The notes beneath the pieces are model-generated. The model was not told the origin of the DNA, made no database searches, and was given only the letters and a program-made list of their open reading frames with translations. A stretch of DNA of 64,000 bases. It comes from Microvirga sp. Mcv34 (lineage in GTDB: Bacteria; Pseudomonadota; Alphaproteobacteria; Rhizobiales; Beijerinckiaceae). Below are positions 1-64,000 of this stretch, piece by piece (positions within the stretch are counted from its first letter, which is position 1; each line of letters starts with the position of its first letter). Made by a program: the position numbers and the translations under genes. The DNA is taken from positions 1 through 64,000 of the forward strand of contig NZ_JALJRK010000026.1 of the NCBI RefSeq assembly GCF_024519725.1. Reading direction: 5' to 3'.

Positions 1-986
1 TGGCCCATGGCGTTCATGGTGTGGTGCGACTTGTGGCAGTGGATCGCCCAGTCGCCCGGCGCATCGGCGACGAACTCAAAGGCCCGCATCTGCCCGACCG
101 CCACGTCAACCGAAACCTCGGGCCAGCCGTTGTCAACCCAGCCACCGTCCGTGCCGGTGACCTTGAAGTCGTAGCCGTGCATGTGGATCGGGTGGTTGGT
201 CATGGTCAGGTTGCCGAAGCGGACGCGCACCTTGTCGCCCTGGCGCACCACGAGCGGGTCGATGCCGGGGAACACGCGCGTGTTCCAGCACCAGAGGTTG
301 AAGTCCGTCATCTCGTTGACCCGGGGCACGTACGAGCCGGCCTCGATGTCGAAGGCGTTGAGCAGGAACACGAAGTCGCGGTCGACCCGGCGCTCGGCCG
401 GATCGCGCGGATGGACGACGAAGAAGCCCATCATGCCCATCGCCATCTGCACCATCTCGTCCGAGTGCGGGTGGTACATGAAGGTGCCGGACTTCTGCAG
501 GACGAACTCGTACACGAAGGTCTTGCCCGGCGGGATGTGCGGCTGGGTCAGGCCGCCGACGCCGTCCATGCCGTTGGGCAGGAGCTGGCCGTGCCAGTGC
601 ACCGCCGTGTTCTCCGGCAGCTTGTTGGTGACGAAGATGCGGACCTTGTCGCCCTGCACCGCCTCGATGGTCGGCCCCGGGGACTGGCCGTTGTAGCCCC
701 ACAGGTGGGCCTTCATGCCGGGTGCCATCTCGCGCACCACGGGCTCGGCGACGAGATGGAACTCCTTCCAGTCACCGTTCTGGCGCCAGGGCAGCGTCCA
801 GCCGTTGAGGGTGACGACGGGCTGGTAGTCCGGGCCGCTCTTGGGATAGAGCGGCGGCTGCATGGTGGCCTCGGTCATGGTCGGCGCCTCAGGCAGGCTG
901 GCGGCCTGGGTGCGCCCGCTGATCATGGAGGCTCCGGCGAGGGCCAAGCCTCCGGCGCCGAGAAAGCCTCTTCGCGATACGGTCAT
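1..986 (-). CDS. Multicopper oxidase, Tat-exported (3' end outside window)
   Basis: Likely periplasmic multicopper oxidase acting in copper tolerance, for example by oxidising Cu(I). The start is ATG at 986. The N-terminus shows a Tat signal, SRRGFLGAG at residues 5-13, followed by a hydrophobic stretch. Copper-ligand motifs are visible in the usual order: HWHG near residue 130, YHPHSDEM near 161, HPIHMHGY near 270, and HCHKSHHTMNAM at the visible C-terminus, with HCHxxxHxxxxM for the type 1/3 copper site. About 328 codons are present and the gene runs off the left edge just after the last copper motif, so little is missing. It follows the TolC-like gene by 20 bp on the same strand and is probably co-transcribed with it. 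Family assignment is firm; the substrate is inferred. Confidence 0.93.
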   Translation of the reverse strand, partial: MTVSRRGFLGAGGLALAGASMISGRTQAASLPEAPTMTEATMQPPLYPKSGPDYQPVVTLNGWTLPWRQNGDWKEFHLVAEPVVREMAPGMKAHLWGYNGQSPGPTIEAVQGDKVRIFVTNKLPENTAVHWHGQLLPNGMDGVGGLTQPHIPPGKTFVYEFVLQKSGTFMYHPHSDEMVQMAMGMMGFFVVHPRDPAERRVDRDFVFLLNAFDIEAGSYVPRVNEMTDFNLWCWNTRVFPGIDPLVVRQGDKVRVRFGNLTMTNHPIHMHGYDFKVTGTDGGWVDNGWPEVSVDVAVGQMRAFEFVADAPGDWAIHCHKSHHTMNAMG

Positions 987-1006
987 TGGTGGTCTCCTCA
1001 GGTGTT

Positions 1007-2494
1007 TCAGTGGCCGCCGGCGGCGGCTTCCCCGCCGGCCGCGGCCGTTGTGGTTTCTCCGCCGCCGCCACCGCCCGCCAGGCCGCCGACGAGGGCCGCC
1101 TTGAGGTCGGTGGCAGCGATCCAGAAGTCGCGGCGGGCGTTGATCGCATCGACATTGCTCAGGATGCGGGTCCGGGCGTCGATGATGAGCTGAGTCACGT
1201 CGACGAGCATGCCGCTGTACTGGAGCAGGGCCTCATCCTGGATCCGCTTCTGCAAGGGCAGAACGCGGTTCTGGTAGTGGCGGGCGAGGTCATGCTTGCC
1301 CCGGTAGACCATGTAGGCCTCGCGGGCTTCGGACCGGACGTTGACCGCCCGCTCCGCCAACCGGTTCGCGGCCGCCATGTAGGCCTCCTGAGCCCCCCGG
1401 CGGGTCGACTGGCCGAAGTCGAAGATCGGGATCGTGAAGGAGGCCTCGATGCCGCGGGTCCGGCTTTTCTCCTTCTCGATCTCGACGCCTTCCTCGGAGA
1501 TGACCTTGCTCTTGCCGAAGCTCGAGCCCTCGACCAGCTCGATGTCGCTGACGACGCTGTTGACGACGTCGAGGCTGTACTGGCCCGCAACGGCGTTGAG
1601 GTCGTTGCGCAGAGCCTGCAGGTCGACGCGCCGGACCAGAGCCTCGCTCTCGACGTCCTTCTGGCTCGCCAGTCGGGATGGCAGCGGCGGCAGGTTCGTG
1701 GGCAGGGTGAAGTTGATGTCGCGGCCCCAGAGGCCGAGCTGACGGATCAGGCGCTCGCGCTCGACCTTCTGGTCGATGCGGGCCTGCGCGAGCTGAGCGC
1801 CCAACTCCTGGTAGAACGCATGCTCGCGGGCCTGCTCCAGCTTGTTGAGGGAGCCGGTCTCTCCGAGCTGCTTGGCCAGCTGAGACGCTGTCTCGGCCGT
1901 GGCGAGGGCTTGCTGCAGGAAGGCGACCTGCTGGTTGGCCGCAATGGCTCGGTAGTACTGCCGACGCGCCTCCGCCCCAAGAGCCAGCACGGCTTCGGCC
2001 GTCCGGAATTGGGCGGCGCGGAATTCCTGCTGGGCCACGGCCGAACGCTGCGGCAAGGTCGCGAGTTCGTACAATCCGATCAGAAGCTGCCGCTCGACTT
2101 CGAAGGATGCACCCCCGAGCAGTCCGCTCCGCCCCAGGACAACCCGCGGAGAGGGGGGCAGGCTGGCCTGCACGTAGGTGGCCTCGGACACGCCGAGGTC
2201 GTTGAAGGCCGCCTGCAGCCCTCTGTTCTTCAGGAACGCGATCTGGACGGCCGCGTCCGGCGTCAGCGGGCGCTTAAGAAGCGCCTCGACCCGCTGCTGA
2301 GCCCCGACGGCCTCGGCCTCGTTCGTGATCTTGCCGACATCCTTGTTGAGTTCGGTGTAGGCGACGTTCTGCGCCACCGAGAGGCCGCCATCCTGTGAGA
2401 ACCCTACACAACCTCCAAGGAATAGAGTGAGAGCAACGCCCCCGAGCAGCCCCAGCCGTGGCATCGAACTTGTCGTGCATTCTTGTTCATTCAT
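1007..2494 (-). CDS. TolC-family outer-membrane efflux lipoprotein
   Basis: A 495-residue outer-membrane channel protein of the TolC/CusC type, the exit duct of a tripartite efflux pump. The N-terminus has a hydrophobic signal ending in a lipobox (LFLGGC, Cys about residue 28), and two long coiled-coil repeat halves follow, as in OEP-domain proteins. The C-terminus is glycine- and alanine-rich. ATG at 2494 is preceded by AGGAAAG at good spacing. It lies between a small lipoprotein gene and the multicopper oxidase gene on the same strand. No periplasmic adaptor or RND pump gene is inside the window, so the pump partner is unknown. A role in copper export is inferred from context. Confidence 0.88.
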   Translation of the reverse strand: MNEQECTTSSMPRLGLLGGVALTLFLGGCVGFSQDGGLSVAQNVAYTELNKDVGKITNEAEAVGAQQRVEALLKRPLTPDAAVQIAFLKNRGLQAAFNDLGVSEATYVQASLPPSPRVVLGRSGLLGGASFEVERQLLIGLYELATLPQRSAVAQQEFRAAQFRTAEAVLALGAEARRQYYRAIAANQQVAFLQQALATAETASQLAKQLGETGSLNKLEQAREHAFYQELGAQLAQARIDQKVERERLIRQLGLWGRDINFTLPTNLPPLPSRLASQKDVESEALVRRVDLQALRNDLNAVAGQYSLDVVNSVVSDIELVEGSSFGKSKVISEEGVEIEKEKSRTRGIEASFTIPIFDFGQSTRRGAQEAYMAAANRLAERAVNVRSEAREAYMVYRGKHDLARHYQNRVLPLQKRIQDEALLQYSGMLVDVTQLIIDARTRILSNVDAINARRDFWIAATDLKAALVGGLAGGGGGGETTTAAAGGEAAAGGH

Positions 2495-2568
2495 TGCGTT
2501 GTCTTTCCTGCGCGTGCGTTGCCACGCCGCCCCCAGGCGGTCGGTATGTTATGTTGGCTGTCCACCGG

Positions 2569-2826
2569 TCACCGCCCGCGCCGGGCAGCGTCGTCTGAGT
2601 CACCCCGCTCCGGGTTCGCCCCTGGCGCGACCCGCCGATTGAGCTCACGCCAGTCCAGAGGCTCGACAACGTCGTAGTTCTGGATGCCCGCCGTCACGGG
2701 CGAATAACCGGGGTCTCGGATATCAGCATTGATACTGGAAGGTGCTACCAGGTAGGTGGGAGGGGTCGTGGGCACGCAGGCGCCCAGACCGAGTCCAAGG
2801 GCGGCGAGAGGTACTAGCTTGATCAT
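2569..2826 (-). CDS. Small lipoprotein, first gene of the TolC/multicopper oxidase set
   Basis: An 85-residue protein whose N-terminus is a short charged start, a hydrophobic core and a lipobox (LGLGAC, Cys at residue 17), so it should be exported and lipid-anchored. The mature part is rich in Pro, Asp and Arg with no recognised domain. Its stop lies 74 bp ahead of the TolC-like gene on the same strand, which suggests one transcript running through the efflux protein and the multicopper oxidase. I do not recognise the family; association with copper handling is context only. Confidence 0.6.
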   Translation of the reverse strand: MIKLVPLAALGLGLGACVPTTPPTYLVAPSSINADIRDPGYSPVTAGIQNYDVVEPLDWRELNRRVAPGANPERGDSDDAARRGR

Positions 2827-3027
2827 TGGGGCCGTCTCCGGACGGACCTCGGCAGTGCAGTCAGAAGGGGGACTTGGGTGATGACGGCAACGAGGCCGTC
2901 GCCCACAGCAGGTCTGACGTTCTGATCGCGACTGGGAGGAACCCGTTTCGAGCTTCAGGACGGTCGCAGCCGGCTCTCATGAGCGGACGCGACTATTCGT
3001 GCGGGCGTCAGTTCGCCCGCGCCTGGC

Positions 3028-3420
3028 TCAGATGGTTCGTGGGGGCCTGTCGAGGCCGCCGACGGTGATTTCCTCGACCTGCTCGTCACGGGCAAGGACG
3101 GTGGAAGCCTCGGATACGGCCGGGGAGTACAGGCTTGGCGCCACACTCGCTTGGAAGGCATGGCATGCGCCCATGCTGCAGCAGATCAGGCCGACGCAGT
3201 CCTGCGTGTCAGGATTGGTATCGGCCGCAACGGTCCACGCGGAAGCATCGCAAGACGCCGTCGTATCGGCATGTTCATGGTCTCCCTCGGAGTCAGCATG
3301 CTCATGTACGTCGGCCGCTGCTGCGGCATGCCGATGTGCAGCCTGCGCAGCCGCCTGCGGCCCGGAGATCGGAAAGATCGCCATGGTGATCGCAAGCAGC
3401 GCAACAATGATGGTGCCCAT
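3028..3420 (-). CDS. Exported His/Cys-rich small protein, putative copper-responsive
   Basis: A 130-residue protein from ATG at 3420. It opens with a hydrophobic export signal (MGTIIVALLAITMAIFPIS) followed by an Ala-rich cleavage region. The mature N-terminus is His-rich (AHRH, VHEHAD, DHEHAD), and the second half has five cysteines including DCVGLICCSMGACH. This composition suits periplasmic metal binding. The frame stays open upstream to GTG at 3558, which would add 46 residues ahead of the signal; neither start has a strong ribosome-binding site. A CueR-type promoter at 3580-3610 reads into it, so copper induction is likely. No named family recognised. Confidence 0.6.
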   Translation of the reverse strand: MGTIIVALLAITMAIFPISGPQAAAQAAHRHAAAAADVHEHADSEGDHEHADTTASCDASAWTVAADTNPDTQDCVGLICCSMGACHAFQASVAPSLYSPAVSEASTVLARDEQVEEITVGGLDRPPRTI

Positions 3421-3579
3421 CAGCCGCAAGGGAGGGAAGCTCCTGTTCGTTGGTATTGGATATGTGTCATGAAAGTTCGGATTAGACAAGCGGAAGCCGG
3501 ATGGGCGGGGATTGAGATCTAACGGAATGGAATGAAAGGTCGGAGCCTGATAATCCACCCCTGGGACAGCTTTCCGAAG

Positions 3580-3610
3580 GGCTTAGGGCTTCCCACCGTG
3601 GCAAGGTCAA
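3580..3610 (-). promoter_or_regulatory. CueR-type promoter for the His/Cys-rich gene
   Basis: On the minus strand: -35 TTGACC (3610-3605), a 19-bp spacer with the dyad CTTGCCACGGTGGGAAG, and -10 TAAGCC (3585-3580). The overlong 19-bp spacer with a central dyad is the mark of promoters activated by MerR-family regulators, and the arms match the copA and copZ promoters in this window. The predicted transcript starts just upstream of the GTG at 3558. Confidence 0.65.
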
Positions 3611-3754
3611 GCGCCTAGAATGGACGAGCGCTCATCTTGCCTGCGACAAACTGCAGCCAAGGCTGCCGCGCCACCTTGCATCGCTGTGGTTCAGCAACTG
3701 CTTTATATCGCCAGGCTTGATGTCTATAGGATGGTTTGGAGGCAGTAGACCCGC

Positions 3755-4339
3755 ATGACGGCCGCTAAAATTTCGGTGTGGGATCCGATTATCCGCATTA
3801 TCCACTGGCTGCTCGCCGCTGCGGTCCTCTTCAACTGGTACACAGACCAGCCTCTGTGGCTTCACACTTGGACTGGTTATCTTGCTGCCGTCCTTGTCGC
3901 CTCCCGTGTGCTTTGGGGGTGCATCGGTCCGGAAAATGCACGGTTTGCAAGTTTCGTTCGCAGACCACAGGTGATTATCGATTACCTCGCGGGCTTGGTC
4001 CGATTCTCGTCTAGGCGCTACCTCGGTCACAGTCCGGCCGGCGGTGCCATGGTTGTGGCGCTACTGATAATGGTTGCGGCGACAGCAGGCTCCGGCATGG
4101 CTAGCTTGGCCGCAATAGAGGGACGTGGGCCGTTATCGGCGGTGATCGAGAGGGTACCTCCACCCCGTGCATTGGGCCAGAGACGGCCCCCGCCTTTGAT
4201 CTGCGGCATCCACCAAGTGCTGGGGAATGCCACGCTTGCTTTGGTTGTCCTCCATGTCGCGGGCGTTGTCCTGGCCAGTTGCGCCCATCGTGAGAACCTC
4301 ATGGCAGCGATGATTACCGGACGCAAACGCTCCAAGTGA
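3755..4339 (+). CDS. Cytochrome b561-type di-heme membrane protein
   Basis: A 194-residue integral membrane cytochrome b. The start fits the family (VWDPIIRIIHWLLAAAV, first heme His about residue 17), and further histidines lie in TM2 (LWLHTWTGYLAAVL) and in the last helices (GIHQVLGNATLALVVLHVAG), so four axial His for two hemes are plausible across four helices. It would pass electrons between the quinone pool or a soluble donor and a periplasmic partner. It stands alone on the plus strand between two minus-strand genes that have CueR-type promoters. The partner is unknown; a link to copper redox state is inference. Confidence 0.85.
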   Translation: MTAAKISVWDPIIRIIHWLLAAAVLFNWYTDQPLWLHTWTGYLAAVLVASRVLWGCIGPENARFASFVRRPQVIIDYLAGLVRFSSRRYLGHSPAGGAMVVALLIMVAATAGSGMASLAAIEGRGPLSAVIERVPPPRALGQRRPPPLICGIHQVLGNATLALVVLHVAGVVLASCAHRENLMAAMITGRKRSK

Positions 4340-4350
4340 GCGCCGGTCAA

Positions 4351-4557
4351 TCAGGATGGCCGGCGCGAGCGCCTTTGCTTTCTGTGTGATCCGGCAATCA
4401 TCGCATAAGCCTGCCCCAGCGCAGAGCCGGGCGTTGGCTCTGATGCGAGGACCTCGAGCGCGCAGACAAGGTGTTCAGCGATATCAAGGCGGTCTTCCGC
4501 AAAGGCCGCTTTGAGGGCCGCCAGGATCTTTCGTTCAAGTGAATGGCAGGCGGCCAT
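4351..4557 (-). CDS. Small helical protein, putative copper-responsive
   Basis: A 68-residue protein, mostly predicted helix (SLERKILAALKAAF and LDIAEHLVCALEVL), with a basic Arg/Ser-rich tail. ATG at 4557 is preceded by a GGGGAG purine tract. The frame extends upstream to 4644, but the CueR-type promoter at 4636-4666 should start transcription near 4628, so the longer form could not be made from it and the short form is chosen. No signal peptide or membrane segment. Small proteins of this AEHL..ALE style occur in Hyphomicrobiales, without a function I can name. Confidence 0.5.
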   Translation of the reverse strand: MAACHSLERKILAALKAAFAEDRLDIAEHLVCALEVLASEPTPGSALGQAYAMIAGSHRKQRRSRRPS

Positions 4558-4635
4558 GGCTCCCCCACTGATAGCCTGAGACAGATAGTGCGCACGCCAA
4601 ATGCGAGCCCCACTCGGGACAGGGTCTCTGACAGT

Positions 4636-4666
4636 ATTCTGCACCTTGTCACTGTTGTAAGGTCAA
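4636..4666 (-). promoter_or_regulatory. CueR-type promoter upstream of the 68-residue gene
   Basis: Minus-strand -35 TTGACC (4666-4661), a 19-bp spacer and -10 CAGAAT (4641-4636). The spacer holds a long dyad, ACCTT at one end and AAGGT at the other, 11 bp apart. Outer arms are those of the CueR/HmrR operators; the centre (ACAACAGTGAC) differs from the CCC..GGG centres of the other boxes in this window, so a related MerR-family regulator is also possible. Confidence 0.6.
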
Positions 4667-4697
4667 GCAGTATCCGAGAGCAGAGGTTCGCGGTTCC

Positions 4698-4964
4698 GTG
4701 AGGCGCAACAGCCGTGCTGGAGGAACTGCCCTTGAGATCATGCGAGCTCTGAGGGGAAAGTCTGCAAGCTCAAGATGGCGCCACTTTTGCTTTCGGGAAG
4801 TTGGGCATTCCGCTTACGACGGGCTGTGGATCGACCACTGTCACTACTCGATCTACGATGGGGCGGTGACCATCTTGCTGGACAATGGACTTGAGAAAGA
4901 TTTCGCTCTTTCAAAACGGAGAGGGATCCTTTTCATCGAGGAGACCTCCGTCTCATGCACATGA
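4698..4964 (+). CDS. Uncertain small ORF, no recognised family
   Basis: An open frame of 88 codons from GTG 4698 (or 74 from ATG 4740). The second half has protein-like composition, including GLWIDHCHYSIYDGAVTILL, with regular hydrophobic spacing, but no ribosome-binding site stands out and codon use is less GC-rich at third positions than in neighbours. No signal peptide or domain is visible. It may be a real small protein, a remnant or chance. Confidence 0.25.
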   Translation: MRRNSRAGGTALEIMRALRGKSASSRWRHFCFREVGHSAYDGLWIDHCHYSIYDGAVTILLDNGLEKDFALSKRRGILFIEETSVSCT

Positions 4965-5035
4965 TGAAGTCTGGGTGAGAGGGTGCAAGTCACGGTCAAG
5001 CACACGCGAAACGTGCTCCTGAAGGAGACCCATTG

Positions 5036-5275
5036 ATGGTTAGAAGGTCGACCCGTCCTACCTTTAAGCTCACAGGCGCTCCGTTCGAGGGCGATGGAGC
5101 CCAACGGCTCAACCGGCATAAACGGAGAGTTGCGGCGGGCCGGTTCAGGCGTGGCCGTGCGTCCGCCGATCCACTCACTGTCTTCCTGCGGACCAGGCAG
5201 GGGCTCCTCTGGATTGTCGGTGGCGGCCTGCTCTTCGCGGCGGCGCTCTATGGGATGCATCTCGCCAGGATGTGA
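5036..5275 (+). CDS. Small basic protein with a C-terminal membrane anchor
   Basis: A 79-residue protein. The first about 55 residues are strongly basic; the last about 22 form one hydrophobic segment (LLWIVGGGLLFAAALYGMHL) ending at the stop, so it looks tail-anchored. ATG at 5036 has GAAGGAG eight bases upstream; the TTG just before it is too close to the site and was not used. It lies 168 bp ahead of the dmeR operator on the same strand. No family recognised; gene status rests on the ribosome-binding site and membrane segment. Confidence 0.5.
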   Translation: MVRRSTRPTFKLTGAPFEGDGAQRLNRHKRRVAAGRFRRGRASADPLTVFLRTRQGLLWIVGGGLLFAAALYGMHLARM

Positions 5276-5443
5276 GGCAGGGCGACCGGCCCGTTCGGCT
5301 GATGGGATCGGATCATGGGTTCTGACAGTGTTATTCACCCTCTCTGACCCGAGCCGGAGCGCCCACCGTAGGCATCGCGGCATCTGCGGGCGTCTATCGG
5401 CGAGCTAGAGATCTGTGACACGGAATTGCCGATATTCGGCACC

Positions 5444-5466
5444 TATAGTATACCCCCCTATCTTAC
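5444..5466. promoter_or_regulatory. Probable DmeR operator ahead of dmeRF
   Basis: The stretch holds TATAGTATACCCCCCTATC, a run of six C flanked by AT-rich half-sites (AGTATA to the left, TATCTTAC to the right). RcnR and DmeR regulators recognise a six-base G/C tract flanked by short AT-rich inverted repeats, and the DmeR box described in Agrobacterium has this form (from memory). The right arm is less symmetric than the left. It ends 23 bp before the dmeR GTG start, where a repressor would block transcription. Confidence 0.75.
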
Positions 5467-5489
5467 TCGAACAGGCGGGGAGCTGCATC

Positions 5490-5768
5490 GTGTCCCACAC
5501 AACTAAAGACAAGGCGAAGTTGCTGGCGAGGGTGCGCCGGATCCGTGGTCAGGTCGAGGCGGTCGAGCGCGCCCTGGAGGCAGATATCGGGTGCGCCGAC
5601 GTGCTGATGCTCGTCGCTTCAGTGCGGGGAGCGGTCAACGGCCTTACCGCCGAGTTGATGGAGGAGCACATCCGGCATCATGTGGTCGACCCGGCCCGCG
5701 AGCCAGATGCCGACCGCGCCCGCGGCGCCCAAGAGCTGATCGATGTGGTCCGCACCTACCTGAAATGA
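5490..5768 (+). CDS. dmeR: DmeR, RcnR/CsoR-family Ni/Co-sensing repressor
   Basis: A 92-residue all-helical metal-sensing repressor. Counting from GTG 5490, the protein has His3, Cys35, His60 and His64, exactly the nickel/cobalt ligand set of E. coli RcnR, which both fixes this start and indicates Ni/Co rather than Cu specificity. The core (ARVRRIRGQVEAVERALE, then VRGAVNGLTAELMEEHI) is typical of the family. The frame is open 25 codons further upstream, but that would run through the operator. It is followed 40 bp later by the CDF exporter gene, the dmeRF arrangement known from Rhizobium and Agrobacterium. Metal binding should release it from the C-tract operator. Confidence 0.9.
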   Translation: MSHTTKDKAKLLARVRRIRGQVEAVERALEADIGCADVLMLVASVRGAVNGLTAELMEEHIRHHVVDPAREPDADRARGAQELIDVVRTYLK

Positions 5769-5808
5769 GCCGCCGCTCCCGCACACACGAACCCCACAGG
5801 TGAAACCG

Positions 5809-6816
5809 ATGCACGGCCCTTCCTCGCAGTCCTTGCAGCACGAGCATGTCTTCCTGGGCGACAACCACGAGCGTAACGAGCGCCGGACCTGGTTCGTGAT
5901 TGCCCTGACCGCCACCATGATGGTGGTCGAGATCGTCGCCGGGACCATCTACGGCTCGATGGCTCTGGTGGCTGACGGCTGGCACATGTCGACGCATGCC
6001 GCGGCCATGCTAATCAGCGCCTTAGCCTACTTCTACGCCCGCCGTCACGCCCACAATCCGCGCTTCACCTTCGGGACCGGCAAGCTCGGCGATCTCGCCG
6101 GCTTCGCCAGCGCCATCATTCTCGCCCTCATTGCGCTATTGATCGGGTGGGAGAGTGTCTTGCGTCTCGCTAACCCCATTCCCATCGACTTCGGGCAAGC
6201 GATCGCCGTCGCGGCCATTGGCCTAGTCGTGAACCTGGCGAGCGCGTGGCTGCTCAAGGACGACCACCACCATGGTGGGCACCATCACCATCATGGACAC
6301 GGTTATGATCATGGCCATCATCACGGGCATCACCATGGCCACGGCTCGCACCATGAGCATGACCACCACGACCACTCCCATGCCGGAGGACGCGACAACA
6401 ACCTCCGGGCCGCCTATCTGCATGTCCTAGCGGACGCGCTGACCTCTGTGCTGGCCATCGTCGCCCTGTTGGCCGGCAGCGTTTATGGCTGGCTCTGGCT
6501 GGACCCGTTGATGGGTATTGTCGGCGCACTGGTGATCGCCCGCTGGTCATGGGGGCTCATCCGCGATGCCGGCGCCGTCCTCCTCGACGTGATCCCCGAA
6601 GGCGAGGAGCTCCCGGACGAGATCCGGGAGGCTCTTGAGGGCGAGGGGGATAAGATCACTGACCTGCACGTCTGGCAGGTCGGGCCTGGACATCACGCGG
6701 CAATCATCTCGCTGGCGTCGCCGACCCCTAAGGCACCATCAACATACAAGGACCGGCTTTCTCATCTTCACGAGCTATCGCATGTGACTGTCGAGGTTCA
6801 AGCTCTACCGGCATGA
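5809..6816 (+). CDS. dmeF: DmeF, cation diffusion facilitator exporting Ni/Co
   Basis: A 335-residue inner-membrane cation/proton antiporter of the CDF family. Membrane helices carry the family metal-site pattern: H..D in TM2 (LVADGWHMSTHAAAM) and again in TM5 (YLHVLADALTSVLAI). Between TM4 and TM5, around residues 145-190, lies a very His-rich loop with repeated HHG/HGH units, typical of DmeF and ZitB-like proteins. The C-terminal cytoplasmic domain (ITDLHVWQVGPGHHAAIIS) is intact. ATG 5809 has AGGTGA just upstream; GTG 5800 is the alternative. It sits behind dmeR and should be derepressed by nickel or cobalt. Confidence 0.9.
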   Translation: MHGPSSQSLQHEHVFLGDNHERNERRTWFVIALTATMMVVEIVAGTIYGSMALVADGWHMSTHAAAMLISALAYFYARRHAHNPRFTFGTGKLGDLAGFASAIILALIALLIGWESVLRLANPIPIDFGQAIAVAAIGLVVNLASAWLLKDDHHHGGHHHHHGHGYDHGHHHGHHHGHGSHHEHDHHDHSHAGGRDNNLRAAYLHVLADALTSVLAIVALLAGSVYGWLWLDPLMGIVGALVIARWSWGLIRDAGAVLLDVIPEGEELPDEIREALEGEGDKITDLHVWQVGPGHHAAIISLASPTPKAPSTYKDRLSHLHELSHVTVEVQALPA

Positions 6817-7277
6817 TATGACGTTGGCCTGTCTTCTTGGCCATCTTCAACCCTCACGCCTGCGCAGACTCGTCGCCGTGCTGTAAGCGCATACCTTCGT
6901 CAACGGCACGAGTTTGCTGAGCGGAGAGGGCGTGTGGTCACAATCTCAAATCGCCGGATCCCATCCCCCGAGACAGGCCCGTACGATTAGGTCTGGGTCA
7001 AGTCTCAGATCGATCACAACTGGTTCTGCACAGCGGTGTTGCTCGCGACAGGTTTCAATATTGTAGTGATCAGGCCTGCGCCTGTAAAATGAGGCCGCCG
7101 CTACGCCAGATAGGAGTGCAAAGCGCGATCAGCGTTGTCCGGGCGCCAGACATGGGGGATCAGAAATTACAAGATTTTCAGTCGACCTGTGGACGAGACG
7201 GGCCCGGCGTTAAAAGCCTTTGCTGCAGTGACCAAATCAGTGCTCATATCAGCGGCATCTATCTTCAGAGTTCTCCG
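6817..7277. other. Intergenic, no supported gene
   Basis: 461 bp after dmeF. Short open frames exist on the plus strand (for example from 7089 and 7135) but none has a ribosome-binding site or protein-like composition. A TTGACC at 6991-6996 on the minus strand lacks the dyad seen in the CueR-type promoters. Nothing else seen. Confidence 0.5.
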
Positions 7278-7499
7278 TCACGGCGCGGATGACCATAAAC
7301 AGACTTCCAGGCGAGTCCGGCTAGACATTTCGGCGTCCGAGTGCGAGGGCATCATATTGCTCTGGCATGACTTCCGGGGCTCTAATCTTTCCTTGTGGGC
7401 GCTGGGGTCAACCATATCTTCTTGAGGCCCGCGCTTTCCTCCGATTGTCAGATACACGGCACAAGACGCAGTCACGGCCAAAATGATCGACAGAGACAT
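7278..7499 (-). CDS. Small hypothetical protein with N-terminal membrane segment
   Basis: A possible 73-residue protein from ATG 7499, with AGGTGAT immediately upstream. The first about 20 residues (MSLSIILAVTASCAVYLTIG) form one hydrophobic segment, then the chain is polar and charged with no known motif. It could be a single-pass membrane protein. The longer frame to 7574 adds no sensible sequence. An overlapping plus-strand frame (7135-7425) looks less protein-like. Gene status is tentative. Confidence 0.4.
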   Translation of the reverse strand: MSLSIILAVTASCAVYLTIGGKRGPQEDMVDPSAHKERLEPRKSCQSNMMPSHSDAEMSSRTRLEVCLWSSAP

Positions 7500-8129
7500 G
7501 ATCACCTCTACAGGACAAGGGCTGCCTCTACGCAGGATCGTCCCCGGCAGACCCATTTGATTACCGGGTGACATTTACAGATTGGCAGCTACGAAGAGGT
7601 GACATCCGTATTACGAGTTGTTCATGTTTTGGGGCAGGGCGGCTGGCGCTGTTATAATGCGGCCATGAGGCACAGAGAGTCTGCACGGACGCCTGCCAGG
7701 TTCAGGCGGCAACACAAAATGCAGCGTTCCCCTTTGTTGCCGCGCTAAGGCGATGCAGATGCGCCGTCGGGAGGAGTGGCAGGAGCGGGCACAGCGAACA
7801 TGGTGCGGACGTTCGAGAGGATTGAGGAGAGCTCCTGCAGCCCTTCCGCTGAAAGAAGGTCGCGCATACTCCGCTCTCGTCAATGCAGTGGCAGGTAGGA
7901 CTTGCACGTCCGGTTATCGACGCTCATGCGCGAGGGATGCCTGCCTGCCAGTATCGCCTGGCAGTTGCGCCTTCCAGGTTAGGTTCGGCAGTTTTGCGAT
8001 GTCGCCGGGACCAAACAGGTGAGAATCCCGCAGGCGCTGCTCAAACGCTCAACTGAGTCGGCCTGTCTCGCAGCCCGAATGAGCGGAACTCCATCCCAGA
8101 GCAATCAAGTTCGACTGACGTCACTCGCG
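7500..8129. other. Intergenic, no supported gene
   Basis: 630 bp between the small membrane protein gene and the flavoprotein gene. Open frames of 89 to 98 codons on both strands (7611-7907 minus, 7753-8022 plus) overlap each other and show no motif, signal or ribosome-binding site. No repeat, tRNA or insertion-sequence end was recognised. Confidence 0.5.
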
Positions 8130-9458
8130 TCAGAGACCGCCTGGAGGACCGAGGTCCGACCTGTCGGTGAAACGGGAGTAACGGAACGGCCGGGCATCGA
8201 CCAGGGGCGTATCTCCGGAGATGATGTCGGCGGCGAGGTGACCTGCGGCCGGCCCTAGTCCAAAGCCGTGACCGCTGAATCCGGCAGCAACGAAGAACCC
8301 CGGCAGTGATGGGATCTGCGATATCACGGGCGTGGCATCAGGGGTGCTGTCGATCCAAGCTCCCCACGTTTCCGCGACCTCTACATCTGCGAGGGCCGGG
8401 TAGAGTGCCTTCGCACGCGCCAGCGTCAGGTGAGCCATCTTTTTGTCTGGCGCGGGATCAAGCACCCTGATGCGTTCGAAGGGTGAGACTTGATCGAAGC
8501 TCCAGCGGGCGATCGCTGAGGGCCCTTCAAAGAAGGAGCGGCCGATCCCGAAATGCAGCGCCTTCAGATGTTTGCGGAACATCGGGATGAACTGAGTGGC
8601 ATAGCGGATCCCTTGAGGCGTGACCTCGAGGGTCCCACGACCGCTGATCGCGATAGAGTACCCGCCATCCAAGCGCCGGGTGAAGGCGACCTCGGGCGTG
8701 TAGAGGCCCCCCTGGACAATGTCGGCCGTCGGCTTGGTCCGGAGGATCGTGGTCCTTACACTCGCCTGCGGCAGGTTCACTCCATGCCGCCGGCAGAACA
8801 TCGAGGCCCATGCGCCGCCGGCGCAAAGAACTGCGTCCGCCCGGATCAGCCCTTTCTCGGTGATAACTCCCGTGACCTTGCCGTTGGTAATATCCAGCCC
8901 GCGAGCAGCGCAGTCCTGGAAGACAAAGGCTCCGTTGCCGCGGGCGCCCAGTGCCAGGGCCGGGGCGGCAAGTGACGGCTCAGCCTTTCCGTCGGTCGGG
9001 GAATAGACGCCTCCGATCCAGTTTGCCGTGCTTCCGGGCGTCATGGCTTTGGCTTCCGCGGCACTCAGCATCCTGGTGTCGACGCCGAACTGACGTGCGA
9101 CCGTTCTCCAGCGCTCCCATTGCGCAATGTTCTCGGGCAACGCCGTGGCATAGACGAGACCGCTGCGCCGGAAGCCCAGATCCTGGCCGATCTCCTCAGC
9201 CAGCCCGTCCCAAAGCTGCATTCCTTTTATGGCGAGCGGAAGCTCCCGGGCGTCCCGGTTCTGCTGCCGGCACCATCCCCAGTTCCGGCTGGACTGCTCG
9301 CCACCAATCCAGCCTTTCTCGACGAGCGCGACCTTGAGCCTCCGCTTCGACAAATAATAGGCTGCGGCGGCGCCGATGATGCCTCCGCCAACCACGACCA
9401 CATCAGCCTTCTCAGGCAGCTTTTCATCGCTGGGGATTGGGTGAACGACAGGAGACAT
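8130..9458 (-). CDS. FAD-dependent amino-acid/amine oxidoreductase (DAO fold)
   Basis: A 442-residue flavoprotein of the glycine/D-amino-acid oxidase family. The FAD-binding Rossmann motif is VVVGGGIIGAAAAYYLSKR at residues 21-39, followed by the acid at the end of beta2 (VALVEKG). GGEQSSRNWGWCRQQNRD near residue 52 is the conserved segment next to the flavin in a DadA-like subgroup, and the C-terminal FAD motif AAGFSGHGFGLGPAAG is complete. It should oxidise an amine or amino acid to an imine, passing electrons to O2 or the respiratory chain. It follows the ArgE-like gene by about 180 bp on the same strand. The substrate is not visible. Confidence 0.85.
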   Translation of the reverse strand: MSPVVHPIPSDEKLPEKADVVVVGGGIIGAAAAYYLSKRRLKVALVEKGWIGGEQSSRNWGWCRQQNRDARELPLAIKGMQLWDGLAEEIGQDLGFRRSGLVYATALPENIAQWERWRTVARQFGVDTRMLSAAEAKAMTPGSTANWIGGVYSPTDGKAEPSLAAPALALGARGNGAFVFQDCAARGLDITNGKVTGVITEKGLIRADAVLCAGGAWASMFCRRHGVNLPQASVRTTILRTKPTADIVQGGLYTPEVAFTRRLDGGYSIAISGRGTLEVTPQGIRYATQFIPMFRKHLKALHFGIGRSFFEGPSAIARWSFDQVSPFERIRVLDPAPDKKMAHLTLARAKALYPALADVEVAETWGAWIDSTPDATPVISQIPSLPGFFVAAGFSGHGFGLGPAAGHLAADIISGDTPLVDARPFRYSRFTDRSDLGPPGGL

Positions 9459-9640
9459 GGCCTTACTTTTCCTACTGAATCCAATGCTGTGCAGACAGCC
9501 TTACGCTTCTTGCGGCATGAGACGCGAGTGCTGGCGGAGCTGCTTTCCAGGTTTATGGTGAATTCGACAATTCATGCCTACCAATCCTCCAACATGCCAC
9601 CCATAGAGCCAGTTCGAGAGCCCCATGGTTCGAGGGTGCG

Positions 9641-10771
9641 TCAACAAAGGCGCTCCGCCAGCCTCTCGAGGACCGCCTGACACTCCACCAGCTCACTTTC
9701 CAGGATAAACTCATTGGCCCGATGCGCCCTGGCGATGTCACCAGGGCCGCACACGACGGCAGGAATGCCAGCCTGTTGGTAGAGCCCGGCCTCCGTCCCG
9801 AAGCTGACGGCGCCCGCGTTGGGCTTGCCGCTGATGCTCTCCGCCAACGCCACAAGCGGATGATCGTCGCGCAGGTCGAGGCCCGGATAGCTCGACAGGA
9901 TCGTCGTCTCCACCTGATAGCCTCCCTCGGCGACCAAGCGCTTGGCCGCGCTCTCCACCGGTGCGAACAGGGACATCGGCTCGACACCCGGGATGGCACG
10001 GATCTCCATGTCCAATGCGCAATTCCCGGGGATGACGTTCACCGCGGAGCCACCGGAAATCACCCCTGCCTGGAGCGTCGAGTATGGAGGCTCGAACATA
10101 GGGTTGAACGGGCCTTCCTCAGCGTGACGCGCCGCCTCGTCTCGAATGCACGCGATGATGTCGGTCATGCCGTGAATTGCGTTTAGACCGAGCTCGGGTC
10201 TGGAGGAGTGACCGGGTCGCCCGGTAACGGAAAGGCGCACCGCCATTTTGCCCTTGTGCCGCAACACAGTGCGCATGTTCGTGGGCTCGCCCACGACGCA
10301 GCCGGCTGGTGGAGCGCACAGGGAGGGGATGCGCTCAATCAGGTGCGGCATGCCGCGGCATCCGGCCTCTTCATCATAGGAAAATGCAAGATGGATCGGC
10401 TTGTTCGGACGCATTTCTAGGAATGCGGGCACTGCAGCCAGCATGCAGGACACGAAGCCCTTCATGTCCACTGCCCCTCGTCCTATCAGCTGCTCGCCTT
10501 CTTGTTTGAGGGCGAACGGATTGCTCGTCCACGTTGCTTCCTGCGCGGGTACCACATCCGTATGCCCCGAAAGGACATAGCCCCCAGCAACAGAAGCATC
10601 GCCTATCGTGGCAAAGAGATTGAAGCGGTCGCCCTCGGGACCGGCGATGATGGTGGATGAGACATTGCGCTCGGCAAGCCAGCCTCGAATAAAGTCGACG
10701 ATTGTACCGTTGGCGGTTCCGACGACGGATGGGATGGCGACAAGCTGCGCGAGTATTTCCTTCGCATTCAT
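9641..10771 (-). CDS. argE: Acetylornithine deacetylase-like M20 amidohydrolase
   Basis: A 376-residue cytosolic zinc-dependent deacylase of peptidase family M20, ArgE type, which hydrolyses an N-acyl amino acid such as N-acetylornithine. Metal-site motifs are present: SGHTDVVPA near 68, GRGAVDMKGF near 99, YDEEAGCRG near 131, VGEPTNM near 160, and the final His in ARAHRANEF near 348. ATG 10771 has GGAGG eight bases upstream. Here it lies among amine-oxidation genes and not among arginine biosynthesis genes, so it may remove an acyl group from an imported N-acylated compound. The exact substrate is open. Confidence 0.82.
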   Translation of the reverse strand: MNAKEILAQLVAIPSVVGTANGTIVDFIRGWLAERNVSSTIIAGPEGDRFNLFATIGDASVAGGYVLSGHTDVVPAQEATWTSNPFALKQEGEQLIGRGAVDMKGFVSCMLAAVPAFLEMRPNKPIHLAFSYDEEAGCRGMPHLIERIPSLCAPPAGCVVGEPTNMRTVLRHKGKMAVRLSVTGRPGHSSRPELGLNAIHGMTDIIACIRDEAARHAEEGPFNPMFEPPYSTLQAGVISGGSAVNVIPGNCALDMEIRAIPGVEPMSLFAPVESAAKRLVAEGGYQVETTILSSYPGLDLRDDHPLVALAESISGKPNAGAVSFGTEAGLYQQAGIPAVVCGPGDIARAHRANEFILESELVECQAVLERLAERLC

Positions 10772-11111
10772 CCAGACGTCCTCCAGCGCGACGCGCCGTT
10801 GTGCGGGGTTGCCTCAGCGTAGTGTGTTCGTGCGGCAAACGATGCTGAAGTGTCGGCTATGAACGGTAGGATATGCTTCTGCCAGCACGTGGGGCGAGAA
10901 GTGCGTTCCTGCTGAGGCCCATTTGATCCTGTGCAGGGGCCCCTTAGAGACGATCGGCGATACCAAGTCGGCGTGAAGGAGCGCCAGAAATCACCGGCGC
11001 CCCCACGCCGCTCAGGGCAGATGGTGCCCCCAGGGCCGCGGTGAAGGGCAGGAGTGGTCACGTTGGGACCGGAGTGCTCCCCGAGTATTCGGCTCCCGCA
11101 CGGAAGGCCGA
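10772..11111. other. Intergenic, no supported gene
   Basis: 340 bp between the stop of the Lrp-type regulator and the start of the argE-like gene, both on the minus strand. A 97-codon frame here has low-complexity, non-protein-like composition. It probably contains the promoter of the argE-like/flavoprotein pair, but no clear box or dyad was picked out. Confidence 0.45.
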
Positions 11112-11606
11112 TTATTCCTCGGCGCTGACGAGCGATGAAAGTGGATAGTATTGCTTGATGAACGGTGACTTGATGACGACATAGCTGAAGTACTTCTCGA
11201 TCCCGATATTCATCTCCAGAAGCCGCTCGACAATTTCCTGATAGTGCACGACACCCCGGGTGACGAATTTCAACATGTAGTCATAGCCACCGCTCACAAG
11301 ATGGCATTCAACGATCTCATCGACGCGTTGAATGGCTGCCTCGAAGGTGCTGAAGTCGGTATGACGGTGATCCTTAAGCGTGACCTCCGTGAAGACTATC
11401 AAGGCGCCACCGAGCTTCGCGAGGTTGAGCTGGGCATGATAGCCGGTGATAAACCCCGCTTGCTGCAAACGCTTCACCCGCATCAGGCATGGGCTTGGCG
11501 ACAGATGAACAGCTTCGGCGAGTTCCACATTGGTGATCCGCCCGTTTTTCTGCAACTCCGCCAAGATCTTGATATCGATACGGTCGAGACCATGCGACGG
11601 AGGCAT
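11112..11606 (-). CDS. Lrp/AsnC-family transcriptional regulator
   Basis: A 164-residue Lrp-type regulator. Residues 7-66 form the winged helix-turn-helix (LDRIDIKILAELQKNGRITN, then LAEAVHLSPSPCLMRVKRL), and residues 75-155 the RAM ligand domain (VFTEVTLKDH, CHLVSGGYDYMLKFV). Such regulators bind an amino acid and control its catabolic genes. It lies between the class III aminotransferase gene upstream and the ArgE-like deacetylase gene downstream, all on one strand, so either is a likely target. Its own promoter region holds an inverted repeat at 11664-11690. Confidence 0.92.
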   Translation of the reverse strand: MPPSHGLDRIDIKILAELQKNGRITNVELAEAVHLSPSPCLMRVKRLQQAGFITGYHAQLNLAKLGGALIVFTEVTLKDHRHTDFSTFEAAIQRVDEIVECHLVSGGYDYMLKFVTRGVVHYQEIVERLLEMNIGIEKYFSYVVIKSPFIKQYYPLSSLVSAEE

Positions 11607-11663
11607 CCAGATACCTTTCAGTTACGGCACGCCAGAGAAGGAACCCGTTTTTAGCCGGGGTTC

Positions 11664-11690
11664 TGGGTCTCGTCAAAGGAACGAGACCCA
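11664..11690. repeat. Inverted repeat between aminotransferase and lrp-type gene
   Basis: Perfect 10-bp arms TGGGTCTCGT and ACGAGACCCA separated by CAAAGGA. It lies 42 bp after the aminotransferase stop and 58 bp before the regulator start. No T-run follows on the minus strand, so it is either a weak terminator for the aminotransferase gene or an operator for the regulator. Confidence 0.6.
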
Positions 11691-11732
11691 AACTGGTGCC
11701 ATATTCCGATAGGATCTTGGTCCTTTGACACC

Positions 11733-13118
11733 TCAGGCCGCCGCCTTGCCGATCTCGCTGAAGCCAAGGAGGTCATCCAAGGTCTTTCTCGTCCGTTCCA
11801 AGAGGAGGGCGATGTCGTCCTGCGAGCAGCAGAGCGGAGGCGCAAAGCCCAGGGTGCCATCGCCGAAGGCGCGAATGATCAGACCGTTGGCATAGGCTGT
11901 TTCGAAGAGCTTCTCGCCGATTCTGACCGAAGGATCGAACTTGGCCTTCGTGTTCTTGTTGCTGACGATCTCCAGGGCCGCAAGCATGCCGCGCCCTCTG
12001 GCTTCGCCGACAAGCGGGTGGTCCTCAAGAGCCTTCAACCCGGCGATGAGCGCTTCTCCAGACCGGCGGCCCTGCTCTATCAGTCCGCCTTCCGTATAAA
12101 GCGCGATTGCCGCGAGCCCGGCAGCAGCGCTCACCGGGTGGCCGGAATAAGTAAATCCATGGCCGACTGCCATGCCGCTCCGAGCCGAGGCATCCGCAAT
12201 GACCGAATAGATGGACTCCCGCATCATCACCGCGCCCATGGGCAAATAACCTGAGGTAAGACCCTTGGCCATGGTCATCAGATCCGGCACGATGCCCTCG
12301 TGCTCGCAGGCGAAGATAGGGCCGGTTCGCCCGAAGCCAGTGATCACCTCGTCGGCGACGAAGAGGATGTCGAGCTCGGCGCAAAGATCGCGCATGGCCT
12401 TGACCCACCCTTCGGGCGGAACGATCACGCCCCCCGAACCCTGGATCGGCTCGCAGTAGAAGGCGGCCACCTTCTCGGGGCCTCCGAGCTCGGTGACCTT
12501 CGCCTTGAGGGCTTTCAGTGACGCCGCGATGATGGTCGGGCCGTCGCTTCCGACCGGATTGCGGTAGGGATATGGCGAAGGGATGCGGTGCTGCCAGGCG
12601 AGCGGAACGTCGAAGCCGGCATGGAACAGCGGAAGCGCGGTCAATCCAGAGCCGGTCGACGAAGAGCCGTGATAGCCCTGCTCGAGGGTGATGAACTGCT
12701 TCTTCTCCGGTTTGCCGAGCGCGTTGAAGTAGTACCGAATGAACCGGATCGTGGTGTCGATGGCGTCTGATCCGCCAAGAGTGAAATAGACGCGGTTAAG
12801 ATCGCCTGGTGCCAACTCCGCCAGTCGCGCGGCAAGCCGGATCGGGGTTTCCGCGCCGAAGTGGAAATAGCCCGTAGCGTATTGAAGCTCCTGAAGCTGA
12901 CGGTTGATGGCCTCGATGATGGTCGGCTGGCCGTAGCCGGCATTCACGCACCACAGGCCGGCGAAGCCGTCGAGCAGCCGGTTGCCGGCGGCATCGCGCA
13001 CGTAGGCGCCTTCGCCGGACGCAATGACGGTTACGCCACGCGCCTCATGCGCCCGGTAGGGCGCGACAGGGTGAATGAGATGCTGGCGATCAAGTTCGAC
13101 AAGAGAGTTGCTGAGCAT
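11733..13118 (-). CDS. Class III (omega) aminotransferase
   Basis: A 461-residue PLP enzyme of aminotransferase class III, the group that includes putrescine-pyruvate and beta-alanine-pyruvate transaminases. Visible motifs: YFTLGGSDAIDTTIRFIRYY for substrate and cofactor contacts, LFVADEVITGFGRTG with the PLP-binding Asp near 258, and MTMAKGLTSGYLPMGAV with the Schiff-base Lys near 287. It moves the amino group from an amine or omega-amino acid to pyruvate or 2-oxoglutarate, giving an aldehyde that an aldehyde dehydrogenase (gabD lies further on) could oxidise. A GNAT gene precedes it on the strand order 14000 to 13155. Substrate inferred only. Confidence 0.88.
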   Translation of the reverse strand: MLSNSLVELDRQHLIHPVAPYRAHEARGVTVIASGEGAYVRDAAGNRLLDGFAGLWCVNAGYGQPTIIEAINRQLQELQYATGYFHFGAETPIRLAARLAELAPGDLNRVYFTLGGSDAIDTTIRFIRYYFNALGKPEKKQFITLEQGYHGSSSTGSGLTALPLFHAGFDVPLAWQHRIPSPYPYRNPVGSDGPTIIAASLKALKAKVTELGGPEKVAAFYCEPIQGSGGVIVPPEGWVKAMRDLCAELDILFVADEVITGFGRTGPIFACEHEGIVPDLMTMAKGLTSGYLPMGAVMMRESIYSVIADASARSGMAVGHGFTYSGHPVSAAAGLAAIALYTEGGLIEQGRRSGEALIAGLKALEDHPLVGEARGRGMLAALEIVSNKNTKAKFDPSVRIGEKLFETAYANGLIIRAFGDGTLGFAPPLCCSQDDIALLLERTRKTLDDLLGFSEIGKAAA

Positions 13119-13154
13119 GGGATCTGACCTCTGCTGTAATGACGCTTGATGGGA

Positions 13155-14000
13155 TCAGCCGAGCGCCTGGTTGATCAGGGAAAAGGCGCGCGGCCCGTTT
13201 TCTTCACGATGAGGCTTGTGTCCCCGCACCATGCTGACCACCTCGTCGACCTGCGGCAGGCCCTGCTCGGAAAGCCATTCGGAGAGGCCGGTCTCCACCG
13301 GGACATCCGCTCGCAGGAACTCCGTACGGTGTTCGTTCAGGAAGGAGCCGATCAACGCCTTGGCGTCGTCAGTTTCCGTCGCGATCGTCGGGCCAATGAC
13401 GTAGCCGCGGCCAAAGCGCCGGAAGAAGGAGAAGCCTTCTACCTGTCCGTCCCGCTCCAGCACCAAGCCCACAGCGCTTTCCATGAGGGCATCAAGGGCA
13501 GCCGTTCGATCCATGCCTGTCGCGCGGGCATCGAGCCGTTGGAGAGCGGGACGGTCGTCTTTGGCCAGCGGCCGCAGCCGGGACCCTGCGGGAACCGAGA
13601 CGTCCTGCGGCTTGCTTCCGGCAATCTGATGCTGGCGCACGGTGCCGACCGCTTCAAAGCCCAGCTTCTCATAAAGCGGCAGGCCCGCCTGCGTTGCGAT
13701 GAGGACGAGCGACCGCTCGCCTGCATCGGTCAAGGCACGGTCCATGAGAACACGGCCGATGCCGCGACCCTGCAGTTCGGGCGAAACGATGATCATCCCC
13801 ACGGTTGCGAATGAGTCACCCTGGGGCCACCAGCACCCGGTCCCGCGCAGACGACCGTCCTCGATGGCGCCGACGCCGGATCCGAGTTGCATGATGAACT
13901 TCCAGTCTTCCAGCCTGTGCGGCCACCCGACAGCTTTGGACAGCGCGTGGGCGTCTTCCAGGTCTGCGGGTGCAAGGTCGCGATAGATTAGGTGCGCCAT
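13155..14000 (-). CDS. GNAT-family N-acetyltransferase
   Basis: A 281-residue acyl-CoA-dependent N-acetyltransferase. The acetyl-CoA site is visible as VGMIIVSPELQGRGIGRVLM around residues 72-91 (the Q/RGxGxG loop), followed by VLIATQAGLPLYEKLGFEAV. The second half resembles the C-terminal GNAT-like domain of two-domain members. ATG 14000 is chosen, with GGAGAAAGG upstream; a GTG at 14021 would add seven residues. It ends 36 bp ahead of the aminotransferase start and is likely in the same operon, so it may acylate a related amine. Acceptor unknown. Confidence 0.85.
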   Translation of the reverse strand: MAHLIYRDLAPADLEDAHALSKAVGWPHRLEDWKFIMQLGSGVGAIEDGRLRGTGCWWPQGDSFATVGMIIVSPELQGRGIGRVLMDRALTDAGERSLVLIATQAGLPLYEKLGFEAVGTVRQHQIAGSKPQDVSVPAGSRLRPLAKDDRPALQRLDARATGMDRTAALDALMESAVGLVLERDGQVEGFSFFRRFGRGYVIGPTIATETDDAKALIGSFLNEHRTEFLRADVPVETGLSEWLSEQGLPQVDEVVSMVRGHKPHREENGPRAFSLINQALG

Positions 14001-14297
14001 ATATCCGGGGCCTTTCTCCACATGAGGGTGGCTCCCCAGATGATACGAAACGGCTGAAAAACATTCTTCCGGAGTTCACGCGACAAAAGCATATTTCGTG
14101 TCGCCGCACCGGGGCCGCCGCATATTCTGCCAGGACTCGCGCCTTGAACGTCGATCGGCGGCGGGGCGATGGCCTCAAAAAGGCCTCCGGGCGTACCGGG
14201 GATATGATCGGTGACCTGCTGCGGCGCCTCTAGCCTCGGCGCGGCAAGCCTCAACTCATGGGACCGTGTTTCAGGGGAGTGGTCAGCTCTGCGCAGT

Positions 14298-14319
14298 GCC
14301 CCAGCGCATGCGCTGGGGC
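14298..14319. terminator. 22-bp perfect palindrome after zntA
   Basis: GCCCCAGCG-CATG-CGCTGGGGC is a fully symmetric 22-mer starting 22 bp beyond the zntA stop. As RNA it would form a strong 9-bp stem. There is no T-run on either side, so it is a candidate transcript-end or stability hairpin, not a classic intrinsic terminator. Confidence 0.5.
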
Positions 14320-14341
14320 TCCGATAGTTGGCCACCGATGG

Positions 14342-16633
14342 TCAGGCCATCTTGAGCGACGCTTGCAGCGGGGGCGGCTCGGCGGGAGTTTTCTCCCGCC
14401 ATGTGCCAAAGAAGCCGAGGAGGCGCAGGGCGTTTAATGTGACGAGAACCGTTCCGCCGGTGTCGGCCACGATCGCCATCCAGAGCCCGGTTGCCCCGGT
14501 CACGGTCGTCACCAGGAAGATCGCCTTCAGGCCCAGAGCGATGCCGATGTTCTGGCGGATGGTGGCCATCGTGGCCCGGGAGAGGCGAACGAGGGAGGCA
14601 ATGTCTGTGACGCGGTTTCGCAACAGAGCGGCATCCGCAGCCTCCAGAGCCACATCGGTCCCCGAGCCCATGGCGACGCCGACGTGAGCGGCCGCAAGGG
14701 CAGGAGCATCGTTGATGCCGTCGCCGACCATCACAATATGCCGGCTTTGTGCGATCGAGCGGACCGTCTCGGACTTGTCGCTGGGCATCATCTCGGCCTG
14801 GACGTTCACGCCGAGCTTGCGGCCGATGGCCTGACCCGTGCGGATGTTGTCGCCCGTCAGCATGAGAACGTCGATGCCGAGGCCCTTGAGTTCGGCCAGA
14901 CCCTTCTGCGCGTCGGCGCGGGGCTCGTCGCGGAAGGCAAGGAGGCCGGTGATTGCACGCCCCTTCACTACGACCGCGACGGTCTTGCCCTGCTCTTCCA
15001 GGTCTGAGATGTGCCGGGCCAAGCGGGCATCGACGGCGGCGCGCTCGGCCGCAAAGCGGGGCGCTCCAATGAAGACGGTGTCCGTTCCGACGGAGCCCTC
15101 CATGCCCCGTCCCGGGAGGGCGCGGACGTTGGCGGCTTCGACGAGCGAGACCCCGTCCTTCTCGGCCCGCGCCGCCACGGCCTGGGCGAGGGGGTGGTTG
15201 GATTCGCGCTCGATGGCTCCGGCGAGGGCAAGAACCTCGGTTTCTGTGGAGCCCACAGGAACCACGTCCGTCACGAACGGGCGGCCCAGGGTCAGGGTGC
15301 CGGTCTTGTCGAAGGCGACGACCTGTGCCTTAGCGAGGCTTTCCACGACGGCGCCGCCCTTCACGAGGAGGCCGTGGCGAGCCGCGGTCGAGAGGCTCGA
15401 CGCGATCGCGGCCGGCACCGAGATGACGAGCGCGCAGGGGCAGCCAATCAGCAGCAGGGTGAGTCCGCGATAGACCCAGGTCGTCCAGTCACCGTCGAGA
15501 AGCAGGGGAGGGACAACAGCCACGAGAGCGGAAAGCCCGACGATGAGCGGCATGTAGAGCCGGGAGAACTTGTCGATGAACCGCTCGGTCGGCGCTTTGG
15601 CTTCTTGAGCTTCTTCGACAAGAGCTATGATGCGCGAGATCATGTTGTCCTGCGCCGTGCGCTCCACCCGCACGCGGATCGCCGCGTCGTGGTTGATCGA
15701 GCCGGAGAAGATCTCGGCGCCGGGCTCCTTGAGCTTAGGAACTGACTCGCCGGTGATCGGCGATTCGTCCACGCTCGAGATGCCGTCGATCACCTTTCCG
15801 TCCGCCGGCACCCGGTCGCCTGGGCGCACCTGGACGATCTGTCCGATCCGCAGGGCTTCCGCGGAGACCTCGCGCAGCTGGCCTGCATCTTCGACAACGG
15901 CGGTCTTGGGCACGAGGGCGCCGAGCGCCTTGATGCCAGCCCGGGCCTTATTGGCGGCGACGCCTTCGAGCACTTCGCCGACAGCAAAGAGGAACACGAC
16001 GATGGCGGCTTCTTCCGCTGCGCCGATAAACAGGGCGCCGATGGCAGCGATGGTCAGCAGCATCTGGATCGTGAAGGGAGCGCCAGCCATGGCCGCCATG
16101 ACGGCGCGCTTGGCGACTGGAGCGGCGGCGACGACGGTTGCGAGAATGAAGACCCAGTAGGATGCCTGCGGTACCACCACGCTTGCCACATAGGCTAGCA
16201 CGACCAGCAGCCCCGATGTCGCCGCGACTTGAGCCTTCGAAGTTTGCCACCAGCTTGGAGCAGGTTTTTCCATGCCCTTCGAAGTGATGGTTTCGGCCGG
16301 AGCCGAGGCGCTGCGAAGGAGGCTCGGCGGATAGCCCAGGTTCCTGATCTGGCTTTCGATAGCTGTGATCTGCGTCTTGGTTTCGTCGAGCACCAGCGAC
16401 AGTGTTTCGTTGGTGATGGAGACCTTGAGGCCGGAGACACCCGGCAGGCGCTCGATGGCCGTGCGAATCGTCGCGGCGCAGCTGCCGCAATCCATCCCTT
16501 CAACCTTCCACATCGCCGAAGCCGCGGCGGGAGCAGCATGCTCGTTATGTTGGTCATGGTGATCATGGCTGCAGCACGCCCCATGGGCATGATCATGCTT
16601 GTGGGCGGCGGCGTGATCGTGAGGGGCTTTCAT
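14342..16633 (-). CDS. zntA: ZntA-type Zn/Cd/Pb-exporting P1B ATPase
   Basis: A 763-residue inner-membrane heavy-metal ATPase. The N-terminus is His-rich (HDHAAAHKHDHAHGACC), followed by one HMA domain (GMDCGSCAATI). The membrane metal site is CPCALVISVPAAI and the catalytic sites are TGES, DKTGTLTLG, the SNHP nucleotide-site motif and [13 protein letters not shown]. The motifs after CPC and GTDVALEAADAALLRN fit the Zn/Cd/Pb subgroup, not copper. ATG 16633 has GAGGAAT at proper spacing; an upstream in-frame start at 16711 would lie at the -35 box and is rejected. It is divergent from a MerR-family gene, with a MerR-type promoter between them. Confidence 0.92.
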   Translation of the reverse strand: MKAPHDHAAAHKHDHAHGACCSHDHHDQHNEHAAPAAASAMWKVEGMDCGSCAATIRTAIERLPGVSGLKVSITNETLSLVLDETKTQITAIESQIRNLGYPPSLLRSASAPAETITSKGMEKPAPSWWQTSKAQVAATSGLLVVLAYVASVVVPQASYWVFILATVVAAAPVAKRAVMAAMAGAPFTIQMLLTIAAIGALFIGAAEEAAIVVFLFAVGEVLEGVAANKARAGIKALGALVPKTAVVEDAGQLREVSAEALRIGQIVQVRPGDRVPADGKVIDGISSVDESPITGESVPKLKEPGAEIFSGSINHDAAIRVRVERTAQDNMISRIIALVEEAQEAKAPTERFIDKFSRLYMPLIVGLSALVAVVPPLLLDGDWTTWVYRGLTLLLIGCPCALVISVPAAIASSLSTAARHGLLVKGGAVVESLAKAQVVAFDKTGTLTLGRPFVTDVVPVGSTETEVLALAGAIERESNHPLAQAVAARAEKDGVSLVEAANVRALPGRGMEGSVGTDTVFIGAPRFAAERAAVDARLARHISDLEEQGKTVAVVVKGRAITGLLAFRDEPRADAQKGLAELKGLGIDVLMLTGDNIRTGQAIGRKLGVNVQAEMMPSDKSETVRSIAQSRHIVMVGDGINDAPALAAAHVGVAMGSGTDVALEAADAALLRNRVTDIASLVRLSRATMATIRQNIGIALGLKAIFLVTTVTGATGLWMAIVADTGGTVLVTLNALRLLGFFGTWREKTPAEPPPLQASLKMA

Positions 16634-16680
16634 CCGATTCCTCGTTGAGGCGATAGGTTGCGGGTTGACATCGGATGCCC

Positions 16681-16711
16681 AACCTAATTCCTCTAGTAAC
16701 TTCAGGTTCAA
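16681..16711 (-). promoter_or_regulatory. MerR-type (CadR/ZntR-like) promoter of zntA
   Basis: Minus strand: -35 TTGAAC (16711-16706), 19-bp spacer, -10 TAGGTT (16686-16681). The spacer holds the dyad CCTGAAGTTACTAGAGG, symmetric as CCTnnAGTnACTnnAGG. The AGTnACT core is what CadR, PbrR and ZntR operators share and differs from the CueR boxes elsewhere in the window. The divergent regulator at 16723 should bind here. Confidence 0.78.
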
Positions 16712-16722
16712 GAGGGAATTTC

Positions 16723-17175
16723 ATGCCGGAGCGAACTTTTTCAATCGGCCATGTCTCGTCCGCGACCGGATGCAAGGTGGAGACGATCCGCTTTTATGAA
16801 AGCATCGGTCTGCTGCCTGAACCTGAGCGCACCGAAGGTAATCAGCGCCGCTACCTTGCCAAGCATATCGACCGCCTGAGGTTCATCCTTCATGCGAGGG
16901 AGCTTGGCTTGGCTGTCGAGGCGATTCGCCAGCTCATCGCATTGGGCGAAAACCCTGCGGCGTCGTGCGAGCAGGCCGACGAGATCGCACGTCAGCAGCT
17001 CCAGCTGGTTAGGGACAAAATCGCCCGACTCACGCAGCTGGCGGAGGAACTGGAGCGGATCGTGGCAAGCTGCAGCGGAGAGCGGATCGCAGATTGCCGC
17101 GTCATGGAGGTGCTCGCCGACCACAGCCACTGCGATCATGGGGATAGGCGCGGCAACGTGAGGTCCCGAGCATAA
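16723..17175 (+). CDS. MerR-family Zn/Cd/Pb-responsive activator
   Basis: A 150-residue MerR-type regulator with the N-terminal helix-turn-helix (FSIGHVSSATGCKVETIRFY, then ESIGLL) and a long dimer helix. Cysteines 82, 117 and 125 match the metal-site positions of ZntR, CadR and PbrR. Cys82 is the divalent-metal marker that CueR replaces with Ser. The C-terminus adds ADHSHCDHGD, a His/Cys cluster like that of CadR. The C117-C125 spacing is eight, as in CueR, so the exact metal preference is unsure. The frame opens earlier at 16675 but ATG 16723 gives the family start. It should switch the divergent zntA promoter. Confidence 0.88.
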   Translation: MPERTFSIGHVSSATGCKVETIRFYESIGLLPEPERTEGNQRRYLAKHIDRLRFILHARELGLAVEAIRQLIALGENPAASCEQADEIARQQLQLVRDKIARLTQLAEELERIVASCSGERIADCRVMEVLADHSHCDHGDRRGNVRSRA

Positions 17176-17202
17176 AAAAAGCTGCAGGCCGTAGCCTGCA
17201 GC
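17174..17202 (-). terminator. Intrinsic terminator downstream of copZ
   Basis: GCTGCAGGC-TACG-GCCTGCAGC (9-bp stem, 4-nt loop, 17181-17202) is followed on the minus strand by seven T (17180-17174). It lies about 90 bp past the copZ stop and touches the end of the convergent MerR-family gene. Confidence 0.85.
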
Positions 17203-17291
17203 AAGTCACCCGATTGGGTTCCAGAGGACCACATCGCTCCGCGAACCCGGCGGACCTGCCGCTCGGGAGACGGAGCGATAGGGTAGTGTGA

Positions 17292-17552
17292 TCAGGCGTG
17301 AGCCGGGGTCGGCGTGTAGCCGGCGACCGTGATAATGTTGCTGATCTGGGCCAGGTCAGCAGCGCCCTCGACGGAGACGAGGCGGGCCTCCGGATCGGCA
17401 GTCACCTTCGTGCCCGGGATCGAGCTCTCGATGGCGCTCTTGATCGTGCCGGCGCAATGGCCGCAGGTCATGTCCTCAACGCGGACGGAAATGCCGGCGC
17501 CGGTCGCGGCCGTGGAAACCTGGTCGTTGGAATGCTGGTGGCTGCTGCACAT
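17292..17552 (-). CDS. copZ: CopZ-like copper chaperone (HMA domain)
   Basis: An 86-residue cytosolic protein with one heavy-metal-associated domain. The metal site is VEDMTCGHCAGTIKSAI near residue 25, and the rest follows the beta-alpha-beta pattern ending ITVAGYTPTPAHA. A short His/Ser-rich head (MCSSHQHSNDQ) may add metal ligands. ATG 17552 has AAGGAG eight bases upstream; the frame is open to 17600, but that runs into the promoter. It should carry Cu(I) to the CopA ATPase encoded divergently. It has its own CueR-type promoter and a clear terminator, so it is a one-gene transcript. Confidence 0.9.
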   Translation of the reverse strand: MCSSHQHSNDQVSTAATGAGISVRVEDMTCGHCAGTIKSAIESSIPGTKVTADPEARLVSVEGAADLAQISNIITVAGYTPTPAHA

Positions 17553-17582
17553 GGGATGCTCCTTTGCGAGGTTGATGCCGGG

Positions 17583-17613
17583 ACACTGCAGGTTTCCCAC
17601 ATGGGAAGGTCAA
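17583..17613 (-). promoter_or_regulatory. CueR-type promoter of copZ
   Basis: Minus strand: -35 TTGACC (17613-17608), 19-bp spacer, -10 CAGTGT (17588-17583). The spacer carries ACCTTCCCATGTGGGAAACCT, very close to the classic CueR operator with ACCTTCCC and GGGAA arms. Confidence 0.85.
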
Positions 17614-17673
17614 GTGTCTTTTTTCGGGCTGCGAACTGAAAATTCCCGTGGGCCGAATTCGTCGTTTTAGCGC

Positions 17674-17704
17674 TTGACCTTACCCCAGTGGGAAGCTTTA
17701 TGGA
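17674..17704 (+). promoter_or_regulatory. CueR-type promoter of the copA operon
   Basis: Plus strand: -35 TTGACC (17674-17679), 19-bp spacer and -10 TATGGA (17699-17704). The spacer dyad is ACCTTACCCCAGTGGGAAGCT. The predicted transcript begins about 15 bp before the copA ATG, and cueR is the third gene of the operon, which gives a positive autoregulatory loop. Confidence 0.85.
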
Positions 17705-17730
17705 TTCGTCCGTCTCGTGATCAAAGGATT

Positions 17731-20271
17731 ATGCCCGTGGCGGACAAGCTGTCATCCCTCAATGCCTCGACCTCGCAAATCCTAGGAATTCCCATCTCGG
17801 GAATGACCTGCGCCTCGTGCGTCGGGCGCGTGGAAAAAGCCATCCGTGCCGTCGAGGGCGTGCAGAGCGTTGCGGTTAACCTCGCCACCGAGCGGGCCCA
17901 AGTAACCACTGCGCCAGGCATTCAACCCGAGGCCGTCTTGAATGCCATCCGGAACGCGGGTTACGAACCGCGCGAGGAGAACGCCGACCTGTCGGTTCAC
18001 GGGATGACGTGCGCATCTTGCGTGGGACGCGTCGAGCGCGCACTGAACGCGGTGCCGGGCGTACTGGGAGCGTCCGTCAACCTCGCCACGGAGCGGGCGC
18101 ACATCCGCTACGCAGGCGGCGGCGACGTGCTGGCCGCTGTCATCGCTGCGGCCGAGAAGGCCGGTTATCCCGCTGAGCAGGTGCGCACCGACGCTGCTCA
18201 AGGCGACCGCGAGAAGGAAGCCCGCGCCGCCGAGATCACGCGTTTGCAGCGCTCCCTCATCGTTGCCGCCATCGCGACCATCCCGTTGCTCGTCTTCGAG
18301 ATGGGCTCGCACATGATCGAGGAACTGCACCACTTCCTGGCCGGCAACATCGGCGAGCGCAACATCAAGCTCATCTGCTTCGTCCTCGCCACCATCGTTC
18401 AGTTCGGTCCGGGACGCATCTTCTATGTGAAGGGCTGGCCCGCCTTGCTGCGTGGTGCCCCGGACATGAATTCCCTGGTCATGCTGGGCACCAGCACGGC
18501 CTACGGCTACTCTGTAGTCTCGACCTTCGTGCCGTCCGTGCTGCCGATCGGGATGGATTACACCTATTATGAAGCGGGAGCGGTGATCGTCACCTTGATC
18601 CTACTCGGACGCTTCTTCGAAGCGCGGGCAAAAGGCCGCACCGGCGACGCAATCCGGCGCCTCATGACCCTGCAGGCGAAGACCGCACGGGTGATCAAGG
18701 ATGGTCGGGAGCAGGATGTGCCAGTCGAAGTCGTCCGCGTGGGCGACATCGTGGTGGTTCGCCCGGGTGAACGGGTACCCGTGGACGGCGAAGTGATCTC
18801 CGGTTCCTCCTTCGTCGACGAGTCCATGATCACTGGCGAGCCGATTCCAGCTCAGAAGAATGTCGGCGCCAGCGTTGTCGGCGGCACGGTCAACAAGACG
18901 GGCGCGTTCCAGTTCCGAGCCGCGAAGGTGGGAAGCGATACCGTGCTCGCACAGATCGTGCGCACCGTCGAGGCGGCGCAAGGCGCCAAGCTTCCAATCC
19001 AGGCCATCGTCGACAAGGTGACGATGTGGTTCGTCCCGGTGGTCATGGCGCTGGCCGCCGTCACCTTTCTGGTCTGGCTCGCCTTCGGTCCCGAGCCGGC
19101 TCTCAGCTTCGCGCTCGTCAACGCGGTCGCGGTTCTGATCATCGCCTGCCCCTGTGCCATGGGCTTGGCGACCCCGACCTCGATCATGGTGGGTACCGGC
19201 AAGGCCGCCGAGCTTGGCATCCTGTTCCGCCGGGGCGAGGCCCTTCAGGCCCTGCGCAACACGAAGGTGATTGCCCTCGACAAGACAGGAACCCTCACCA
19301 AGGGCCGTCCGGAACTCACGGACCTCCAGGCTGCCCCAGGCTTCACCGAGGATGACGTGCTGACCCTCGTGGCTTCCGTGGAGACGCGGTCCGAGCATCC
19401 CATTGCCGAGTCAATCGTCGCCGAGGCACGCCGTCGTGGCCTTGCCCTGGCGGAACCCGAGACCTTCGATGGCAAGCCCGGCTTCGGTGTCGTGGCGAAA
19501 GTCAGCGGACGCGAGGTGGTGGTCGGCGCAGATCGTCTCATGGCTCAGCGCGGGCACGACCTCGGCATCTTTGCCGCAACGGCGGAGCGCTTGGCCGGGC
19601 AGGGCAAGTCGCCTCTCTATGCGGCTGTGGACGGGCGCCTTGCCGCAATCATCGCAGTGGCCGACCCCATCAAGGAGACTACGCCGGCGGCTCTCGAGGC
19701 GCTTCGTGGCCTTGGTCTGCGGATCGTCATGATCACCGGAGACAACCGCCGCACGGCTGATGCTATCGCACGGACCCTAGGCGTGGACGAAGTGGTCGCC
19801 GAGGTGTTGCCGACCGACAAGGCCGACGTGGTCAAGCGCCTGCAGAGCGGCGGTGCGGCGGTGGCCTTCGTGGGCGACGGCATCAACGACGCCCCGGCGC
19901 TGGCGCAGGCCGATGTGGGCCTCGCCATCGGCACCGGCACGGACATCGCCATCGAGAGCGCGGATGTGGTGCTCATGTCGGGCGACCTCCGCAACGTGCC
20001 CAACGCGATCGCCCTCTCGCAGGCGACGATCCGCAACATCGGACAGAACCTGTTCTGGGCGTTCGGCTACAATGCCGTGCTGATCCCGGTGGCTGCCGGC
20101 GCGCTTTACCCCACGTTCGGGATTCTGCTCTCCCCGATGGTGGCGGGCCTAGCTATGGCGCTCTCCAGCGTGAGCGTGCTCAGCAACGCCCTGCGTCTGC
20201 GCAGCTTCTCCCCGCCGGTGAGGACCGGTGAGGAGCGGCGGGCGGTCCTGCGCCCGGTGCCAGCGGAGTAG
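17731..20271 (+). CDS. copA: CopA, Cu(I)-exporting P1B ATPase with two HMA domains
   Basis: An 846-residue inner-membrane Cu(I) pump. Two tandem HMA domains each have [12 protein letters not shown] (near residues 23 and 93), similar enough to suggest an internal duplication. Then come the membrane site [16 protein letters not shown], the phosphorylation site [18 protein letters not shown] and [20 protein letters not shown]. The Cu(I)-specific residues of the last helices are visible as FGYNAVLIP and [18 protein letters not shown] 17731 has AAAGGATT in front and lies just after the CueR-type promoter; the longer frame from 17674 starts inside the -35 box. It leads an operon with an oxidoreductase and cueR. 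Confidence 0.95.
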
Positions 20272-20280
20272 GGGGGCGTC

Positions 20281-21300
20281 ATGAGTTTCACCGTCACCGT
20301 CGCGAACACCTCCTCAACGTTTGAGGTTGCCGAAGACACCACAATCATCCAGGCGGCCGTAGCCTCCGGAGTAGCCTATCCCTACGGTTGCCAGGTCGGC
20401 CGCTGCGGGACCTGCAAGTCCCGCCTCATCGACGGCGAGGTCGATCACCTCCCGCATACGCCGTTTTCCCTCACGGAGAAGGACAAACAGTCGGGCTTCA
20501 TTCTGGCCTGCCGATCCCGACCGCGCTCCGACTGCATCGTTGCCTGGCTCGGGAGCGACACGGCCGACCATCCTCTGCGCCAGGAGGCGGGACGGGTGGT
20601 GCATCTGGAGCGCGCGGCGCCGGACATCACGATTGTGCATATGCGGCTTGAGGAAGCGGTTCCGCTCAGGTTCTCCGCAGGACAGTATGCTGAACTTACG
20701 TTCCCCGGCTGTCCGCCGCGGCACTACTCCATGGCCAACCAGCCAGGCTCGGACACGCTCGAGTTCCATGTGCGGCATGTCCCCGATGGTTCAACGAGCG
20801 GCTATGTGGCCCGAGCCCTGAAGGTGGGCGATCCGGTCTTCCTGCGCGGCCCGGTCGGGACCGCTCATCTTCGGCCCCGCCAGACAGGACCCATCGTCGC
20901 CGTGGCCGGCGGGTCGGGGCTGGCGCCAATCCTGTCCATTCTCGGCGCAGCCTCCGCCCTCCAACTGACTCAACCGATCCGCCTGTATTTCGCGGCGCGG
21001 ACGAGGGAGGACCTCTATCGGGAGGAGCAGATCCGCGCCCTGACGGAGAACAATTCCAACATCGCCTATACGCCAGTCGTGGCCAATGAAGGCGGGGGTG
21101 GGGGCCGGAAACGGCTCCGTGAGGTCCTTGAGAAGGACTTGGTCGACCTGCAAGGATGGCGAGCTTATCTCGCGGGCTCGCCGCAGCTGGTTGATGGCGT
21201 CACGGAAATCCTGGTGGGCCGGGGACTCGCCCCTGAGCACTGCCATGCAGATGCCTTCTTCACAGAGGCCGAGAAGGCAAGCATTCTAGAGGCCTCCTAA
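20281..21300 (+). CDS. Ferredoxin-FNR fusion oxidoreductase in the copper operon
   Basis: A 339-residue NAD(P)H-dependent electron-transfer protein. Residues 1-90 form a plant-type [2Fe-2S] domain with CQVGRCGTCKSRLIDG and a later Cys in ILACRSRPRSDC. Residues 100-330 form an FAD/NAD(P)-binding reductase module: RHYSMANQPGSD for FAD, VAVAGGSGLAPILSIL for NAD(P), and YLAGSPQLVDG near the end. This is the domain order of oxygenase reductases such as CDP-6-deoxyhexose or phenol hydroxylase reductases. It starts 9 bp after copA and ends 22 bp before cueR, with no oxygenase nearby. A role in reducing Cu(II) or protecting Fe-S enzymes is an inference. Confidence 0.88.
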   Translation: MSFTVTVANTSSTFEVAEDTTIIQAAVASGVAYPYGCQVGRCGTCKSRLIDGEVDHLPHTPFSLTEKDKQSGFILACRSRPRSDCIVAWLGSDTADHPLRQEAGRVVHLERAAPDITIVHMRLEEAVPLRFSAGQYAELTFPGCPPRHYSMANQPGSDTLEFHVRHVPDGSTSGYVARALKVGDPVFLRGPVGTAHLRPRQTGPIVAVAGGSGLAPILSILGAASALQLTQPIRLYFAARTREDLYREEQIRALTENNSNIAYTPVVANEGGGGGRKRLREVLEKDLVDLQGWRAYLAGSPQLVDGVTEILVGRGLAPEHCHADAFFTEAEKASILEAS

Positions 21301-21322
21301 CGTCTGATCACGAGCATATGCG

Positions 21323-21772
21323 ATGAACATTGGTGAAGCAGCGCAAGCCTCCGGCGTATCGGCCAAGATGGTGCGGTATTATGAGAGGATCGGGCTTATC
21401 CGCCCCGCGACACGGACGGAAAGCGGCTACAGGGTCTACAACGATGAGGATGTCCATACCCTGCGGTTCGTCCGGCGCTCGCGGGGCCTAGGCTTCTCCA
21501 TAGAGGAAACGGCAGAGCTTCTGGCCCTCTGGCGCGACAGGGGACGCGCGAGCGCGGACGTGAAGTCCTTCGCGCTCAAACATTTGAAGGATCTGGAGGC
21601 CAAGATCGAATCGCTGCAGTCCATGTGCCGGACGCTTCGGCATCTGGCGAGCAACTGCCATGGAGACGGACGGCCTGACTGTCCGATCCTCGACGATATC
21701 GCGGCATTCGGGCCGGGCGACAAGGAGGCAAAGCGCACGAAGAGCATGACGAACTGTAACCATTCGCACTAA
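21323..21772 (+). CDS. cueR: CueR, copper-responsive MerR-family activator
   Basis: A 149-residue MerR-type regulator. The helix-turn-helix is MNIGEAAQASGVSAKMVRYY. The metal loop has Cys112 and Cys120 (SNCHGDGRPDCPIL), and residue 77 is Ser. All three match E. coli CueR numbering and mark a Cu(I)/Ag(I) sensor. The tail ends in CNHSH, possibly an extra ligand patch. It is the third gene of the copA operon and should activate the CueR-type promoters at 17583-17613 and 17674-17704, and probably those at 3580-3610 and 4636-4666. Confidence 0.93.
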   Translation: MNIGEAAQASGVSAKMVRYYERIGLIRPATRTESGYRVYNDEDVHTLRFVRRSRGLGFSIEETAELLALWRDRGRASADVKSFALKHLKDLEAKIESLQSMCRTLRHLASNCHGDGRPDCPILDDIAAFGPGDKEAKRTKSMTNCNHSH

Positions 21773-22371
21773 CGTGTGCCGCCTGCCTCCAGGCCGAAGG
21801 GAACGACTCTGGCGGCCCTTCGCAGAATGCTTGAGAGCGCAGCAGCGAGGGCGGGATGGTAAGGTCGAGCAGCGCGCAACGGTGATCGTGTGCGTGCTGT
21901 ACGTCCGTAAGATTTAGTATTGCTTCGGCAGGGAAGCCCGTGGTCCTCCGCCGTAGTCGACGCGAATCGCCTCTGCGGCTGGAGCAGCGTCGCGACAAGA
22001 TCAAGTTCACTTCCAACCGCGTCAAACACCAGGTCACCGCGACAAAGCAGACGGAAAAGTGACATCCCCGTCCACCGCGTCGCCCGTGCATTAGACCGTC
22101 TGCGCATCGGGCCTTACATGTCCTGGCTACAGGTGACGGCACATAACCGAAATGTCACCCCAACGCCACCGTTCTGCTGAAAGTTTAGGCTTCGTTTACC
22201 TGTGTGCCTAAATTATGCAAGCCATGTGCTGCTTGCATAAGCAAACCGCATTCCAGGCGCTTCTTTTTTGCACTGCAGCGAATAGATGTCTGACCAGCAA
22301 TTATCCCTTCCTGGTCGATGGACCTGAATGCGTCATTCGGTGTTCACACAAGCTCGGCTAGGAGTTATGTC
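21773..22371. other. Intergenic, no supported gene except an inverted repeat
   Basis: 599 bp after cueR. Open frames on the minus strand (21576-22142, 21769-22107) have no recognised motif and overlap each other. A 10-bp inverted repeat lies at 22211-22238. The downstream end should hold the promoter of the DUF1127 gene. Confidence 0.5.
22211..22238. repeat. Long inverted repeat upstream of the DUF1127 gene
   Basis: Perfect arms TTATGCAAGC and GCTTGCATAA flank an 8-bp centre CATGTGCT. Half-sites TTGCATAA are typical of dimeric regulator targets, and the flanks are AT-rich compared with the rest. It lies 134 bp ahead of the DUF1127 start. It could be an operator or a hairpin. Confidence 0.6.
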
Positions 22372-22578
22372 GTGCTAAAGGCAGCAGAGATCATGTTTCT
22401 ATCGGTCATCATCGGCAAGCTTCGCTCCTCGGCCAAGCGTTGGAAGGCGGCTCGCGAACTGCGCAGCCTCAACGGCCGTGAGCTTTCGGAACTCGGCCTC
22501 ACTCGGGGGAGCCATCAGGACTTTGCCGGAGGCGCGGCCTGGAGGAGCCTGCATCAGATCGTGCTGGAAAGCCGCTGA
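22372..22578 (+). CDS. DUF1127 small protein
   Basis: A 68-residue basic protein. The C-terminal half is the DUF1127/YjiS motif, ARELRSLNGRELSELGLTRG, followed by a short tail. Start chosen at GTG 22372 because AGGAG lies seven bases upstream; ATG 22393 is the alternative and would give 61 residues. DUF1127 proteins in alphaproteobacteria are short RNA-interacting or regulatory proteins linked to phosphate, carbon or stress responses. A strong terminator follows at 22640. Confidence 0.8.
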   Translation: MLKAAEIMFLSVIIGKLRSSAKRWKAARELRSLNGRELSELGLTRGSHQDFAGGAAWRSLHQIVLESR

Positions 22579-22639
22579 TCCGGCAGTCTGAGCTCGGCTC
22601 CCGGCGAGCCAGCTTGTGATGATGTTATAGACGCAACGA

Positions 22640-22677
22640 GTGGGAGGCTGATCCGTCGTCAGCCTCCCACTTCGTTT
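22640..22677 (+). terminator. Intrinsic terminator between DUF1127 gene and gabD
   Basis: A 12-bp perfect stem GTGGGAGGCTGA / TCAGCCTCCCAC with loop TCCGTCG is followed on the plus strand by TTCGTTT. It sits between two convergent genes and may also stop gabD transcription from the other side, though the minus strand has no T-run. Confidence 0.8.
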
Positions 22678-22704
22678 CTGTACCTTCCGAAAGAACGCCG
22701 CAGC

Positions 22705-24159
22705 CTATGAGATGCCGCCGATGTGGAAGGTTTTGGCCGCGAGATACTCTTCGATGCCGAGGTGGGATCCTTCGCGTCCGATGCCGGACTGCTTGATCCC
22801 CCCGAACGGCGCGACCTCCATCGAGACGGAACCCGTATTGAGGCCTACCATGCCCACCTCGATGCGCTCGGCGACACGCCAGGAGCGGTTGAGATCGTTG
22901 GTGTAGAAGTAGGAGGCGAGCCCGTAGGGCGTGTTGTTGGCCATGCGGATCGCCTCGTCTTCCGTCTCGAAGCGGAACAGCGGCGCAACGGGCCCGAAGG
23001 TTTCCTCCTGGGCCAGCCTCATGTCCCATCCGGCGTCCGTCAGGACGGTGGGCTCGAAGAACCGGCCGCCGAGCGGGTGGCTCCTGCCGCCGACCAAAGC
23101 ACGTGCGCCCTTATCGAGTGCGTCCTCGACATGCTCCCGAACCTTGGTCACGGCGGCGCCGTTGATCAGCGGACCAATCGTGACATTGCCGCTCAGGCCA
23201 CTTCCGACCTGAAGGGCCTTGACGGCCTCGCCGACGCGCTCGGCGAAAGCATCGTAAATCTTGGCATGAACGAGAACCCGGTTTGCACAGACGCATGTCT
23301 GCCCGCCATTCCTGAACTTGCTTGCCATCAGGCCCGCTACGGCCGCATCCAGATTGGCGTCCTCGAACACGATAAAGGCCGCATTGCCGCCGAGCTCGAG
23401 GCTCACGCGCTGAATGTTCTGCGCAGCCTGCTCCATCAGCAGCCGGCCGATCTTGGTTGATCCTGTGAATGAGATCTTGCGCACCGTCGGATTTCCCGTC
23501 AGCTCCGCTCCGATCTCCTGCGGCATGCCGGTGACCACGTTGAAGACCCCGGCCGGAATGCCCGCTCGCTCCGCAAGGGCCGCGAGGGCCAAGGCCGAGA
23601 AGGGCGTGAGTTCCGAGGGCTTCACGATGATGCTGCAGCCTGCCGCCAGAGCAGGCGCGCACTTACGCGTGATCATCGCGTTGGGGAAATTCCAGGGCGT
23701 GATCGCTGCGCACACGCCCACCGGCTGCTTGAGCATGATGATGCGGCGGTCGGCGGTAGGGGCGGGAATCGTTTCCCCATAAACCCTGCGCGCCTCCTCG
23801 GCAAACCAGCGCACGAAGCTGGCGCCGTACTGGATCTCGCCGCGCGCCTCGGCGAGAGGCTTGCCCTGCTCCAGGGTCATGATGGCGGCCAGCTCCTCGA
23901 TATGCTCCAGAATGAGCTGGTTCCAGCGCAGGAGGAGGTCCGCGCGCTCCGCTGCACTGGTTTCACGCCAGCGGCTCAAGCCCTCCTCGGCGGCGATGAT
24001 GGCTGCGCGGGTGTCGGCGCCGGAGAGGTCGGGAACATGCCCGATGATCTCTCCTGTCGCCGGATTGTCGACGGGGACCGTGCGGCCCGACTTCGCTGAG
24101 ATCCACTGTCCACCGACATAGGCTTTGGTTCGGAATAGCGGGGTGTGCGTCATATCCAT
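22705..24159 (-). CDS. gabD: Succinate-semialdehyde dehydrogenase family protein
   Basis: A 484-residue NAD(P)-dependent aldehyde dehydrogenase, GabD type, converting succinate semialdehyde to succinate in GABA/putrescine breakdown. Visible: ITPWNFPNAMITRKCAPALA at the cofactor site, SLELGGNAAFIVF with the catalytic Glu near 258, and FRNGGQTCVCANRVLVH with the catalytic Cys near 292. The CxC pair is characteristic of succinate-semialdehyde dehydrogenases, where it acts as a redox switch. Full family length. It is divergent from a LysR gene at 24320, its likely regulator. Confidence 0.87.
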   Translation of the reverse strand: MDMTHTPLFRTKAYVGGQWISAKSGRTVPVDNPATGEIIGHVPDLSGADTRAAIIAAEEGLSRWRETSAAERADLLLRWNQLILEHIEELAAIMTLEQGKPLAEARGEIQYGASFVRWFAEEARRVYGETIPAPTADRRIIMLKQPVGVCAAITPWNFPNAMITRKCAPALAAGCSIIVKPSELTPFSALALAALAERAGIPAGVFNVVTGMPQEIGAELTGNPTVRKISFTGSTKIGRLLMEQAAQNIQRVSLELGGNAAFIVFEDANLDAAVAGLMASKFRNGGQTCVCANRVLVHAKIYDAFAERVGEAVKALQVGSGLSGNVTIGPLINGAAVTKVREHVEDALDKGARALVGGRSHPLGGRFFEPTVLTDAGWDMRLAQEETFGPVAPLFRFETEDEAIRMANNTPYGLASYFYTNDLNRSWRVAERIEVGMVGLNTGSVSMEVAPFGGIKQSGIGREGSHLGIEEYLAAKTFHIGGIS

Positions 24160-24319
24160 GTCGTTCCGGCTCCTCGAGATCTGCCCATGCTAGCGAGGTC
24201 CGACAAAAGAGAATTCTTAATTTGACTGCACGACAGCAGGGACACGAGGGAAATCGACGTCACTTCAGCAGATTCGTGAACTGCCAAGGGGCGATCATGT
24301 CGCGATGGGTACCGGGTCC

Positions 24320-25219
24320 ATGAATCACAGGATGACAATTCAATCACGGCAGGTCGAGGCTTTCCGGGCAGTCATGCTCACCGGCAGCATGACTGCCGCG
24401 GCCGACATGCTCTACGTCACTCAATCCGCCGTCAGTCGCCTCATCCGGGATTTCGAGGCTCATCTTGCCCTGCGGCTCTTCGAGAGGAGAGGGTACCAGG
24501 TCATCCCCACGCCCGATGCCGTCACTCTCTTCGCGGAGGTCGAGCGATCCTTCGTTGGCCTTTCGCGGATTGCGGATATGGCCAAGGCGATCAAAGCGAA
24601 CCAAGCCGGATCGTTACGCGTCGCCGCCATGCCCGTCCTGATGAGCGGCGCCCTGCCCCGCTTCGTCGCCGCGTTCATGCGCAACAGGCCGAACGTACAT
24701 GTCTCTCTCGTCGGTCTGCCAACCCATCTCGTTGTCGAAGCCGTGACGGCAGGACAGGTGGATCTTGGATATGCGGACAACCCGATCGAGCAGCCGCTTC
24801 TCGACGTTGAGCGCTTCGAGGCTGCGGCCGTTGTGATCCTGCCCGAGCATCACAGACTTGCGGCACAGGAGACTATCCGGCCCGCCGATCTCGCCAACGA
24901 GGCCCTTATTAGCGTCTCGACGAAAACGCTGTTCCGGTCGCGCATCGATGCGGCTCTCGCGGACGTTCCCCATCGCATCGTCGCGGAGGCGACACTCGCG
25001 CAGATCGCCTGCCTGCTGGTGAGCGAGGGGGCGGGGCTCAGCATCGTCAGCCCGTACGCGGCCGAGGAGTTTCTCGGGCGGGGACTGGTGGCGCGGCCGT
25101 TCACCACGCGGATCGAGGCAGGATTCATCTCGCTACGCTCTCAGCAGCGCCCTGCCTCGGCTCTCGCCAGTACCTTTCAAGCCGAGTTCGCAGCCCATGC
25201 CCGCCGATGGCGTTCCTAG
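24320..25219 (+). CDS. LysR-family transcriptional regulator
   Basis: A 299-residue LTTR. The N-terminal helix-turn-helix (QVEAFRAVMLTGSMTAAADM, then LYVTQSAVSRLIRDFE) and the periplasmic-binding-protein-like effector domain (SLRVAAMPVLMSG onward) are intact. Starts at 24305, 24320 and 24332 are all in frame; 24320 is chosen by family length, without a strong ribosome-binding site. It lies back to back with gabD and ahead of the three-subunit flavoprotein genes on its own strand, so it could control either or both. The LysR type is common in opine and octopine catabolic operons. Confidence 0.88.
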   Translation: MNHRMTIQSRQVEAFRAVMLTGSMTAAADMLYVTQSAVSRLIRDFEAHLALRLFERRGYQVIPTPDAVTLFAEVERSFVGLSRIADMAKAIKANQAGSLRVAAMPVLMSGALPRFVAAFMRNRPNVHVSLVGLPTHLVVEAVTAGQVDLGYADNPIEQPLLDVERFEAAAVVILPEHHRLAAQETIRPADLANEALISVSTKTLFRSRIDAALADVPHRIVAEATLAQIACLLVSEGAGLSIVSPYAAEEFLGRGLVARPFTTRIEAGFISLRSQQRPASALASTFQAEFAAHARRWRS

Positions 25220-25333
25220 GAGGGGAAGTGCCGGTCATCACATTCCTGCATGCATGTAGAAGCAAATGAAAATTGACGTGATGCTGGCGCGATGGGAACA
25301 CAAGGGACCATTCCACTTCAGGAGGGCGGACGA

Positions 25334-26449
25334 ATGACCGACAGGGACGTTTTGGTCGTCGGCGGTGGTCTTCTGGGCGCATCCATCGCATGGGGACTCG
25401 CCCGCTTGGGCTTGCGTGTCGTCGTGCTCGACGAAGGCGACACCGCCTTCCGCGCCGCCCGGGCGAATTTCGGGCTTGTCTGGGTGCAAGGCAAAGGCCT
25501 CGGCAAGCTGGAATACTCAAACTGGACACAAGCCTCCGCGGCACTTTGGCCGAGCCTTTCCGACGAGCTGAAGCGGGAGACAGGGATCGATCCGGGCTTC
25601 AGCCAGCCCGGAGGCTTCTCCATCCGCCTGACGGAACTGGAGCTGCAGCGTGGGGTCGACGCCATGAACACCCTGCAGGGCCAGCCGAACATCGCCCGGT
25701 ACCCATACGAGATCCTGAACCATCGCGAGACGAAAGCCCGTCTGCCGGCGATCGGCCCCACCGTGGCCGGCTCGATCTACAGCCCGCTCGACGGCCACGC
25801 CAACCCCTTGCGTCTGTATCGCGCGTTCCACGCGGCGCTGCATAAGATGGGAGCCGCCTATTTGCCCGATCATCGGGTCGAGCGGATCAGCCATCAGGAC
25901 GGCGCCTTCACCGTGGAGGGCCCGTGGGGAACCATGTCGGCGGGACGGATCGTGCTCGCGGCGGGCATCGGCAATACCCGCCTAGCCCCGATGGTCGGCC
26001 TCAACGTGCCGCTCGTGCCGAGCCGGGGCCAGATCATCGTGACGGAAAAGACAATGCCGTTCCTGCACCATCCGGTGGGCAACATCCGGCAGGTGGACGA
26101 AGGCGGCGTGATCATCGGGGAGAGCAAGGAGGCGACGATGGATCACCACCGTCCGCGGACCCCCGTTACGGCCGTGCTGGCCGACAGGGCCATGCGCATG
26201 TTCCCGATCATCGGCGAGCTCAATGTAGTGCGGATCTGGGCGGCGTTCCGGATCATCACGCCCGACGGGTTCCCGATCTACGAGCAGTCCCGCACCTGCC
26301 GAGGAGCCTTCGCGGTGGCCTGCCATTCCGGGGTCACTCTCGCCGCCAACCATGCTTTCACCATCGCGGGACACATCGCCCAGGGCGAAATCCCCGCGAG
26401 CCTGTCCACGTTCTCCTCGGAGCGGTTCGATGTTTCGGCGGCTGCCTGA
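25334..26449 (+). CDS. DAO-type subunit of three-component amine dehydrogenase, copy 1
   Basis: A 371-residue flavoprotein of the glycine/D-amino-acid oxidase fold. The Rossmann motif is VLVVGGGLLGASIAWGLARL at the very N-terminus, and the C-terminus retains the FAD loop (AVACHSGVTLAANHAFT). ATG 25334 follows an AGGAGGG ribosome site. It overlaps the next gene by 20 bp, and that one overlaps the third by 4 bp, so the three are translated together. The set (DAO flavoprotein, small [2Fe-2S] protein, disulfide-reductase-fold flavoprotein) matches hydrogen-cyanide synthase HcnABC, opine oxidases and heteromeric D-hydroxyproline dehydrogenase. This subunit would carry the substrate-oxidising flavin. 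Confidence 0.85.
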   Translation: MTDRDVLVVGGGLLGASIAWGLARLGLRVVVLDEGDTAFRAARANFGLVWVQGKGLGKLEYSNWTQASAALWPSLSDELKRETGIDPGFSQPGGFSIRLTELELQRGVDAMNTLQGQPNIARYPYEILNHRETKARLPAIGPTVAGSIYSPLDGHANPLRLYRAFHAALHKMGAAYLPDHRVERISHQDGAFTVEGPWGTMSAGRIVLAAGIGNTRLAPMVGLNVPLVPSRGQIIVTEKTMPFLHHPVGNIRQVDEGGVIIGESKEATMDHHRPRTPVTAVLADRAMRMFPIIGELNVVRIWAAFRIITPDGFPIYEQSRTCRGAFAVACHSGVTLAANHAFTIAGHIAQGEIPASLSTFSSERFDVSAAA

Positions 26450-26738
26450 TCGCCAAGGTGATCTCGTCACCTTCACGTTCGATGGGACGCCGCTCACGGC
26501 TCTCATGGGCGACACCGTCGCCGCCGCACTTCTCGCGGCGGGTGTAACGCGGTTCCGCACGACCCCGGTCTCGGGAGCCGAGCGCGGCCCATATTGCATG
26601 ATGGGTGTCTGCTTCGAGTGCCTCGTGTCGATCAATGGGCGCGGCAATCGACAGGCGTGCCTCACGACGGTCGAGGAAGGGATGCAGGTGGAGACGCAGC
26701 ACGGAGCCGCCACTTACTCGACCGAGATCTCCGCATGA
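26430..26738 (+). CDS. Small (2Fe-2S)-binding subunit, copy 1
   Basis: A 102-residue ferredoxin-like subunit (Fer2_4 type). The cluster residues are GPYCMMGVCFECLVSING near residue 51, with a further Cys in RQACLTTV near 77. It resembles the N-terminal part of the alpha subunit of heterotetrameric sarcosine oxidase and HcnA. ATG 26430 has CGGAG eight bases upstream and lies inside the end of the preceding gene. It should carry electrons between the two flavoprotein subunits. Confidence 0.85.
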   Translation: MFRRLPDRQGDLVTFTFDGTPLTALMGDTVAAALLAAGVTRFRTTPVSGAERGPYCMMGVCFECLVSINGRGNRQACLTTVEEGMQVETQHGAATYSTEISA

Positions 26739-28246
26739 GCGTGCATCCCGTGAGCGCCGTATCCGACTTGGAGGAGATCTATGATCTGCTGGTCGTTGGA
26801 GCCGGCCCCGCCGGGCTCAGCGCGGCAACCGCCGCCGCGGAATGCGGCCTCAGCGTCCTTCTCTGCGACGACAACGGAAGTCCCGGCGGACAGATCTACC
26901 GCGGCATCACGGAGGCAAGCGCTGCAACCAAGTCGCGCCTGGGCAAGGATTACGCCGCCGGCGAGGGGATCGTCACCCGGTTTCTGGCGTCGTCCGCCTC
27001 CTACGCCGCGCGGGCAAGCGTGTGGAGCATTGCACCGCACGAGCCTGAAACAGGTGAGGCCTCGGGCCTGGAGGCGGGCGTCTCCCTCGCGGGGGCCGCG
27101 CGCCTGATCCGGGCTCGCCGGGCCATCCTCGCGACCGGCGCGTTGGAGCGTCCCTTCCCGATCCCGGGCTGGACGCTGCCCGGCGTCATGACAGCCGGCT
27201 CCGCCCAGATCGCCATGAAGACGGCTGGACTGGTACCAAGCGGACGCACCGTGATCGCGGGCACGGGCCCGCTTCTGTACCTTCTCGCCTCCCAGCTGAT
27301 CGGCGCGGGCGCCTCCGTGATCGCGGTGATCGATACCACTCCGAACGGCAACAAGAGGCGGGCTCTGGCGCACGCGATCGATTTTGTCCGCTCTGCCTAT
27401 GGGCTGAAGGGCGCGAGGCTGCTCGCACAGGTTCACCGCCATGTCCGGGTGATCCGCAACGTCACCGCACTCGAGGCAGCCGGCAATGGCGGCCTGTCGG
27501 AGGTGGTGGTGACCCATCGGGGAGGAACCGAGCGCCTGCCGACAGATCTCCTGCTGTTGCACCAGGGCATTGTACCCAACCTCAACCTGTCCTTGGCCTC
27601 CGGCTGCGCTTCCGGTTGGAACGAGCGCCAGGCAACCTTCACGCCCACCGTCGACGAATGGTGCCAGACCTCAATGCCGGACATCGGGATCGCAGGCGAC
27701 GCCGGCGGGATCATCGGTGCGGAAGGCTCAGCCCTGCATGGCACGCTTGCCGGGTTGGCAGCGGCTTGGCGCCTGGGCCGACTGAGCGAGAGGGAGCGGG
27801 ACGAACGGGCTGCGCCTGTCCGCGCCATACTTCGATCAGCGCTTCGTGGGCGTCCATTCATCGATGAGCTGTTCAGGCCTAGCGACGATTTCCGCATTCC
27901 GGCAAACCCCGAGACGATAGTCTGCCGCTGCGAAGAGGTGACCGCCGGCGCGATCAGGGCGACGATGCCCCTCGGAGTGCGTGGCCCCAATCAGATGAAG
28001 GCCTACCTCCGGTGCGGTATGGGGCCATGCCAGGGCCGGCTGTGCGGGCTCACCGTCACCGAGATCATTGCGCAGGAGCGCGGCGTCGCGCCAGGGGAGG
28101 TGGGCTACTACAACGTGAGAACGCCTATCAAACCCGTGACGCTCAAGGAACTCGCGGCTCTGCCCCAATCGGACAGCGCGATCAAGGCAGTGGCCGGCAT
28201 CGTGGAGAAGCCGGTCTCGGCAAATCACCCTCAATCTCATGTATAG
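26735..28246 (+). CDS. NAD(P)-binding/FAD subunit with BFD-like domain, copy 1
   Basis: A 503-residue pyridine-nucleotide-disulfide-reductase-fold flavoprotein, HcnB/OoxA-like. FAD motif VVGAGPAGLSAATAAAECGL near residue 15, then SPGGQIYRGI. A second dinucleotide motif, VIAGTGPLLYLLASQLIGAG, lies near 170. The C-terminus has a BFD-like [2Fe-2S] domain: CRCEEVTAGAIRATM, then LRCGMGPCQGRLCG. The ATG overlaps the stop of the [2Fe-2S] gene as ATGA. RidA follows 3 bp after the stop, which fits an enzyme that makes an imine product. Substrate unknown; an opine, D-hydroxyproline or a similar N-substituted amino acid is likely. Confidence 0.86.
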   Translation: MSVHPVSAVSDLEEIYDLLVVGAGPAGLSAATAAAECGLSVLLCDDNGSPGGQIYRGITEASAATKSRLGKDYAAGEGIVTRFLASSASYAARASVWSIAPHEPETGEASGLEAGVSLAGAARLIRARRAILATGALERPFPIPGWTLPGVMTAGSAQIAMKTAGLVPSGRTVIAGTGPLLYLLASQLIGAGASVIAVIDTTPNGNKRRALAHAIDFVRSAYGLKGARLLAQVHRHVRVIRNVTALEAAGNGGLSEVVVTHRGGTERLPTDLLLLHQGIVPNLNLSLASGCASGWNERQATFTPTVDEWCQTSMPDIGIAGDAGGIIGAEGSALHGTLAGLAAAWRLGRLSERERDERAAPVRAILRSALRGRPFIDELFRPSDDFRIPANPETIVCRCEEVTAGAIRATMPLGVRGPNQMKAYLRCGMGPCQGRLCGLTVTEIIAQERGVAPGEVGYYNVRTPIKPVTLKELAALPQSDSAIKAVAGIVEKPVSANHPQSHV

Positions 28247-28249
28247 AAA

Positions 28250-28594
28250 ATGATCAACCGGCACATTCAAACACCCATCATGCACCGTGTCGTCGAGAAG
28301 GACGGCCTCGTATTCATTGCAGGGACGACGGCGGATGACGTGTCCGTCGGCATGCGAGGACAGACGGAGCAGATCCTCGCCAAGTTCGACCGATTCCTGG
28401 CCGAGGCTGGAACTGACAAGTCACGTGTCCTGTCAGTCACGATCTTCATCACGGAATTCGATCAGAAGCCGGAAATGGATCTTGCCTGGAAGGCTTGGTT
28501 GACGCCCGAGACCTTTCCCGCCCGTGCGACCGTCGGGGTGTCAAATCTGGGAAAGGGCACACTGATCGAAATGATCGCAACGGCCGCGAAGTAG
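28250..28594 (+). CDS. RidA-family (YjgF/YER057c/UK114) imine deaminase
   Basis: A 114-residue RidA-family protein. These hydrolyse reactive enamine/imine intermediates to keto acids plus ammonia. Conserved features: FIAGTTADDV, QTEQILAKFDRFLAEAGTDK, and PARATVGVSNLGKGTLIEM with the catalytic Arg and the conserved Glu. It starts 3 bp after the preceding flavoprotein gene, which places it as the clean-up step for the imine made by the three-component dehydrogenase. Slightly shorter than the usual 125-130 residues. Confidence 0.9.
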   Translation: MINRHIQTPIMHRVVEKDGLVFIAGTTADDVSVGMRGQTEQILAKFDRFLAEAGTDKSRVLSVTIFITEFDQKPEMDLAWKAWLTPETFPARATVGVSNLGKGTLIEMIATAAK

Positions 28595-28660
28595 ACTAAA
28601 CGCGACAGGCCGCATCGGATCTCCCCAATGCAGCCTGTCGTACTTGCAGGCTCCAAGTTG

Positions 28661-29716
28661 TTATACTGCGAGGGCTGCAATCACCGCCTGCGCGACTTCT
28701 TCGGTAGTGGCTTGGCCGCCGAGATCCGGTGTGCGCACCAGCCTCTGGCGGGTCACGTCCTCGATCGCCTTGACGATGGCGTGCGCGGCGGTGGCCTCGC
28801 CGAGGTGCTCGAGCATGAGAGCGCCGGCCCAGACCGTGGCCAGGGGGTTGGCAATCCCGCGCCCGGCGATATCGGGCGCGGATCCATGCACCGGCTCGAA
28901 CATGGAGGGGACGCCGCCTTCCGGATTCAGGTTGGCCGACGCGGCGAAGCCCAAGCCGCCCTGAATGGCGGCTCCGATATCCGTGAGGATGTCGCCGAAC
29001 AGGTTGGAGGCAACGACCACGTCGAGGGTCTGCGGATGGGTGACGAACCGTGCCGCGATCGCGTCCACGTGGTAGCGGGTGACCTCAACGTCCGGGTACT
29101 CGGCCGCGAGGGCGTCCGTCACCTCATCCCAGAATACCATGGAGTATTTCTGGGCGTTGGATTTGGTGACTGACGCGAGGCGCCTCTTGCGGGTGCGTGC
29201 CATCTCGAAGCCGTACCGGATGATGCGTTCCACGCCACGGCGCGTGAACACGGACGTCTCCACCGCCACCTCGTTCGGCGTTGCCATATGCACCCGGCCG
29301 CCGGCGCCGCTGTATTCGCCTTCGGTATTTTCGCGGATGCACAGGATGTCGAAGGATCCCGCGCGCAGGGGGCCCTCCACGCCGTCGAGAAGACGGTGTG
29401 GACGGGTGTTGACGTACAGGTCGAAGGCCTTGCGGATCGGCAGGAGCAATCCGTGCAGCGAGACCGAGTCCGGCACCCGTGCGGGCCATCCCACCGCGCC
29501 GAGGTAGATCGAGTCGAAGGCGCGCAACTGCTCGATGCCGTCGTCCGGCATCATGCGGCCGTTCTGGAGATAATAATCGCACGACCAGGGGAAGGTCTGG
29601 CTTTCCAGTCGGAAGCCGAACCTTTCGGACGCTTCCGTCAGGACGCTCCAGCTGCAGGCGAGAACCTCTGTCCCGATGCCATCCCCTGGGATGAGCGCGA
29701 TCTTGTAAGACTTCAT
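28661..29716 (-). CDS. Tartrate/D-malate-type dehydrogenase (isocitrate/isopropylmalate family)
   Basis: A 351-residue NAD-dependent beta-decarboxylating dehydrogenase. Motifs: IALIPGDGIGTEV at the N-terminus, CIRENTEGEYSGAGGRVH (substrate loop of the tartrate dehydrogenase/D-malate dehydrogenase group), ASVTKSNAQKYSMVFWDEV with the catalytic Lys, and FGDILTDIGAAIQGGLGFA with the metal-binding Asp. ATG 29716 has AGGGGA upstream; the frame extends 56 codons further but only into unlike sequence. It lies 16 bp after the cupin gene on the same strand, so they are probably one unit. Acts on tartrate, D-malate or a related hydroxydiacid. Confidence 0.87.
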   Translation of the reverse strand: MKSYKIALIPGDGIGTEVLACSWSVLTEASERFGFRLESQTFPWSCDYYLQNGRMMPDDGIEQLRAFDSIYLGAVGWPARVPDSVSLHGLLLPIRKAFDLYVNTRPHRLLDGVEGPLRAGSFDILCIRENTEGEYSGAGGRVHMATPNEVAVETSVFTRRGVERIIRYGFEMARTRKRRLASVTKSNAQKYSMVFWDEVTDALAAEYPDVEVTRYHVDAIAARFVTHPQTLDVVVASNLFGDILTDIGAAIQGGLGFAASANLNPEGGVPSMFEPVHGSAPDIAGRGIANPLATVWAGALMLEHLGEATAAHAIVKAIEDVTRQRLVRTPDLGGQATTEEVAQAVIAALAV

Positions 29717-29732
29717 TCGATGTCCCCTGGCG

Positions 29733-30455
29733 TTACGAGGGAATTCTGAGAATGCCCCAAACCTTGCGGACGTGCTCCTCGCTGAGCCAGCTGCACTTGG
29801 CGCCCTTCGGGACGAGGAAAATGGAATCCTGTTCGAACGTGGTTGCCCGTCCCTGGTCATCGGTGATGCGCACGCTCCCCTCAAGGATGTGCATCAACTC
29901 ATAATGGCCGTATACCATCGGGGCCCGATGATATGGAGTGGAGTCCCAGACTCCGGCGCTCCAATGCCGGCTTGGGGTCGCATACAGGGTGTTGTTGCGG
30001 CAGGACGGTGTATCGCTCAAAAGAAGCTCCGCCGCCGGGCTGCCGGAAGGGGAGAGTGGGACCTTGGGATCAACAAAGACGAGGCCGGCGCCACCCTGCG
30101 CATCCTCAGCGAGATAGCGCATGAAGACGAGTTTCGCTTGGTCCCCAACGCTCCATCGGAAGGATCCACCCTTCGGCACGATCAGACTGCAGCCGGCCCG
30201 CAAACTCGCGCCGCCTTCCCTTCCCTCAATATTGATCTCGCCGTCGAGTACGACCAGCAACTCGTGCTGGGGGGCATCATCGGCCACGCCTTCGCCTGCC
30301 GGGAGAAGGCACCACCCCACGTCGAGATTCGGGTCGTCGATGGCAAGGCTCTGACGGAATGGGGCGAAAGGATCTGCTCCGTTGACGGGATCATTTTGGG
30401 TGACCGTCGATGCGTTGGGCGCCGATGCGCGTAGATTGGTATAGGTGGGATACAT
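29733..30455 (-). CDS. Two-module cupin protein
   Basis: A 240-residue bicupin. The N-terminal module is around residues 50-110 (QHELLVVLDGEINIEG) and the C-terminal one around 175-235 (HYELMHILEGSVRITD, then DSIFLVPKGAKCSW). The latter resembles the DUF861/EutQ-like cupins. Metal-binding His/Glu in the modules are only partly kept, so it may bind a ligand or catalyse a small isomerase/hydrolase step such as in (S)-ureidoglycine aminohydrolase-type proteins. It precedes the tartrate-type dehydrogenase by 16 bp. Function not assigned. Confidence 0.78.
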   Translation of the reverse strand: MYPTYTNLRASAPNASTVTQNDPVNGADPFAPFRQSLAIDDPNLDVGWCLLPAGEGVADDAPQHELLVVLDGEINIEGREGGASLRAGCSLIVPKGGSFRWSVGDQAKLVFMRYLAEDAQGGAGLVFVDPKVPLSPSGSPAAELLLSDTPSCRNNTLYATPSRHWSAGVWDSTPYHRAPMVYGHYELMHILEGSVRITDDQGRATTFEQDSIFLVPKGAKCSWLSEEHVRKVWGILRIPS

Positions 30456-30489
30456 GGCAGAGGGACTCTGGATGTGGGGCCACGTGAAA

Positions 30490-30509
30490 GCGCCCGCGAG
30501 CGCGGGCGC
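30490..30509. terminator. Bidirectional-looking hairpin between SBP and cupin genes
   Basis: GCGCCCGC-GAGC-GCGGGCGC, an 8-bp GC stem, has AAA directly before it and CTTTT after it, so either strand could use it as a weak intrinsic terminator. It lies between the solute-binding protein stop (30572) and the cupin start (30455), both minus strand. Confidence 0.55.
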
Positions 30510-30526
30510 CTTTTGGAATCATGGGC

Positions 30527-30554
30527 ACCGGCAGCAGCAAATGATGCTGCCGGT
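30527..30554. repeat. Second hairpin after the solute-binding protein gene
   Basis: Perfect 10-bp arms ACCGGCAGCA / TGCTGCCGGT with an 8-nt loop, 18 bp past the stop of the solute-binding protein gene. No T-run on the minus strand; probably a 3' transcript-stabilising stem working with the hairpin at 30490. Confidence 0.55.
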
Positions 30555-30571
30555 CCGTTTAACCTGCACGA

Positions 30572-32071
30572 TCAGTTGAGCGACAGGGACGGAGTGAGCA
30601 CGTAGTAATTGAGCGGGTGCGACTTGAAGTTCTTCACCTTGGTCGAGTACGCGTCGTAGGAGGTCTCGTGAATGAGGAAGACCGTCAATGCCTCCGACTG
30701 GACCTTCTTGGCGATGTCAGCATACATCGGCAGCCGCTTCTCTGGCTCGGGGGTTGCGTAAATCGCCGCGAGCTTTGCGTCCATTTCTGGGGTGCAGTAT
30801 TGCGAGATGTTGAAAGCGCCCTTGCATTTGTAGTCGGCGTTCAGATAGCTCGCTGGCTCGGCCGCATCGGTCAGATAGCCGCGGGACATCAGGGCCATGT
30901 CATAGTTGCCGGACATCATGTCGGGCTCGATGGCGTTGTATTCCGCAACCTTGATGTCGACCTGGATGCCAACGTTCTTGAGCATCTCCTGGATGACTGC
31001 CGCCACGTCCTTCAACTCCGTCTTATTTGAGTAGGCGAGGAGACTGACCTTGAGGGCGCCGGGCTTCACCCCAGCCTCATCGAGGAGCGACTTGGCCTTC
31101 TTAACGTCAAAGGCTGGCTTCATGTCCTTCGGTGCCCAGGGGTCCGTTGAGACGAACGGTCCCACGGCCGGTTGCACGGCACCCTCGTACACCGCCGCGG
31201 CGAGGCCGGCGTTGTCGATGGCAGCCTGAACCGCCTGGCGCACCTTGATGTTGTCGAAGGGGGCCTTCTTGTTGTTCATCAACAGCATTGTGGTGCGCGG
31301 GGCGTTGACTGCCTCAAGCTTGACCCCCGGCGTGCTCTTCAGCTTGCTCACGATCCAGGGCGGGATCAAGCGAGCGATATCCGTCTCGCCTGTGCGTATC
31401 TGCGTAGCGCGGGTGTTCGCATCTGAGATAAAGCGGATTTCTGCACCGTCGAGGGTGGGCTTCCCACCCCAGTAGTTATCGTTGCGCTTGACTGTGGCGC
31501 GGGTCGGGTCCACCTCGGTGATGACGAACGGTCCCGTGCAGGCGTTGATCGGGTTGATCTTTCCGTCCTTGTAGGCGGACGGGGAAAGGATCGATGTGGC
31601 GGGGCTTGCCATCTGCAGGGGCAGTAGAACCGAGGGCTCGAGGGTGGTGATCTTTACGACCTTGTCGCCGACCGCCTCGACTGACTTAATCACCTTGGGC
31701 GAAAAGGCGCGCGCCGGCATTGCCGCCTTAAGGAGATTGTTGAGCGCGTTGGCTGCACTCTCCGCGTTCAGGGGCAGCCCGTCCTGGAACTTCACGTTGT
31801 CCCGAAGGGTGAACTCCCAAGTGGTCGGAGCGGTCTGGGTCCAGGATGTTGCGAGGGCGGGCTGAAGGGTATTGTCGAAGCCGATCCGCGCAAGGCTTTC
31901 GTAGCAGCCCGAACGGCTGCCGACAAAGGCGTCGTCGGAGGCCATCTCCCAACCCGTTTTGGGACTCCACCAGTCGACCATCCGGATCGTGTTGGAGCCG
32001 GTCGCTTGAGCGAAGGCTGATGTCGAGAGCGTTGCCGCGCAGAGTGCGAACGCTAGGCTGTAAGTGCGCAT
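30572..32071 (-). CDS. Peptide-type ABC transporter solute-binding protein (family 5)
   Basis: A 499-residue periplasmic binding protein of the DppA/OppA family. The signal peptide is MRTYSLAFALCAATLSTSAFA, followed by TIRMVDWW and the family-5 pattern (LATSWTQTAPTTWEFTLRDN, VKFQDGLPLNAESAANALNN). ATG 32071 is chosen, with GAAGGAA nine bases upstream; an ATG nine bases earlier abuts that site. It lies 433 bp downstream of the ATPase gene, unusually far for this operon type, and has a CueR-like promoter at 32287-32317 in the gap. It should deliver the substrate to the permeases encoded at 35433-37278. Confidence 0.88.
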   Translation of the reverse strand: MRTYSLAFALCAATLSTSAFAQATGSNTIRMVDWWSPKTGWEMASDDAFVGSRSGCYESLARIGFDNTLQPALATSWTQTAPTTWEFTLRDNVKFQDGLPLNAESAANALNNLLKAAMPARAFSPKVIKSVEAVGDKVVKITTLEPSVLLPLQMASPATSILSPSAYKDGKINPINACTGPFVITEVDPTRATVKRNDNYWGGKPTLDGAEIRFISDANTRATQIRTGETDIARLIPPWIVSKLKSTPGVKLEAVNAPRTTMLLMNNKKAPFDNIKVRQAVQAAIDNAGLAAAVYEGAVQPAVGPFVSTDPWAPKDMKPAFDVKKAKSLLDEAGVKPGALKVSLLAYSNKTELKDVAAVIQEMLKNVGIQVDIKVAEYNAIEPDMMSGNYDMALMSRGYLTDAAEPASYLNADYKCKGAFNISQYCTPEMDAKLAAIYATPEPEKRLPMYADIAKKVQSEALTVFLIHETSYDAYSTKVKNFKSHPLNYYVLTPSLSLN

Positions 32072-32504
32072 GTTCCCCATTCCTTCTGTGGTCGCGGCAG
32101 ATGCCCAGGGGCATCGTCCGGCGTGAGTGAACCGCATCGCTTCAACGTTCTAGCGCGTCCGTGTTGATCGGACCGTCTGTTCGCCGGGGCTCCCGCCGCA
32201 GGTTGGTATTTGCGCGGATGCGGGGCACACCGGACGACAGGTTCTTCGCAGAACTTCTACCTCTCCCGACGATGCGAACCACCCTTATTGAGCGACCTTC
32301 CCATTTGGGAATGTCAAGTATCTTCAGCATCGTCTTCTTAATTCGGCGGAATCTGCTGCCGGTAGCCAGAGTATTAGACAGTTATGCTGAAATATATCGC
32401 TGCCACTGAGCAAAAATATCTTATCGGCAGACCGTTGATGAGATCCGCTCTCGTCAACTCTGGTGCGGTGGCCGACCCGAAGAGATGCCCAGCTCAGCCG
32501 CCTC
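32072..32504. other. 433-bp gap inside the ABC operon
   Basis: Between the second ATPase gene and the binding-protein gene. It carries the CueR-like box at 32287-32317 and otherwise only short open frames without ribosome sites (32142-32330 minus, 32161-32409 plus), one of which would start upstream of the predicted promoter. It looks like a join between once-separate units. Confidence 0.5.
32287..32317 (-). promoter_or_regulatory. Orphan CueR-like promoter ahead of the ABC binding-protein gene
   Basis: Minus strand: consensus -35 TTGACA (32317-32312), 19-bp spacer and weak -10 CTCAAT (32292-32287). The region GACATTCCCAAATGGGAAGGTC is a 22-bp dyad with one mismatch per arm and has the CueR arms TTCCC/GGGAA and GGTC. 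No copper gene lies downstream; the next gene is the solute-binding protein 216 bp away. Confidence 0.5.
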
Positions 32505-33599
32505 TTACGCGGACATCGCCCGCGCCATCGGCTCCCTGCTGGCATCATCGCCCGATCGAGCCGTCTGCTGCGAGACATCGTCCAAATGTTCCCAGAACTG
32601 GCAGCGCACCGAGTGGCCGTCTCCAGCTTGGAGGAGATCCTGTACGTTCTCTGAACAGGCCTGCCGGGCATAGATGCAGCGGGTGTGGAATCGGCATCCA
32701 GACGGCGGATTGAGCGGGCTCGGTGCTTCACCTTTCAACAGGCCCGCAGACGAGTTGAGCCCTGTCTCCTCGAGCATGGACGAAGCGATGAGAGCGCGCG
32801 TGTAGGGATGACGTGGGTGCTCGAACAGCTCATCCCGCTCAGCGACCTCGACGATCTGTCCGAGGTACATCACGGCAATTCTGTCGCACATGTACCGCAT
32901 CACGCGAAGATCGTGCGAGATCATCAGAATGGTGAGCGAGAAGCGCCGCTTGAGGTCCATGAGCAGGTTCAGGATCTGAGTGCGCATAGAAGCGTCCAAC
33001 GCGGACGTGGGCTCATCACAGACGAGGAACCAGGGCTTGAGCAGAAGCGCGCGGCCGATCACGACCCGCTGCAGCTGGCCGCCGGAACATTGCTTGGGGT
33101 AGCGGCCATAGAACGAGGCATCCAAGCCCACATCGTTTAGCATCCGCAGGACAAGGTCGCGGCGCTCCCGCGCATGCCCAATACCATGCTGCGCAAGAGG
33201 AACCTCCATGCTCTCGCCGATCGTCATGCGAGGATCGAGCGCCGCGAACGGATCCTGGAACACGAGTTGCATGGTGCGCCGCATCCGTCGCAACTCTTCG
33301 CCCTTCATCGCGAATACGTTTCGGGCATCCACCGTGGCGACGCCGCTGGTCGGCGGTGTCAGGCGCATGAGAACCCGTGCGATCGTGCTCTTGCCGCAGC
33401 CTGACTCGCCGACGAGGCCGAGGACTTCACCCTCTTTGATCACGAAGGACACGCCATCAACGGACTTGACGGAACGGCCTCTTGGAAAACCGGGAACCGG
33501 ATAGTGCTTGACCAGGTCGTTCACTACGACGAAGGGCGCCGTCGGATCGGTCCCTTTGTCTCGCGACAGATTTCGTTCGATCGGATCATACGATGTCAT
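32505..33599 (-). CDS. ABC transporter ATPase, DppF/OppF type
   Basis: A 364-residue cytosolic ATPase for the peptide-type transporter. Walker A GLVGESGCGKSTIARVL near residue 65, Q-loop LVFQDPFAALDPR, Walker [14 protein letters not shown], and H-loop ISHDLRVM. The signature reads CSGGQLQR, with Cys in place of the usual Leu of LSGGQ. The C-terminus has the oligo_HPY extension with cysteines (GCRFHTRCIYARQAC, VRCQFW). Its start overlaps the end of the DppD-type gene as ATGA, so the two are coupled. Confidence 0.9.
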   Translation of the reverse strand: MTSYDPIERNLSRDKGTDPTAPFVVVNDLVKHYPVPGFPRGRSVKSVDGVSFVIKEGEVLGLVGESGCGKSTIARVLMRLTPPTSGVATVDARNVFAMKGEELRRMRRTMQLVFQDPFAALDPRMTIGESMEVPLAQHGIGHARERRDLVLRMLNDVGLDASFYGRYPKQCSGGQLQRVVIGRALLLKPWFLVCDEPTSALDASMRTQILNLLMDLKRRFSLTILMISHDLRVMRYMCDRIAVMYLGQIVEVAERDELFEHPRHPYTRALIASSMLEETGLNSSAGLLKGEAPSPLNPPSGCRFHTRCIYARQACSENVQDLLQAGDGHSVRCQFWEHLDDVSQQTARSGDDASREPMARAMSA

Positions 33600-34663
33600 G
33601 GCCTGCGTGCCTCATGGGCGCCGGAATGAGCGCCGTCCGGTTTGACGGCCCAGCATCGGGCCTTGCAGCAATCGTTATAGGAGTCGAGTGCCGGCTCAAG
33701 ATGGGTGCACCGCTCCTGCAGGTTGGCTGACGCGGCGGTGACGCACCGGGGAAGGAATCGGCAACCCTCATCGAGGTCGCGTGCCTGGGCCGCGCCCCCA
33801 GGGATCGAGAAAAGATTGCCGTCCTTGTCCGCCTTCAAGAGGGAGCACTGAATCAGCGCCTTCGTGTAGGGATGCTGAGGAGAGTTCAGGATCCGCTGTG
33901 TCGGGCCTTCCTCGACGATCCGTCCCGAGTACATGACGGCAACCCGGTCGGCCAAGGCGGATACAATAGAGAGATCATGGGTAATCAGGAGAACCGCAAG
34001 CTTGCGCTTGCGCCGCTCGTCGTCCAAGAGCTTGAGGATCTGGGCCTGAACGGTGACATCCAGCGCGGTCGTCGGCTCATCCGCGATCAGAAGCTCGGGA
34101 TTGGCGCTCAGGGCGGCAGCGATCATGACGCGCTGAGCCATGCCGCCCGATAGCTCGTAAGAGAAGCAATCTGCACGGGCGCTAGGATCGGGAATACCGA
34201 CCTCGCCCAAGAGCTCCAAGACGCGCGCCTTGGCCGCGGTCCGGTCCACGTTGCGGTGGATCCGCATGGGCTCGGCGACTTGCGTTCCGACACGGGAGGT
34301 CGGATCGAGCATCGCCTGCGGCTGCTGAAACAGCATCGCGATCCGGCCGCCGCGGAGATGGTTCAACTGCCGCTGAGACATCGCAAGAATGTCTTCGCCG
34401 TCGAATATGATCTTGCCCGAGGTTGCCTTGAGGCCTGTGGGCAGGAGCTGCATCAGCGAAAGCGCCGTCATGCTCTTGCCTGACCCCGACTCGCCCACCA
34501 GCGCCACGACTTCTCCGGCGTTGATGCGCAGGTTGATCCCGTCGATGATCGGCTTGACGTGTGGAGCGTCAGGCAGCGACACCTGCAGGTTGTTGATCTC
34601 CAGCAACGGTTCGCCTGGACGTGGATTGGTCTTAGCGGCCGAATTGCTCTTTTCCATAATCAC
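33596..34663 (-). CDS. ABC transporter ATPase, DppD/OppD type
   Basis: A 355-residue cytosolic ATPase. Walker A ALVGESGSGKSMTALSL near residue 54, Q-loop MLFQQPQAMLDP, signature YELSGGMAQR, Walker B LLIADEPTTALD and H-loop ITHDLSIV. The C-terminal oligo_HPY region is Cys-rich (GCRFLPRCVTAA, CCKARCW), as in DppD proteins where four cysteines can hold an Fe-S cluster. It lies 38 bp after the GntR gene and overlaps the DppF-type gene by 4 bp. Confidence 0.91.
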   Translation of the reverse strand: MIMEKSNSAAKTNPRPGEPLLEINNLQVSLPDAPHVKPIIDGINLRINAGEVVALVGESGSGKSMTALSLMQLLPTGLKATSGKIIFDGEDILAMSQRQLNHLRGGRIAMLFQQPQAMLDPTSRVGTQVAEPMRIHRNVDRTAAKARVLELLGEVGIPDPSARADCFSYELSGGMAQRVMIAAALSANPELLIADEPTTALDVTVQAQILKLLDDERRKRKLAVLLITHDLSIVSALADRVAVMYSGRIVEEGPTQRILNSPQHPYTKALIQCSLLKADKDGNLFSIPGGAAQARDLDEGCRFLPRCVTAASANLQERCTHLEPALDSYNDCCKARCWAVKPDGAHSGAHEARRP

Positions 34664-34701
34664 GAAAGCCTCCTCTGGTTTGCTTTCGGGCGGTGGTTCG
34701 G

Positions 34702-35433
34702 TCAGGCTGCCTCTGATCCCTGCCTAACCGCATTTGCCTTGCGCAGGATGCGAATGGGGTCTCCGAAGTGGCGCGAGAGCTCCCGCAACGCCGCGGGCAC
34801 GTCATCGCCCGCGATGAGGTTCGCCAGAAGCTCGTGCTCCTCGACCAACGCCTTGCTACTCCGGTATCCCCCCATGAGCATGTGCATGCACAGCTTCGTC
34901 TCTGCCTGAACTGTGGCGTACATTCGGGACAGGCGGAAACTTCCAGCGGACTCAACAAGCTCGCGGTGGAAGGCAAGATCGATGTCAGCGACCTGCAACC
35001 AGCTTCCTTGAGCGACGGTCTTCTCCATCTGCTTGGCGATCTTCATCAGTGCGTGATGGATATCCTTTCGATCCTGGCGAGCCATGATCCTTTGGACGGC
35101 CGCACCCTCGATCGCCTCGCGTACGTAGTAGATATCAGAGAGGTCCGAATCGGTAAGCTCCGGCACGAAGACGCCGCGATGCGGCTCGCTGTGGAGGAGC
35201 CCCTCCTGTATAAGGCGCTGCATCGCCTCTCTGACCGGACCGCGGCTGACGCCGAACTTCTCGGCCAGGTCCATCTCGTTCAACTGGGATCCAAGCGGGA
35301 AGGCTCCCGACAGAACTGCTTCCCGGATCTCCTCCGCGATGCGGCCGGACAGAGTTACTCGGGGAAGGCGCTTGATCCCCTTGCTGTCAGCTTTCATGTT
35401 TTCATCTTTCAATATCGCGGCGGATAAAGCCAT
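34702..35433 (-). CDS. GntR-family regulator (FadR type, FCD domain) inside ABC operon
   Basis: A 243-residue regulator. The N-terminal winged helix (LSGRIAEEIREAVLSGAFPL, then EKFGVSRGPVREAMQRL) is followed by an all-helical FCD ligand domain from about residue 90, with metal/ligand histidines in DIDLAFHRELVE, and EEHELLANLIAGD. The ATG shares bases with the permease stop (TAATG), so translation is coupled; ATG 35397 is an alternative. It is encoded between permease and ATPase genes and probably represses the whole operon from the 18-bp palindrome at 38679-38696, with the transported compound or a breakdown product as inducer. Confidence 0.9.
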   Translation of the reverse strand: MALSAAILKDENMKADSKGIKRLPRVTLSGRIAEEIREAVLSGAFPLGSQLNEMDLAEKFGVSRGPVREAMQRLIQEGLLHSEPHRGVFVPELTDSDLSDIYYVREAIEGAAVQRIMARQDRKDIHHALMKIAKQMEKTVAQGSWLQVADIDLAFHRELVESAGSFRLSRMYATVQAETKLCMHMLMGGYRSSKALVEEHELLANLIAGDDVPAALRELSRHFGDPIRILRKANAVRQGSEAA

Positions 35434-36344
35434 TATTGAGCTGCCTTGGAAGCGTTGCGCCCCTTCATTTCCAAACCCTGGCCGATCCAGGTGACGCTAA
35501 GCGCGGTCAGGAAGATCGCAAGTCCTGGAGCGACGACCAGGAGCGGCGCACGCTCCGCGTAGGCCTGCGACTCCGCCAGCATGAGTGCCCAGTCTGCGTT
35601 TGGCGGCTGTACGCCGAGGCCGAGAAACGACAGGCCGCCGACGGTGATCAGCTTGTGGCCGAAACGCAGAAAGCTGATTGCCGCGATCGGACGGATTGCG
35701 TTGGGAATGACATGGCGGAAGATGATGAACGTCTTCGTGCATCCCAGCACCTCCGCCGCCCTGATGTACTCGCGCGAGTTGATCTCAAGGGTTAGTCCTC
35801 GAGCCATGCGCGCAAACGGTGTCCAGCCAACGATCGTGAGCGAGACGATCAGCGTGGTGTAGCCGGGGCCGAAGATCGCGATCATGAAGATCGCGACGAT
35901 AACGTCCGGAAACGAGATCAGCAGGTCGACGACGCGCATGATGATCTCGTCCACGAGCCCGCCTGTGCGGGCGCTGATAACACCCAGGAGGGTGCCGATC
36001 ACTGCGCACAGGATGAGCGTGACCGCAGCGATTACGACGGAGAACCGTCCGCCGATCAGCAAGCGGCTCAGCAGGTCGCGCCCGAGATGGTCGGTGCCGA
36101 GCCAGTGCTGGGCGCTGGGACCGGCCAACCGGCGCAGCAGGCTTTGCGCGGCGGGATCATGCGGAATGATCCAGGGCGAGATAATCAGAAGCACGGCGAT
36201 CGTCAGGAACAGCAGCGACCCAACTGCGAAGGACCAGTGCCTTTGGCGGATAAACCGGATGGCCTGCGCTACAGTCGACGGCTCGGTCCGTCGAGCCGGC
36301 TCGAGGATCGTAGGGGCCGAAGGTGCAAGATGATTAATGGACAT
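35433..36344 (-). CDS. ABC transporter permease, DppC type
   Basis: A 303-residue inner-membrane permease. A cytoplasmic head of about 45 residues precedes TM1 (FAVGSLLFLTIAVLLIISPW), and the DppC-type N-terminal region HWLGTDHLGRDLLSRLLIGG is present. The EAA loop that contacts the ATPase is IRAAEVLGCTKTFIIFRHVI with Pro/Asn following. Five or six membrane spans in total. It overlaps the DppB-type gene by 11 bp and the GntR gene by one base. Forms the channel with the DppB-type partner. Confidence 0.92.
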   Translation of the reverse strand: MSINHLAPSAPTILEPARRTEPSTVAQAIRFIRQRHWSFAVGSLLFLTIAVLLIISPWIIPHDPAAQSLLRRLAGPSAQHWLGTDHLGRDLLSRLLIGGRFSVVIAAVTLILCAVIGTLLGVISARTGGLVDEIIMRVVDLLISFPDVIVAIFMIAIFGPGYTTLIVSLTIVGWTPFARMARGLTLEINSREYIRAAEVLGCTKTFIIFRHVIPNAIRPIAAISFLRFGHKLITVGGLSFLGLGVQPPNADWALMLAESQAYAERAPLLVVAPGLAIFLTALSVTWIGQGLEMKGRNASKAAQ

Positions 36345-37278
36345 GGCGGATCCGCACGGCTGGGTTCAGCAGGATGTAGAGGGCGTCGGCCAGCGTGTTG
36401 ATCAGGACCGACAGGGCGACGATGCACACGAAACTGCCTTGAAGCACCGGCACGTCGTTGTTGACGACGGCCTCGTAGATCAGCCGGCCCATGCCTGGAA
36501 TCGCGAAGATCACTTCGACCACGACGGAGCCGCCCAAGAGGCCTGCGAGCCACAGGGCGAAGAGGGTCACGACCGGCATCGCCCCGTTGCGGATGCCATG
36601 ATGAACGACGGTCTGGTTCATGTTCAGGCCGCGGCTGCGGGCAGCCGTGATGTAGGGGGCCTGCAGCACGTCCATCATGGCCGCGCGGCTCACGCGGGTG
36701 AAGTAGGCCAGCGGGCGCAGGCTGAGCACGACAGCCGGGAGGACCAGCGAGGCGGGCCCTTCCCAGCCGGCGGAGGGCAACAGGCCCAAATAAAGGGAGA
36801 AGACCAGGACGGCCATCGGGGCGAACCAGTACTCGGGCACCGCCACGAAGGTCTGCGTGACAAAGGTCGCCACGGTGTCGATTGCCTTGCCGGGTCTCAT
36901 GGCGCTGAGCGTTCCCAAGGGAAGGGCGACGGCGAGCGCGATCCCCAATGCGGTCATGGCCAGGGTGAACGAGACCACCAGGGCGCGCGCCACTTCCGGA
37001 CCCACGGGAGAACGGCTGACGAAGGAGTAGCCGAAATCCCCCTGGAGCGCGTTCCACAACCAGCCCAGGTATTGCACGTAGAGAGGCCGGTCGAGGCCGA
37101 GATGAACCCGCATCGCTTCCACGGCAGCCGGGTCGACGGCCATGTCGCCGACGCGCGACTGCACGATCGTGCGCACAGGATCGCCCCCGCTCATGTAGGG
37201 AACCAGGAAGGCGAGAAGCGAGATGATCACCAGTGTCAGACAGAGGATCAGGGAACGTTGCAGGGCTATCATCCACAT
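36334..37278 (-). CDS. ABC transporter permease, DppB type
   Basis: A 314-residue inner-membrane permease with the DppB N-terminal pattern (LILCLTLVIISLLAFLVPYM, GGDPVRTIV), six predicted spans and the EAA loop YITAARSRGLNMNQTVVHHG. It starts 24 bp after the PuuB-like oxidase gene and overlaps the DppC-type gene by 11 bp. The combination PuuB-like oxidase, DppB, DppC, GntR, DppD, DppF, then DppA-type protein is one probable transcript. Confidence 0.92.
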   Translation of the reverse strand: MWMIALQRSLILCLTLVIISLLAFLVPYMSGGDPVRTIVQSRVGDMAVDPAAVEAMRVHLGLDRPLYVQYLGWLWNALQGDFGYSFVSRSPVGPEVARALVVSFTLAMTALGIALAVALPLGTLSAMRPGKAIDTVATFVTQTFVAVPEYWFAPMAVLVFSLYLGLLPSAGWEGPASLVLPAVVLSLRPLAYFTRVSRAAMMDVLQAPYITAARSRGLNMNQTVVHHGIRNGAMPVVTLFALWLAGLLGGSVVVEVIFAIPGMGRLIYEAVVNNDVPVLQGSFVCIVALSVLINTLADALYILLNPAVRIRHVH

Positions 37279-37302
37279 GGTCTCGTCCTCTCCCAGATCA
37301 TC

Positions 37303-38580
37303 TCAGTGCAGGATGTCTTGCAAGCGGTAATAGGCTCCCACGAAGGGGAGGAACCAGGGCGGGCCGAAGTGCCCCGGGATGGCAGGCCATTCCATGTCAC
37401 GCCAGATGTTGGCTTCCGGCTTGCCGCTCATGACCTCGGCCATTACAACGCCCATATGCGTGGACATCTGCGTGCCGTGTCCGCTGTAGCCCATGGAATA
37501 GAACACGCCGTCGTGCTCGCCAGCGCGGGGCAGGCGATCGGCGGTCATGTCCACCAGGCCGCCCCAGCAGTAATCGATGCCTACGCCGCGCAGGCTGGGA
37601 AACACGGCATGCATGGTCCGCTCGAGGATCTTACCGCTCTTGGCATCGGAGAGCGGATTCGACATCGCGAAGCGGGCTCGTCCTCCGAACAGCAGGCGAT
37701 TGTCCGGCGTGATGCGGAAATATGAGCCGACGTTCTTCGAGTCGGTTGCCATACGCCGGGTCGGCATGAGAGCGTCGACGGTCTCGGTGGGCAGCGGCTC
37801 GGTCACGATGATGAAGCTGCCGATGGGAACGATGCGCCGGCGGTAGTGAAAGAAGGGACCAACCGTCGAGGTGCCGGTGGCGAGCAGGACCTGCGAGGCC
37901 CGGATCGTGCCACGGGACGTGATGACCTCATGCTCGTATCCGCGGACACGGTTCAGTTTCGTGACGGGAGCGTTCTCGTAGATGCGCACGCCGTGCCGCG
38001 TAGCCGCTCTGGCCAGGCCATGCACGAACTTTCCCATGTGCATGCTGGCGCTTTTGCCGAAGACGAGGCCGCCGTGATAGCGGTCGGTGCCGATTTCCGA
38101 GCGCATGGCTGGAGCCGGCACCAACTTGGTATCCGGATCCACTTCCCGGGCGAGCACTTCGTGGGTACGGGCCAGCTTCTCGTAGTGCTCCGGCTTGGCC
38201 GCAAGCTTGATCTTGCCCGTCCGGGCGAAGTCGCAGTCGATTTCTTCCTCTCTGACGAGCCGCTCGACCGTGTCGACTGCCGCGTCGTAGGCACGATAGA
38301 GTGTGCGGGCCTGAGCGAGACCGAGTTGCTCCACGGCGCCGCGGAAATCGGCCGCAAGACCGTTGTTGCACTGCCCCCCGTTTCGGCCTGAGGCACCGGC
38401 GCCGACACGGCTTGCATCGATCAGAACGACGTCGGCGCCGTTCTTCGCGAGCGCGATGGCCGCCGAGAGCCCGGTAAAGCCACCTCCAATGACAACGACG
38501 TCAGCGCGCCCGGCGAGGTCGTCTGAGGTCCCGCCAGTAAAGGGTGGCGCCGTATCGAGCCAATATGATGCAAGTTTCAT
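37303..38580 (-). CDS. PuuB/OrdL-like gamma-glutamylputrescine oxidase family flavoprotein
   Basis: A 425-residue DAO-fold flavoprotein, the same length as E. coli PuuB (426). Features shared with PuuB: the FAD motif VVVIGGGFTGLSAAIALAKN, GAGASGRNGGQCNNGL, YFRITPDNRLLFGGRARF and GYSGHGTQMSTHMGVV. It should oxidise a primary or secondary amine to an aldehyde plus ammonia. ATG 38580 is chosen: the promoter at 38662-38696 would start RNA near 38655, making an upstream in-frame start at that point leaderless. First gene of the peptide-type ABC operon. Because the importer is of the peptide class, a gamma-glutamyl or other amide-linked amine is a reasonable substrate guess. Confidence 0.86.
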   Translation of the reverse strand: MKLASYWLDTAPPFTGGTSDDLAGRADVVVIGGGFTGLSAAIALAKNGADVVLIDASRVGAGASGRNGGQCNNGLAADFRGAVEQLGLAQARTLYRAYDAAVDTVERLVREEEIDCDFARTGKIKLAAKPEHYEKLARTHEVLAREVDPDTKLVPAPAMRSEIGTDRYHGGLVFGKSASMHMGKFVHGLARAATRHGVRIYENAPVTKLNRVRGYEHEVITSRGTIRASQVLLATGTSTVGPFFHYRRRIVPIGSFIIVTEPLPTETVDALMPTRRMATDSKNVGSYFRITPDNRLLFGGRARFAMSNPLSDAKSGKILERTMHAVFPSLRGVGIDYCWGGLVDMTADRLPRAGEHDGVFYSMGYSGHGTQMSTHMGVVMAEVMSGKPEANIWRDMEWPAIPGHFGPPWFLPFVGAYYRLQDILH

Positions 38581-38661
38581 GATCCGGCTTTCTGACGATC
38601 GGCTCATGCCGTCATCGGTCGTCCAAGGGAACGAGGCGCTGCGGATTTCATCCATGCAGCC

Positions 38662-38696
38662 ATAATGTACTCAGTTGTATGATTGTCAACAATCAT
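38662..38696 (-). promoter_or_regulatory. Promoter and overlapping palindromic operator of the PuuB-like/ABC operon
   Basis: On the minus strand, -35 TTGACA (38689-38684), a 16-bp spacer and -10 CATTAT (38667-38662). The perfect palindrome ATGATTGTCAACAATCAT (38679-38696) covers the -35 box. A repressor dimer here would block polymerase; the GntR-family protein encoded within the operon is the natural candidate, since FadR-type regulators use AT-rich palindromes of this length. Confidence 0.72.
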
Positions 38697-38768
38697 AAAA
38701 TCGACAATTGCCCATTTATTCGGCTTCATTTGTGGAATGTCTGCGCACATTGGAGCTTCTGGCAAGTC

Positions 38769-38792
38769 ATCAATACGATATAAAGTATTGAT
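38769..38792. repeat. Second AT-rich inverted repeat near the GntR-type operator
   Basis: ATCAATAC and GTATTGAT flank GATATAAA. It lies 72 bp upstream of the palindrome at 38679 and downstream of the dehalogenase terminator. It may be an auxiliary operator; its arms differ from the first palindrome. Confidence 0.5.
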
Positions 38793-38805
38793 CATTGTTC
38801 GTCTG

Positions 38806-38828
38806 AAAAAGGCGAGATAAATCTCGCC
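38806..38828 (-). terminator. Intrinsic terminator of the haloacid dehalogenase gene
   Basis: GGCGAGAT-TT-ATCTCGCC on the minus strand, followed by five T (38810-38806). It lies 52 bp past the dehalogenase stop and insulates the downstream PuuB-like/ABC operon promoter. Confidence 0.85.
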
Positions 38829-38880
38829 CTTCGCATGGGTAAAGCTTTACTCAACCTGGATTTTACGCAGGCTGCTATTC

Positions 38881-39549
38881 TCAGAGACCGAGCAAGCCTG
38901 GTAATCCGGAGATGTCCTTGATCTCGTGGTAGCCGTAGTACGGGTTCGGCGGCTCGTGTCCGCGGTTCACCCAAACTTTGTTCGTGATGTGCAGATCGTG
39001 TGCCGTCATGAGGTCGTACCGGAAGCTCGACGAGACATGCAGGAGGTCTTCCGGGCCGCAGCCCAGTTGATCCATCATGTATTCGAAGCCACGCATGCGT
39101 GGCTTGTAGGATTGTGCATCCTCTGCCGTGAACACCGCATGGAAGGGAGCCCCGAGCTTCTCGACGTTGGAGTGGATCTGGCTGTTGTCGGCGTTCGAGA
39201 GGATCACAAGGGGGAAGTGCTTGGCGACTTGGGCGAGCGCCACCGGTACGTCTGGGTGGGGGCCCCAGGTAGGAACCGAGTTGTAGATGAATTCGGCATC
39301 GCTCTCACGGAATTCGACATTCCAGAGCTTGCACGTCCGGGAAATCGAGTTTCGCACTACTTCGGAATACGGCTTCCATGCACCGAGAACTTCGTCCAGC
39401 CGGTAGGCTGAAAAATCGCGGGTGAAAGCATCCATCCTGTCCGCACTCACCCGGTCTGCGTAAACCGTCCGCGCCGCCGGGGCCATCTCGAAGTAGATGA
39501 GCGTGCCGTAGCAGTCGAAGGTGATGTATTTTGGCCTGAGTTGGGTCAT
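38881..39549 (-). CDS. Haloacid dehalogenase type II-like hydrolase (HAD superfamily)
   Basis: A 222-residue HAD hydrolase. Catalytic motifs in order: ITFDCYGTLIYFEM with the nucleophilic Asp near residue 10, VILSNADNSQIH near 115, SYKPRMRGFEYMMDQLG with the Lys near 147, and VSSSFRYDLMTAHDL near 170. This is the type II (S)-2-haloacid dehalogenase subgroup, but many members act on phosphorylated or other small acids. ATG 39549 is chosen; the frame is open 42 codons upstream into unlike sequence. It sits in an amine-catabolism block and has its own terminator. Confidence 0.86.
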   Translation of the reverse strand: MTQLRPKYITFDCYGTLIYFEMAPAARTVYADRVSADRMDAFTRDFSAYRLDEVLGAWKPYSEVVRNSISRTCKLWNVEFRESDAEFIYNSVPTWGPHPDVPVALAQVAKHFPLVILSNADNSQIHSNVEKLGAPFHAVFTAEDAQSYKPRMRGFEYMMDQLGCGPEDLLHVSSSFRYDLMTAHDLHITNKVWVNRGHEPPNPYYGYHEIKDISGLPGLLGL

Positions 39550-39851
39550 GAGGATCAGCCCTTGTTCGTTGCTGGCGACGTGGAATGGATAAGGTCGGGT
39601 GGCGCTTGCCGGTCTGAGCTTGCTTTCGTCGAACCGTTGCGGGTGATACGCGCCATGGCCTCCGAGGCGGTGCACCCTCCGGCACTTCCTGAAGCGTAAG
39701 CCTGTCCACGAAGGGGCGGTTGCGCTTTGTGCCGTGTCCTAAGGAAGATCATGCCGATTGATGCGGCCTCGACAGCACGGATTGCTGGCATGGTTCGCGA
39801 TGCGGCGATACAGGTTGGCGGGTACATAGGATAGCCCTCCGGCTCATGACC
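39550..39851. other. Intergenic, no supported gene
   Basis: 302 bp between the aldehyde dehydrogenase stop and the dehalogenase start, both minus strand. A 90-codon minus frame (39555-39827) shows no motif. No hairpin with a T-run was found. Confidence 0.45.
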
Positions 39852-41330
39852 TTACGCGGAGAAGTCGATGAGGGCGCTCTTGAGGCGCATGTTAGCCTCC
39901 ACCGCATGACGGCCCAAGTCCTTGCCGATACCAGAACTCTTGTAGCCGCCGGTCGGGATGATGTAGTCCGCAGTGCGTCCGTAGCGGTTCACCCAGACCG
40001 TGCCGGCCTTGATGGTCCGCACCGCGCGCATAGCCTTGCTCACATCGCCTGTGTAGACTCCGGCCGCGAGGCCATATACCGGGTGGTCGGCGAGAGCCAG
40101 ACCCTCCTCCTCGTCGTCGAAGCTTTGGACCGTCAGGACGGGGCCGAACACCTCCTCACGCACCGCTTCCATATGGGACGAAGCGCCTGTGAGGATGGTG
40201 GGCTCGTAGAAGGCGCCATCCTGGATCGACGCCACCCGGCGTCCGCCGATGACGGCTTCGGCACCCTCCGCCACAGTCCGCCGGACAATGCCGTGGATGC
40301 GGTCGAGCTGAGGCGTGGAGATGATGGGGGCGAAGGAGGTGTCGGCGCGCCAGGTCGGCCCGGGACGCACTTCCTTCGCCAAGGAAATGAGCTGGTCGAG
40401 GAGTTGATCCTGCGCCCTGCGCTGCACGATCAGCCGTGAGCCCGCCACGCAGACCTGCCCCGCATTGCCGAGAATGGAGTTGGAGATGGCGCGCCCCACA
40501 CGGCCAAGATCGGGCACGTCGGCAAAGACGAGCTGCGGGCTCTTGCCGCCCAGCTCCAGGGTGAGGGGTTTGACGCCGCTCTCGGCGCTGGCCGCCATGA
40601 TGGCAGCGCCCGTGCGCGTGGAGCCAGTGAAAGAGATCTTGCCTACCACCGGGTGACGGCACATGGCGTCGCCCGTCACCGCGCCGGTGCCCTGGACAAC
40701 GTTGAGTATGCCCGGTGGCATGCCTGCCTCGATGGCGAGTTCCGCCAGACGCACCATGGAGAACGGCGTCATCTCGGAGGGCTTTAGGACCACCGCATTT
40801 CCCGCTGCAAGAGCCGGGCCGATCTTGGTGAGGGCCTGCGTGATGGGGAAGTTCCAGGGCGCGATACATGCGACGACGCCGTAGGGTTCGGCGATCACGA
40901 GGCCCAGATGGTCGGAGCGGGTGGCCGCCACGTCGCCGCCGAGCTTGTCCGCCCATTCGGCAAAGAACCGGACGCAATCCGCACTGTAGGGAAGGTCGAC
41001 CGCGAGCACGTCCTTGATCGGCCGTGTGGAGCCCAAAGCCTCAAGCCTGCCCAGTTCTTCCTTATTAACTTCCATGAGGTCGGCCCAACGCCGCATGATG
41101 CGGGCCCGGTTGCGAGGGGCGCCGGAAGCCCAGTCCGACGTCTCGAAGGCGCGCTGCGCCGACGACACCGCCCGGTCCACCGTCTCTGGGGTCGCGATCG
41201 GCAGGTCCGCATAGATATAGTTGTCGGATGGCCGGCGGACCGGAAGCGTGTCGCTGTGATCGGTGACGAGCGTCCCGTCGATGAAGTGACCGTTGGGGAT
41301 GGAAACGGTGTTCGGATCGAAATCGAGCAT
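39852..41330 (-). CDS. Aldehyde dehydrogenase, PuuC-like
   Basis: A 492-residue NAD(P)-dependent aldehyde dehydrogenase. Motifs: CIAPWNFPITQALTKIGPAL, LTLELGGKSPQLVF with the catalytic Glu near 262, and LGNAGQVCVAGSRLIVQ with the catalytic Cys near 296. Broad-specificity members oxidise gamma-glutamyl-gamma-aminobutyraldehyde, aminobutyraldehyde or betaine aldehyde. It starts 22 bp after the sarcosine-oxidase-like gene on the same strand, so it likely takes that enzyme's aldehyde product or that of the PuuB-like oxidase. Confidence 0.87.
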   Translation of the reverse strand: MLDFDPNTVSIPNGHFIDGTLVTDHSDTLPVRRPSDNYIYADLPIATPETVDRAVSSAQRAFETSDWASGAPRNRARIMRRWADLMEVNKEELGRLEALGSTRPIKDVLAVDLPYSADCVRFFAEWADKLGGDVAATRSDHLGLVIAEPYGVVACIAPWNFPITQALTKIGPALAAGNAVVLKPSEMTPFSMVRLAELAIEAGMPPGILNVVQGTGAVTGDAMCRHPVVGKISFTGSTRTGAAIMAASAESGVKPLTLELGGKSPQLVFADVPDLGRVGRAISNSILGNAGQVCVAGSRLIVQRRAQDQLLDQLISLAKEVRPGPTWRADTSFAPIISTPQLDRIHGIVRRTVAEGAEAVIGGRRVASIQDGAFYEPTILTGASSHMEAVREEVFGPVLTVQSFDDEEEGLALADHPVYGLAAGVYTGDVSKAMRAVRTIKAGTVWVNRYGRTADYIIPTGGYKSSGIGKDLGRHAVEANMRLKSALIDFSA

Positions 41331-41352
41331 GGCGGTTGTCCTAGCGCGGAGT

Positions 41353-42456
41353 TCAGTGGCCGGCGGCCCAGCGGGAGAGGTCAGCAGCGGATTCGGCCCC
41401 CTCGAACATGCCGACGATGCGCTCGCCTAGAAGCGGGCCGAACTTGAACATCTGGCCGTCGCAGTTCGTCACCACGAGGCCTCGCCCGAGTTGGTCGACC
41501 TTGAAGCGGCGCGAGGGGTCAAGAACGTAGAAGCCCACCTGGATCCGCGTGGGCTGGTACCCGTCCGGTTCGTTGAAATAGGGCTTGAACGCTCCCAGGA
41601 TTGCCGCGCTCTCAGCCTCCAGATCGGAGTCGAAGCCGTGCTGCTCCGGCCGCGCGAGCCTGCGGTGGGCACTGTAGCCGATCTTCAGACCGGCCCCGCG
41701 GCGATCGGGCAGGGTGTAGCCTGTATGGTCACCCAAAGAAGCAATGGCGGGGGCGTTGCGCCACGACTCCTTGTAGCGGGCCGGCGGCTCCACATAGCAG
41801 AGTCCCTGGCGGTAGACCGCGTTATCCCCGTAGCGGTCCGGCAGCAAGCCGGGAAGCCAGGCTCCCGCAGCGATGACGAGGAGATCGCCCTCCACCGTCG
41901 TACCGTCTGCCCGCTCGGCGATGCCGTTCTCGGGGTCTACGCGGACCACCTTGCAGTTCGCCTCGATCTCGGCTCCGTGATCCACCACCCATTGCGCGAG
42001 GTCGGTGACGATCCGGCTGGCGAAGAGGGGCCCGCCGCGCGCGGCGACGACGCCCCAAGCGCCCTCCGGCAGGGTCAGGTGTGGGCACAGGCGCTCCACA
42101 CCCTCGCGGTCCAAGACCTCATGGTCGAGGCCGATGGCTTGGAACGTCCTCAAGGATTTTTCCGCATAGTCGTTGGACGCCAGGGAGATGGCGATGCTGC
42201 CGGTATTCTCGAAGTGGTCGGTACCCAGATCGTCCCAGAGCCGATCCCACGCGTCGAACGCGCTCGTGACCATGCGGGTGTAGCCTTCGGCAGACCCATA
42301 CTGGTACCGGATCATCCGATGCAGGTCGAAGGAGGCGGCCTGAGGATTCGGGACAGGCCCCTGCTCCAGGACGACGGCCTCATGGCCCTTCTTCAGGGCG
42401 GCCCGAGCCACCGATAGTCCAACGATCCCTGCACCAATGATGACGATGCGCGCCAT
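41353..42456 (-). CDS. Sarcosine oxidase-like FAD oxidoreductase
   Basis: A 367-residue DAO-fold flavoprotein with the compact size of monomeric sarcosine oxidase and N-methyl-tryptophan oxidase. FAD motif RIVIIGAGIVGLSVARAALK at the N-terminus; SFDLHRMIRYQYG near residue 43 matches the SHGxxRxIRxxY region next to the flavin; and TNCDGQMFKFGPLLGERI is the C-terminal FAD loop. It would oxidise a secondary amine such as an N-methyl or N-alkyl amino acid, giving an aldehyde or imine. First gene of a two-gene minus-strand unit with the aldehyde dehydrogenase. Confidence 0.82.
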   Translation of the reverse strand: MARIVIIGAGIVGLSVARAALKKGHEAVVLEQGPVPNPQAASFDLHRMIRYQYGSAEGYTRMVTSAFDAWDRLWDDLGTDHFENTGSIAISLASNDYAEKSLRTFQAIGLDHEVLDREGVERLCPHLTLPEGAWGVVAARGGPLFASRIVTDLAQWVVDHGAEIEANCKVVRVDPENGIAERADGTTVEGDLLVIAAGAWLPGLLPDRYGDNAVYRQGLCYVEPPARYKESWRNAPAIASLGDHTGYTLPDRRGAGLKIGYSAHRRLARPEQHGFDSDLEAESAAILGAFKPYFNEPDGYQPTRIQVGFYVLDPSRRFKVDQLGRGLVVTNCDGQMFKFGPLLGERIVGMFEGAESAADLSRWAAGH

Positions 42457-42777
42457 GGATGAACCTGCCCCTTCGTTGTTGCAGCCTCAAGCGTAAGCCC
42501 GGGCGCGGAGCAGATGTTACGGAGGTGGCAGGAGCATTCGGCAAAAGATATTCGCGAGGACGGCGGCAACAGCGCATTCTGCTTCACGGAGCGGGCAGGA
42601 TGAGCAAAGCCATAGGGAAGGGGGCCGCCGAAGGGTAAGGAGTGACACCGCATTGCGGCAGAAACTGCTGCCGGTTCGGGTATCTCCGCAATAATCGCCT
42701 CGCTTAAGCCGCGACAGAGGCGAAGAATCTCGGCCGACTTTCCGTAAGCTTTCGGCATTGTTGTCATGGGAGATGCG
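42457..42777. other. Divergent intergenic region
   Basis: 321 bp between the minus-strand sarcosine-oxidase-like gene and the plus-strand copy 2 of the three-component dehydrogenase. It must hold two divergent promoters; I could not pick out confident -10/-35 boxes or an operator. Long open frames antisense to the dehydrogenase genes pass through it. Confidence 0.45.
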
Positions 42778-43089
42778 ATGCCCGCGCGCTTTGTCCGGGT
42801 TGCCGAGCAGGATCGGCGACCCATCGAGATCGAGATCGATGGCGTTCGCCATACGGCGCTCGAAGGAGATACCCTCTTGGTCGCCGTGCTCACCCATGCC
42901 GAGCGCCTGCGGCAATCGGAGTTCAGTGACGGCTCCAGGGCCGGTTTCTGCCTGATGGGGGCGTGCCAGGATTGCTGGATGTGGACAGCCGACGGCCAAC
43001 GCATTCGCGCCTGCACCGCCACGGTCGCCCCTGGCATGAGCGTTCTCACCAATCCCCCGTCGGAGGATATATGGCCGATCTCCGCGTAG
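42778..43089 (+). CDS. Small (2Fe-2S)-binding subunit, copy 2
   Basis: A 103-residue ferredoxin-like subunit homologous in design to that at 26430. Cluster residues: AGFCLMGACQDCWMWTADG near residue 57 and RACTATVAPG near 80. ATG 42778 has GGGAG five bases upstream; ATG 42766 is an alternative. It overlaps the next gene by 19 bp. In this copy the [2Fe-2S] gene comes first and the DAO subunit last, the reverse of copy 1. Confidence 0.85.
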   Translation: MPARFVRVAEQDRRPIEIEIDGVRHTALEGDTLLVAVLTHAERLRQSEFSDGSRAGFCLMGACQDCWMWTADGQRIRACTATVAPGMSVLTNPPSEDIWPISA

Positions 43090-44444
43090 TCGTCGTCGGC
43101 GCCGGCCCTGCCGGCATCCGTGCCGCGCAGACCTTCGTCGAGGCTGGCCTTCGGCCGATCGTGATCGATGAAGGCAACGCCAGCGGCGGGCAGATCTATC
43201 GCCGGCAGCCGGCACAGTTCCGCCGTTCCTATGAAACCCTCTACGGTTTCGAGGCGAAGACCGCGAAGGCCATCCACGATACCTTCGACCGGCTCGTGGG
43301 ACAGGTGGATTATCGCCCGGAGACCTTGGCCTGGAACATCTATGACGGCGCCGTGCACACCATGCGGGACGGCGTGGCCCACAAGATCCCCTTCGACGCC
43401 CTCGTTCTCGCGACGGGCGCGACGGACAGGCTCCTGCCCATCAAAGGATGGACGCTGCCCGGCTGCTACAGCATGGGCGCGGCCCAGATCGCTTTGAAGG
43501 CACAGGCCTGCGCCATCGGACGCCAAGTGGTCTTCCTGGGGACCGGGCCGCTTCTGTACTTGGTGAGCTACCAATACGCGAAGGCGGGAGCCGACGTGGC
43601 CGCCGTGCTCGACACCTCTGCCTTGTCGGGACAGATCCATGCGCTGGGCCTCATGACCAGCCGCCCGGGCCTTCTGGCGAAGGGACTCTATTACAGGGCA
43701 CAACTCCTGGCTCGCGGAGTGCCAGTGCACAACGGCGTCACGCCCGTTGAGATCGAGGGCACGGACCAGGTGGAGGCCGTGCGCTTCCGTACCCGTTCCG
43801 GCGCGGAGCGCCGCGTCGCCTGCGATGCGGTGGGAATGGGTTTTCATCTGCGCAGCGAGACCCAGCTTGCCGATCTGGCGCGCTGTGCCTTCGTGTTCGA
43901 CGAGGATCTGGCCCAGTGGCGACCCGAGACTGACTCCGATGGCCGCGCCAGTGTGAAAGGCATCTATTTGGCGGGTGATGGAGCGCGGGTGCTGGGGGCG
44001 GACGCCGCCGAGAAATCGGGGCGGCTTGCCGCCCTCGCAGCCCTCCAGGATCTCGGCCTGCCGGTCGCCGTGCGCCGCATGGATGTCCTCCGCCGGGAGC
44101 AGCAGCGCATGGAGCAGTTCCGGCGCGGCTTGGCGAGGGCCTTCCCATGGCCGGCGGAGCTGGCGAGGGCCGTGGCCGACGATGTTTTGGTCTGTCGGTG
44201 CGAGGCAATCACGGCAGGTGAGCTGCGCAGCACGGCCACCCTCAAGGGAGCACCTGAGCTGAACCGCGCCAAGGCGCTCAGCCGCGTCGGCATGGGCCGT
44301 TGCCAGGGCCGCTACTGCGGCTCGGCAGCGGCGGAGATCCTTGCGGATGTGCGGGGCGAGCGCGTCGAAGCTGTCGGCCGCCTGAGGGGCCAAGCGCCGG
44401 TGAAGCCGCTGCCGTTGTCGGCCGTCCGGGGAGCCGCGTCATGA
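43071..44444 (+). CDS. NAD(P)-binding/FAD subunit with BFD-like domain, copy 2
   Basis: A 457-residue HcnB/OoxA-like flavoprotein. FAD motif VVVGAGPAGIRAAQTFVEAG at the N-terminus, then ASGGQIYRRQ. A second dinucleotide motif, VVFLGTGPLLYLVSYQYAKAG, lies near residue 155, and the C-terminal [2Fe-2S] domain is VCRCEAITAGELRST with VGMGRCQGRYCG. ATG 43071 has GGAGG upstream and lies inside the end of the [2Fe-2S] gene. About 45 residues shorter than copy 1, mostly in the middle and at the ends. Confidence 0.86.
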   Translation: MADLRVVVVGAGPAGIRAAQTFVEAGLRPIVIDEGNASGGQIYRRQPAQFRRSYETLYGFEAKTAKAIHDTFDRLVGQVDYRPETLAWNIYDGAVHTMRDGVAHKIPFDALVLATGATDRLLPIKGWTLPGCYSMGAAQIALKAQACAIGRQVVFLGTGPLLYLVSYQYAKAGADVAAVLDTSALSGQIHALGLMTSRPGLLAKGLYYRAQLLARGVPVHNGVTPVEIEGTDQVEAVRFRTRSGAERRVACDAVGMGFHLRSETQLADLARCAFVFDEDLAQWRPETDSDGRASVKGIYLAGDGARVLGADAAEKSGRLAALAALQDLGLPVAVRRMDVLRREQQRMEQFRRGLARAFPWPAELARAVADDVLVCRCEAITAGELRSTATLKGAPELNRAKALSRVGMGRCQGRYCGSAAAEILADVRGERVEAVGRLRGQAPVKPLPLSAVRGAAS

Positions 44445-45607
44445 GAGGTCGATCGATGGAGAATGCGAGCGCCGACAATGCCGCCGACGTCATCATCGTT
44501 GGTGGCGGCCTGATGGGCGCGTCCGCGGCCTTTTTCCTGCGCAAGCGGGGGCGCTCTGTAATCCTGCTGGAACGCGGGCTGATAGGCCAGCAGGCCAGCG
44601 GCACCAATTTCGGCAACGTCCGGCGTCAGGGGCGCTACCTCACGCAGCTGCCGTTGGCCCATCGCTCCCGCGAGATCTGGAGCAGGCTGCCCGAATTGAT
44701 TGGGGAGGATTGCGAGTTCGTTCCGAGCGGGCATCTGCGCGTCTGCTTCACGCAGGAGCAGGCCGGCCGGCTTGAGAACTACGCGCACGACGCAAAGGCT
44801 TATGGCCTTGAGCTCGAGATTCTCAGCGCGAACGCGCTGCGCAGCCGCTTTCCGTATGTCGGGCACGAGGCGATTGCAGGATCCTACGCCCCCCTCGACG
44901 GCCACGCCAATCCGCGCCTGACCGCGCCCGCCTTCGGCCGCGCGGCTCGCCGCGAAGGAGCGAGCGTCGAGGAGAACGCCGAGGTTCTGTCCATCGGGAA
45001 AGTCGGCGAGGACTTCCATGTGGAAACGCGCGACCGCGGCACGTTCCGCGCGCCGACCATCCTGGTGACCTCCGGCGCCTGGGCCGGAGCCATGTCCTCC
45101 CGCTTCGGCGAGCCCGTGCCGCTCGTGGCCCGCGGCCCGCAGATGGGGGTGACGGAGCCTCTTCCCTACCGGATCGCGCCGGTCCTGGGCGTGAGCTCTC
45201 CCCTGGACCTGGAAACGGTCTATTTGCGGCAGGTCACCCGCGGCAACATCGTATTCGGCGGCGGCAATCGCGGGCCGGTCGACCTCGAGGCCTGCCGGGC
45301 CTATGTGGACCCCGAGAACACCCTCAACCAGATGCCGCAGCTGCGGCGGCTGCTCCCCGGTATTGCCGCCGTCCGGATCATCAGGGTCTGGAGCGGCGTC
45401 GAGAGCTATCTGCCGGACGATCTGCCCATCATGGGTCCGAGCGAGAAGGTATCAGGGCTGTTCTACGCGTTCGGCTTCTGCGGTGCCGGCTTCCAGGTCG
45501 GGCCGGCGGTGGGCGACGTGATGGCCGAACTCATCGACACGGGCCGCACGAGCCTTCCGATCGATGCCTACCGCATCGGGCGCTTCGCCCAGCAGAAAGC
45601 AGCATAA
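44441..45607 (+). CDS. DAO-type subunit of three-component amine dehydrogenase, copy 2
   Basis: A 388-residue DAO-fold flavoprotein. FAD motif VIIVGGGLMGASAAFFLRKR near residue 17, then QQASGTNFGNVRRQGRYL near the flavin, and AFGFCGAGFQVGPAVG at the C-terminus. The ATG overlaps the preceding stop as ATGA and has GGGGAG upstream; ATG 44456 is an alternative. The TNFGNVRRQGR segment resembles ANFGLVWVQGKG of copy 1, so the two belong to one subfamily, distinct from the PuuB-like and sarcosine-oxidase-like proteins of the window. It overlaps the GhrA-like gene by one base. Confidence 0.85.
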   Translation: MRGRSMENASADNAADVIIVGGGLMGASAAFFLRKRGRSVILLERGLIGQQASGTNFGNVRRQGRYLTQLPLAHRSREIWSRLPELIGEDCEFVPSGHLRVCFTQEQAGRLENYAHDAKAYGLELEILSANALRSRFPYVGHEAIAGSYAPLDGHANPRLTAPAFGRAARREGASVEENAEVLSIGKVGEDFHVETRDRGTFRAPTILVTSGAWAGAMSSRFGEPVPLVARGPQMGVTEPLPYRIAPVLGVSSPLDLETVYLRQVTRGNIVFGGGNRGPVDLEACRAYVDPENTLNQMPQLRRLLPGIAAVRIIRVWSGVESYLPDDLPIMGPSEKVSGLFYAFGFCGAGFQVGPAVGDVMAELIDTGRTSLPIDAYRIGRFAQQKAA

Positions 45608-46623
45608 TGAGCCAAAGCACGGGTATAGCCGGAGACGACATGCAGCGGATCGGTGAGCCTCGGCCCTTTCTAAGGAACGATGCCGAATCCCAATCCATCG
45701 GGGTGGCCTACAAGTCCGATCCCGTCATGGGCGCAGTCTGGCGCGAGGTGTTCCGGTCGGAGCTTCCCCAGGCCTCGTTCCGCATGTGGCCGGAGATCGG
45801 GGCAGGGGAGGAGGTGGAATACCTCATCGCCTGGGTTCCGCCTCCGGACCTTGAAGGCGCGCTGCCGAACCTGAAGGTTCTCTTCAGTATCGGGGCGGGG
45901 ATCGACCAGCTCGACCTGGACGCGATCCCCCCGCACGTGAAGATCGTGCGCATGCTCGACGCGGATCTGACGCGGGGCATGGTCGAATTTGCGACTTTCG
46001 GGGTCTTGGCTCTGCACAGGGACGTTCCGCACTACGTCTCCGACCAGCAGGCCGGCCGCTGGATGTACCGTCCGCTGCAACGGGCGGCGGAGCGCCGGGT
46101 CGGGATCATGGGGCTCGGCGTCCTAGGGCATGCGGTGGCGGAGTCTCTGAAGTCCTTCGGCTTTCCGCTGAGGGGATGGAGCGCGTCGCCGAAGGCCGTC
46201 GAGGGGATGGAGACCTTTTCCGGCCCCAAGCAGCTCGGGGCCTTCCTGTCGGGCTGCGACATCCTCGTGTGCTTGCTGCCGCTCACGGACGAGACGCGGG
46301 GGATTCTTGGCAGCGCCACCTTCGAGCAGCTCCCAATGGGGGCAAGGCTGCTCAACGTGGGCCGCGGCGGCCATCTTGCCGAGGACGACCTGATCGCCGC
46401 GCTCGCGGACGGCCGGATCGATTGCGCCATTTTGGACGTCCTGCAGAGTGAGCCTCCCGCAGCGGACCACCCCCTCCTACGGCATCCACGGGTCATCGTT
46501 ACCCCGCACATCGCGAGCGCAACCCTTCCCCAGGCAGCCGCCCAGCGTGTCTGCCGGCTCATCGAGCGGCATCGCTCGGGGCTCCCGATGGAGGGCTTGA
46601 TTGATCGCCGGCGAGGTTACTGA
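45607..46623 (+). CDS. ghrA: GhrA-like glyoxylate/hydroxypyruvate reductase
   Basis: A 338-residue D-2-hydroxyacid dehydrogenase of the GhrA group. The NAD(P) motif is VGIMGLGVLGHAVAESLKSFG near residue 160. Catalytic residues are the Arg in NVGRGGHLAEDDL, the Glu in DVLQSEPPAADHPL and the His in TPHIASATLP. GhrA reduces glyoxylate and hydroxypyruvate. Its ATG overlaps the stop of the DAO subunit gene (TAATG), so it belongs to the same operon. This suggests that the dehydrogenase releases a short 2-oxo acid such as glyoxylate. Confidence 0.87.
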   Translation: MSQSTGIAGDDMQRIGEPRPFLRNDAESQSIGVAYKSDPVMGAVWREVFRSELPQASFRMWPEIGAGEEVEYLIAWVPPPDLEGALPNLKVLFSIGAGIDQLDLDAIPPHVKIVRMLDADLTRGMVEFATFGVLALHRDVPHYVSDQQAGRWMYRPLQRAAERRVGIMGLGVLGHAVAESLKSFGFPLRGWSASPKAVEGMETFSGPKQLGAFLSGCDILVCLLPLTDETRGILGSATFEQLPMGARLLNVGRGGHLAEDDLIAALADGRIDCAILDVLQSEPPAADHPLLRHPRVIVTPHIASATLPQAAAQRVCRLIERHRSGLPMEGLIDRRRGY

Positions 46624-46847
46624 GGTGATCCATCGAGACGATGACCGGAACCGCCTGCTTCAGCATGACATTCACCTGTGTCGGCAGGGTCCCATGCAAT
46701 CGGAGGCAGGATTGCCGGCCGGTCGAACATGCCGGGCACCTTGAGGCGAGACCGCAGCCGCTCATCAACTGTCAGACTGCAGGCAGCGCCCACCATCCAG
46801 CGCTCACGCCCTGCGCATGAAACCCATTCCGAGGAACACCCGCCCTC

Positions 46848-48170
46848 ATGTTCTCGATCCTCGCCAACAGAACCTTTCGCTCCCTCTTCATCGCGCAGCT
46901 CGTGGCGGTGCTCGGGACGGGTCTTGCCACGGTTGCGCTGAGCCTGATGGCATACGATATCGCGGGCCCCCAAGCAGGGTCTGTTTTGGGAACGGCGCTC
47001 GCCATCAAGATGATCGCCAGTGTCAGCCTCGCGCCTGTGGCCGCGGCTTTGGCCGAGCGCTTCTCGCGCAAGAGCATTCTCGTCGGACTCGACCTGCTTC
47101 GCGCGGTCGTCATGGTCGCATTTCCCTTCGTGACGGAGGTCTGGCAGATCTACTGCCTGATCTTCATGCTCCAGGCGGCATCCGCCGGCTTCACGCCGAC
47201 AATGCGAGCCACCATTCCGGATGTTCTGCCGGATGAGCGCGACTACACACGCGGGCTCTCGCTGACACAGCTGACCTATGATTTGGAAAGCGTCGCCAGC
47301 CCCGTGATTGCAGCATTGCTGCTCACCTTCTTCAACTTTCACGAGCTCTTCGCCGGCACCGTACTTGGCTTCCTGGCGTCGGCGGCATTCATTGCCGTGA
47401 CGATCCTCCCATCGCGCCGGATCTTCACCCAGGACAAGATTGCCAAAAGAACTCTTACAGGAATGCGCATCTATATCGGGACGCCAAGACTGAGAGGGAT
47501 GCTCGCCTTCTCCTTCGTTGCCTCCTGTGGCAGTGCGATGATCATCGTCAACACAGTGGTCCTTGTTCAGGCGAACATGGGTCTGACCCAAACCGCGACC
47601 GCCCTGGCCCTGGCCACATACGGCGCAGGGTCCATGATGGCTGCACTGTGCGTCCCGCGCCTGCTCGAAGTTATCAAGGATCGGACCGCCATGCTGATCG
47701 GGGCAAGTTTCATCATCGTGGGGATGCTTGCAGCAGGCTTCATCGAAACCTTCGCTCTGATTCTTCCGGTCATGCTGATCCTTGGCATGGGCTATGGCCT
47801 CATCCAGACTCCGGCGGGACGTCTCATCCGCCGTTCGTCCGGCGAGGCTGACCGCGCCACTGTTTTCGCGGCGCAGTTCTCATTCACGCACGTATGCTGG
47901 TTGATCAATTATCCGTTGGCTGGCTGGCTCGGAGCTGCAATCGGCCTGCCGAGCACGTTCTGGCTGCTCGGCGGCCTCGCCTTAGTGGCAACCGTGTCTG
48001 CCCTGCGGCTTTGGCCGAGGAAGGATCCGGACGTCCTGTCACATGTTCATGACAACCTCGCACCAGACCACCAACACCTGCACGATGGGCGCACACAGGG
48101 ACGAACAGTCCGGCATGCCCATGCGTTCGTGCTGGACGAGCTCCACGAGCGCTGGCCAGCCAACCGGTGA
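46848..48170 (+). CDS. MFS transporter with His-rich C-terminal tail
   Basis: A 440-residue major facilitator superfamily exporter with about 12 spans. Family features: the TM2-3 loop AALAERFSRKSILVGLDLLR and repeated helices to residue 395. The C-terminal tail of about 45 residues is His-rich (HVHDNLAPDHQHLHDG, then VRHAHAF). Similar tails occur in NreB/NrsD-like nickel exporters, but drug or siderophore exporters of this subgroup also exist. A long antisense frame (46617-47591) is a shadow. It lies alone between the ghrA operon and a small exported protein. Confidence 0.82.
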   Translation: MFSILANRTFRSLFIAQLVAVLGTGLATVALSLMAYDIAGPQAGSVLGTALAIKMIASVSLAPVAAALAERFSRKSILVGLDLLRAVVMVAFPFVTEVWQIYCLIFMLQAASAGFTPTMRATIPDVLPDERDYTRGLSLTQLTYDLESVASPVIAALLLTFFNFHELFAGTVLGFLASAAFIAVTILPSRRIFTQDKIAKRTLTGMRIYIGTPRLRGMLAFSFVASCGSAMIIVNTVVLVQANMGLTQTATALALATYGAGSMMAALCVPRLLEVIKDRTAMLIGASFIIVGMLAAGFIETFALILPVMLILGMGYGLIQTPAGRLIRRSSGEADRATVFAAQFSFTHVCWLINYPLAGWLGAAIGLPSTFWLLGGLALVATVSALRLWPRKDPDVLSHVHDNLAPDHQHLHDGRTQGRTVRHAHAFVLDELHERWPANR

Positions 48171-48509
48171 CCTACGTCCGGCTATGGGCCGGAGATCAAC
48201 GCGACCCAGCGTATCTGGCAGGTCCAACACAACCGAAGGTAACGTCCGCATTCGACGAAAGGACAGGGGCTCGCTCGGCTCCCAATTCACGCTGCTTCAG
48301 TGCGATGGTCCGTGGGCGTACGTTTGTTTGTGGTCCATTGGGCCAGAAGGCGGCATGAGGGGTCAGCGAGCGCGCCGCAGTACGATCACGAATGCGTGCA
48401 GGCCGTCTCTCACGCCTCTGGCAACGTTGACGGGGGAGCCTGTTCGGCGCTCGATAAGGGATCCGGCACCACGGCATCAGGCCATGACTTCGAGCCTGCG
48501 GAGGCATCC
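48171..48509. other. Intergenic, no supported gene
   Basis: 339 bp between the MFS gene and the small exported protein gene. The reading frame of the latter is open back to 48300, but without family-like sequence or signal. Nothing else recognised. Confidence 0.45.
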
Positions 48510-49106
48510 ATGCGATCATCCTTGACGGGACTGCTCAGCGTTCTTGTCATTCTCCCGGCGCTCGCCCAGGCACCCGACGGATCCCCCACGCGCATCCGCG
48601 GGACCGTCGAGCGGCTCGACAGGCCTGCCTTGATCGTCCGGACCCGCTCAGGGCAAAGCGTCCCAGTCACCATGGTAACGGATTTTGCAGTCAGCGGCGT
48701 GGTGAAGCGCAGCCTCTCCGACATCAAGGCCGGCGACTACACCGCCTCGACTTCGGTGCGAGGACCGGACGGCAAACTGCAGGCGCTTGAGGTCCACTTC
48801 TTGCCGCCAAGCGCCAACGAAGGGCAGTTCGCTTGGGACTTGATCCCCGACAGCGTGATGACCAATGCCACCGTTGCCCGGGTGGCTGCCGCCCCGCAGG
48901 GGCAGGTGTTGAAGGTGACCTTCATGGGCCAGGAGGCGGACATCACCGTTCCGCCTGACGTTTCGGTCGTTGCCTTCGTGCCCGGCGACATGAGCCTCGT
49001 GAAGCCCGGCGCAGCGATTTTCATCTTCGGCCGCCGACATGCCGATGGTTCTGTATCGGCAATCCGCGCAACCCTGGAGAAGGATGGCGTTAAACCGCCG
49101 ATGTAA
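48510..49106 (+). CDS. Exported small protein of unknown function
   Basis: A 198-residue protein from ATG 48510, with GGAGG six bases upstream. The N-terminus is a signal peptide (MRSSLTGLLSVLVILPALAQ). The mature part looks all-beta: TRIRGTVERLDRPALIVRTR resembles the start of OB-like metal-binding or DUF5666-type domains, and a second such unit is LKVTFMGQEADITVPPDVS, followed by GAAIFIFGRRHADG. It may be a periplasmic ligand-binding protein. The function is not known; similar ORFs are found in alphaproteobacteria next to cytochromes and transporters. Confidence 0.75.
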   Translation: MRSSLTGLLSVLVILPALAQAPDGSPTRIRGTVERLDRPALIVRTRSGQSVPVTMVTDFAVSGVVKRSLSDIKAGDYTASTSVRGPDGKLQALEVHFLPPSANEGQFAWDLIPDSVMTNATVARVAAAPQGQVLKVTFMGQEADITVPPDVSVVAFVPGDMSLVKPGAAIFIFGRRHADGSVSAIRATLEKDGVKPPM

Positions 49107-49170
49107 GCAGGACAGGATCGGTTCACCCTCCGGCACCACAGGCAGATCTAGCTAGCGGTAGCCGTCTTCG

Positions 49171-49196
49171 GGCACCTGCCCAACTCCGCAGGTGCC
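49171..49196. repeat. Hairpin between convergent genes
   Basis: GGCACCTGC and GCAGGTGCC, 9-bp perfect arms with an 8-nt loop, lie between the exported protein gene and aapP, which point at each other. No T-run follows; it may serve as a weak bidirectional terminator. Confidence 0.45.
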
Positions 49197-49344
49197 AGGC
49201 CCATTTGGATGCGGACCTGCCCGTTCGGTCCCCGCAGCCGCGAGAGCGGCATGCGTGCGGAACTCCGGGGGACTCGAGAAGCTCGGGCGTGCAGGATGCG
49301 GCGCTGTCGCGGGTGAAGGTAGGAACGCGGGATCTCGCGCACGG

Positions 49345-50088
49345 CTAACGTGCCAGCACATGACTCAAGAATTTGACGGCCTGCGGCGTTGTCGGACAGG
49401 AGAAGAAATCGCCGGGCTGCCCGGTTTCACAGACACAGCCGTCCGTCAGAAAGACAACCCGATCGGCGACGTTGCGCGCGAACCCCATTTCATGGGTTAC
49501 ACAGATCATCGTCATGCCTGAGGCGGCAAGTTCGCGCATCACGTCAAGCACTTCCTTGACCATCTCCGGGTCGAGCGCGGACGTTGGCTCATCGAAGAGC
49601 ATGACCTTCGGCCTCATCGCAAGAGCGCGCGCAATCGCCACTCTCTGCTGCTGTCCTCCTGACAGCTCGTAGGGATATTTGTGTGTATGTCCGGAGAGTC
49701 CGACGCGCTCGAGCAGTTCATGTCCGATGGCGGAAGCCTTCGTGCTCGGCTCTTTCAGGAGAACGCGGGGTCCAAGCGCGACGTTGTCGAGGACCGTCAG
49801 GTGAGGGAACAGGTTAAAATCCTGGAACACCATGCCGACCAACTGGCCGATGTGCCCCCGGCGGTGTGCGTTTGCTGCGATATCAACACCGTCAACGGTC
49901 ACTTCGCCGGAATTCCAATCCTCAAGACCGTTGATGCAGCGGAGCAGCGTCGATTTGCCGGACCCGGACGGCCCGCACAGGACGACGCACTCGCCACGTG
50001 CAACCTGGAAGCTGACGCCAGTGAGCACTTCCTGCGAGCGGTAGCGTTTGCATACATCGCTGACGTGAACCAAGGCCGAGCCAGACAT
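49345..50088 (-). CDS. aapP: AapP-type amino-acid ABC transporter ATPase
   Basis: A 247-residue polar-amino-acid ABC ATPase. Walker [17 protein letters not shown]-loop [15 protein letters not shown], signature [17 protein letters not shown], Walker [15 protein letters not shown] and H-loop [17 protein letters not shown] are all intact. It starts 11 bp after the second permease gene and closes the five-gene minus-strand run from metC-like to aapP. Confidence 0.93.
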
Positions 50089-50099
50089 GTCGGTTCTCC

Positions 50100-51200
50100 T
50101 CAGGATCTGACGACCCCACGCGCCCTAGCGCTCCTGATTTCGATGCTCCGGCCCCAGCGCGAAAGGCCGAAGCAGACAAGCCAATACACCGCAGCCACGA
50201 ACAGGTATGCCTCAGTCGGCGATCCGAGCCATTTCGGATCCGACAACGCTGCGGTCACGATATTGATGAAGTCGAACAGTCCGACAATCATGACGTAGCT
50301 CGTGTCTTTGACCAGCGCGATGGCAGAGTTGACAATGCCCGGCAAAACCTTGCCGAGGGCCTGCGGCAGCGTGATGTACGCCAGCGTCCGCCAATATCCG
50401 AACCCGAGTGCGCTTGCCGCCCTCAACTGCCCCACCGGAACTGCTTGGAGTCCTCCCCGCACCACCTCTGCCAGATAGGCGGCGGAGTAGATCGTCAGAG
50501 CCGTAATCGCCATCTCAACCCGGCCGATCTGAAACCCTGGCGGTAGAACCAGCGGCAGCAAGATCACGGCCATAAAGAGAATTGCCACGAGCGGGAGCCC
50601 ACGCCAGAGCTCGATGAATCCGGTGGCAAGCATGCTAATCACAGGCATCTGGGAGCGCCTGGCCAGCGCAAGGAAGACCGCAAAGGGCATCGAAGCGACA
50701 AAGCTCGTCTCCGCGATGACGATTGTCAGCGCCAGCCCGCCCCATTTGTCTGCTGGCACATGCGGCATGCCAGGAACGCCACCGACAAGGAGGGCAAGGC
50801 TGGCGATGGGCACGAGAACGATGGCAGCACCGATCATCTGCCTTTGGCTTTGGAAGCGATCAGAGACAGCAACCGCAAACAGGACAACGGGAAGCACGAG
50901 AATGAGTGCCGGCCGCCAGTGCTCGTCCGGTGGATAGAAGCCGAATAGGAACTGGTCGATCCGTGCCACCACGAAGGCCCAGCACGCTCCGCCGGGCGCA
51001 CAGCCGGAGCGGTCCTCGGCGATCCAAGTTGCATCGAGGATCGCCCATCTCAAGAGCGCCCAGGCTGCCCACGCCCAAACCGTTGCGAGCAGGACACTCA
51101 ATAGACCTCGACCCGGGGTGCCGAAATAACGCCGAAGCAGGGGCGAGACGGCGGATCCAGGCGAAACCGACTTAGAGGAAGAGTCCGTCGTGATCCCCAT
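50100..51200 (-). CDS. aapM: AapM-type amino-acid ABC permease
   Basis: A 366-residue inner-membrane permease of the general L-amino-acid transporter. The long N-terminal part before the permease domain is typical of AapM/BztC, and the domain carries [20 protein letters not shown]-like helices and the EAA loop [21 protein letters not shown] near residue 270. The start is 1 bp after the aapQ stop, so translation is coupled. Confidence 0.91.
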
Positions 51201-51201
51201 G

Positions 51202-52410
51202 TTACCGCTCCACCAAAGCCACTTTAGCGTTGAACCACGAGGTAAATCCAGCCACGAGAGCGCTCAGAACCAGGTACACCGCCATGGTCATCGTGACGAT
51301 CTCAATGGCTCGCCCGGTCTGGTTCAGTGTCGTGCCGAGGAACACGTTCACAAGGTCTGGGTAGCCGATCACCGTCGCGAGGGAGGATGCTTTGAGCAAG
51401 TGCGAGTATTGGTTCGCGAGTGGCGGGATGACGACACGCATTGCTTGGGGCAGAACGATCAGGCGCATCGTCAGACGCGGCGGGAGCCCAAGTGCGGCGG
51501 CGGCCTCCCGCTGGCCTTTGTTCACCGACTCGATGCCGGCACGGACGATCTCAGCGATGAATGCAGCGTTATAAATCGTCAGTGCGACGACCAGTGCGAC
51601 GAACTCTGGGACGAGAACCACGCCGTTCCGGAAGTTAAAGCCGGTTAGGGCAGGGCGGCTCCAGTCAACAGTCAGCGTTGCCAGCAAGACCTCGAGGGCG
51701 AGCAGTGCCCCGATGCCCCAGACGGTGACTTGCCGCCGACGTGACGGTTCAGCCCGCCGGAACGCGATTATGCTGAGAGCAATGAGCGTTGCAGCAATGA
51801 TGGCTGCCATCAACGATGGCGGCACGGGAAGTGCCCCGGTCGAAACATCGGGAAGGACGAGACCCCGGTTGTTGAGGAATACCCATCCTCCGAAACTGAG
51901 GCTCTGGCGCACACCGGGCAGCCCGTTAATCAGAAGCTGCTGCCAAAAAAGGACCTGCAGCAGCAACGGGATGTTGCGGAGTCCTTCGACGTAGACAAGA
52001 GCCGCGGCAGCCGTCGGCGGATGCTTCGACACCCGTGCCACCCCGATGATAGTTCCCAGCACAGTCGCCAGGATCATGGATACAAAGGCAACGAAGATCG
52101 TGTTCAACAGGCCGACAATGAAGGCACGCCCGTAGGTATCCGTTTCGGTGAAGGGAATTAAGGAGAACCCGATCGCAAAGCCGGCCTCCTTCGAGAGAAA
52201 GTCGAATCCGGAAGCCAAGCCGCGGGCCTTCAGATTCAGCGCGATATTATGTCCAAGGAACGCCAGCAGAGCGACGACGGCGATGAGTGTGCATCCTTGC
52301 CAGAAGATCGAGCCAAGGTTCCGGCGCAGGCGAGGGGGGATACGCGGACCACCTGCGCGCCCCTCCGAGGAGGGTTCCACACGGGATTCCAGGGTTTCGG
52401 CAACCGACAT
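51202..52410 (-). CDS. aapQ: AapQ-type amino-acid ABC permease
   Basis: A 402-residue inner-membrane permease. The AapQ/BztB pattern is clear: GFDFLSKEAGFAIGFSLIPF, RAFIVGLLNTIFVAFVSMIL and GLRNIPLLLQVLFWQQLL, with the EAA loop REAAAALGLPPRLTMRLIVLP near residue 310. ATG 52410 is preceded by AAAAGGG; the frame is open 29 codons further, but only into unlike sequence overlapping the binding-protein gene. Partner of AapM. Confidence 0.92.
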   Translation of the reverse strand: MSVAETLESRVEPSSEGRAGGPRIPPRLRRNLGSIFWQGCTLIAVVALLAFLGHNIALNLKARGLASGFDFLSKEAGFAIGFSLIPFTETDTYGRAFIVGLLNTIFVAFVSMILATVLGTIIGVARVSKHPPTAAAALVYVEGLRNIPLLLQVLFWQQLLINGLPGVRQSLSFGGWVFLNNRGLVLPDVSTGALPVPPSLMAAIIAATLIALSIIAFRRAEPSRRRQVTVWGIGALLALEVLLATLTVDWSRPALTGFNFRNGVVLVPEFVALVVALTIYNAAFIAEIVRAGIESVNKGQREAAAALGLPPRLTMRLIVLPQAMRVVIPPLANQYSHLLKASSLATVIGYPDLVNVFLGTTLNQTGRAIEIVTMTMAVYLVLSALVAGFTSWFNAKVALVER

Positions 52411-52477
52411 CAGTCCACCCTTTTCGACGGAGATCCGAGCAGCCGGCTCCGGCTGCTCGGGCTGAGTTTGCACCGCC

Positions 52478-53509
52478 TCAGCGCATTGGGGGAGCATACA
52501 GGAGGCCGCCCTTGCTCCACAGCTCGTTCTGGCCGCGGGTCAGGTTGACCTTGCTGCCCGTGCCAAGGTTGCGCTCGTAGATCTCGCGATAATTGCCTGT
52601 GGTGGCGATCACACGTGCGGCCCAATCATTTGCTAATCCGAGCTTCGCCCCGAAGTCCCCTGTCTTGCCGAGGAGACGCTGGACTTCGGGATTTTTGGAG
52701 TTGGCGGCCTCATCGGCCACGTTGGCCTTTGTGATGCCGAACTCCTCCGCGAGAACCCAGGCATAGAATGTCCAAGCGACGATATCCCGGAATCTCGGGT
52801 CGTCTTGGCGCACGACAGGACCCAGAGGCTCCTTCGAGATGACGTCTGGCAGAACGACGTATTCGTCTGCCTTGGGGAGAGCCGCCCGGTTGGCCGCGAG
52901 GCCTCCGCGCTCGTTCGAGTAGGCATCGCAGCGACCAGCTTCCAGGTTGGCCAAGTTCTGTTCACGGCTGTTCGCCACGATCGGCGTGTACTTCAGGTTG
53001 TTGGTTCGGAAGTAGTCCGCGAGGTTGAGCTCGGTTGTCGTCCCGCCGGAGACGCAGATCGAAGCGCCGTCGAGCTCTTTCGCACTTTTGACGCCCAGCG
53101 CCTTGCGCACGAGGAAACCTTGCCCGTCATAGATGTAGACGACAGGCCACTCGAGTTTCATCTCTGCGTCCCGAGAGTAGGTCCACGTCGCTGATCGGGC
53201 GAGAAGATCGACGCTGCTTGAGGTGAGGGCGGCAAAGGCGTTCTTGAACTCAAGGGGAACGAATTTGACCTTCTCCGGGCTCTCAAGAATTGCCGCAGCC
53301 AATGCACGGCAGAAATCGACCTCCAGCCCTGCCCAATTGCCTTTATCGTCGAGGGTGCTCATGCCGACGGTGGCGCCGGTACTCACGCCGCAGGTGACCT
53401 CCCCACGCTGTTTGATGGCCTTTAGGGTATCGTCCTCAGCGGCAGACGCCGATGCTGTGGACATCGCTGCGCCGACAAGCGCCGCTATGATTGTTGATCC
53501 AACTCGCAT
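52478..53509 (-). CDS. aapJ: AapJ-type amino-acid binding protein
   Basis: A 343-residue periplasmic binding protein (family 3). Signal peptide MRVGSTIIAALVGAAMSTAS; then LKAIKQRGEVTCGVSTG, GLEVDFCRALAAAILE, the ligand site FAALTSSSVDLLARSATWTY and ICVSGGTTTELNLADYF. The Cys pair and overall length are those of AapJ/BztA. ATG 53509 is used; the open frame upstream to 53584 lacks a signal-like start. It precedes aapQ by 67 bp, the standard J-Q-M-P order. Confidence 0.92.
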   Translation of the reverse strand: MRVGSTIIAALVGAAMSTASASAAEDDTLKAIKQRGEVTCGVSTGATVGMSTLDDKGNWAGLEVDFCRALAAAILESPEKVKFVPLEFKNAFAALTSSSVDLLARSATWTYSRDAEMKLEWPVVYIYDGQGFLVRKALGVKSAKELDGASICVSGGTTTELNLADYFRTNNLKYTPIVANSREQNLANLEAGRCDAYSNERGGLAANRAALPKADEYVVLPDVISKEPLGPVVRQDDPRFRDIVAWTFYAWVLAEEFGITKANVADEAANSKNPEVQRLLGKTGDFGAKLGLANDWAARVIATTGNYREIYERNLGTGSKVNLTRGQNELWSKGGLLYAPPMR

Positions 53510-53698
53510 TGTCCTGTTCCGTCTCTGGTTCTTGTGGCCTTCATTCTGCTTCGATTTGGGCTGCGGAGGCCCGGCACAGCCCAACGATTGTAATACGTGA
53601 CCGACTGGAGCCGAGAGCGGACCGTTGCGCCCTCCTTGCTACTCCAAGCTGTTGATCCTCCAGTTCTGGTGCAACCCATTCGCCGTTTTCCTTGTGAG

Positions 53699-54904
53699 TC
53701 AGGCTCTGTGGCGCAGCGGCGGCAAAACCTCGTGAGGCTTGTCCGCCGCGAACAGACGAAAAGCGTTCTCGAGATCGCGCTTCAGATCATCGATGCTCTC
53801 CAACCCGAGGCTGAAACGGACGATAGGTCCGCGGTCGTCCGGCGCCGCCACCGTGCGCAGTGGTGCTGGATCGATGACGGCCACAATGCTCTTGGTGCCA
53901 CCCCAACTCGCACCGATTGAGAAGAACTCAAGAGCCTCAATCACGGAGGCCAGACGTGGGCGGGCCGTAGGGCGCAGGATGACAGAGAAGAGACCCGATG
54001 ATCCGCTGAAATCCCGACGCCAATGCTCGTGACCGGGGTGGCTGGCGAACGCCGGATGGAGGACTTCCAAAACCTCTGGCTGCTGTTCCAGCCAACGGGC
54101 GAGAATGAGGGCAGACGTTTCGGCACGGTCGAGACGTACGGACAACGTCTCGATCCCACGCAGGACGAGAGAACAATCCTCGGGAGACACCCCATAGCCC
54201 AAGACCCGCGAGACATCCCGAAGGCGGCGGTAAAGGCCTTCATCCCGGACGGAAATGGCACCCATGAGGACATCAGAATGCCCAGCGAAGTACTTTGAGA
54301 TGGCTGTGACCGAGAAGTCGACCCCATAGGCGAGAGGCTTGAAGCGCAGCGGCGTTGCCCAAGTGTTGTCCGCTGCGACCATGATGCCACGTGCATGTGC
54401 CGCTTCCACGATGCCCGGGACATCCTGGACCTCCATCGTGACGGAGCCAGGGGACTCGACCCAGATAAGCCGAACGTTGTCCTCAACGAGGTCGACAATC
54501 CCGCGGCCAATCAGCGGATCATAATAGGCCACCTCGACGCCGAAGGGCTCCAGGAAGGTCTGAGCGAACGTCCGGACGGGATCGTAAATATTGTCTGGCA
54601 GAAGAACGCGATCGCCGGAACGGGTACAGGAGAGGGTCGTCAAGGCAATGGCAGCCAGACCCGAGGGAACGACAAGAGCTCTGCTCCCGCTGTCCAGGGC
54701 GGCGATCTGAGCCTCAAGCGCCCGCGAGGTGGGGGTGCCGTACAGCCCATAGGAATAGCCGTCGTAGAAGCTTTCCCGTCGGCGCTGATAAGCATCGACG
54801 GTGGGAAACACCACCGTGGAGCCGCGATGGACGGGGGGCACGAGACTGTGGAACTCACGCTCCCAATCTCCGGTCAGGTGAACACACTTCGTCTGGTCGT
54901 CCAT
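53699..54904 (-). CDS. metC: Cystathionine beta-lyase-like PLP enzyme
   Basis: A 401-residue PLP enzyme of the Cys/Met metabolism family. It shows YSYGLYGTPTSRALEAQIAA with the cofactor-contacting Tyr, LWESPG-like VRLIWVESPGSVTMEV, the Asp in VAADNTWATPL, and SVTAISKYFAGHSDVLMG with the Schiff-base Lys near residue 205. It would cleave cystathionine or cysteine conjugates to a thiol, pyruvate and ammonia. The family also includes lyases for methionine and S-alkyl cysteines. It leads the aapJQMP genes (190-bp gap) and is divergent from a LysR gene, suggesting uptake plus cleavage of a sulfur amino acid. Exact activity uncertain. Confidence 0.84.
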   Translation of the reverse strand: MDDQTKCVHLTGDWEREFHSLVPPVHRGSTVVFPTVDAYQRRRESFYDGYSYGLYGTPTSRALEAQIAALDSGSRALVVPSGLAAIALTTLSCTRSGDRVLLPDNIYDPVRTFAQTFLEPFGVEVAYYDPLIGRGIVDLVEDNVRLIWVESPGSVTMEVQDVPGIVEAAHARGIMVAADNTWATPLRFKPLAYGVDFSVTAISKYFAGHSDVLMGAISVRDEGLYRRLRDVSRVLGYGVSPEDCSLVLRGIETLSVRLDRAETSALILARWLEQQPEVLEVLHPAFASHPGHEHWRRDFSGSSGLFSVILRPTARPRLASVIEALEFFSIGASWGGTKSIVAVIDPAPLRTVAAPDDRGPIVRFSLGLESIDDLKRDLENAFRLFAADKPHEVLPPLRHRA

Positions 54905-55001
54905 GGAGCAGCCCTTCATTTCCGGCAGGATACTCGGAGCAGCCCGCAATACGCTACTGCATAGAGATGCAGTTTGTATGCGTTTCGGTTATACTCCCTG
55001 G

Positions 55002-55910
55002 ATGAACCTTACCCTGATCGAAACCTTCAGTGCCGTGATTAAGACGGGCTCGACCACCAAGGCAGCTGCCCTCCTGGGGATTTCTCAGCCTGCTGTGAGT
55101 CGGGCGATGCGGCGGCTTGAGGACACGACGAGGCTGAAACTGTTCGAGCGCTCCGGCCCCAAGCTGACTCCGACTCCCGAAGCCAAGCTCCTTTACCAGG
55201 AAATCCTCGATATCCATGTTGGCCTGGATCGGCTCAAGCAGGCCGTCGTCAGGATCCGGGACGTGGGAAGCGGCTCCCTCAAGATTGCGAGCTCTGCGGC
55301 TCTCGGCTTGACCTTTCTGCCAAAGGTAATCGAAGGATTTCTCCAGCGGCATCCTAACGTGGTGATCAAGTTCGAGATTGCCTCGTCGGCCACCGTCCGC
55401 AGTCTCATCGTCAGTGGTGCGTACGACATCGGGCTGTGCGCAGATGAGATTGACAGGTCCAACCTTGTCGCTGAGCCCTTTGTCAGCAGTCGTGGCGTGT
55501 GTGTGATGCGGCAGGACCACCCTCTCAGCAGGCGAAACACCATTGACCCCAAAGACCTTGATGGAGCTGCATTTGTGGCCCTAGCGCCTGAGGATACTGC
55601 CCGTAAGGCGTTTGACCGGGTGCTCGCTGAAGCGGGCGTAAGTCCGCGAATTCTGATCGAAACTCCGTTCTCAGCGACCGTTTGCCAGTTCGCGCTGGAG
55701 GGAGTCGGCGTTGGCTTGGCTAATCCCGTCACGTTTCTCTCGGAAGGTTACGCGCAGAGAGGTTTGGTGGCGCGTCCCTTCGAGCCCCCGGTCTGGTTCA
55801 AGACAATTATGATCCTGCCGCCACAGCGCGTGCGCTCGCGGCTCGTCGACGAACTGATTGTCGAAATGAACCGATATCGGGAAAAGCTGCTGGGAAGGCC
55901 TGGAGTGTAA
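55002..55910 (+). CDS. LysR-family regulator divergent from the metC-like gene
   Basis: A 302-residue LTTR. The helix-turn-helix is LTLIETFSAVIKTGSTTKAA followed by LLGISQPAVSRAMRRLEDTT, then the effector domain from SLKIASSAALGLTFLP. ATG 55002 gives the usual family start (MNLTLIETFSAV); ATG 54978 adds eight residues. The divergent spacing of 97 bp to the metC-like gene is typical of a LysR regulator and its target. Inducer possibly the transported sulfur amino acid or O-acetylserine-like compound. Confidence 0.88.
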   Translation: MNLTLIETFSAVIKTGSTTKAAALLGISQPAVSRAMRRLEDTTRLKLFERSGPKLTPTPEAKLLYQEILDIHVGLDRLKQAVVRIRDVGSGSLKIASSAALGLTFLPKVIEGFLQRHPNVVIKFEIASSATVRSLIVSGAYDIGLCADEIDRSNLVAEPFVSSRGVCVMRQDHPLSRRNTIDPKDLDGAAFVALAPEDTARKAFDRVLAEAGVSPRILIETPFSATVCQFALEGVGVGLANPVTFLSEGYAQRGLVARPFEPPVWFKTIMILPPQRVRSRLVDELIVEMNRYREKLLGRPGV

Positions 55911-56065
55911 CAAGACATCGATCTATCCTCTCCGTTAGGAGACGGTACATTCCCTCTGCGTTATCAAATCTGTTTATGACTCCGCACCGATAACAGCAGG
56001 GCCTTGCGCTGTAGTTTCTCGTTCGGGCCTTCCGGGGGCAAACCCATCGGCATCGGGTGGACCTG

Positions 56066-56398
56066 ATGGTCGGCGTCATCGCCGAGCTCATCCCGTGCCT
56101 GCTCACGTTATTCGCCATGGTTCTCACCCTGGCCTGCGGGGTGCCGGCGGCAGGCCTCACGTTCGCACTTTCGATGTTCCTCGGGGCTGGCCTGACCCTC
56201 GCGGCAGTCGCGGTCATCGTGGCCCGCATCTGGCTCGTAGCCACGGTGACCAGTCATGGGGCTTCGATCGAGCGGCTTTCACGCCTTCTGGAAGGGCTCA
56301 CGAGGGCGATGCTCGTCGCCTCGGCATCGAGGAGCTTTGGTCATAGGGGCAAACATCGATCCTCCTTGGCCCGGAACGGCTCCAGGCTTGGGGGGTGA
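56066..56398 (+). CDS. Small membrane protein, no recognised family
   Basis: A 110-residue protein with two or three hydrophobic segments (ELIPCLLTLFAMVLTLACGV, AGLTFALSMFLGAGLTLA, VAVIVARIWLVATV) and a basic Arg/Ser-rich cytoplasmic tail. ATG 56066 has GGTGG nearby; GTG 56057 is an alternative. The opposite strand has a longer frame (55807-56244), but its composition is low-complexity and Arg-rich, typical of a shadow. Confidence 0.45.
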   Translation: MVGVIAELIPCLLTLFAMVLTLACGVPAAGLTFALSMFLGAGLTLAAVAVIVARIWLVATVTSHGASIERLSRLLEGLTRAMLVASASRSFGHRGKHRSSLARNGSRLGG

Positions 56399-56828
56399 TC
56401 AGAGTGCTCCTCAGGGAGTGGGAAACGTACAGCCAAGCATAGCCACTTACCGTCGGCAGGATCACTCTCGGGCTAGGGGTTTCCCGAACTGGCGTTTCAA
56501 CTTCCAAGATGCTCTAAGTTTTTCAAGAAAGAAGAAAATCAAATGGGGCCATGAACTCAAACCTTAATGGAACGCGCCCGATCGCATCTGGGCAGGGCGG
56601 TGATGCCGCAGGTCTCCCGAATGAAGCCTTGCGCTTGAGCGGAACGAGGCGATTCCGGAACTCACCGGGAGGACGACCCGTTTCTGCGTCGGTCAGACGT
56701 TGGATGGACCTGACATCGGCTGTATGCCTGACCAAAGCCGGGCAGGCAGTTCGTCCCGTGAGGAGTGATCGTTCAAGGTTTGGCAGCCCTTTCGCCCAGT
56801 GCCTTCTCTCGATCCTGAGTCCGTACCG
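56399..56828. other. Intergenic ahead of the diguanylate cyclase gene
   Basis: 430 bp. Short frames on both strands have no signal or motif. The stretch 56510-56545 is AT-rich (TTTTTCAAGAAAGAAGAAAA) and could be part of a promoter; no clear boxes. Confidence 0.4.
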
Positions 56829-57752
56829 ATGACCGAGTTCGTTTCACATCTTGATGACGAGGCACTCCGATCCCTCGTGGAGGCCCTCACTGAAAGCGGG
56901 CAGGCAGTTTCTATCTTCGATGCCGAGGACAATCTCCGGTACGCCAACAAGACCTATCACGGCATGTTCCTGGGCGACTACGATGGCCCCTTCACCTTCA
57001 CCGGCATCGTTCGCCATGCCCATAGGAACGGGCTTGGCGTGCGGATCGATGACAATGATGTCGAGGGCTTCATCGCCAGAACCCTGCCTCGGCGGCGGAG
57101 CGTGCCCCGCAAGTCTTTCGAGACTGATCTGGTAGATGGTCGCTGGTTCTGGATGGACCACACGGTGCTCCCGAACGGCTGGGTGCTGTCTGTTGGTGCT
57201 GACATCACAACTTTGAAGAACCACGAGAAGTCCCTTCGGCAGGCCCGCGATATCGCGCTTCAAGCCTCACGGACTGATCTGCTCACGAGCTTGCCGAACC
57301 GCCGCCACATCCTGGAGCTGCTCGATGGCGTACTGGTCGAGCACGAGGCCACGGGTTCCAGTCTCTGCATCGCGATGATTGACATCGACTGGTTCAAGGA
57401 CATCAACGATCCCCACGGACATGAGGCTGGCGATTCTGTACTCCGGCATTTCTCAGATACCTGCCGCGAGAGGGTGCGGGCGCAAGACGTTCTGGGCCGC
57501 ATGGGAGGCGAGGAGTTCCTGCTGCTACTTCCCGGAGCGGGAGCCCGCGACGCCTCTGGCATGATTGGCCGGATCAGGGACGGCGTCCCTCCAGCCAGGC
57601 TCCTCGAGGATGGGACCGACCTGCCCTACACCTTCAGCGCTGGAGTCGCCGAGGCCCTGCCGGACGACGACCGGAGTTCCATCCTCCGTCGGGTGGACCG
57701 AGCTCTATACGCCGCCAAGGAAGCGGGGCGGAACTGCACGAGGGTCGGATAG
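56829..57752 (+). CDS. PAS-GGDEF diguanylate cyclase
   Basis: A 307-residue cytosolic signalling protein. Residues 5-125 form a PAS-type sensor (AVSIFDAEDNLRYANKTYHG, then WFWMDHTVLPNGWVLSVGAD), and residues 145-300 a GGDEF domain. The active site reads RMGGEEFLLLLPG, and the inhibitory I-site RAQD lies five residues before it, so it should make c-di-GMP and be feedback-inhibited. Other hallmarks: DLLTSLPNRRHILELLD and IDWFKDINDPHGHEAGD. ATG 56829 is used. A broken copy of the same gene lies at 60387-60620, beyond the group II intron. Confidence 0.9.
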   Translation: MTEFVSHLDDEALRSLVEALTESGQAVSIFDAEDNLRYANKTYHGMFLGDYDGPFTFTGIVRHAHRNGLGVRIDDNDVEGFIARTLPRRRSVPRKSFETDLVDGRWFWMDHTVLPNGWVLSVGADITTLKNHEKSLRQARDIALQASRTDLLTSLPNRRHILELLDGVLVEHEATGSSLCIAMIDIDWFKDINDPHGHEAGDSVLRHFSDTCRERVRAQDVLGRMGGEEFLLLLPGAGARDASGMIGRIRDGVPPARLLEDGTDLPYTFSAGVAEALPDDDRSSILRRVDRALYAAKEAGRNCTRVG

Positions 57753-58074
57753 CTAGTCCCTAAGACGCCGCTGGTCCGGTGACTATCATACTCGCGTCCG
57801 CCAGACGCAGCCGAGCAGGTCACGTGTCGCCGAGACACCTTGGAGCACCCCGAGGTCAAACAGCGTGAAATCGAAGACGTACCACAGGAGGGGGCCACGA
57901 GAGACGCTCGACAGCCGGGAACACCACGCAGTCTTTGCCGTTGGGAACCCCAACTTCGTGCTGCTCGGCAAGAAGGGACAGGATGCCACCATGGTCGCGA
58001 GGCCGAGAGTATGGGCAGGGCATCGGCTTCACGCGGGTGACGACCAGCAGTGCAGGATAGGGAGGGATGCCGTG
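57753..58074. other. Intergenic, no supported gene
   Basis: 322 bp after the diguanylate cyclase gene. Overlapping open frames of 60 to 180 codons exist on both strands, but they have shadow-like composition. A ribosome-binding site for the next small gene lies at its right end. Confidence 0.4.
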
Positions 58075-58257
58075 ATGGAACCGCTGGCCTTTGGTCGACC
58101 TCCTGCCACCCCCGGGATCGGGGAAGGCACCACGGAAGCGCTGCCTCCGGGAACCGCAAGGGTCGGGAACCTCCTCGAAACAGTCGGGATCGTCATCTTC
58201 CTGGCATTGCTGGTCGGTGCCGCCGTCATCCTGATCCGACAGAACCGAAACCGCTGA
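58075..58257 (+). CDS. Small tail-anchored membrane protein
   Basis: A 60-residue protein: about 35 polar, Pro/Gly-rich residues, then one hydrophobic helix (LLETVGIVIFLALLVGAAVI) and a short basic tail. ATG 58075 has the strong site GGGAGGG eight bases upstream; the frame is open further back to 57865, but that part is not protein-like. It ends about 55 bp before the 3' end of the group II intron. Unrecognised. Confidence 0.5.
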   Translation: MEPLAFGRPPATPGIGEGTTEALPPGTARVGNLLETVGIVIFLALLVGAAVILIRQNRNR

Positions 58258-58357
58258 CCATCGTGGCAAAGGGAACTCAGTGATCGTCATCGCACGACCA
58301 GCTGAACTCGACCGTTTGGCGAGTCGCGCGGGGGAATCTCACCCCCACGCGCTCCCA

Positions 58358-58391
58358 GAACCGTACGTGACACTCTCGCGTCATACGGCTC
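58358..58391 (-). ncRNA. Group II intron domain V
   Basis: The 34-nt catalytic hairpin reads GAGCCGTATGACGCG, AGAGT, then GTCACGTACGGTTC on the minus strand, pairing end to end with the GNRA-type tip (GAGA) and the two-base bulge expected of domain V. The maturase stop codon TGA lies within it. Confidence 0.9.
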
Positions 58392-59685
58392 CCGATGTTC
58401 GGCCGTTTCCATGCAGAAAGCGCCAGTGTGCAAACAGAGTCGGGTTGGCGCGGATTACCCGTACCAGCCAGTCTCTTGCGCCCTTGGGTCGCCGGCGCAA
58501 CCGCTTGAACTTGTTGCGCGCCCAGCGGATCAGGAAGGCATCGATGCGATGCAAAGTCGAGGTCAGCTCCGACTTGTAGAAGTGACTGTAGTAGTTGATC
58601 CAGCCCTGGATGTACGGTCGGAACATCCGTGCCAGATCCGCCAGGGATTTGTCGGTCCGGTGATGGAACGCCCACCCTCGGACCGTCTGCCGGATTGCCT
58701 TCAGCGCCTTCGGGCTTGCCGCCGGCAGGAAGGACGTGCCGTAACGACCACCACGCCAGACTGCCTTTCTCGGCCGAAAGCTATAGCCGAGGAAGTCAAA
58801 CGACTGGACCGGATAGTCGCCGCGCCGGTTCGTGTCCTTGCAATAGACGATCTTCGTCTTGGCCGGATGAAGAACCAGCCCGCAGGTCCGAAAGCGGACC
58901 TCCAAGGCACTCCATAGCGCACGAGCCTCCTCTTCGCTGCGGCAGTGGCAGATGATGTCGTCCGCGTAGCGCTCGAACAGAATGGCGGGAAAGCTCCGCG
59001 CCATCCAGACGTCGAACACATAGTGCAGGAATAGGTTCGCCAGGATGGGGCTGACCACCCCGCCCTGAGGCGTGCCTGCCGTGCGTGGGACGATGCTACC
59101 GTCCTGCATCTGGACCGGAGCCTTCAGCCAGCGCTCGATATAGAGCAGCACCCACGGACAGTCCGTATGATGACGAACTGCCTTGAGCAGCAACTCCCAG
59201 TCGATGCTGTCGAAGTAGCTCTGGACGTCGATATCGAGCACCCAGTCGAACCGCCAGCAGCGCTGACGGGTCAGCCGGAGTGCATCGATCGCCGATCGGC
59301 CGGGGCGATATCCGTAGCAGTCATCATGGAAGACAGGCTCCAGGATCGGCTCCAGATACCGTTTGACCACCTCCTGAGCGATCCTGTCGCCGACCGTGGG
59401 AATGCCCAACGGCCGGGTCCGTCCATCGCCCTTGGGAAGGTCTACCCGTCTGACCGGAGGAGGAAAGTAGCTCCCTGAGGACATGCGATTCCAGAGCCGG
59501 TAGAGGTTGTTCGCAAGATCAGCCTCGAACTCCGCAATCGACTGTCCGTCTACGCCAGCCGCTCCCTGGTTGGCCTTCACCTTCTGGAAGGCATCCCAGA
59601 CTTCCCGCTTCGGAATGGAAAACGGCTTTGCCGTGGCCACAGAGCTCCTCCCGTTACCGGTTGGCTCTGCGCCGCGGCGGAACAC
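58381..59685 (-). CDS. ltrA: Group II intron reverse transcriptase/maturase
   Basis: A 434-residue intron-encoded protein. The RT domain spans about residues 30-300: GAAGVDGQSIAEFE, RPLGIPTVGDRIAQEVVKRY, GYRPGRSAIDAL, IDVQSYFDSIDWELL, TPQGGVVSPILANLFLHYVF and the catalytic FERYADDIICHC (YADD at 240-243). The maturase X/GIIM domain follows (FRPYIQGWINYYSHFYKS). There is no HNH endonuclease domain at the C-terminus, which ends LFAHWRFLHGNGRTSGAV inside domain V. Start given at GTG 59685; another GTG 45 bp downstream is possible. It helps splicing and drives retrohoming. Confidence 0.92.
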   Translation of the reverse strand: MFRRGAEPTGNGRSSVATAKPFSIPKREVWDAFQKVKANQGAAGVDGQSIAEFEADLANNLYRLWNRMSSGSYFPPPVRRVDLPKGDGRTRPLGIPTVGDRIAQEVVKRYLEPILEPVFHDDCYGYRPGRSAIDALRLTRQRCWRFDWVLDIDVQSYFDSIDWELLLKAVRHHTDCPWVLLYIERWLKAPVQMQDGSIVPRTAGTPQGGVVSPILANLFLHYVFDVWMARSFPAILFERYADDIICHCRSEEEARALWSALEVRFRTCGLVLHPAKTKIVYCKDTNRRGDYPVQSFDFLGYSFRPRKAVWRGGRYGTSFLPAASPKALKAIRQTVRGWAFHHRTDKSLADLARMFRPYIQGWINYYSHFYKSELTSTLHRIDAFLIRWARNKFKRLRRRPKGARDWLVRVIRANPTLFAHWRFLHGNGRTSGAV

Positions 59686-60386
59686 TGCAGCCCCTTCGGT
59701 CCAGTCCCATTACAGAACCTTCCTCCCTACTACGAGCTGCTCCGCCCCTGTGCCCCGCATCGGTACTCTGGTCCTTGCGGTTTGAGCCGCTTGGACGTCT
59801 CCTTTAGCAGCGGGACGACAGGTTCTCACGTTCCATACAAGAGCCTGATCCGGCTTCGCGCCGCCTACATGCCGGATGTCGCTCGGACGGTCTTCAGGAC
59901 AGCCCCCGAGCTGATCCCGGGAGGTCGACGAACCCCCGGTTTTGACATCACCTTTGGCATTTCGACACGTCATCAGCGGTTCGCTTTCGCTCGCCTCTCC
60001 GGATCGTACCTGACGGGACTTCAGCCCCGCCTTTGGCTGCAACGCTCACCACGGCCGCTCTTGACGACCGCAGCTTGCAGGGGTTTGAGGCCGGCACCTG
60101 ACTGCAGACCTCGAGGGGCCGACCCTCATCTCTTGTACAGCTCCACATCTCCTCCTTCAGAAATGTGTTCGTGACACACCGTCGACGAGCCACCTGGCGA
60201 GTCATGGGCATCCTCAAGCGGGGTAAGAAAAACGCACGACCGTATCAGCCTTCCAGACAGCTGGGATGAGAGCATGGTAATCGGAAAGGGTTTTGTGCCT
60301 CCCGGCGCGGGCACTCGGCAGGGTGGCTTGGACGAGGGGATCCGTGTAGAAGACCGACTACTCCTCATGGATTCCCGCGCTCTCAC

Positions 60387-60620
60387 ATGACACCGTTCCC
60401 TTCCAGTCCCGGTGACGACGCACTCCGCACCGTCGCCGAGGCGCTCAGCCAAAGCAGGCAGGCCGTCTCATCTACGATGCTGATGACAACCTCCGCTACG
60501 CGAACGACACCTATCAGGGCATGTTCCTGGTCGGCTATGAGGGGCCATACACCTTCCCAACATCCTTCGGCACGGTGCCGCACATGGGCTTGGGGTAAGG
60601 AGTTTCTGCTCAGCCGTTAA
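60387..60620 (+). pseudogene. Broken copy of the PAS-GGDEF gene
   Basis: The first 26 codons (MTPFPSSPGDDALRTVAEAL, SQSRQAV) match the start of the cyclase at 56829 (DEALRSLVEAL, ESGQAVS). One base is then missing, and the match continues in another frame as IYDADDNLRYANDTYQGMFL, then GYEGPYTF, against IFDAEDNLRYANKTYHGMFL of the intact gene. That frame hits TAA after MGLG at about 60598. Just after it, in the first frame, GKEFLLSR resembles GGEEFLLL of the active site, which suggests an internal deletion of the middle of the gene. Not functional. Confidence 0.8.
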
Positions 60621-60718
60621 CCCTTTGATGACCATAACGGACACTTGACGAGTCATTCTCTGAACAGCTGCCACAATCGGCCGTTAACCACGTGGACTTG
60701 TTCAGTGAGGTTGCGTAC

Positions 60719-61150
60719 ATGACACCGATCCTGTCCCTGTGGACCCAGCCCGAGCCGGCGAAGAAATCAGCCCCGAAATGCCTGAGCCAGCGTGTTCTCG
60801 TTGTCGAGGACGAATTGCTGCTCGGCGAGATTGCTGCCGAAACTCTAACAGATGCAGGCTACGAGGTCTTCACTGCAGCCAGCGCTGAGGAGGCAGAGGT
60901 TATGTTGAGGGACATGTCGGTGGATCTATTGTTCACCGATGTCGATCTGGGCGGTCAGAACGGCTTTGAACTGGCGCAGACCGCCCTATCGCTCCAGCCG
61001 CTATTATCAATTGTTTTCACGTCAGGCCGATCCCGGATCTGCTACGGCATGTGCAGGCCCCTGAAGGTGCCTTTCCTCGCCAAGCCTTACCGCCTCGCGG
61101 ATCTGGTGGAGACGGTTGAGCGCGCATTGAGAGCAACCACGACACAATAA
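60719..61150 (+). CDS. Single-domain response regulator (CheY-like)
   Basis: A 143-residue receiver-only protein. Key residues: the acidic pair in VLVVEDELLLGEIAAETL, the phospho-Asp in LLFTDVDLGGQNGFELA, the Thr in VFTSGRS and the Lys in FLAKPYRLADLVETVERAL. ATG 60719 has GTGAGG eight bases upstream; a GTG at 60692 is also in frame. No output domain. Receiver-only proteins of this type act as phosphate sinks or relays with hybrid kinases, but no kinase gene is nearby. It lies just after the broken cyclase copy. Confidence 0.87.
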   Translation: MTPILSLWTQPEPAKKSAPKCLSQRVLVVEDELLLGEIAAETLTDAGYEVFTAASAEEAEVMLRDMSVDLLFTDVDLGGQNGFELAQTALSLQPLLSIVFTSGRSRICYGMCRPLKVPFLAKPYRLADLVETVERALRATTTQ

Positions 61151-61326
61151 CAGGTCCTTGCGGGTGATCGTCTCCTTCGACGATCGCTCCCGTCAAGGCA
61201 GGGCGGCTTTCCACCATCCAACTGCGGCATCCGCATCGCCAACGTGGATAGTTAAGTCCGTGGAATTAACCGGTTGAGTAAGCAGCCAATAGCCTTCGCA
61301 GGCTCGTGCATTAGCATTGATGAAGA

Positions 61327-61608
61327 TTAGGCAGCCATTTGCCTTGGAGAAGCTGTAACCTGGAACAGGTAAAAGCCATTAAACCGAACACCGACCTGTG
61401 CGGCTCTGTCCTCGAAGCCTGGTGGGCTCACGTCTGACGCCTGGAGAGTTCGTTCAAAGGTCCACTGTTCCGGGTTGAGGAAGGTCGGAACAGGGCGGTG
61501 CTCTGGTACAGCGCAGAGGAGGGCAGCGCGCTGTTTGTTCCTGAACAGGTTATAGGTGCAATCGCGTGCAAACGATCCGGCATAAGCCAGGTGCTGAACA
61601 GACTGCAT
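61327..61608 (-). CDS. Small hypothetical protein
   Basis: A 93-residue protein from ATG 61608 with GGGAGG nine bases upstream. No signal or membrane segment; the middle is Pro-rich (LCAVPEHRPVPTFLNPEQ), then WTFERTLQASDVSPPGFEDR and VGVRFNGFYLFQVT. It reads like a real, compact protein. Family not recognised. It overlaps the end of another minus-strand frame by 59 bp, so at most one of the two is likely to be genuine in that overlap. Confidence 0.5.
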   Translation of the reverse strand: MQSVQHLAYAGSFARDCTYNLFRNKQRAALLCAVPEHRPVPTFLNPEQWTFERTLQASDVSPPGFEDRAAQVGVRFNGFYLFQVTASPRQMAA

Positions 61609-62146
61609 GATGTCGCCTCCCAAGGCTGGCGCTCTTGTCAGTTGTTGGTGCGCCGTGTGTCCAGTAACCCCTACACCACACAGGTGAGATCTTGTATCGC
61701 CCGTAAGGGGTATTCAGGGAAAGTGAGCCCTCCGTGAAACAGAGCCTCATCCCTATCAGCGTCAGCAAGGGCAGGGTGTCGTGGATCGGCTTATGACCGG
61801 GCGGCCTAGCGTGGGTCTTCGCGAATTCTGCCGTGAGCGCCCGCTGCCTTTCATCTGTCAGGGGTGTGGGACTGGCTCTGTTCCACGCCAGCTGCCCCGG
61901 TTGGACGAACTGCTTGTGCTTGCTCTTGATGTCCTGGGGCAAATGCGCTGCCAAAGGTTCAAAGTTGCGACGCAACTGAGCCTCTGTTCTCTTCCGGTAG
62001 GGAAGGGCAGCCTCCACCGCGAGGGCTGCGGCGATGTCGTCCGGTGTTGGATCGGGATGGCGGGCTTGTGCATCCTCCTCGATCTGACGGAACGCCCTCT
62101 CTGGGCTGTATAGTGTAGGCGCAAAGTTGAAGTGTCCCGTCGGCAC
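61550..62146 (-). CDS. Uncertain ORF, no recognised family
   Basis: A 198-codon frame from GTG 62146. The first about 120 codons are protein-like, with helical charged sequence (ERAFRQIEEDAQARHPDPTP, AAALAVEAALPYRKRTEAQL), while the last third, which overlaps the 61327-61608 gene, is not. This suggests a decayed gene or one whose true end was shifted by a frameshift near 61700. No domain, signal peptide or ribosome site is clear. Confidence 0.3.
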   Translation of the reverse strand: MPTGHFNFAPTLYSPERAFRQIEEDAQARHPDPTPDDIAAALAVEAALPYRKRTEAQLRRNFEPLAAHLPQDIKSKHKQFVQPGQLAWNRASPTPLTDERQRALTAEFAKTHARPPGHKPIHDTLPLLTLIGMRLCFTEGSLSLNTPYGRYKISPVWCRGYWTHGAPTTDKSASLGRRHHAVCSAPGLCRIVCTRLHL

Positions 62147-62423
62147 GCCCGTTCCCGGCGATGCTTAGGAGATGCCGGTCGTGCGAGGTCGGACTGACCT
62201 CCCCACTGGCGCGAGGCCAACCGGAATACCGCCCGGCGCGTCGTGCTGTCCTGATCGCTGGGCTGAATAGTGGGTCTGCCCGCCTCGTATCCAGCGGGAC
62301 TATCCATAGGTCCGACGCGACTGAAGACTTGACAGGATGTCGTGTTCACTCTGCTACGACGCTCGTAGGGCAGCTCGCTTGCGAGCACGACCCCTAGGGA
62401 ATTCACATGTCGAGAAGGCCTGT

Positions 62424-63050
62424 ATGAGCAAAGAGAGCAATTCGATGAACGCTTCCAGCGCTGCAGAGCGATTCTTTCGATTGTATCGCCTCCATTGCGT
62501 CGATCCCAACCGAGACACACTGTTTTCCGTCCTTGAGGCGGCTCATAGTCTGAATGACCGACTGAAAATCGGCCATGATGTCGAATTCTTCGATCTACAG
62601 GAATTTTCGGCGCTGAAATGCCTGAGGAATTTCTTCCACCATCAAGAAGAGTTACGGCACACGGTTAGAGTCGTACCGGCGGGGAACTACCCGATTATCA
62701 CTGACCTGATGATCTTGTGTCTCGTTCCCAGCGCTATCGTTGAGAGTGCAGTCGAGGAGACGAGGGAACGGCACAGGGAGGCAACCAGGCAGGCGTGCAA
62801 CGCGGTGTTTCACTGGTACGGTACGGTCGTGAACATCAACCCGGCACTCTTTAACTTCGTGGTTGGTGCCTATGAGCGCATGAACGCAGCAGGCATCTCC
62901 CTCAGCGGGGAGGCCTTCCAGGAATTTGAGGCCAGCTACCGATACGAAGAGGATCATGACCACGCTCATCGCATCGACGGGAGAATTGCCACGCGTGCAG
63001 GAGACCTCGACCAGTTGCTGGTTCATAAAGTGAATACGGAGGGACTTTAG
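62424..63050 (+). CDS. Hypothetical protein with HEPN-like RNFFHH motif
   Basis: A 208-residue, largely helical protein from ATG 62424 with AAGG six bases upstream. At residues 68-73 it has LRNFFHH, an R-N-x-x-x-H motif like the Rx4-6H active site of HEPN ribonucleases. A helix with acidic residues lies before it (IGHDVEFFDLQEFSALKCL). The remainder has further long helices (ESAVEETRERHREATRQACN, NFVVGAYERM) and a His/Asp-rich stretch (YEEDHDHAHRIDG). No membrane segment. It is followed 151 bp downstream by a PD-(D/E)XK/winged-helix gene on the same strand. The HEPN reading is a motif-level inference only. Confidence 0.65.
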   Translation: MSKESNSMNASSAAERFFRLYRLHCVDPNRDTLFSVLEAAHSLNDRLKIGHDVEFFDLQEFSALKCLRNFFHHQEELRHTVRVVPAGNYPIITDLMILCLVPSAIVESAVEETRERHREATRQACNAVFHWYGTVVNINPALFNFVVGAYERMNAAGISLSGEAFQEFEASYRYEEDHDHAHRIDGRIATRAGDLDQLLVHKVNTEGL

Positions 63051-63150
63051 AGGCTCCCGATGGCGGATCCTGGCATTGCTGTGGGCTAGCCCAGAAGCCT
63101 GTTCCGGTACACTGCTTTAGAAATGCGAAAAATTCACTGCCCGGCGAATA

Positions 63151-63179
63151 TTGTGTTTTTGCCGAATATACGCTATAAA
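63151..63179 (+). promoter_or_regulatory. Sigma-70-type promoter of the PD-(D/E)XK gene
   Basis: -35 TTGTGT (63151-63156), 17-bp spacer, -10 TATAAA (63174-63179), in an AT-rich stretch that stands out from the GC-rich window. It lies 23 bp before the ATG at 63202, giving a leader of about 15 nt with no strong ribosome site. Confidence 0.6.
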
Positions 63180-63201
63180 AGGCATATTTACTGCGCAGAA
63201 A

Positions 63202-64000
63202 ATGACTATGGAAGACCAAATAGCCGAGACGCTCATACGAAACTTTGTTGCTGCCCTGACCGAGATCACAGGCGAGAAGCCTCACCTCTTACAAGAGCCT
63301 AAGAGTTCTCGAAGTTCATTTCGACCAGACTTGGTGATGGAAATGCGTCAAGACGGCGAACCGTATCGGCTTGTCGTCGAGGCCAAAGCATCTCTTTTTC
63401 CGCGTGATGCGCGCGAAGCTATCTGGCAGCTCAGGAACTATCTCGCCCATCTGGATAACGTCTCCTATCCGGCAGTACCCCTCCTCATGGCCGAGAGCAT
63501 ATCGCCCGGCGCCCGAGAATTGCTTCGTGACGAACGAGTTGGCTATTTTGACTCCAGCGGAAGCCTGTTCATCGCAGCCAAAGGCCTTTATCTGCGTGTC
63601 GACAAGCCAGCATCACGGAAGCAATCCCGCTCACTGAACAACCTGTTTGCCGGCCGTCGGGCTCAAGTTCTGCACGCGGTCTGGGTCACCAAGCCAGATT
63701 GGTTCGGCGTCCACGAGATCGCTGAGCGGGCCGGGGTATCGCCGGCGACGGCCTCGGAAACCTTGATAGCGCTCGAACGCCGAGACTGGGTCGAGGTGAG
63801 GGGGGCTGGCCCCTCGAAGGAGCGCCGCTTGACCAATTCACGCGCGCTGCTCGATGCATGGTCGAGTTTTCAGAGCTCTGTCAAACCGAAGGTCGTGCAA
63901 CACTACTACGTGCGCTCGGTGGAGCTGCCGGATCTGCAACGACAGCTCGATCACGCGTGTGAGATCGAAGGCGTTCCTTACGAGCTCACCGGCATTTCCG
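63202..64000 (+). CDS. PD-(D/E)XK-like plus winged-helix protein, AbiEi-antitoxin-like (3' end outside window)
   Basis: At least 266 codons; the gene runs off the right edge without a stop. The N-terminal about 120 residues have the restriction-endonuclease-like pattern: SSFRPDLVMEM (Asp), then YRLVVEAKASLFPRDAREAI (ExK), then QLRNYL. Residues about 155-215 form a winged helix (WFGVHEIAERAGVSPATASE, TLIALERRDWVEVRG). This order is known from proteins annotated as type IV toxin-antitoxin AbiEi-family antitoxins or transcriptional regulators. ATG 63202 (or 63208) is the first start after the promoter. Codon use is less GC3-rich at its start than the catabolic genes. Confidence 0.72.
   Translation, partial: MTMEDQIAETLIRNFVAALTEITGEKPHLLQEPKSSRSSFRPDLVMEMRQDGEPYRLVVEAKASLFPRDAREAIWQLRNYLAHLDNVSYPAVPLLMAESISPGARELLRDERVGYFDSSGSLFIAAKGLYLRVDKPASRKQSRSLNNLFAGRRAQVLHAVWVTKPDWFGVHEIAERAGVSPATASETLIALERRDWVEVRGAGPSKERRLTNSRALLDAWSSFQSSVKPKVVQHYYVRSVELPDLQRQLDHACEIEGVPYELTGIS

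What the first reader, a model, noticed from the sequence alone, without database searches (positions are those of the whole stretch)
17674..21772. copA - [2Fe-2S]/FNR reductase - cueR operon
An oxygenase-reductase-like protein (ferredoxin domain, FAD and NAD(P) sites) sits 9 bp after copA and 22 bp before cueR under a CueR promoter. No oxygenase partner is near. It could reduce Cu(II) to the Cu(I) that CopA and CopZ handle, or repair copper-damaged Fe-S centres. I know of no established role for such a reductase in copper export.
Basis: partly seen in the sequence, partly recalled or inferred. Interest (0 to 1): 0.68.

Follow-up and report, generated by a model that had tools for sequence, protein, structure and literature searches.

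The report
Copper-operon iron-sulfur flavin reductase
In some soil and root-nodule bacteria the copper-pump operon also carries a gene for an NAD(P)H-driven iron-sulfur reductase of the kind that normally serves oxygenases; related bacteria keep it under the same copper-sensing switch, so it is probably a dedicated helper that supplies electrons during copper detoxification.

Summary
In detail: copA (17731-20271), a [2Fe-2S]-FAD-NAD(P)H reductase ("FNR", 20281-21300) and cueR (21323-21772) lie on one strand with 9- and 22-bp gaps behind a CueR-type promoter. It is not chance. A CueR-type site lies within 3.3 kb upstream of 25 of 27 copper-linked FNRs, 0 of 17 oxygenase-linked ones and 1 of 24 others; that one, an Ensifer FNR without copA, and four similar loci keep their own site. 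Residues R41 and H59 mark 27 of 28 copper-type rows and 0 of 40 others. In a later, partly overlapping sample 33 of 33 loci with both residues had a copper feature. A glutaredoxin often accompanies it, not here. The nearest relatives outside copper loci sit in diiron-oxygenase clusters.

Best reading: an oxygenase-type reductase recruited as the reductive arm of CueR-controlled copper export, most likely reducing Cu(II). The acceptor is not shown; disulfide reduction, Fe-S repair or an unlinked partner remain open. It is accessory: 6 of 66 close Microvirga copA genes have it directly downstream.

The parts
17674..17704 (+). CueR-type promoter of copA-FNR-cueR: -35 TTGACC (17674-17679), 19-bp spacer, dyad 17677-17697, -10 TATGGA (17699-17704)
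   Evidence: (12/14 of the dyad consensus; p=0.003, the floor of 300 mononucleotide shuffles)
17731..20271 (+). copA, Cu(I) P1B-type ATPase with two HMA domains
20281..21300 (+). [2Fe-2S]-FAD-NAD(P)H reductase, 339 aa; cluster Cys37, 42, 45, 77; RxYS at 147-150; copper-type residues R41 and H59
21323..21772 (+). cueR, Cu(I)-responsive MerR-family activator; S77, C112 and C120 at the places recalled for E. coli CueR
   Evidence: residue roles recalled
17292..17561 (-). copZ-like HMA protein (MTCGHC), divergent from copA
   Evidence: PF00403 passes; below the CopZ model cut-offs
17590..17610 (-). weak CueR-type dyad facing copZ
   Evidence: 3 mismatches; six hits in the window, 2.29 expected; two of the six lie between copZ and copA

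Best explanation
The gene encodes a soluble BenC/GcoB-type electron-transfer flavoprotein: NAD(P)H -> FAD -> [2Fe-2S]. It was recruited from oxygenase-type reductases into the CueR copper-detoxification regulon. Shown here by sequence: domain architecture, intact cluster and cofactor motifs, purifying selection, operon position, CueR-type sites also on free-standing copies in relatives, and a copper-type residue pair in the cluster domain. Inferred: when Cu(I) activates CueR, the reductase is made together with CopA and feeds electrons to copper itself, turning Cu(II) (or Cu(II) held on thiols) in the cytosol into the Cu(I) that CopZ, and in relatives a glutaredoxin, pass to CopA. Probability that it is a dedicated copper-regulon enzyme: about 0.93. 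That its main acceptor is Cu(II): about 0.4.
For: Operon and promoter. CueR-type site within 3.3 kb upstream of the FNR in 25 of 27 copper-linked rows, 0 of 17 oxygenase-linked, 1 of 24 others (the Ensifer FNR L048, no copA found) (the pattern was written after seeing the copper promoters). Stand-alone FNRs L205, L210, L211, L213 have a site 119-125 bp before the match and none of the sought copper genes in the fetched flanks of about 7 kb. R41+H59: 27 of 28 copper rows, 0 of 40 others. Later sample: 33 of 33 loci with both residues have copA, cueR, Grx or a CueR-type site; 0 of 5 with other residues do, but these five are also distant (34-38% identity). All 20 control copA loci of Microvirga have cueR next after copA (in L195 with a Grx between), so the FNR occupies a slot inside a conserved pair. 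Precedents: Cu(II) reduction through Fe-S centres by A. fulgidus CopZ and CcoG, physiological electron donors unknown; RclA; human Grx1 hands Cu to ATP7B domains.
Against: No activity was tested. No clear copper-binding motif beyond H59. Of 66 close Microvirga copA genes 60 lack it directly downstream, so export does not need it. Two copper-linked rows lack the site (L047, L065), as do L219 and L233 among the 33 later loci. Some copies are broken or split (L050/L232, L233, L235), and L165 keeps the FNR beside a copA-grx remnant. The window's own FNR is on a long branch that may join the copper or the oxygenase clade, so its copper link may be a separate recruitment.
Confidence: 0.45

Rival explanations
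1. Thiol-repair arm: together with a glutaredoxin it keeps the CxxC copper sites of CopZ, CopA and related proteins reduced during copper stress.
For: A Grx match lies in 16 of 27 copper-linked rows (labels) and 25 of 33 later motif loci, usually 0-95 bp before the FNR match (1.2-1.3 kb in L065, L219, L230). L064 fuses a Grx-like stretch to the FNR. The same Grx family sits in copper loci of two Deinococcus, one Acidithiobacillus and one Staphylococcus plasmid. Human Grx1 exchanges Cu with Cu-ATPase domains (abstract).
Against: The window genome gave no match to this Grx (a short query without a positive control, so weak), and 11 of 27 copper-linked rows have none near. The fused stretch in L064 reads CPDF instead of CPDC and has no Pfam glutaredoxin hit. 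Plant-type [2Fe-2S] donors are one-electron carriers, not known disulfide reductases (recalled).
Confidence: 0.22
2. Electron donor for repair or rebuilding of copper-damaged Fe-S or diiron centres.
For: Copper attacks exposed Fe-S clusters (established, recalled); the Fer2 domain weakly matches the YfaE maintenance ferredoxin (28.6 bits vs cut-off 75).
Against: No isc, suf or RNR gene was noticed beside the FNR in the gene tables and ORF lists that I read; not a systematic scan.
Confidence: 0.1
3. Reductase of an oxygenase, or of another redox enzyme encoded elsewhere, that merely shares copper control.
For: Nearest relatives outside copper loci are in FNR-SDR-PaaC-like diiron-gentisate dioxygenase clusters; PDB neighbours are BenC, GcoB, the carbazole dioxygenase reductase and T4moF; the acceptor is unknown; the window FNR may descend from the oxygenase side.
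Against: No partner found near; oxygenase-linked rows lack CueR-type sites (0 of 17); residues 41 and 59 of the cluster domain differ between the clades.
Confidence: 0.18
4. Passenger gene: carried along on mobile copper islands without a copper role.
For: Patchy occurrence (9 of 397 genomes of the order; 8 of 48 Microvirga; 39 of 394 in one family); also on plasmids (21 listed records at 43% identity or more); some broken copies.
Against: dN/dS 0.07-0.12; own CueR-type sites on free-standing copies; found with copA genes that are not one clade.
Confidence: 0.05

Closest known systems
BenC / GcoB / T4moF-type oxygenase reductases (PDB 1krh, 5ogx, 4wqm)
   Same: Domain order, cluster Cys pattern, best matches by sequence and by Foldseek
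   Different: No oxygenase partner found; CueR-type control; BenC equivalog score 182.5 vs cut-off 430; 27-33% identity to these chains
FNR of alphaproteobacterial FNR-SDR-PaaC-like diiron-gentisate dioxygenase clusters (e.g. L040, L142)
   Same: Nearest homologues outside copper loci, about 39-47% identical
   Different: N41 (21 of 23) and Y59 (18 of 23) instead of R41/H59; no CueR-type site
CcoG (R. capsulatus), bacterial cupric reductase
   Same: Fe-S protein; by the review, loss raises copper sensitivity and overproduction promotes tolerance
   Different: Membrane-bound, two tetranuclear clusters, unknown electron donor, in the cbb3-oxidase gene cluster
A. fulgidus CopZ
   Same: Fe-S domain linked to cytosolic Cu(II) reduction for Cu export (review)
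   Different: Chaperone fusion in an archaeon, electron donor unknown; here NAD(P)H and FAD domains are in the same chain and copZ is a separate gene
RclA (E. coli Cu(II) reductase)
   Same: Reported Cu(II) reductase (abstract); flavoprotein (recalled)
   Different: Mercuric-reductase homologue (section heading), induced by HOCl; no [2Fe-2S] (recalled)

Membership tests
Oxygenase-type [2Fe-2S]-FAD-NAD(P)H reductase (BenC-like architecture) | Fer2, FAD_binding_6 and NAD_binding_1 in this order | tested here: met
Oxygenase-type [2Fe-2S]-FAD-NAD(P)H reductase (BenC-like architecture) | Four cluster cysteines and FAD/NAD motifs intact | tested here: met
   (C37, C42, C45, C77, R147, S150, G210, G211, S212, G213 invariant in 8 rows)
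Oxygenase-type [2Fe-2S]-FAD-NAD(P)H reductase (BenC-like architecture) | BenC-like fold | tested here: met
   top hits 1krh, 5ogx, but TM about 0.6 and rmsd about 12 over the whole chain; four-row model, mean pLDDT 72.7, so domain arrangement is uncertain
Functional oxygenase component (BenC, MmoC, AntC) | Scores above the curated equivalog cut-off | tested here: not met
   182.5/430, 164.6/500, 150.2/402 bits
Functional oxygenase component (BenC, MmoC, AntC) | Oxygenase genes beside it | tested here: not met
   only some oxygenase types were sought
CueR regulon member | CueR equivalog encoded in the locus | tested here: met
   TIGR02044 178.1 vs 147.4
CueR regulon member | CueR-type operator with long spacer upstream of the transcription unit | tested here: met
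CueR regulon member | Copper-induced transcript | not testable with these tools
   needs RT-qPCR or RNA-seq
Bacterial cupric reductase (functional class) | NAD(P)H-dependent Cu(II) reduction | not testable with these tools
   needs purified protein
CcoG or RclA protein families | Same domain family | tested here: not met
   only Fer2/FAD_binding_6/NAD_binding_1; what CcoG and RclA are and recall; no direct alignment was made
Copper-type FNR subfamily defined here | R41 and H59 in the cluster domain | tested here: met
Copper-type FNR subfamily defined here | One clade with the other copper-linked FNRs | tested here: inconclusive
   p-AU 0.451 with the copper clade, 0.429 with the oxygenase clade

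The most novel reading that the evidence does not exclude
A soluble, NAD(P)H-fuelled cupric reductase under direct CueR control, evolved from an oxygenase reductase by change of its cluster-domain face (R41, H59), that supplies Cu(I) to CopZ/Grx and CopA: a self-contained cytosolic reduction-and-export module whose electron source is readable from sequence.
Probability: 0.38. Interest if true: 0.8.

Novelty: new variant of a known kind. Interest (0 to 1): 0.6.

Why it matters
The review read here says that Cu-specific reductases were not known in bacteria until recently and that the electron donors of CcoG and of A. fulgidus CopZ are unknown. A reductase that carries its own NAD(P)H site, sits inside a CueR-type operon and has a two-residue signature makes the question directly testable in non-pathogenic soil bacteria. 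It would also show how an oxygenase-type reductase can be re-purposed for metal resistance.

Tried and rejected
Chance juxtaposition: rejected by conserved order, purifying selection and CueR-type sites. A hidden oxygenase partner: relatives of the sister clade's SDR, PaaC-like and gentisate enzymes sought in window 1-40000, none found; Rieske and other types not sought. One clean copper clade including the window: not shown. A single origin of the FNR-bearing Microvirga copA genes: rejected for the six CopA rows (p-AU 5.5e-9) and for the three outside the window trio (p 0.0032), on a quick tree with 20 controls that I chose from 60; repeated gain, repeated loss and copA exchange are not told apart. 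The L064 fusion as strong proof of Grx-FNR pairing: weakened. Structure: moderate confidence and poor in the cluster loop, so no distances were taken; that residues 41 and 59 are close to the cluster is inferred from the C37-x3-R41-C42 spacing and from recalled ferredoxin structures. Literature: ten searches (two returned nothing, several listings were cut) showed no title or abstract on this reductase in copper operons; only open-licence PMC papers are held. PMC5552934 (Rhizobiales Cu-ATPase survey; passages only): no occurrence of 'reductase' or 'glutaredoxin'. PMC10304878 (Cupriavidus; passages only): nothing on such a reductase in what I saw.

Rows dropped: of 74 FNR loci six were left out of the trees (L167 duplicate of L041; L159 and L160 read through stops; L144 on a 3-kb contig; L080 and L162 short). 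Thirteen more long-branch or distant rows were left out of the second tree, among them the copper-linked L050 and L072. L049 was skipped in the CopA tree because of a stop in its CopA match. In one search, L232 and L234 could not be read at residue 41; G372's own place, one of 41 listed, was not fetched again.
Full report
What is there. On the plus strand the window carries copA (17731-20271), a 339-aa reductase (20281-21300) and cueR (21323-21772), separated by 9 and 22 bp. CopA passes the copper P1B subfamily model and CueR its equivalog cut-off. The reductase has Fer2, FAD_binding_6 and NAD_binding_1 domains, with cluster cysteines and cofactor motifs invariant among eight relatives. A copZ-like gene is divergent. 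There is no dyad of its own directly before the window's FNR. Relatives in M. sesbaniae (85%) and M. ossetica (89%, on a plasmid) have the same order. dN/dS of the reductase is 0.07-0.12.

How often. In Microvirga, 8 of 48 genomes (the window's included) hold a match to the copper-type profile at E<=1e-70, each at more than 515 bits. All 48 have CopA, in 69 places, 66 of them at 64% identity or more. From the coordinates of both calls, all eight FNRs lie within 10 kb of a copA and six lie directly behind it. In the order, 9 of 397 genomes match the single sequence at E<=1e-60. In the class sample 60 of 385 match the profile at 1e-70, but only 3 at 500 bits or more. In the phylum sample 53 of 398 match, 3 at 500 bits or more. 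In the family of G372, 39 of 394 match at 1e-90. The gene is an accessory.

Neighbourhoods. Among the opened loci with identity above about 42%, most fall in two sets. One is tied to copA, cueR, copZ and often a small CPDC glutaredoxin (PF00462) placed before the FNR. The other is an FNR-SDR-PaaC-like-gentisate dioxygenase cluster; its parts were found by tblastn with the genes of L040, which I named by eye. Six such loci (L039, L048, L146, L148, L155, L172) showed none of the sought neighbours. The Grx family also occurs in copper loci of two Deinococcus, Acidithiobacillus caldus and Staphylococcus epidermidis plasmids, where no such FNR is annotated (these gene tables are incomplete). So FNR and Grx look like separable redox helpers of copper loci.

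Regulation. A site TTGACY-N11-GGAR, a pattern written after looking at copper promoters, was sought upstream of each FNR on its strand. Within 3.3 kb it is present in 25 of 27 copper-linked rows (before copA, or before grx-fnr when these stand apart), in 0 of 17 oxygenase-linked rows and in 1 of 24 others; the two copper rows without it are L047 and L065. The background was 19 sites in 969,628 bases of both strands of L136-L175, copper loci included. The one 'other', L048 of Ensifer adhaerens, and four more loci of the same kind are reductases without the sought copper genes in the fetched stretch that keep a site 119-125 bp before the match. I read this as CueR control of the reductase itself. 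It is sequence evidence, not a binding experiment.

Descent. In a tree of 55 rows a copper clade of 22 rows (21 copper-linked plus L048) has support 94/95, just under the tool's star, and an oxygenase clade of 23 rows (16 oxygenase-linked, 7 other) has 97/92. The window trio sits on a branch of length 0.88 and can join either (p-AU 0.451 and 0.429). L157, another copA-FNR pair from a different class, is also unplaced. A first tree with 68 rows and long branches was less resolved. Nine columns separate the two clades, and from these I took R41, in the cluster loop, and H59. Both are present in 27 of 28 copper rows (L064 lacks R41) and in 0 of 40 others. The states of the window trio and L157 were on view when I chose; L072 and L050 were not, and both have the pair. 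In a later, partly overlapping sample of 40 loci, 33 had both residues, and all 33 had copA, cueR, Grx or a CueR-type site (27 copA, 31 site, 25 Grx). Five with other residues had none, but they are also the most distant (34-38% identity). Two were unreadable at residue 41. So the pair marks the clade; that the residues themselves cause the change is not tested.

CopA genes with an FNR are not one clade: the six Microvirga rows are rejected as a clade (p 5.5e-9), while all 20 control loci show copA followed by cueR. Repeated gain, repeated loss or exchange of copA could each give this.

Mechanism. The protein should carry electrons from NAD(P)H through FAD to a [2Fe-2S] cluster (architecture; neighbours BenC, GcoB, carbazole dioxygenase reductase). 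The acceptor is inferred. I favour Cu(II), because the gene has CueR-type control with or without copA and with or without Grx, CopA exports Cu(I), and Fe-S or flavin cupric reductases exist elsewhere (review section read; RclA abstract). Disulfides of Grx, CopZ or CopA come second: human Grx1 exchanges copper with Cu-ATPase domains (abstract). Fe-S repair and an unlinked partner enzyme are possible.

Novelty. No paper on this arrangement appeared in the listings of ten searches of the held library, which holds only open-licence papers and whose listings were partly cut. The protein family and the copper operon are known kinds; their union, with its own regulatory and residue signature, is a new variant.

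Noticed in passing
window 1-3610, minus strand: A second CueR-type site (TTGACC at 3610, minus strand) stands before a run of minus-strand genes: a small protein, a lipoprotein-like ORF, an outer-membrane-factor-like ORF and a multicopper-oxidase-like ORF (names by eye from sequence).
   Followed up: partly
window 5415-6816: CsoR/RcnR-like regulator followed by a cation-diffusion-facilitator-like gene, so the region may be a multi-metal island (names by eye).
   Followed up: no
window 14342-17175: ZntA-like ATPase divergent from a MerR-family gene that scores best with CadR-PbrR, then CueR, below both cut-offs; the ATPase is below the ZntA equivalogs. Both are found beside the operon in M. sesbaniae and M. 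ossetica.
   Followed up: partly
L165:7085-7699: One ORF joins remnants of copA and of the glutaredoxin beside a full-length FNR in another Microvirga.
   Followed up: partly
L064:5015-5791 and L072:5093-5866: A protein with a glutaredoxin-like N-terminus (by eye) and, in L064, a MauE membrane domain, near FNRs of the copper type in two genomes.
   Followed up: no
L040, L140-L145, L149, L151, L153, L154, L158, L168, L173, L175: FNR-SDR-PaaC-like diiron protein clusters, most with a gentisate-dioxygenase-like gene in the stretch held, recur in Alphaproteobacteria and one genome of another class; substrate not identified.
   Followed up: no
L180 and Staphylococcus plasmid hits: A distant relative of the copper Grx matches 98 Staphylococcus plasmid records; in the one opened it is divergent from a metal-sensing repressor, a heavy-metal ATPase and copZ.
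   Followed up: partly
L157:1852-3285 and window 11733-13118: Both copA-FNR loci have a similar aminotransferase-like gene in the vicinity; may be coincidence (by eye).
   Followed up: no
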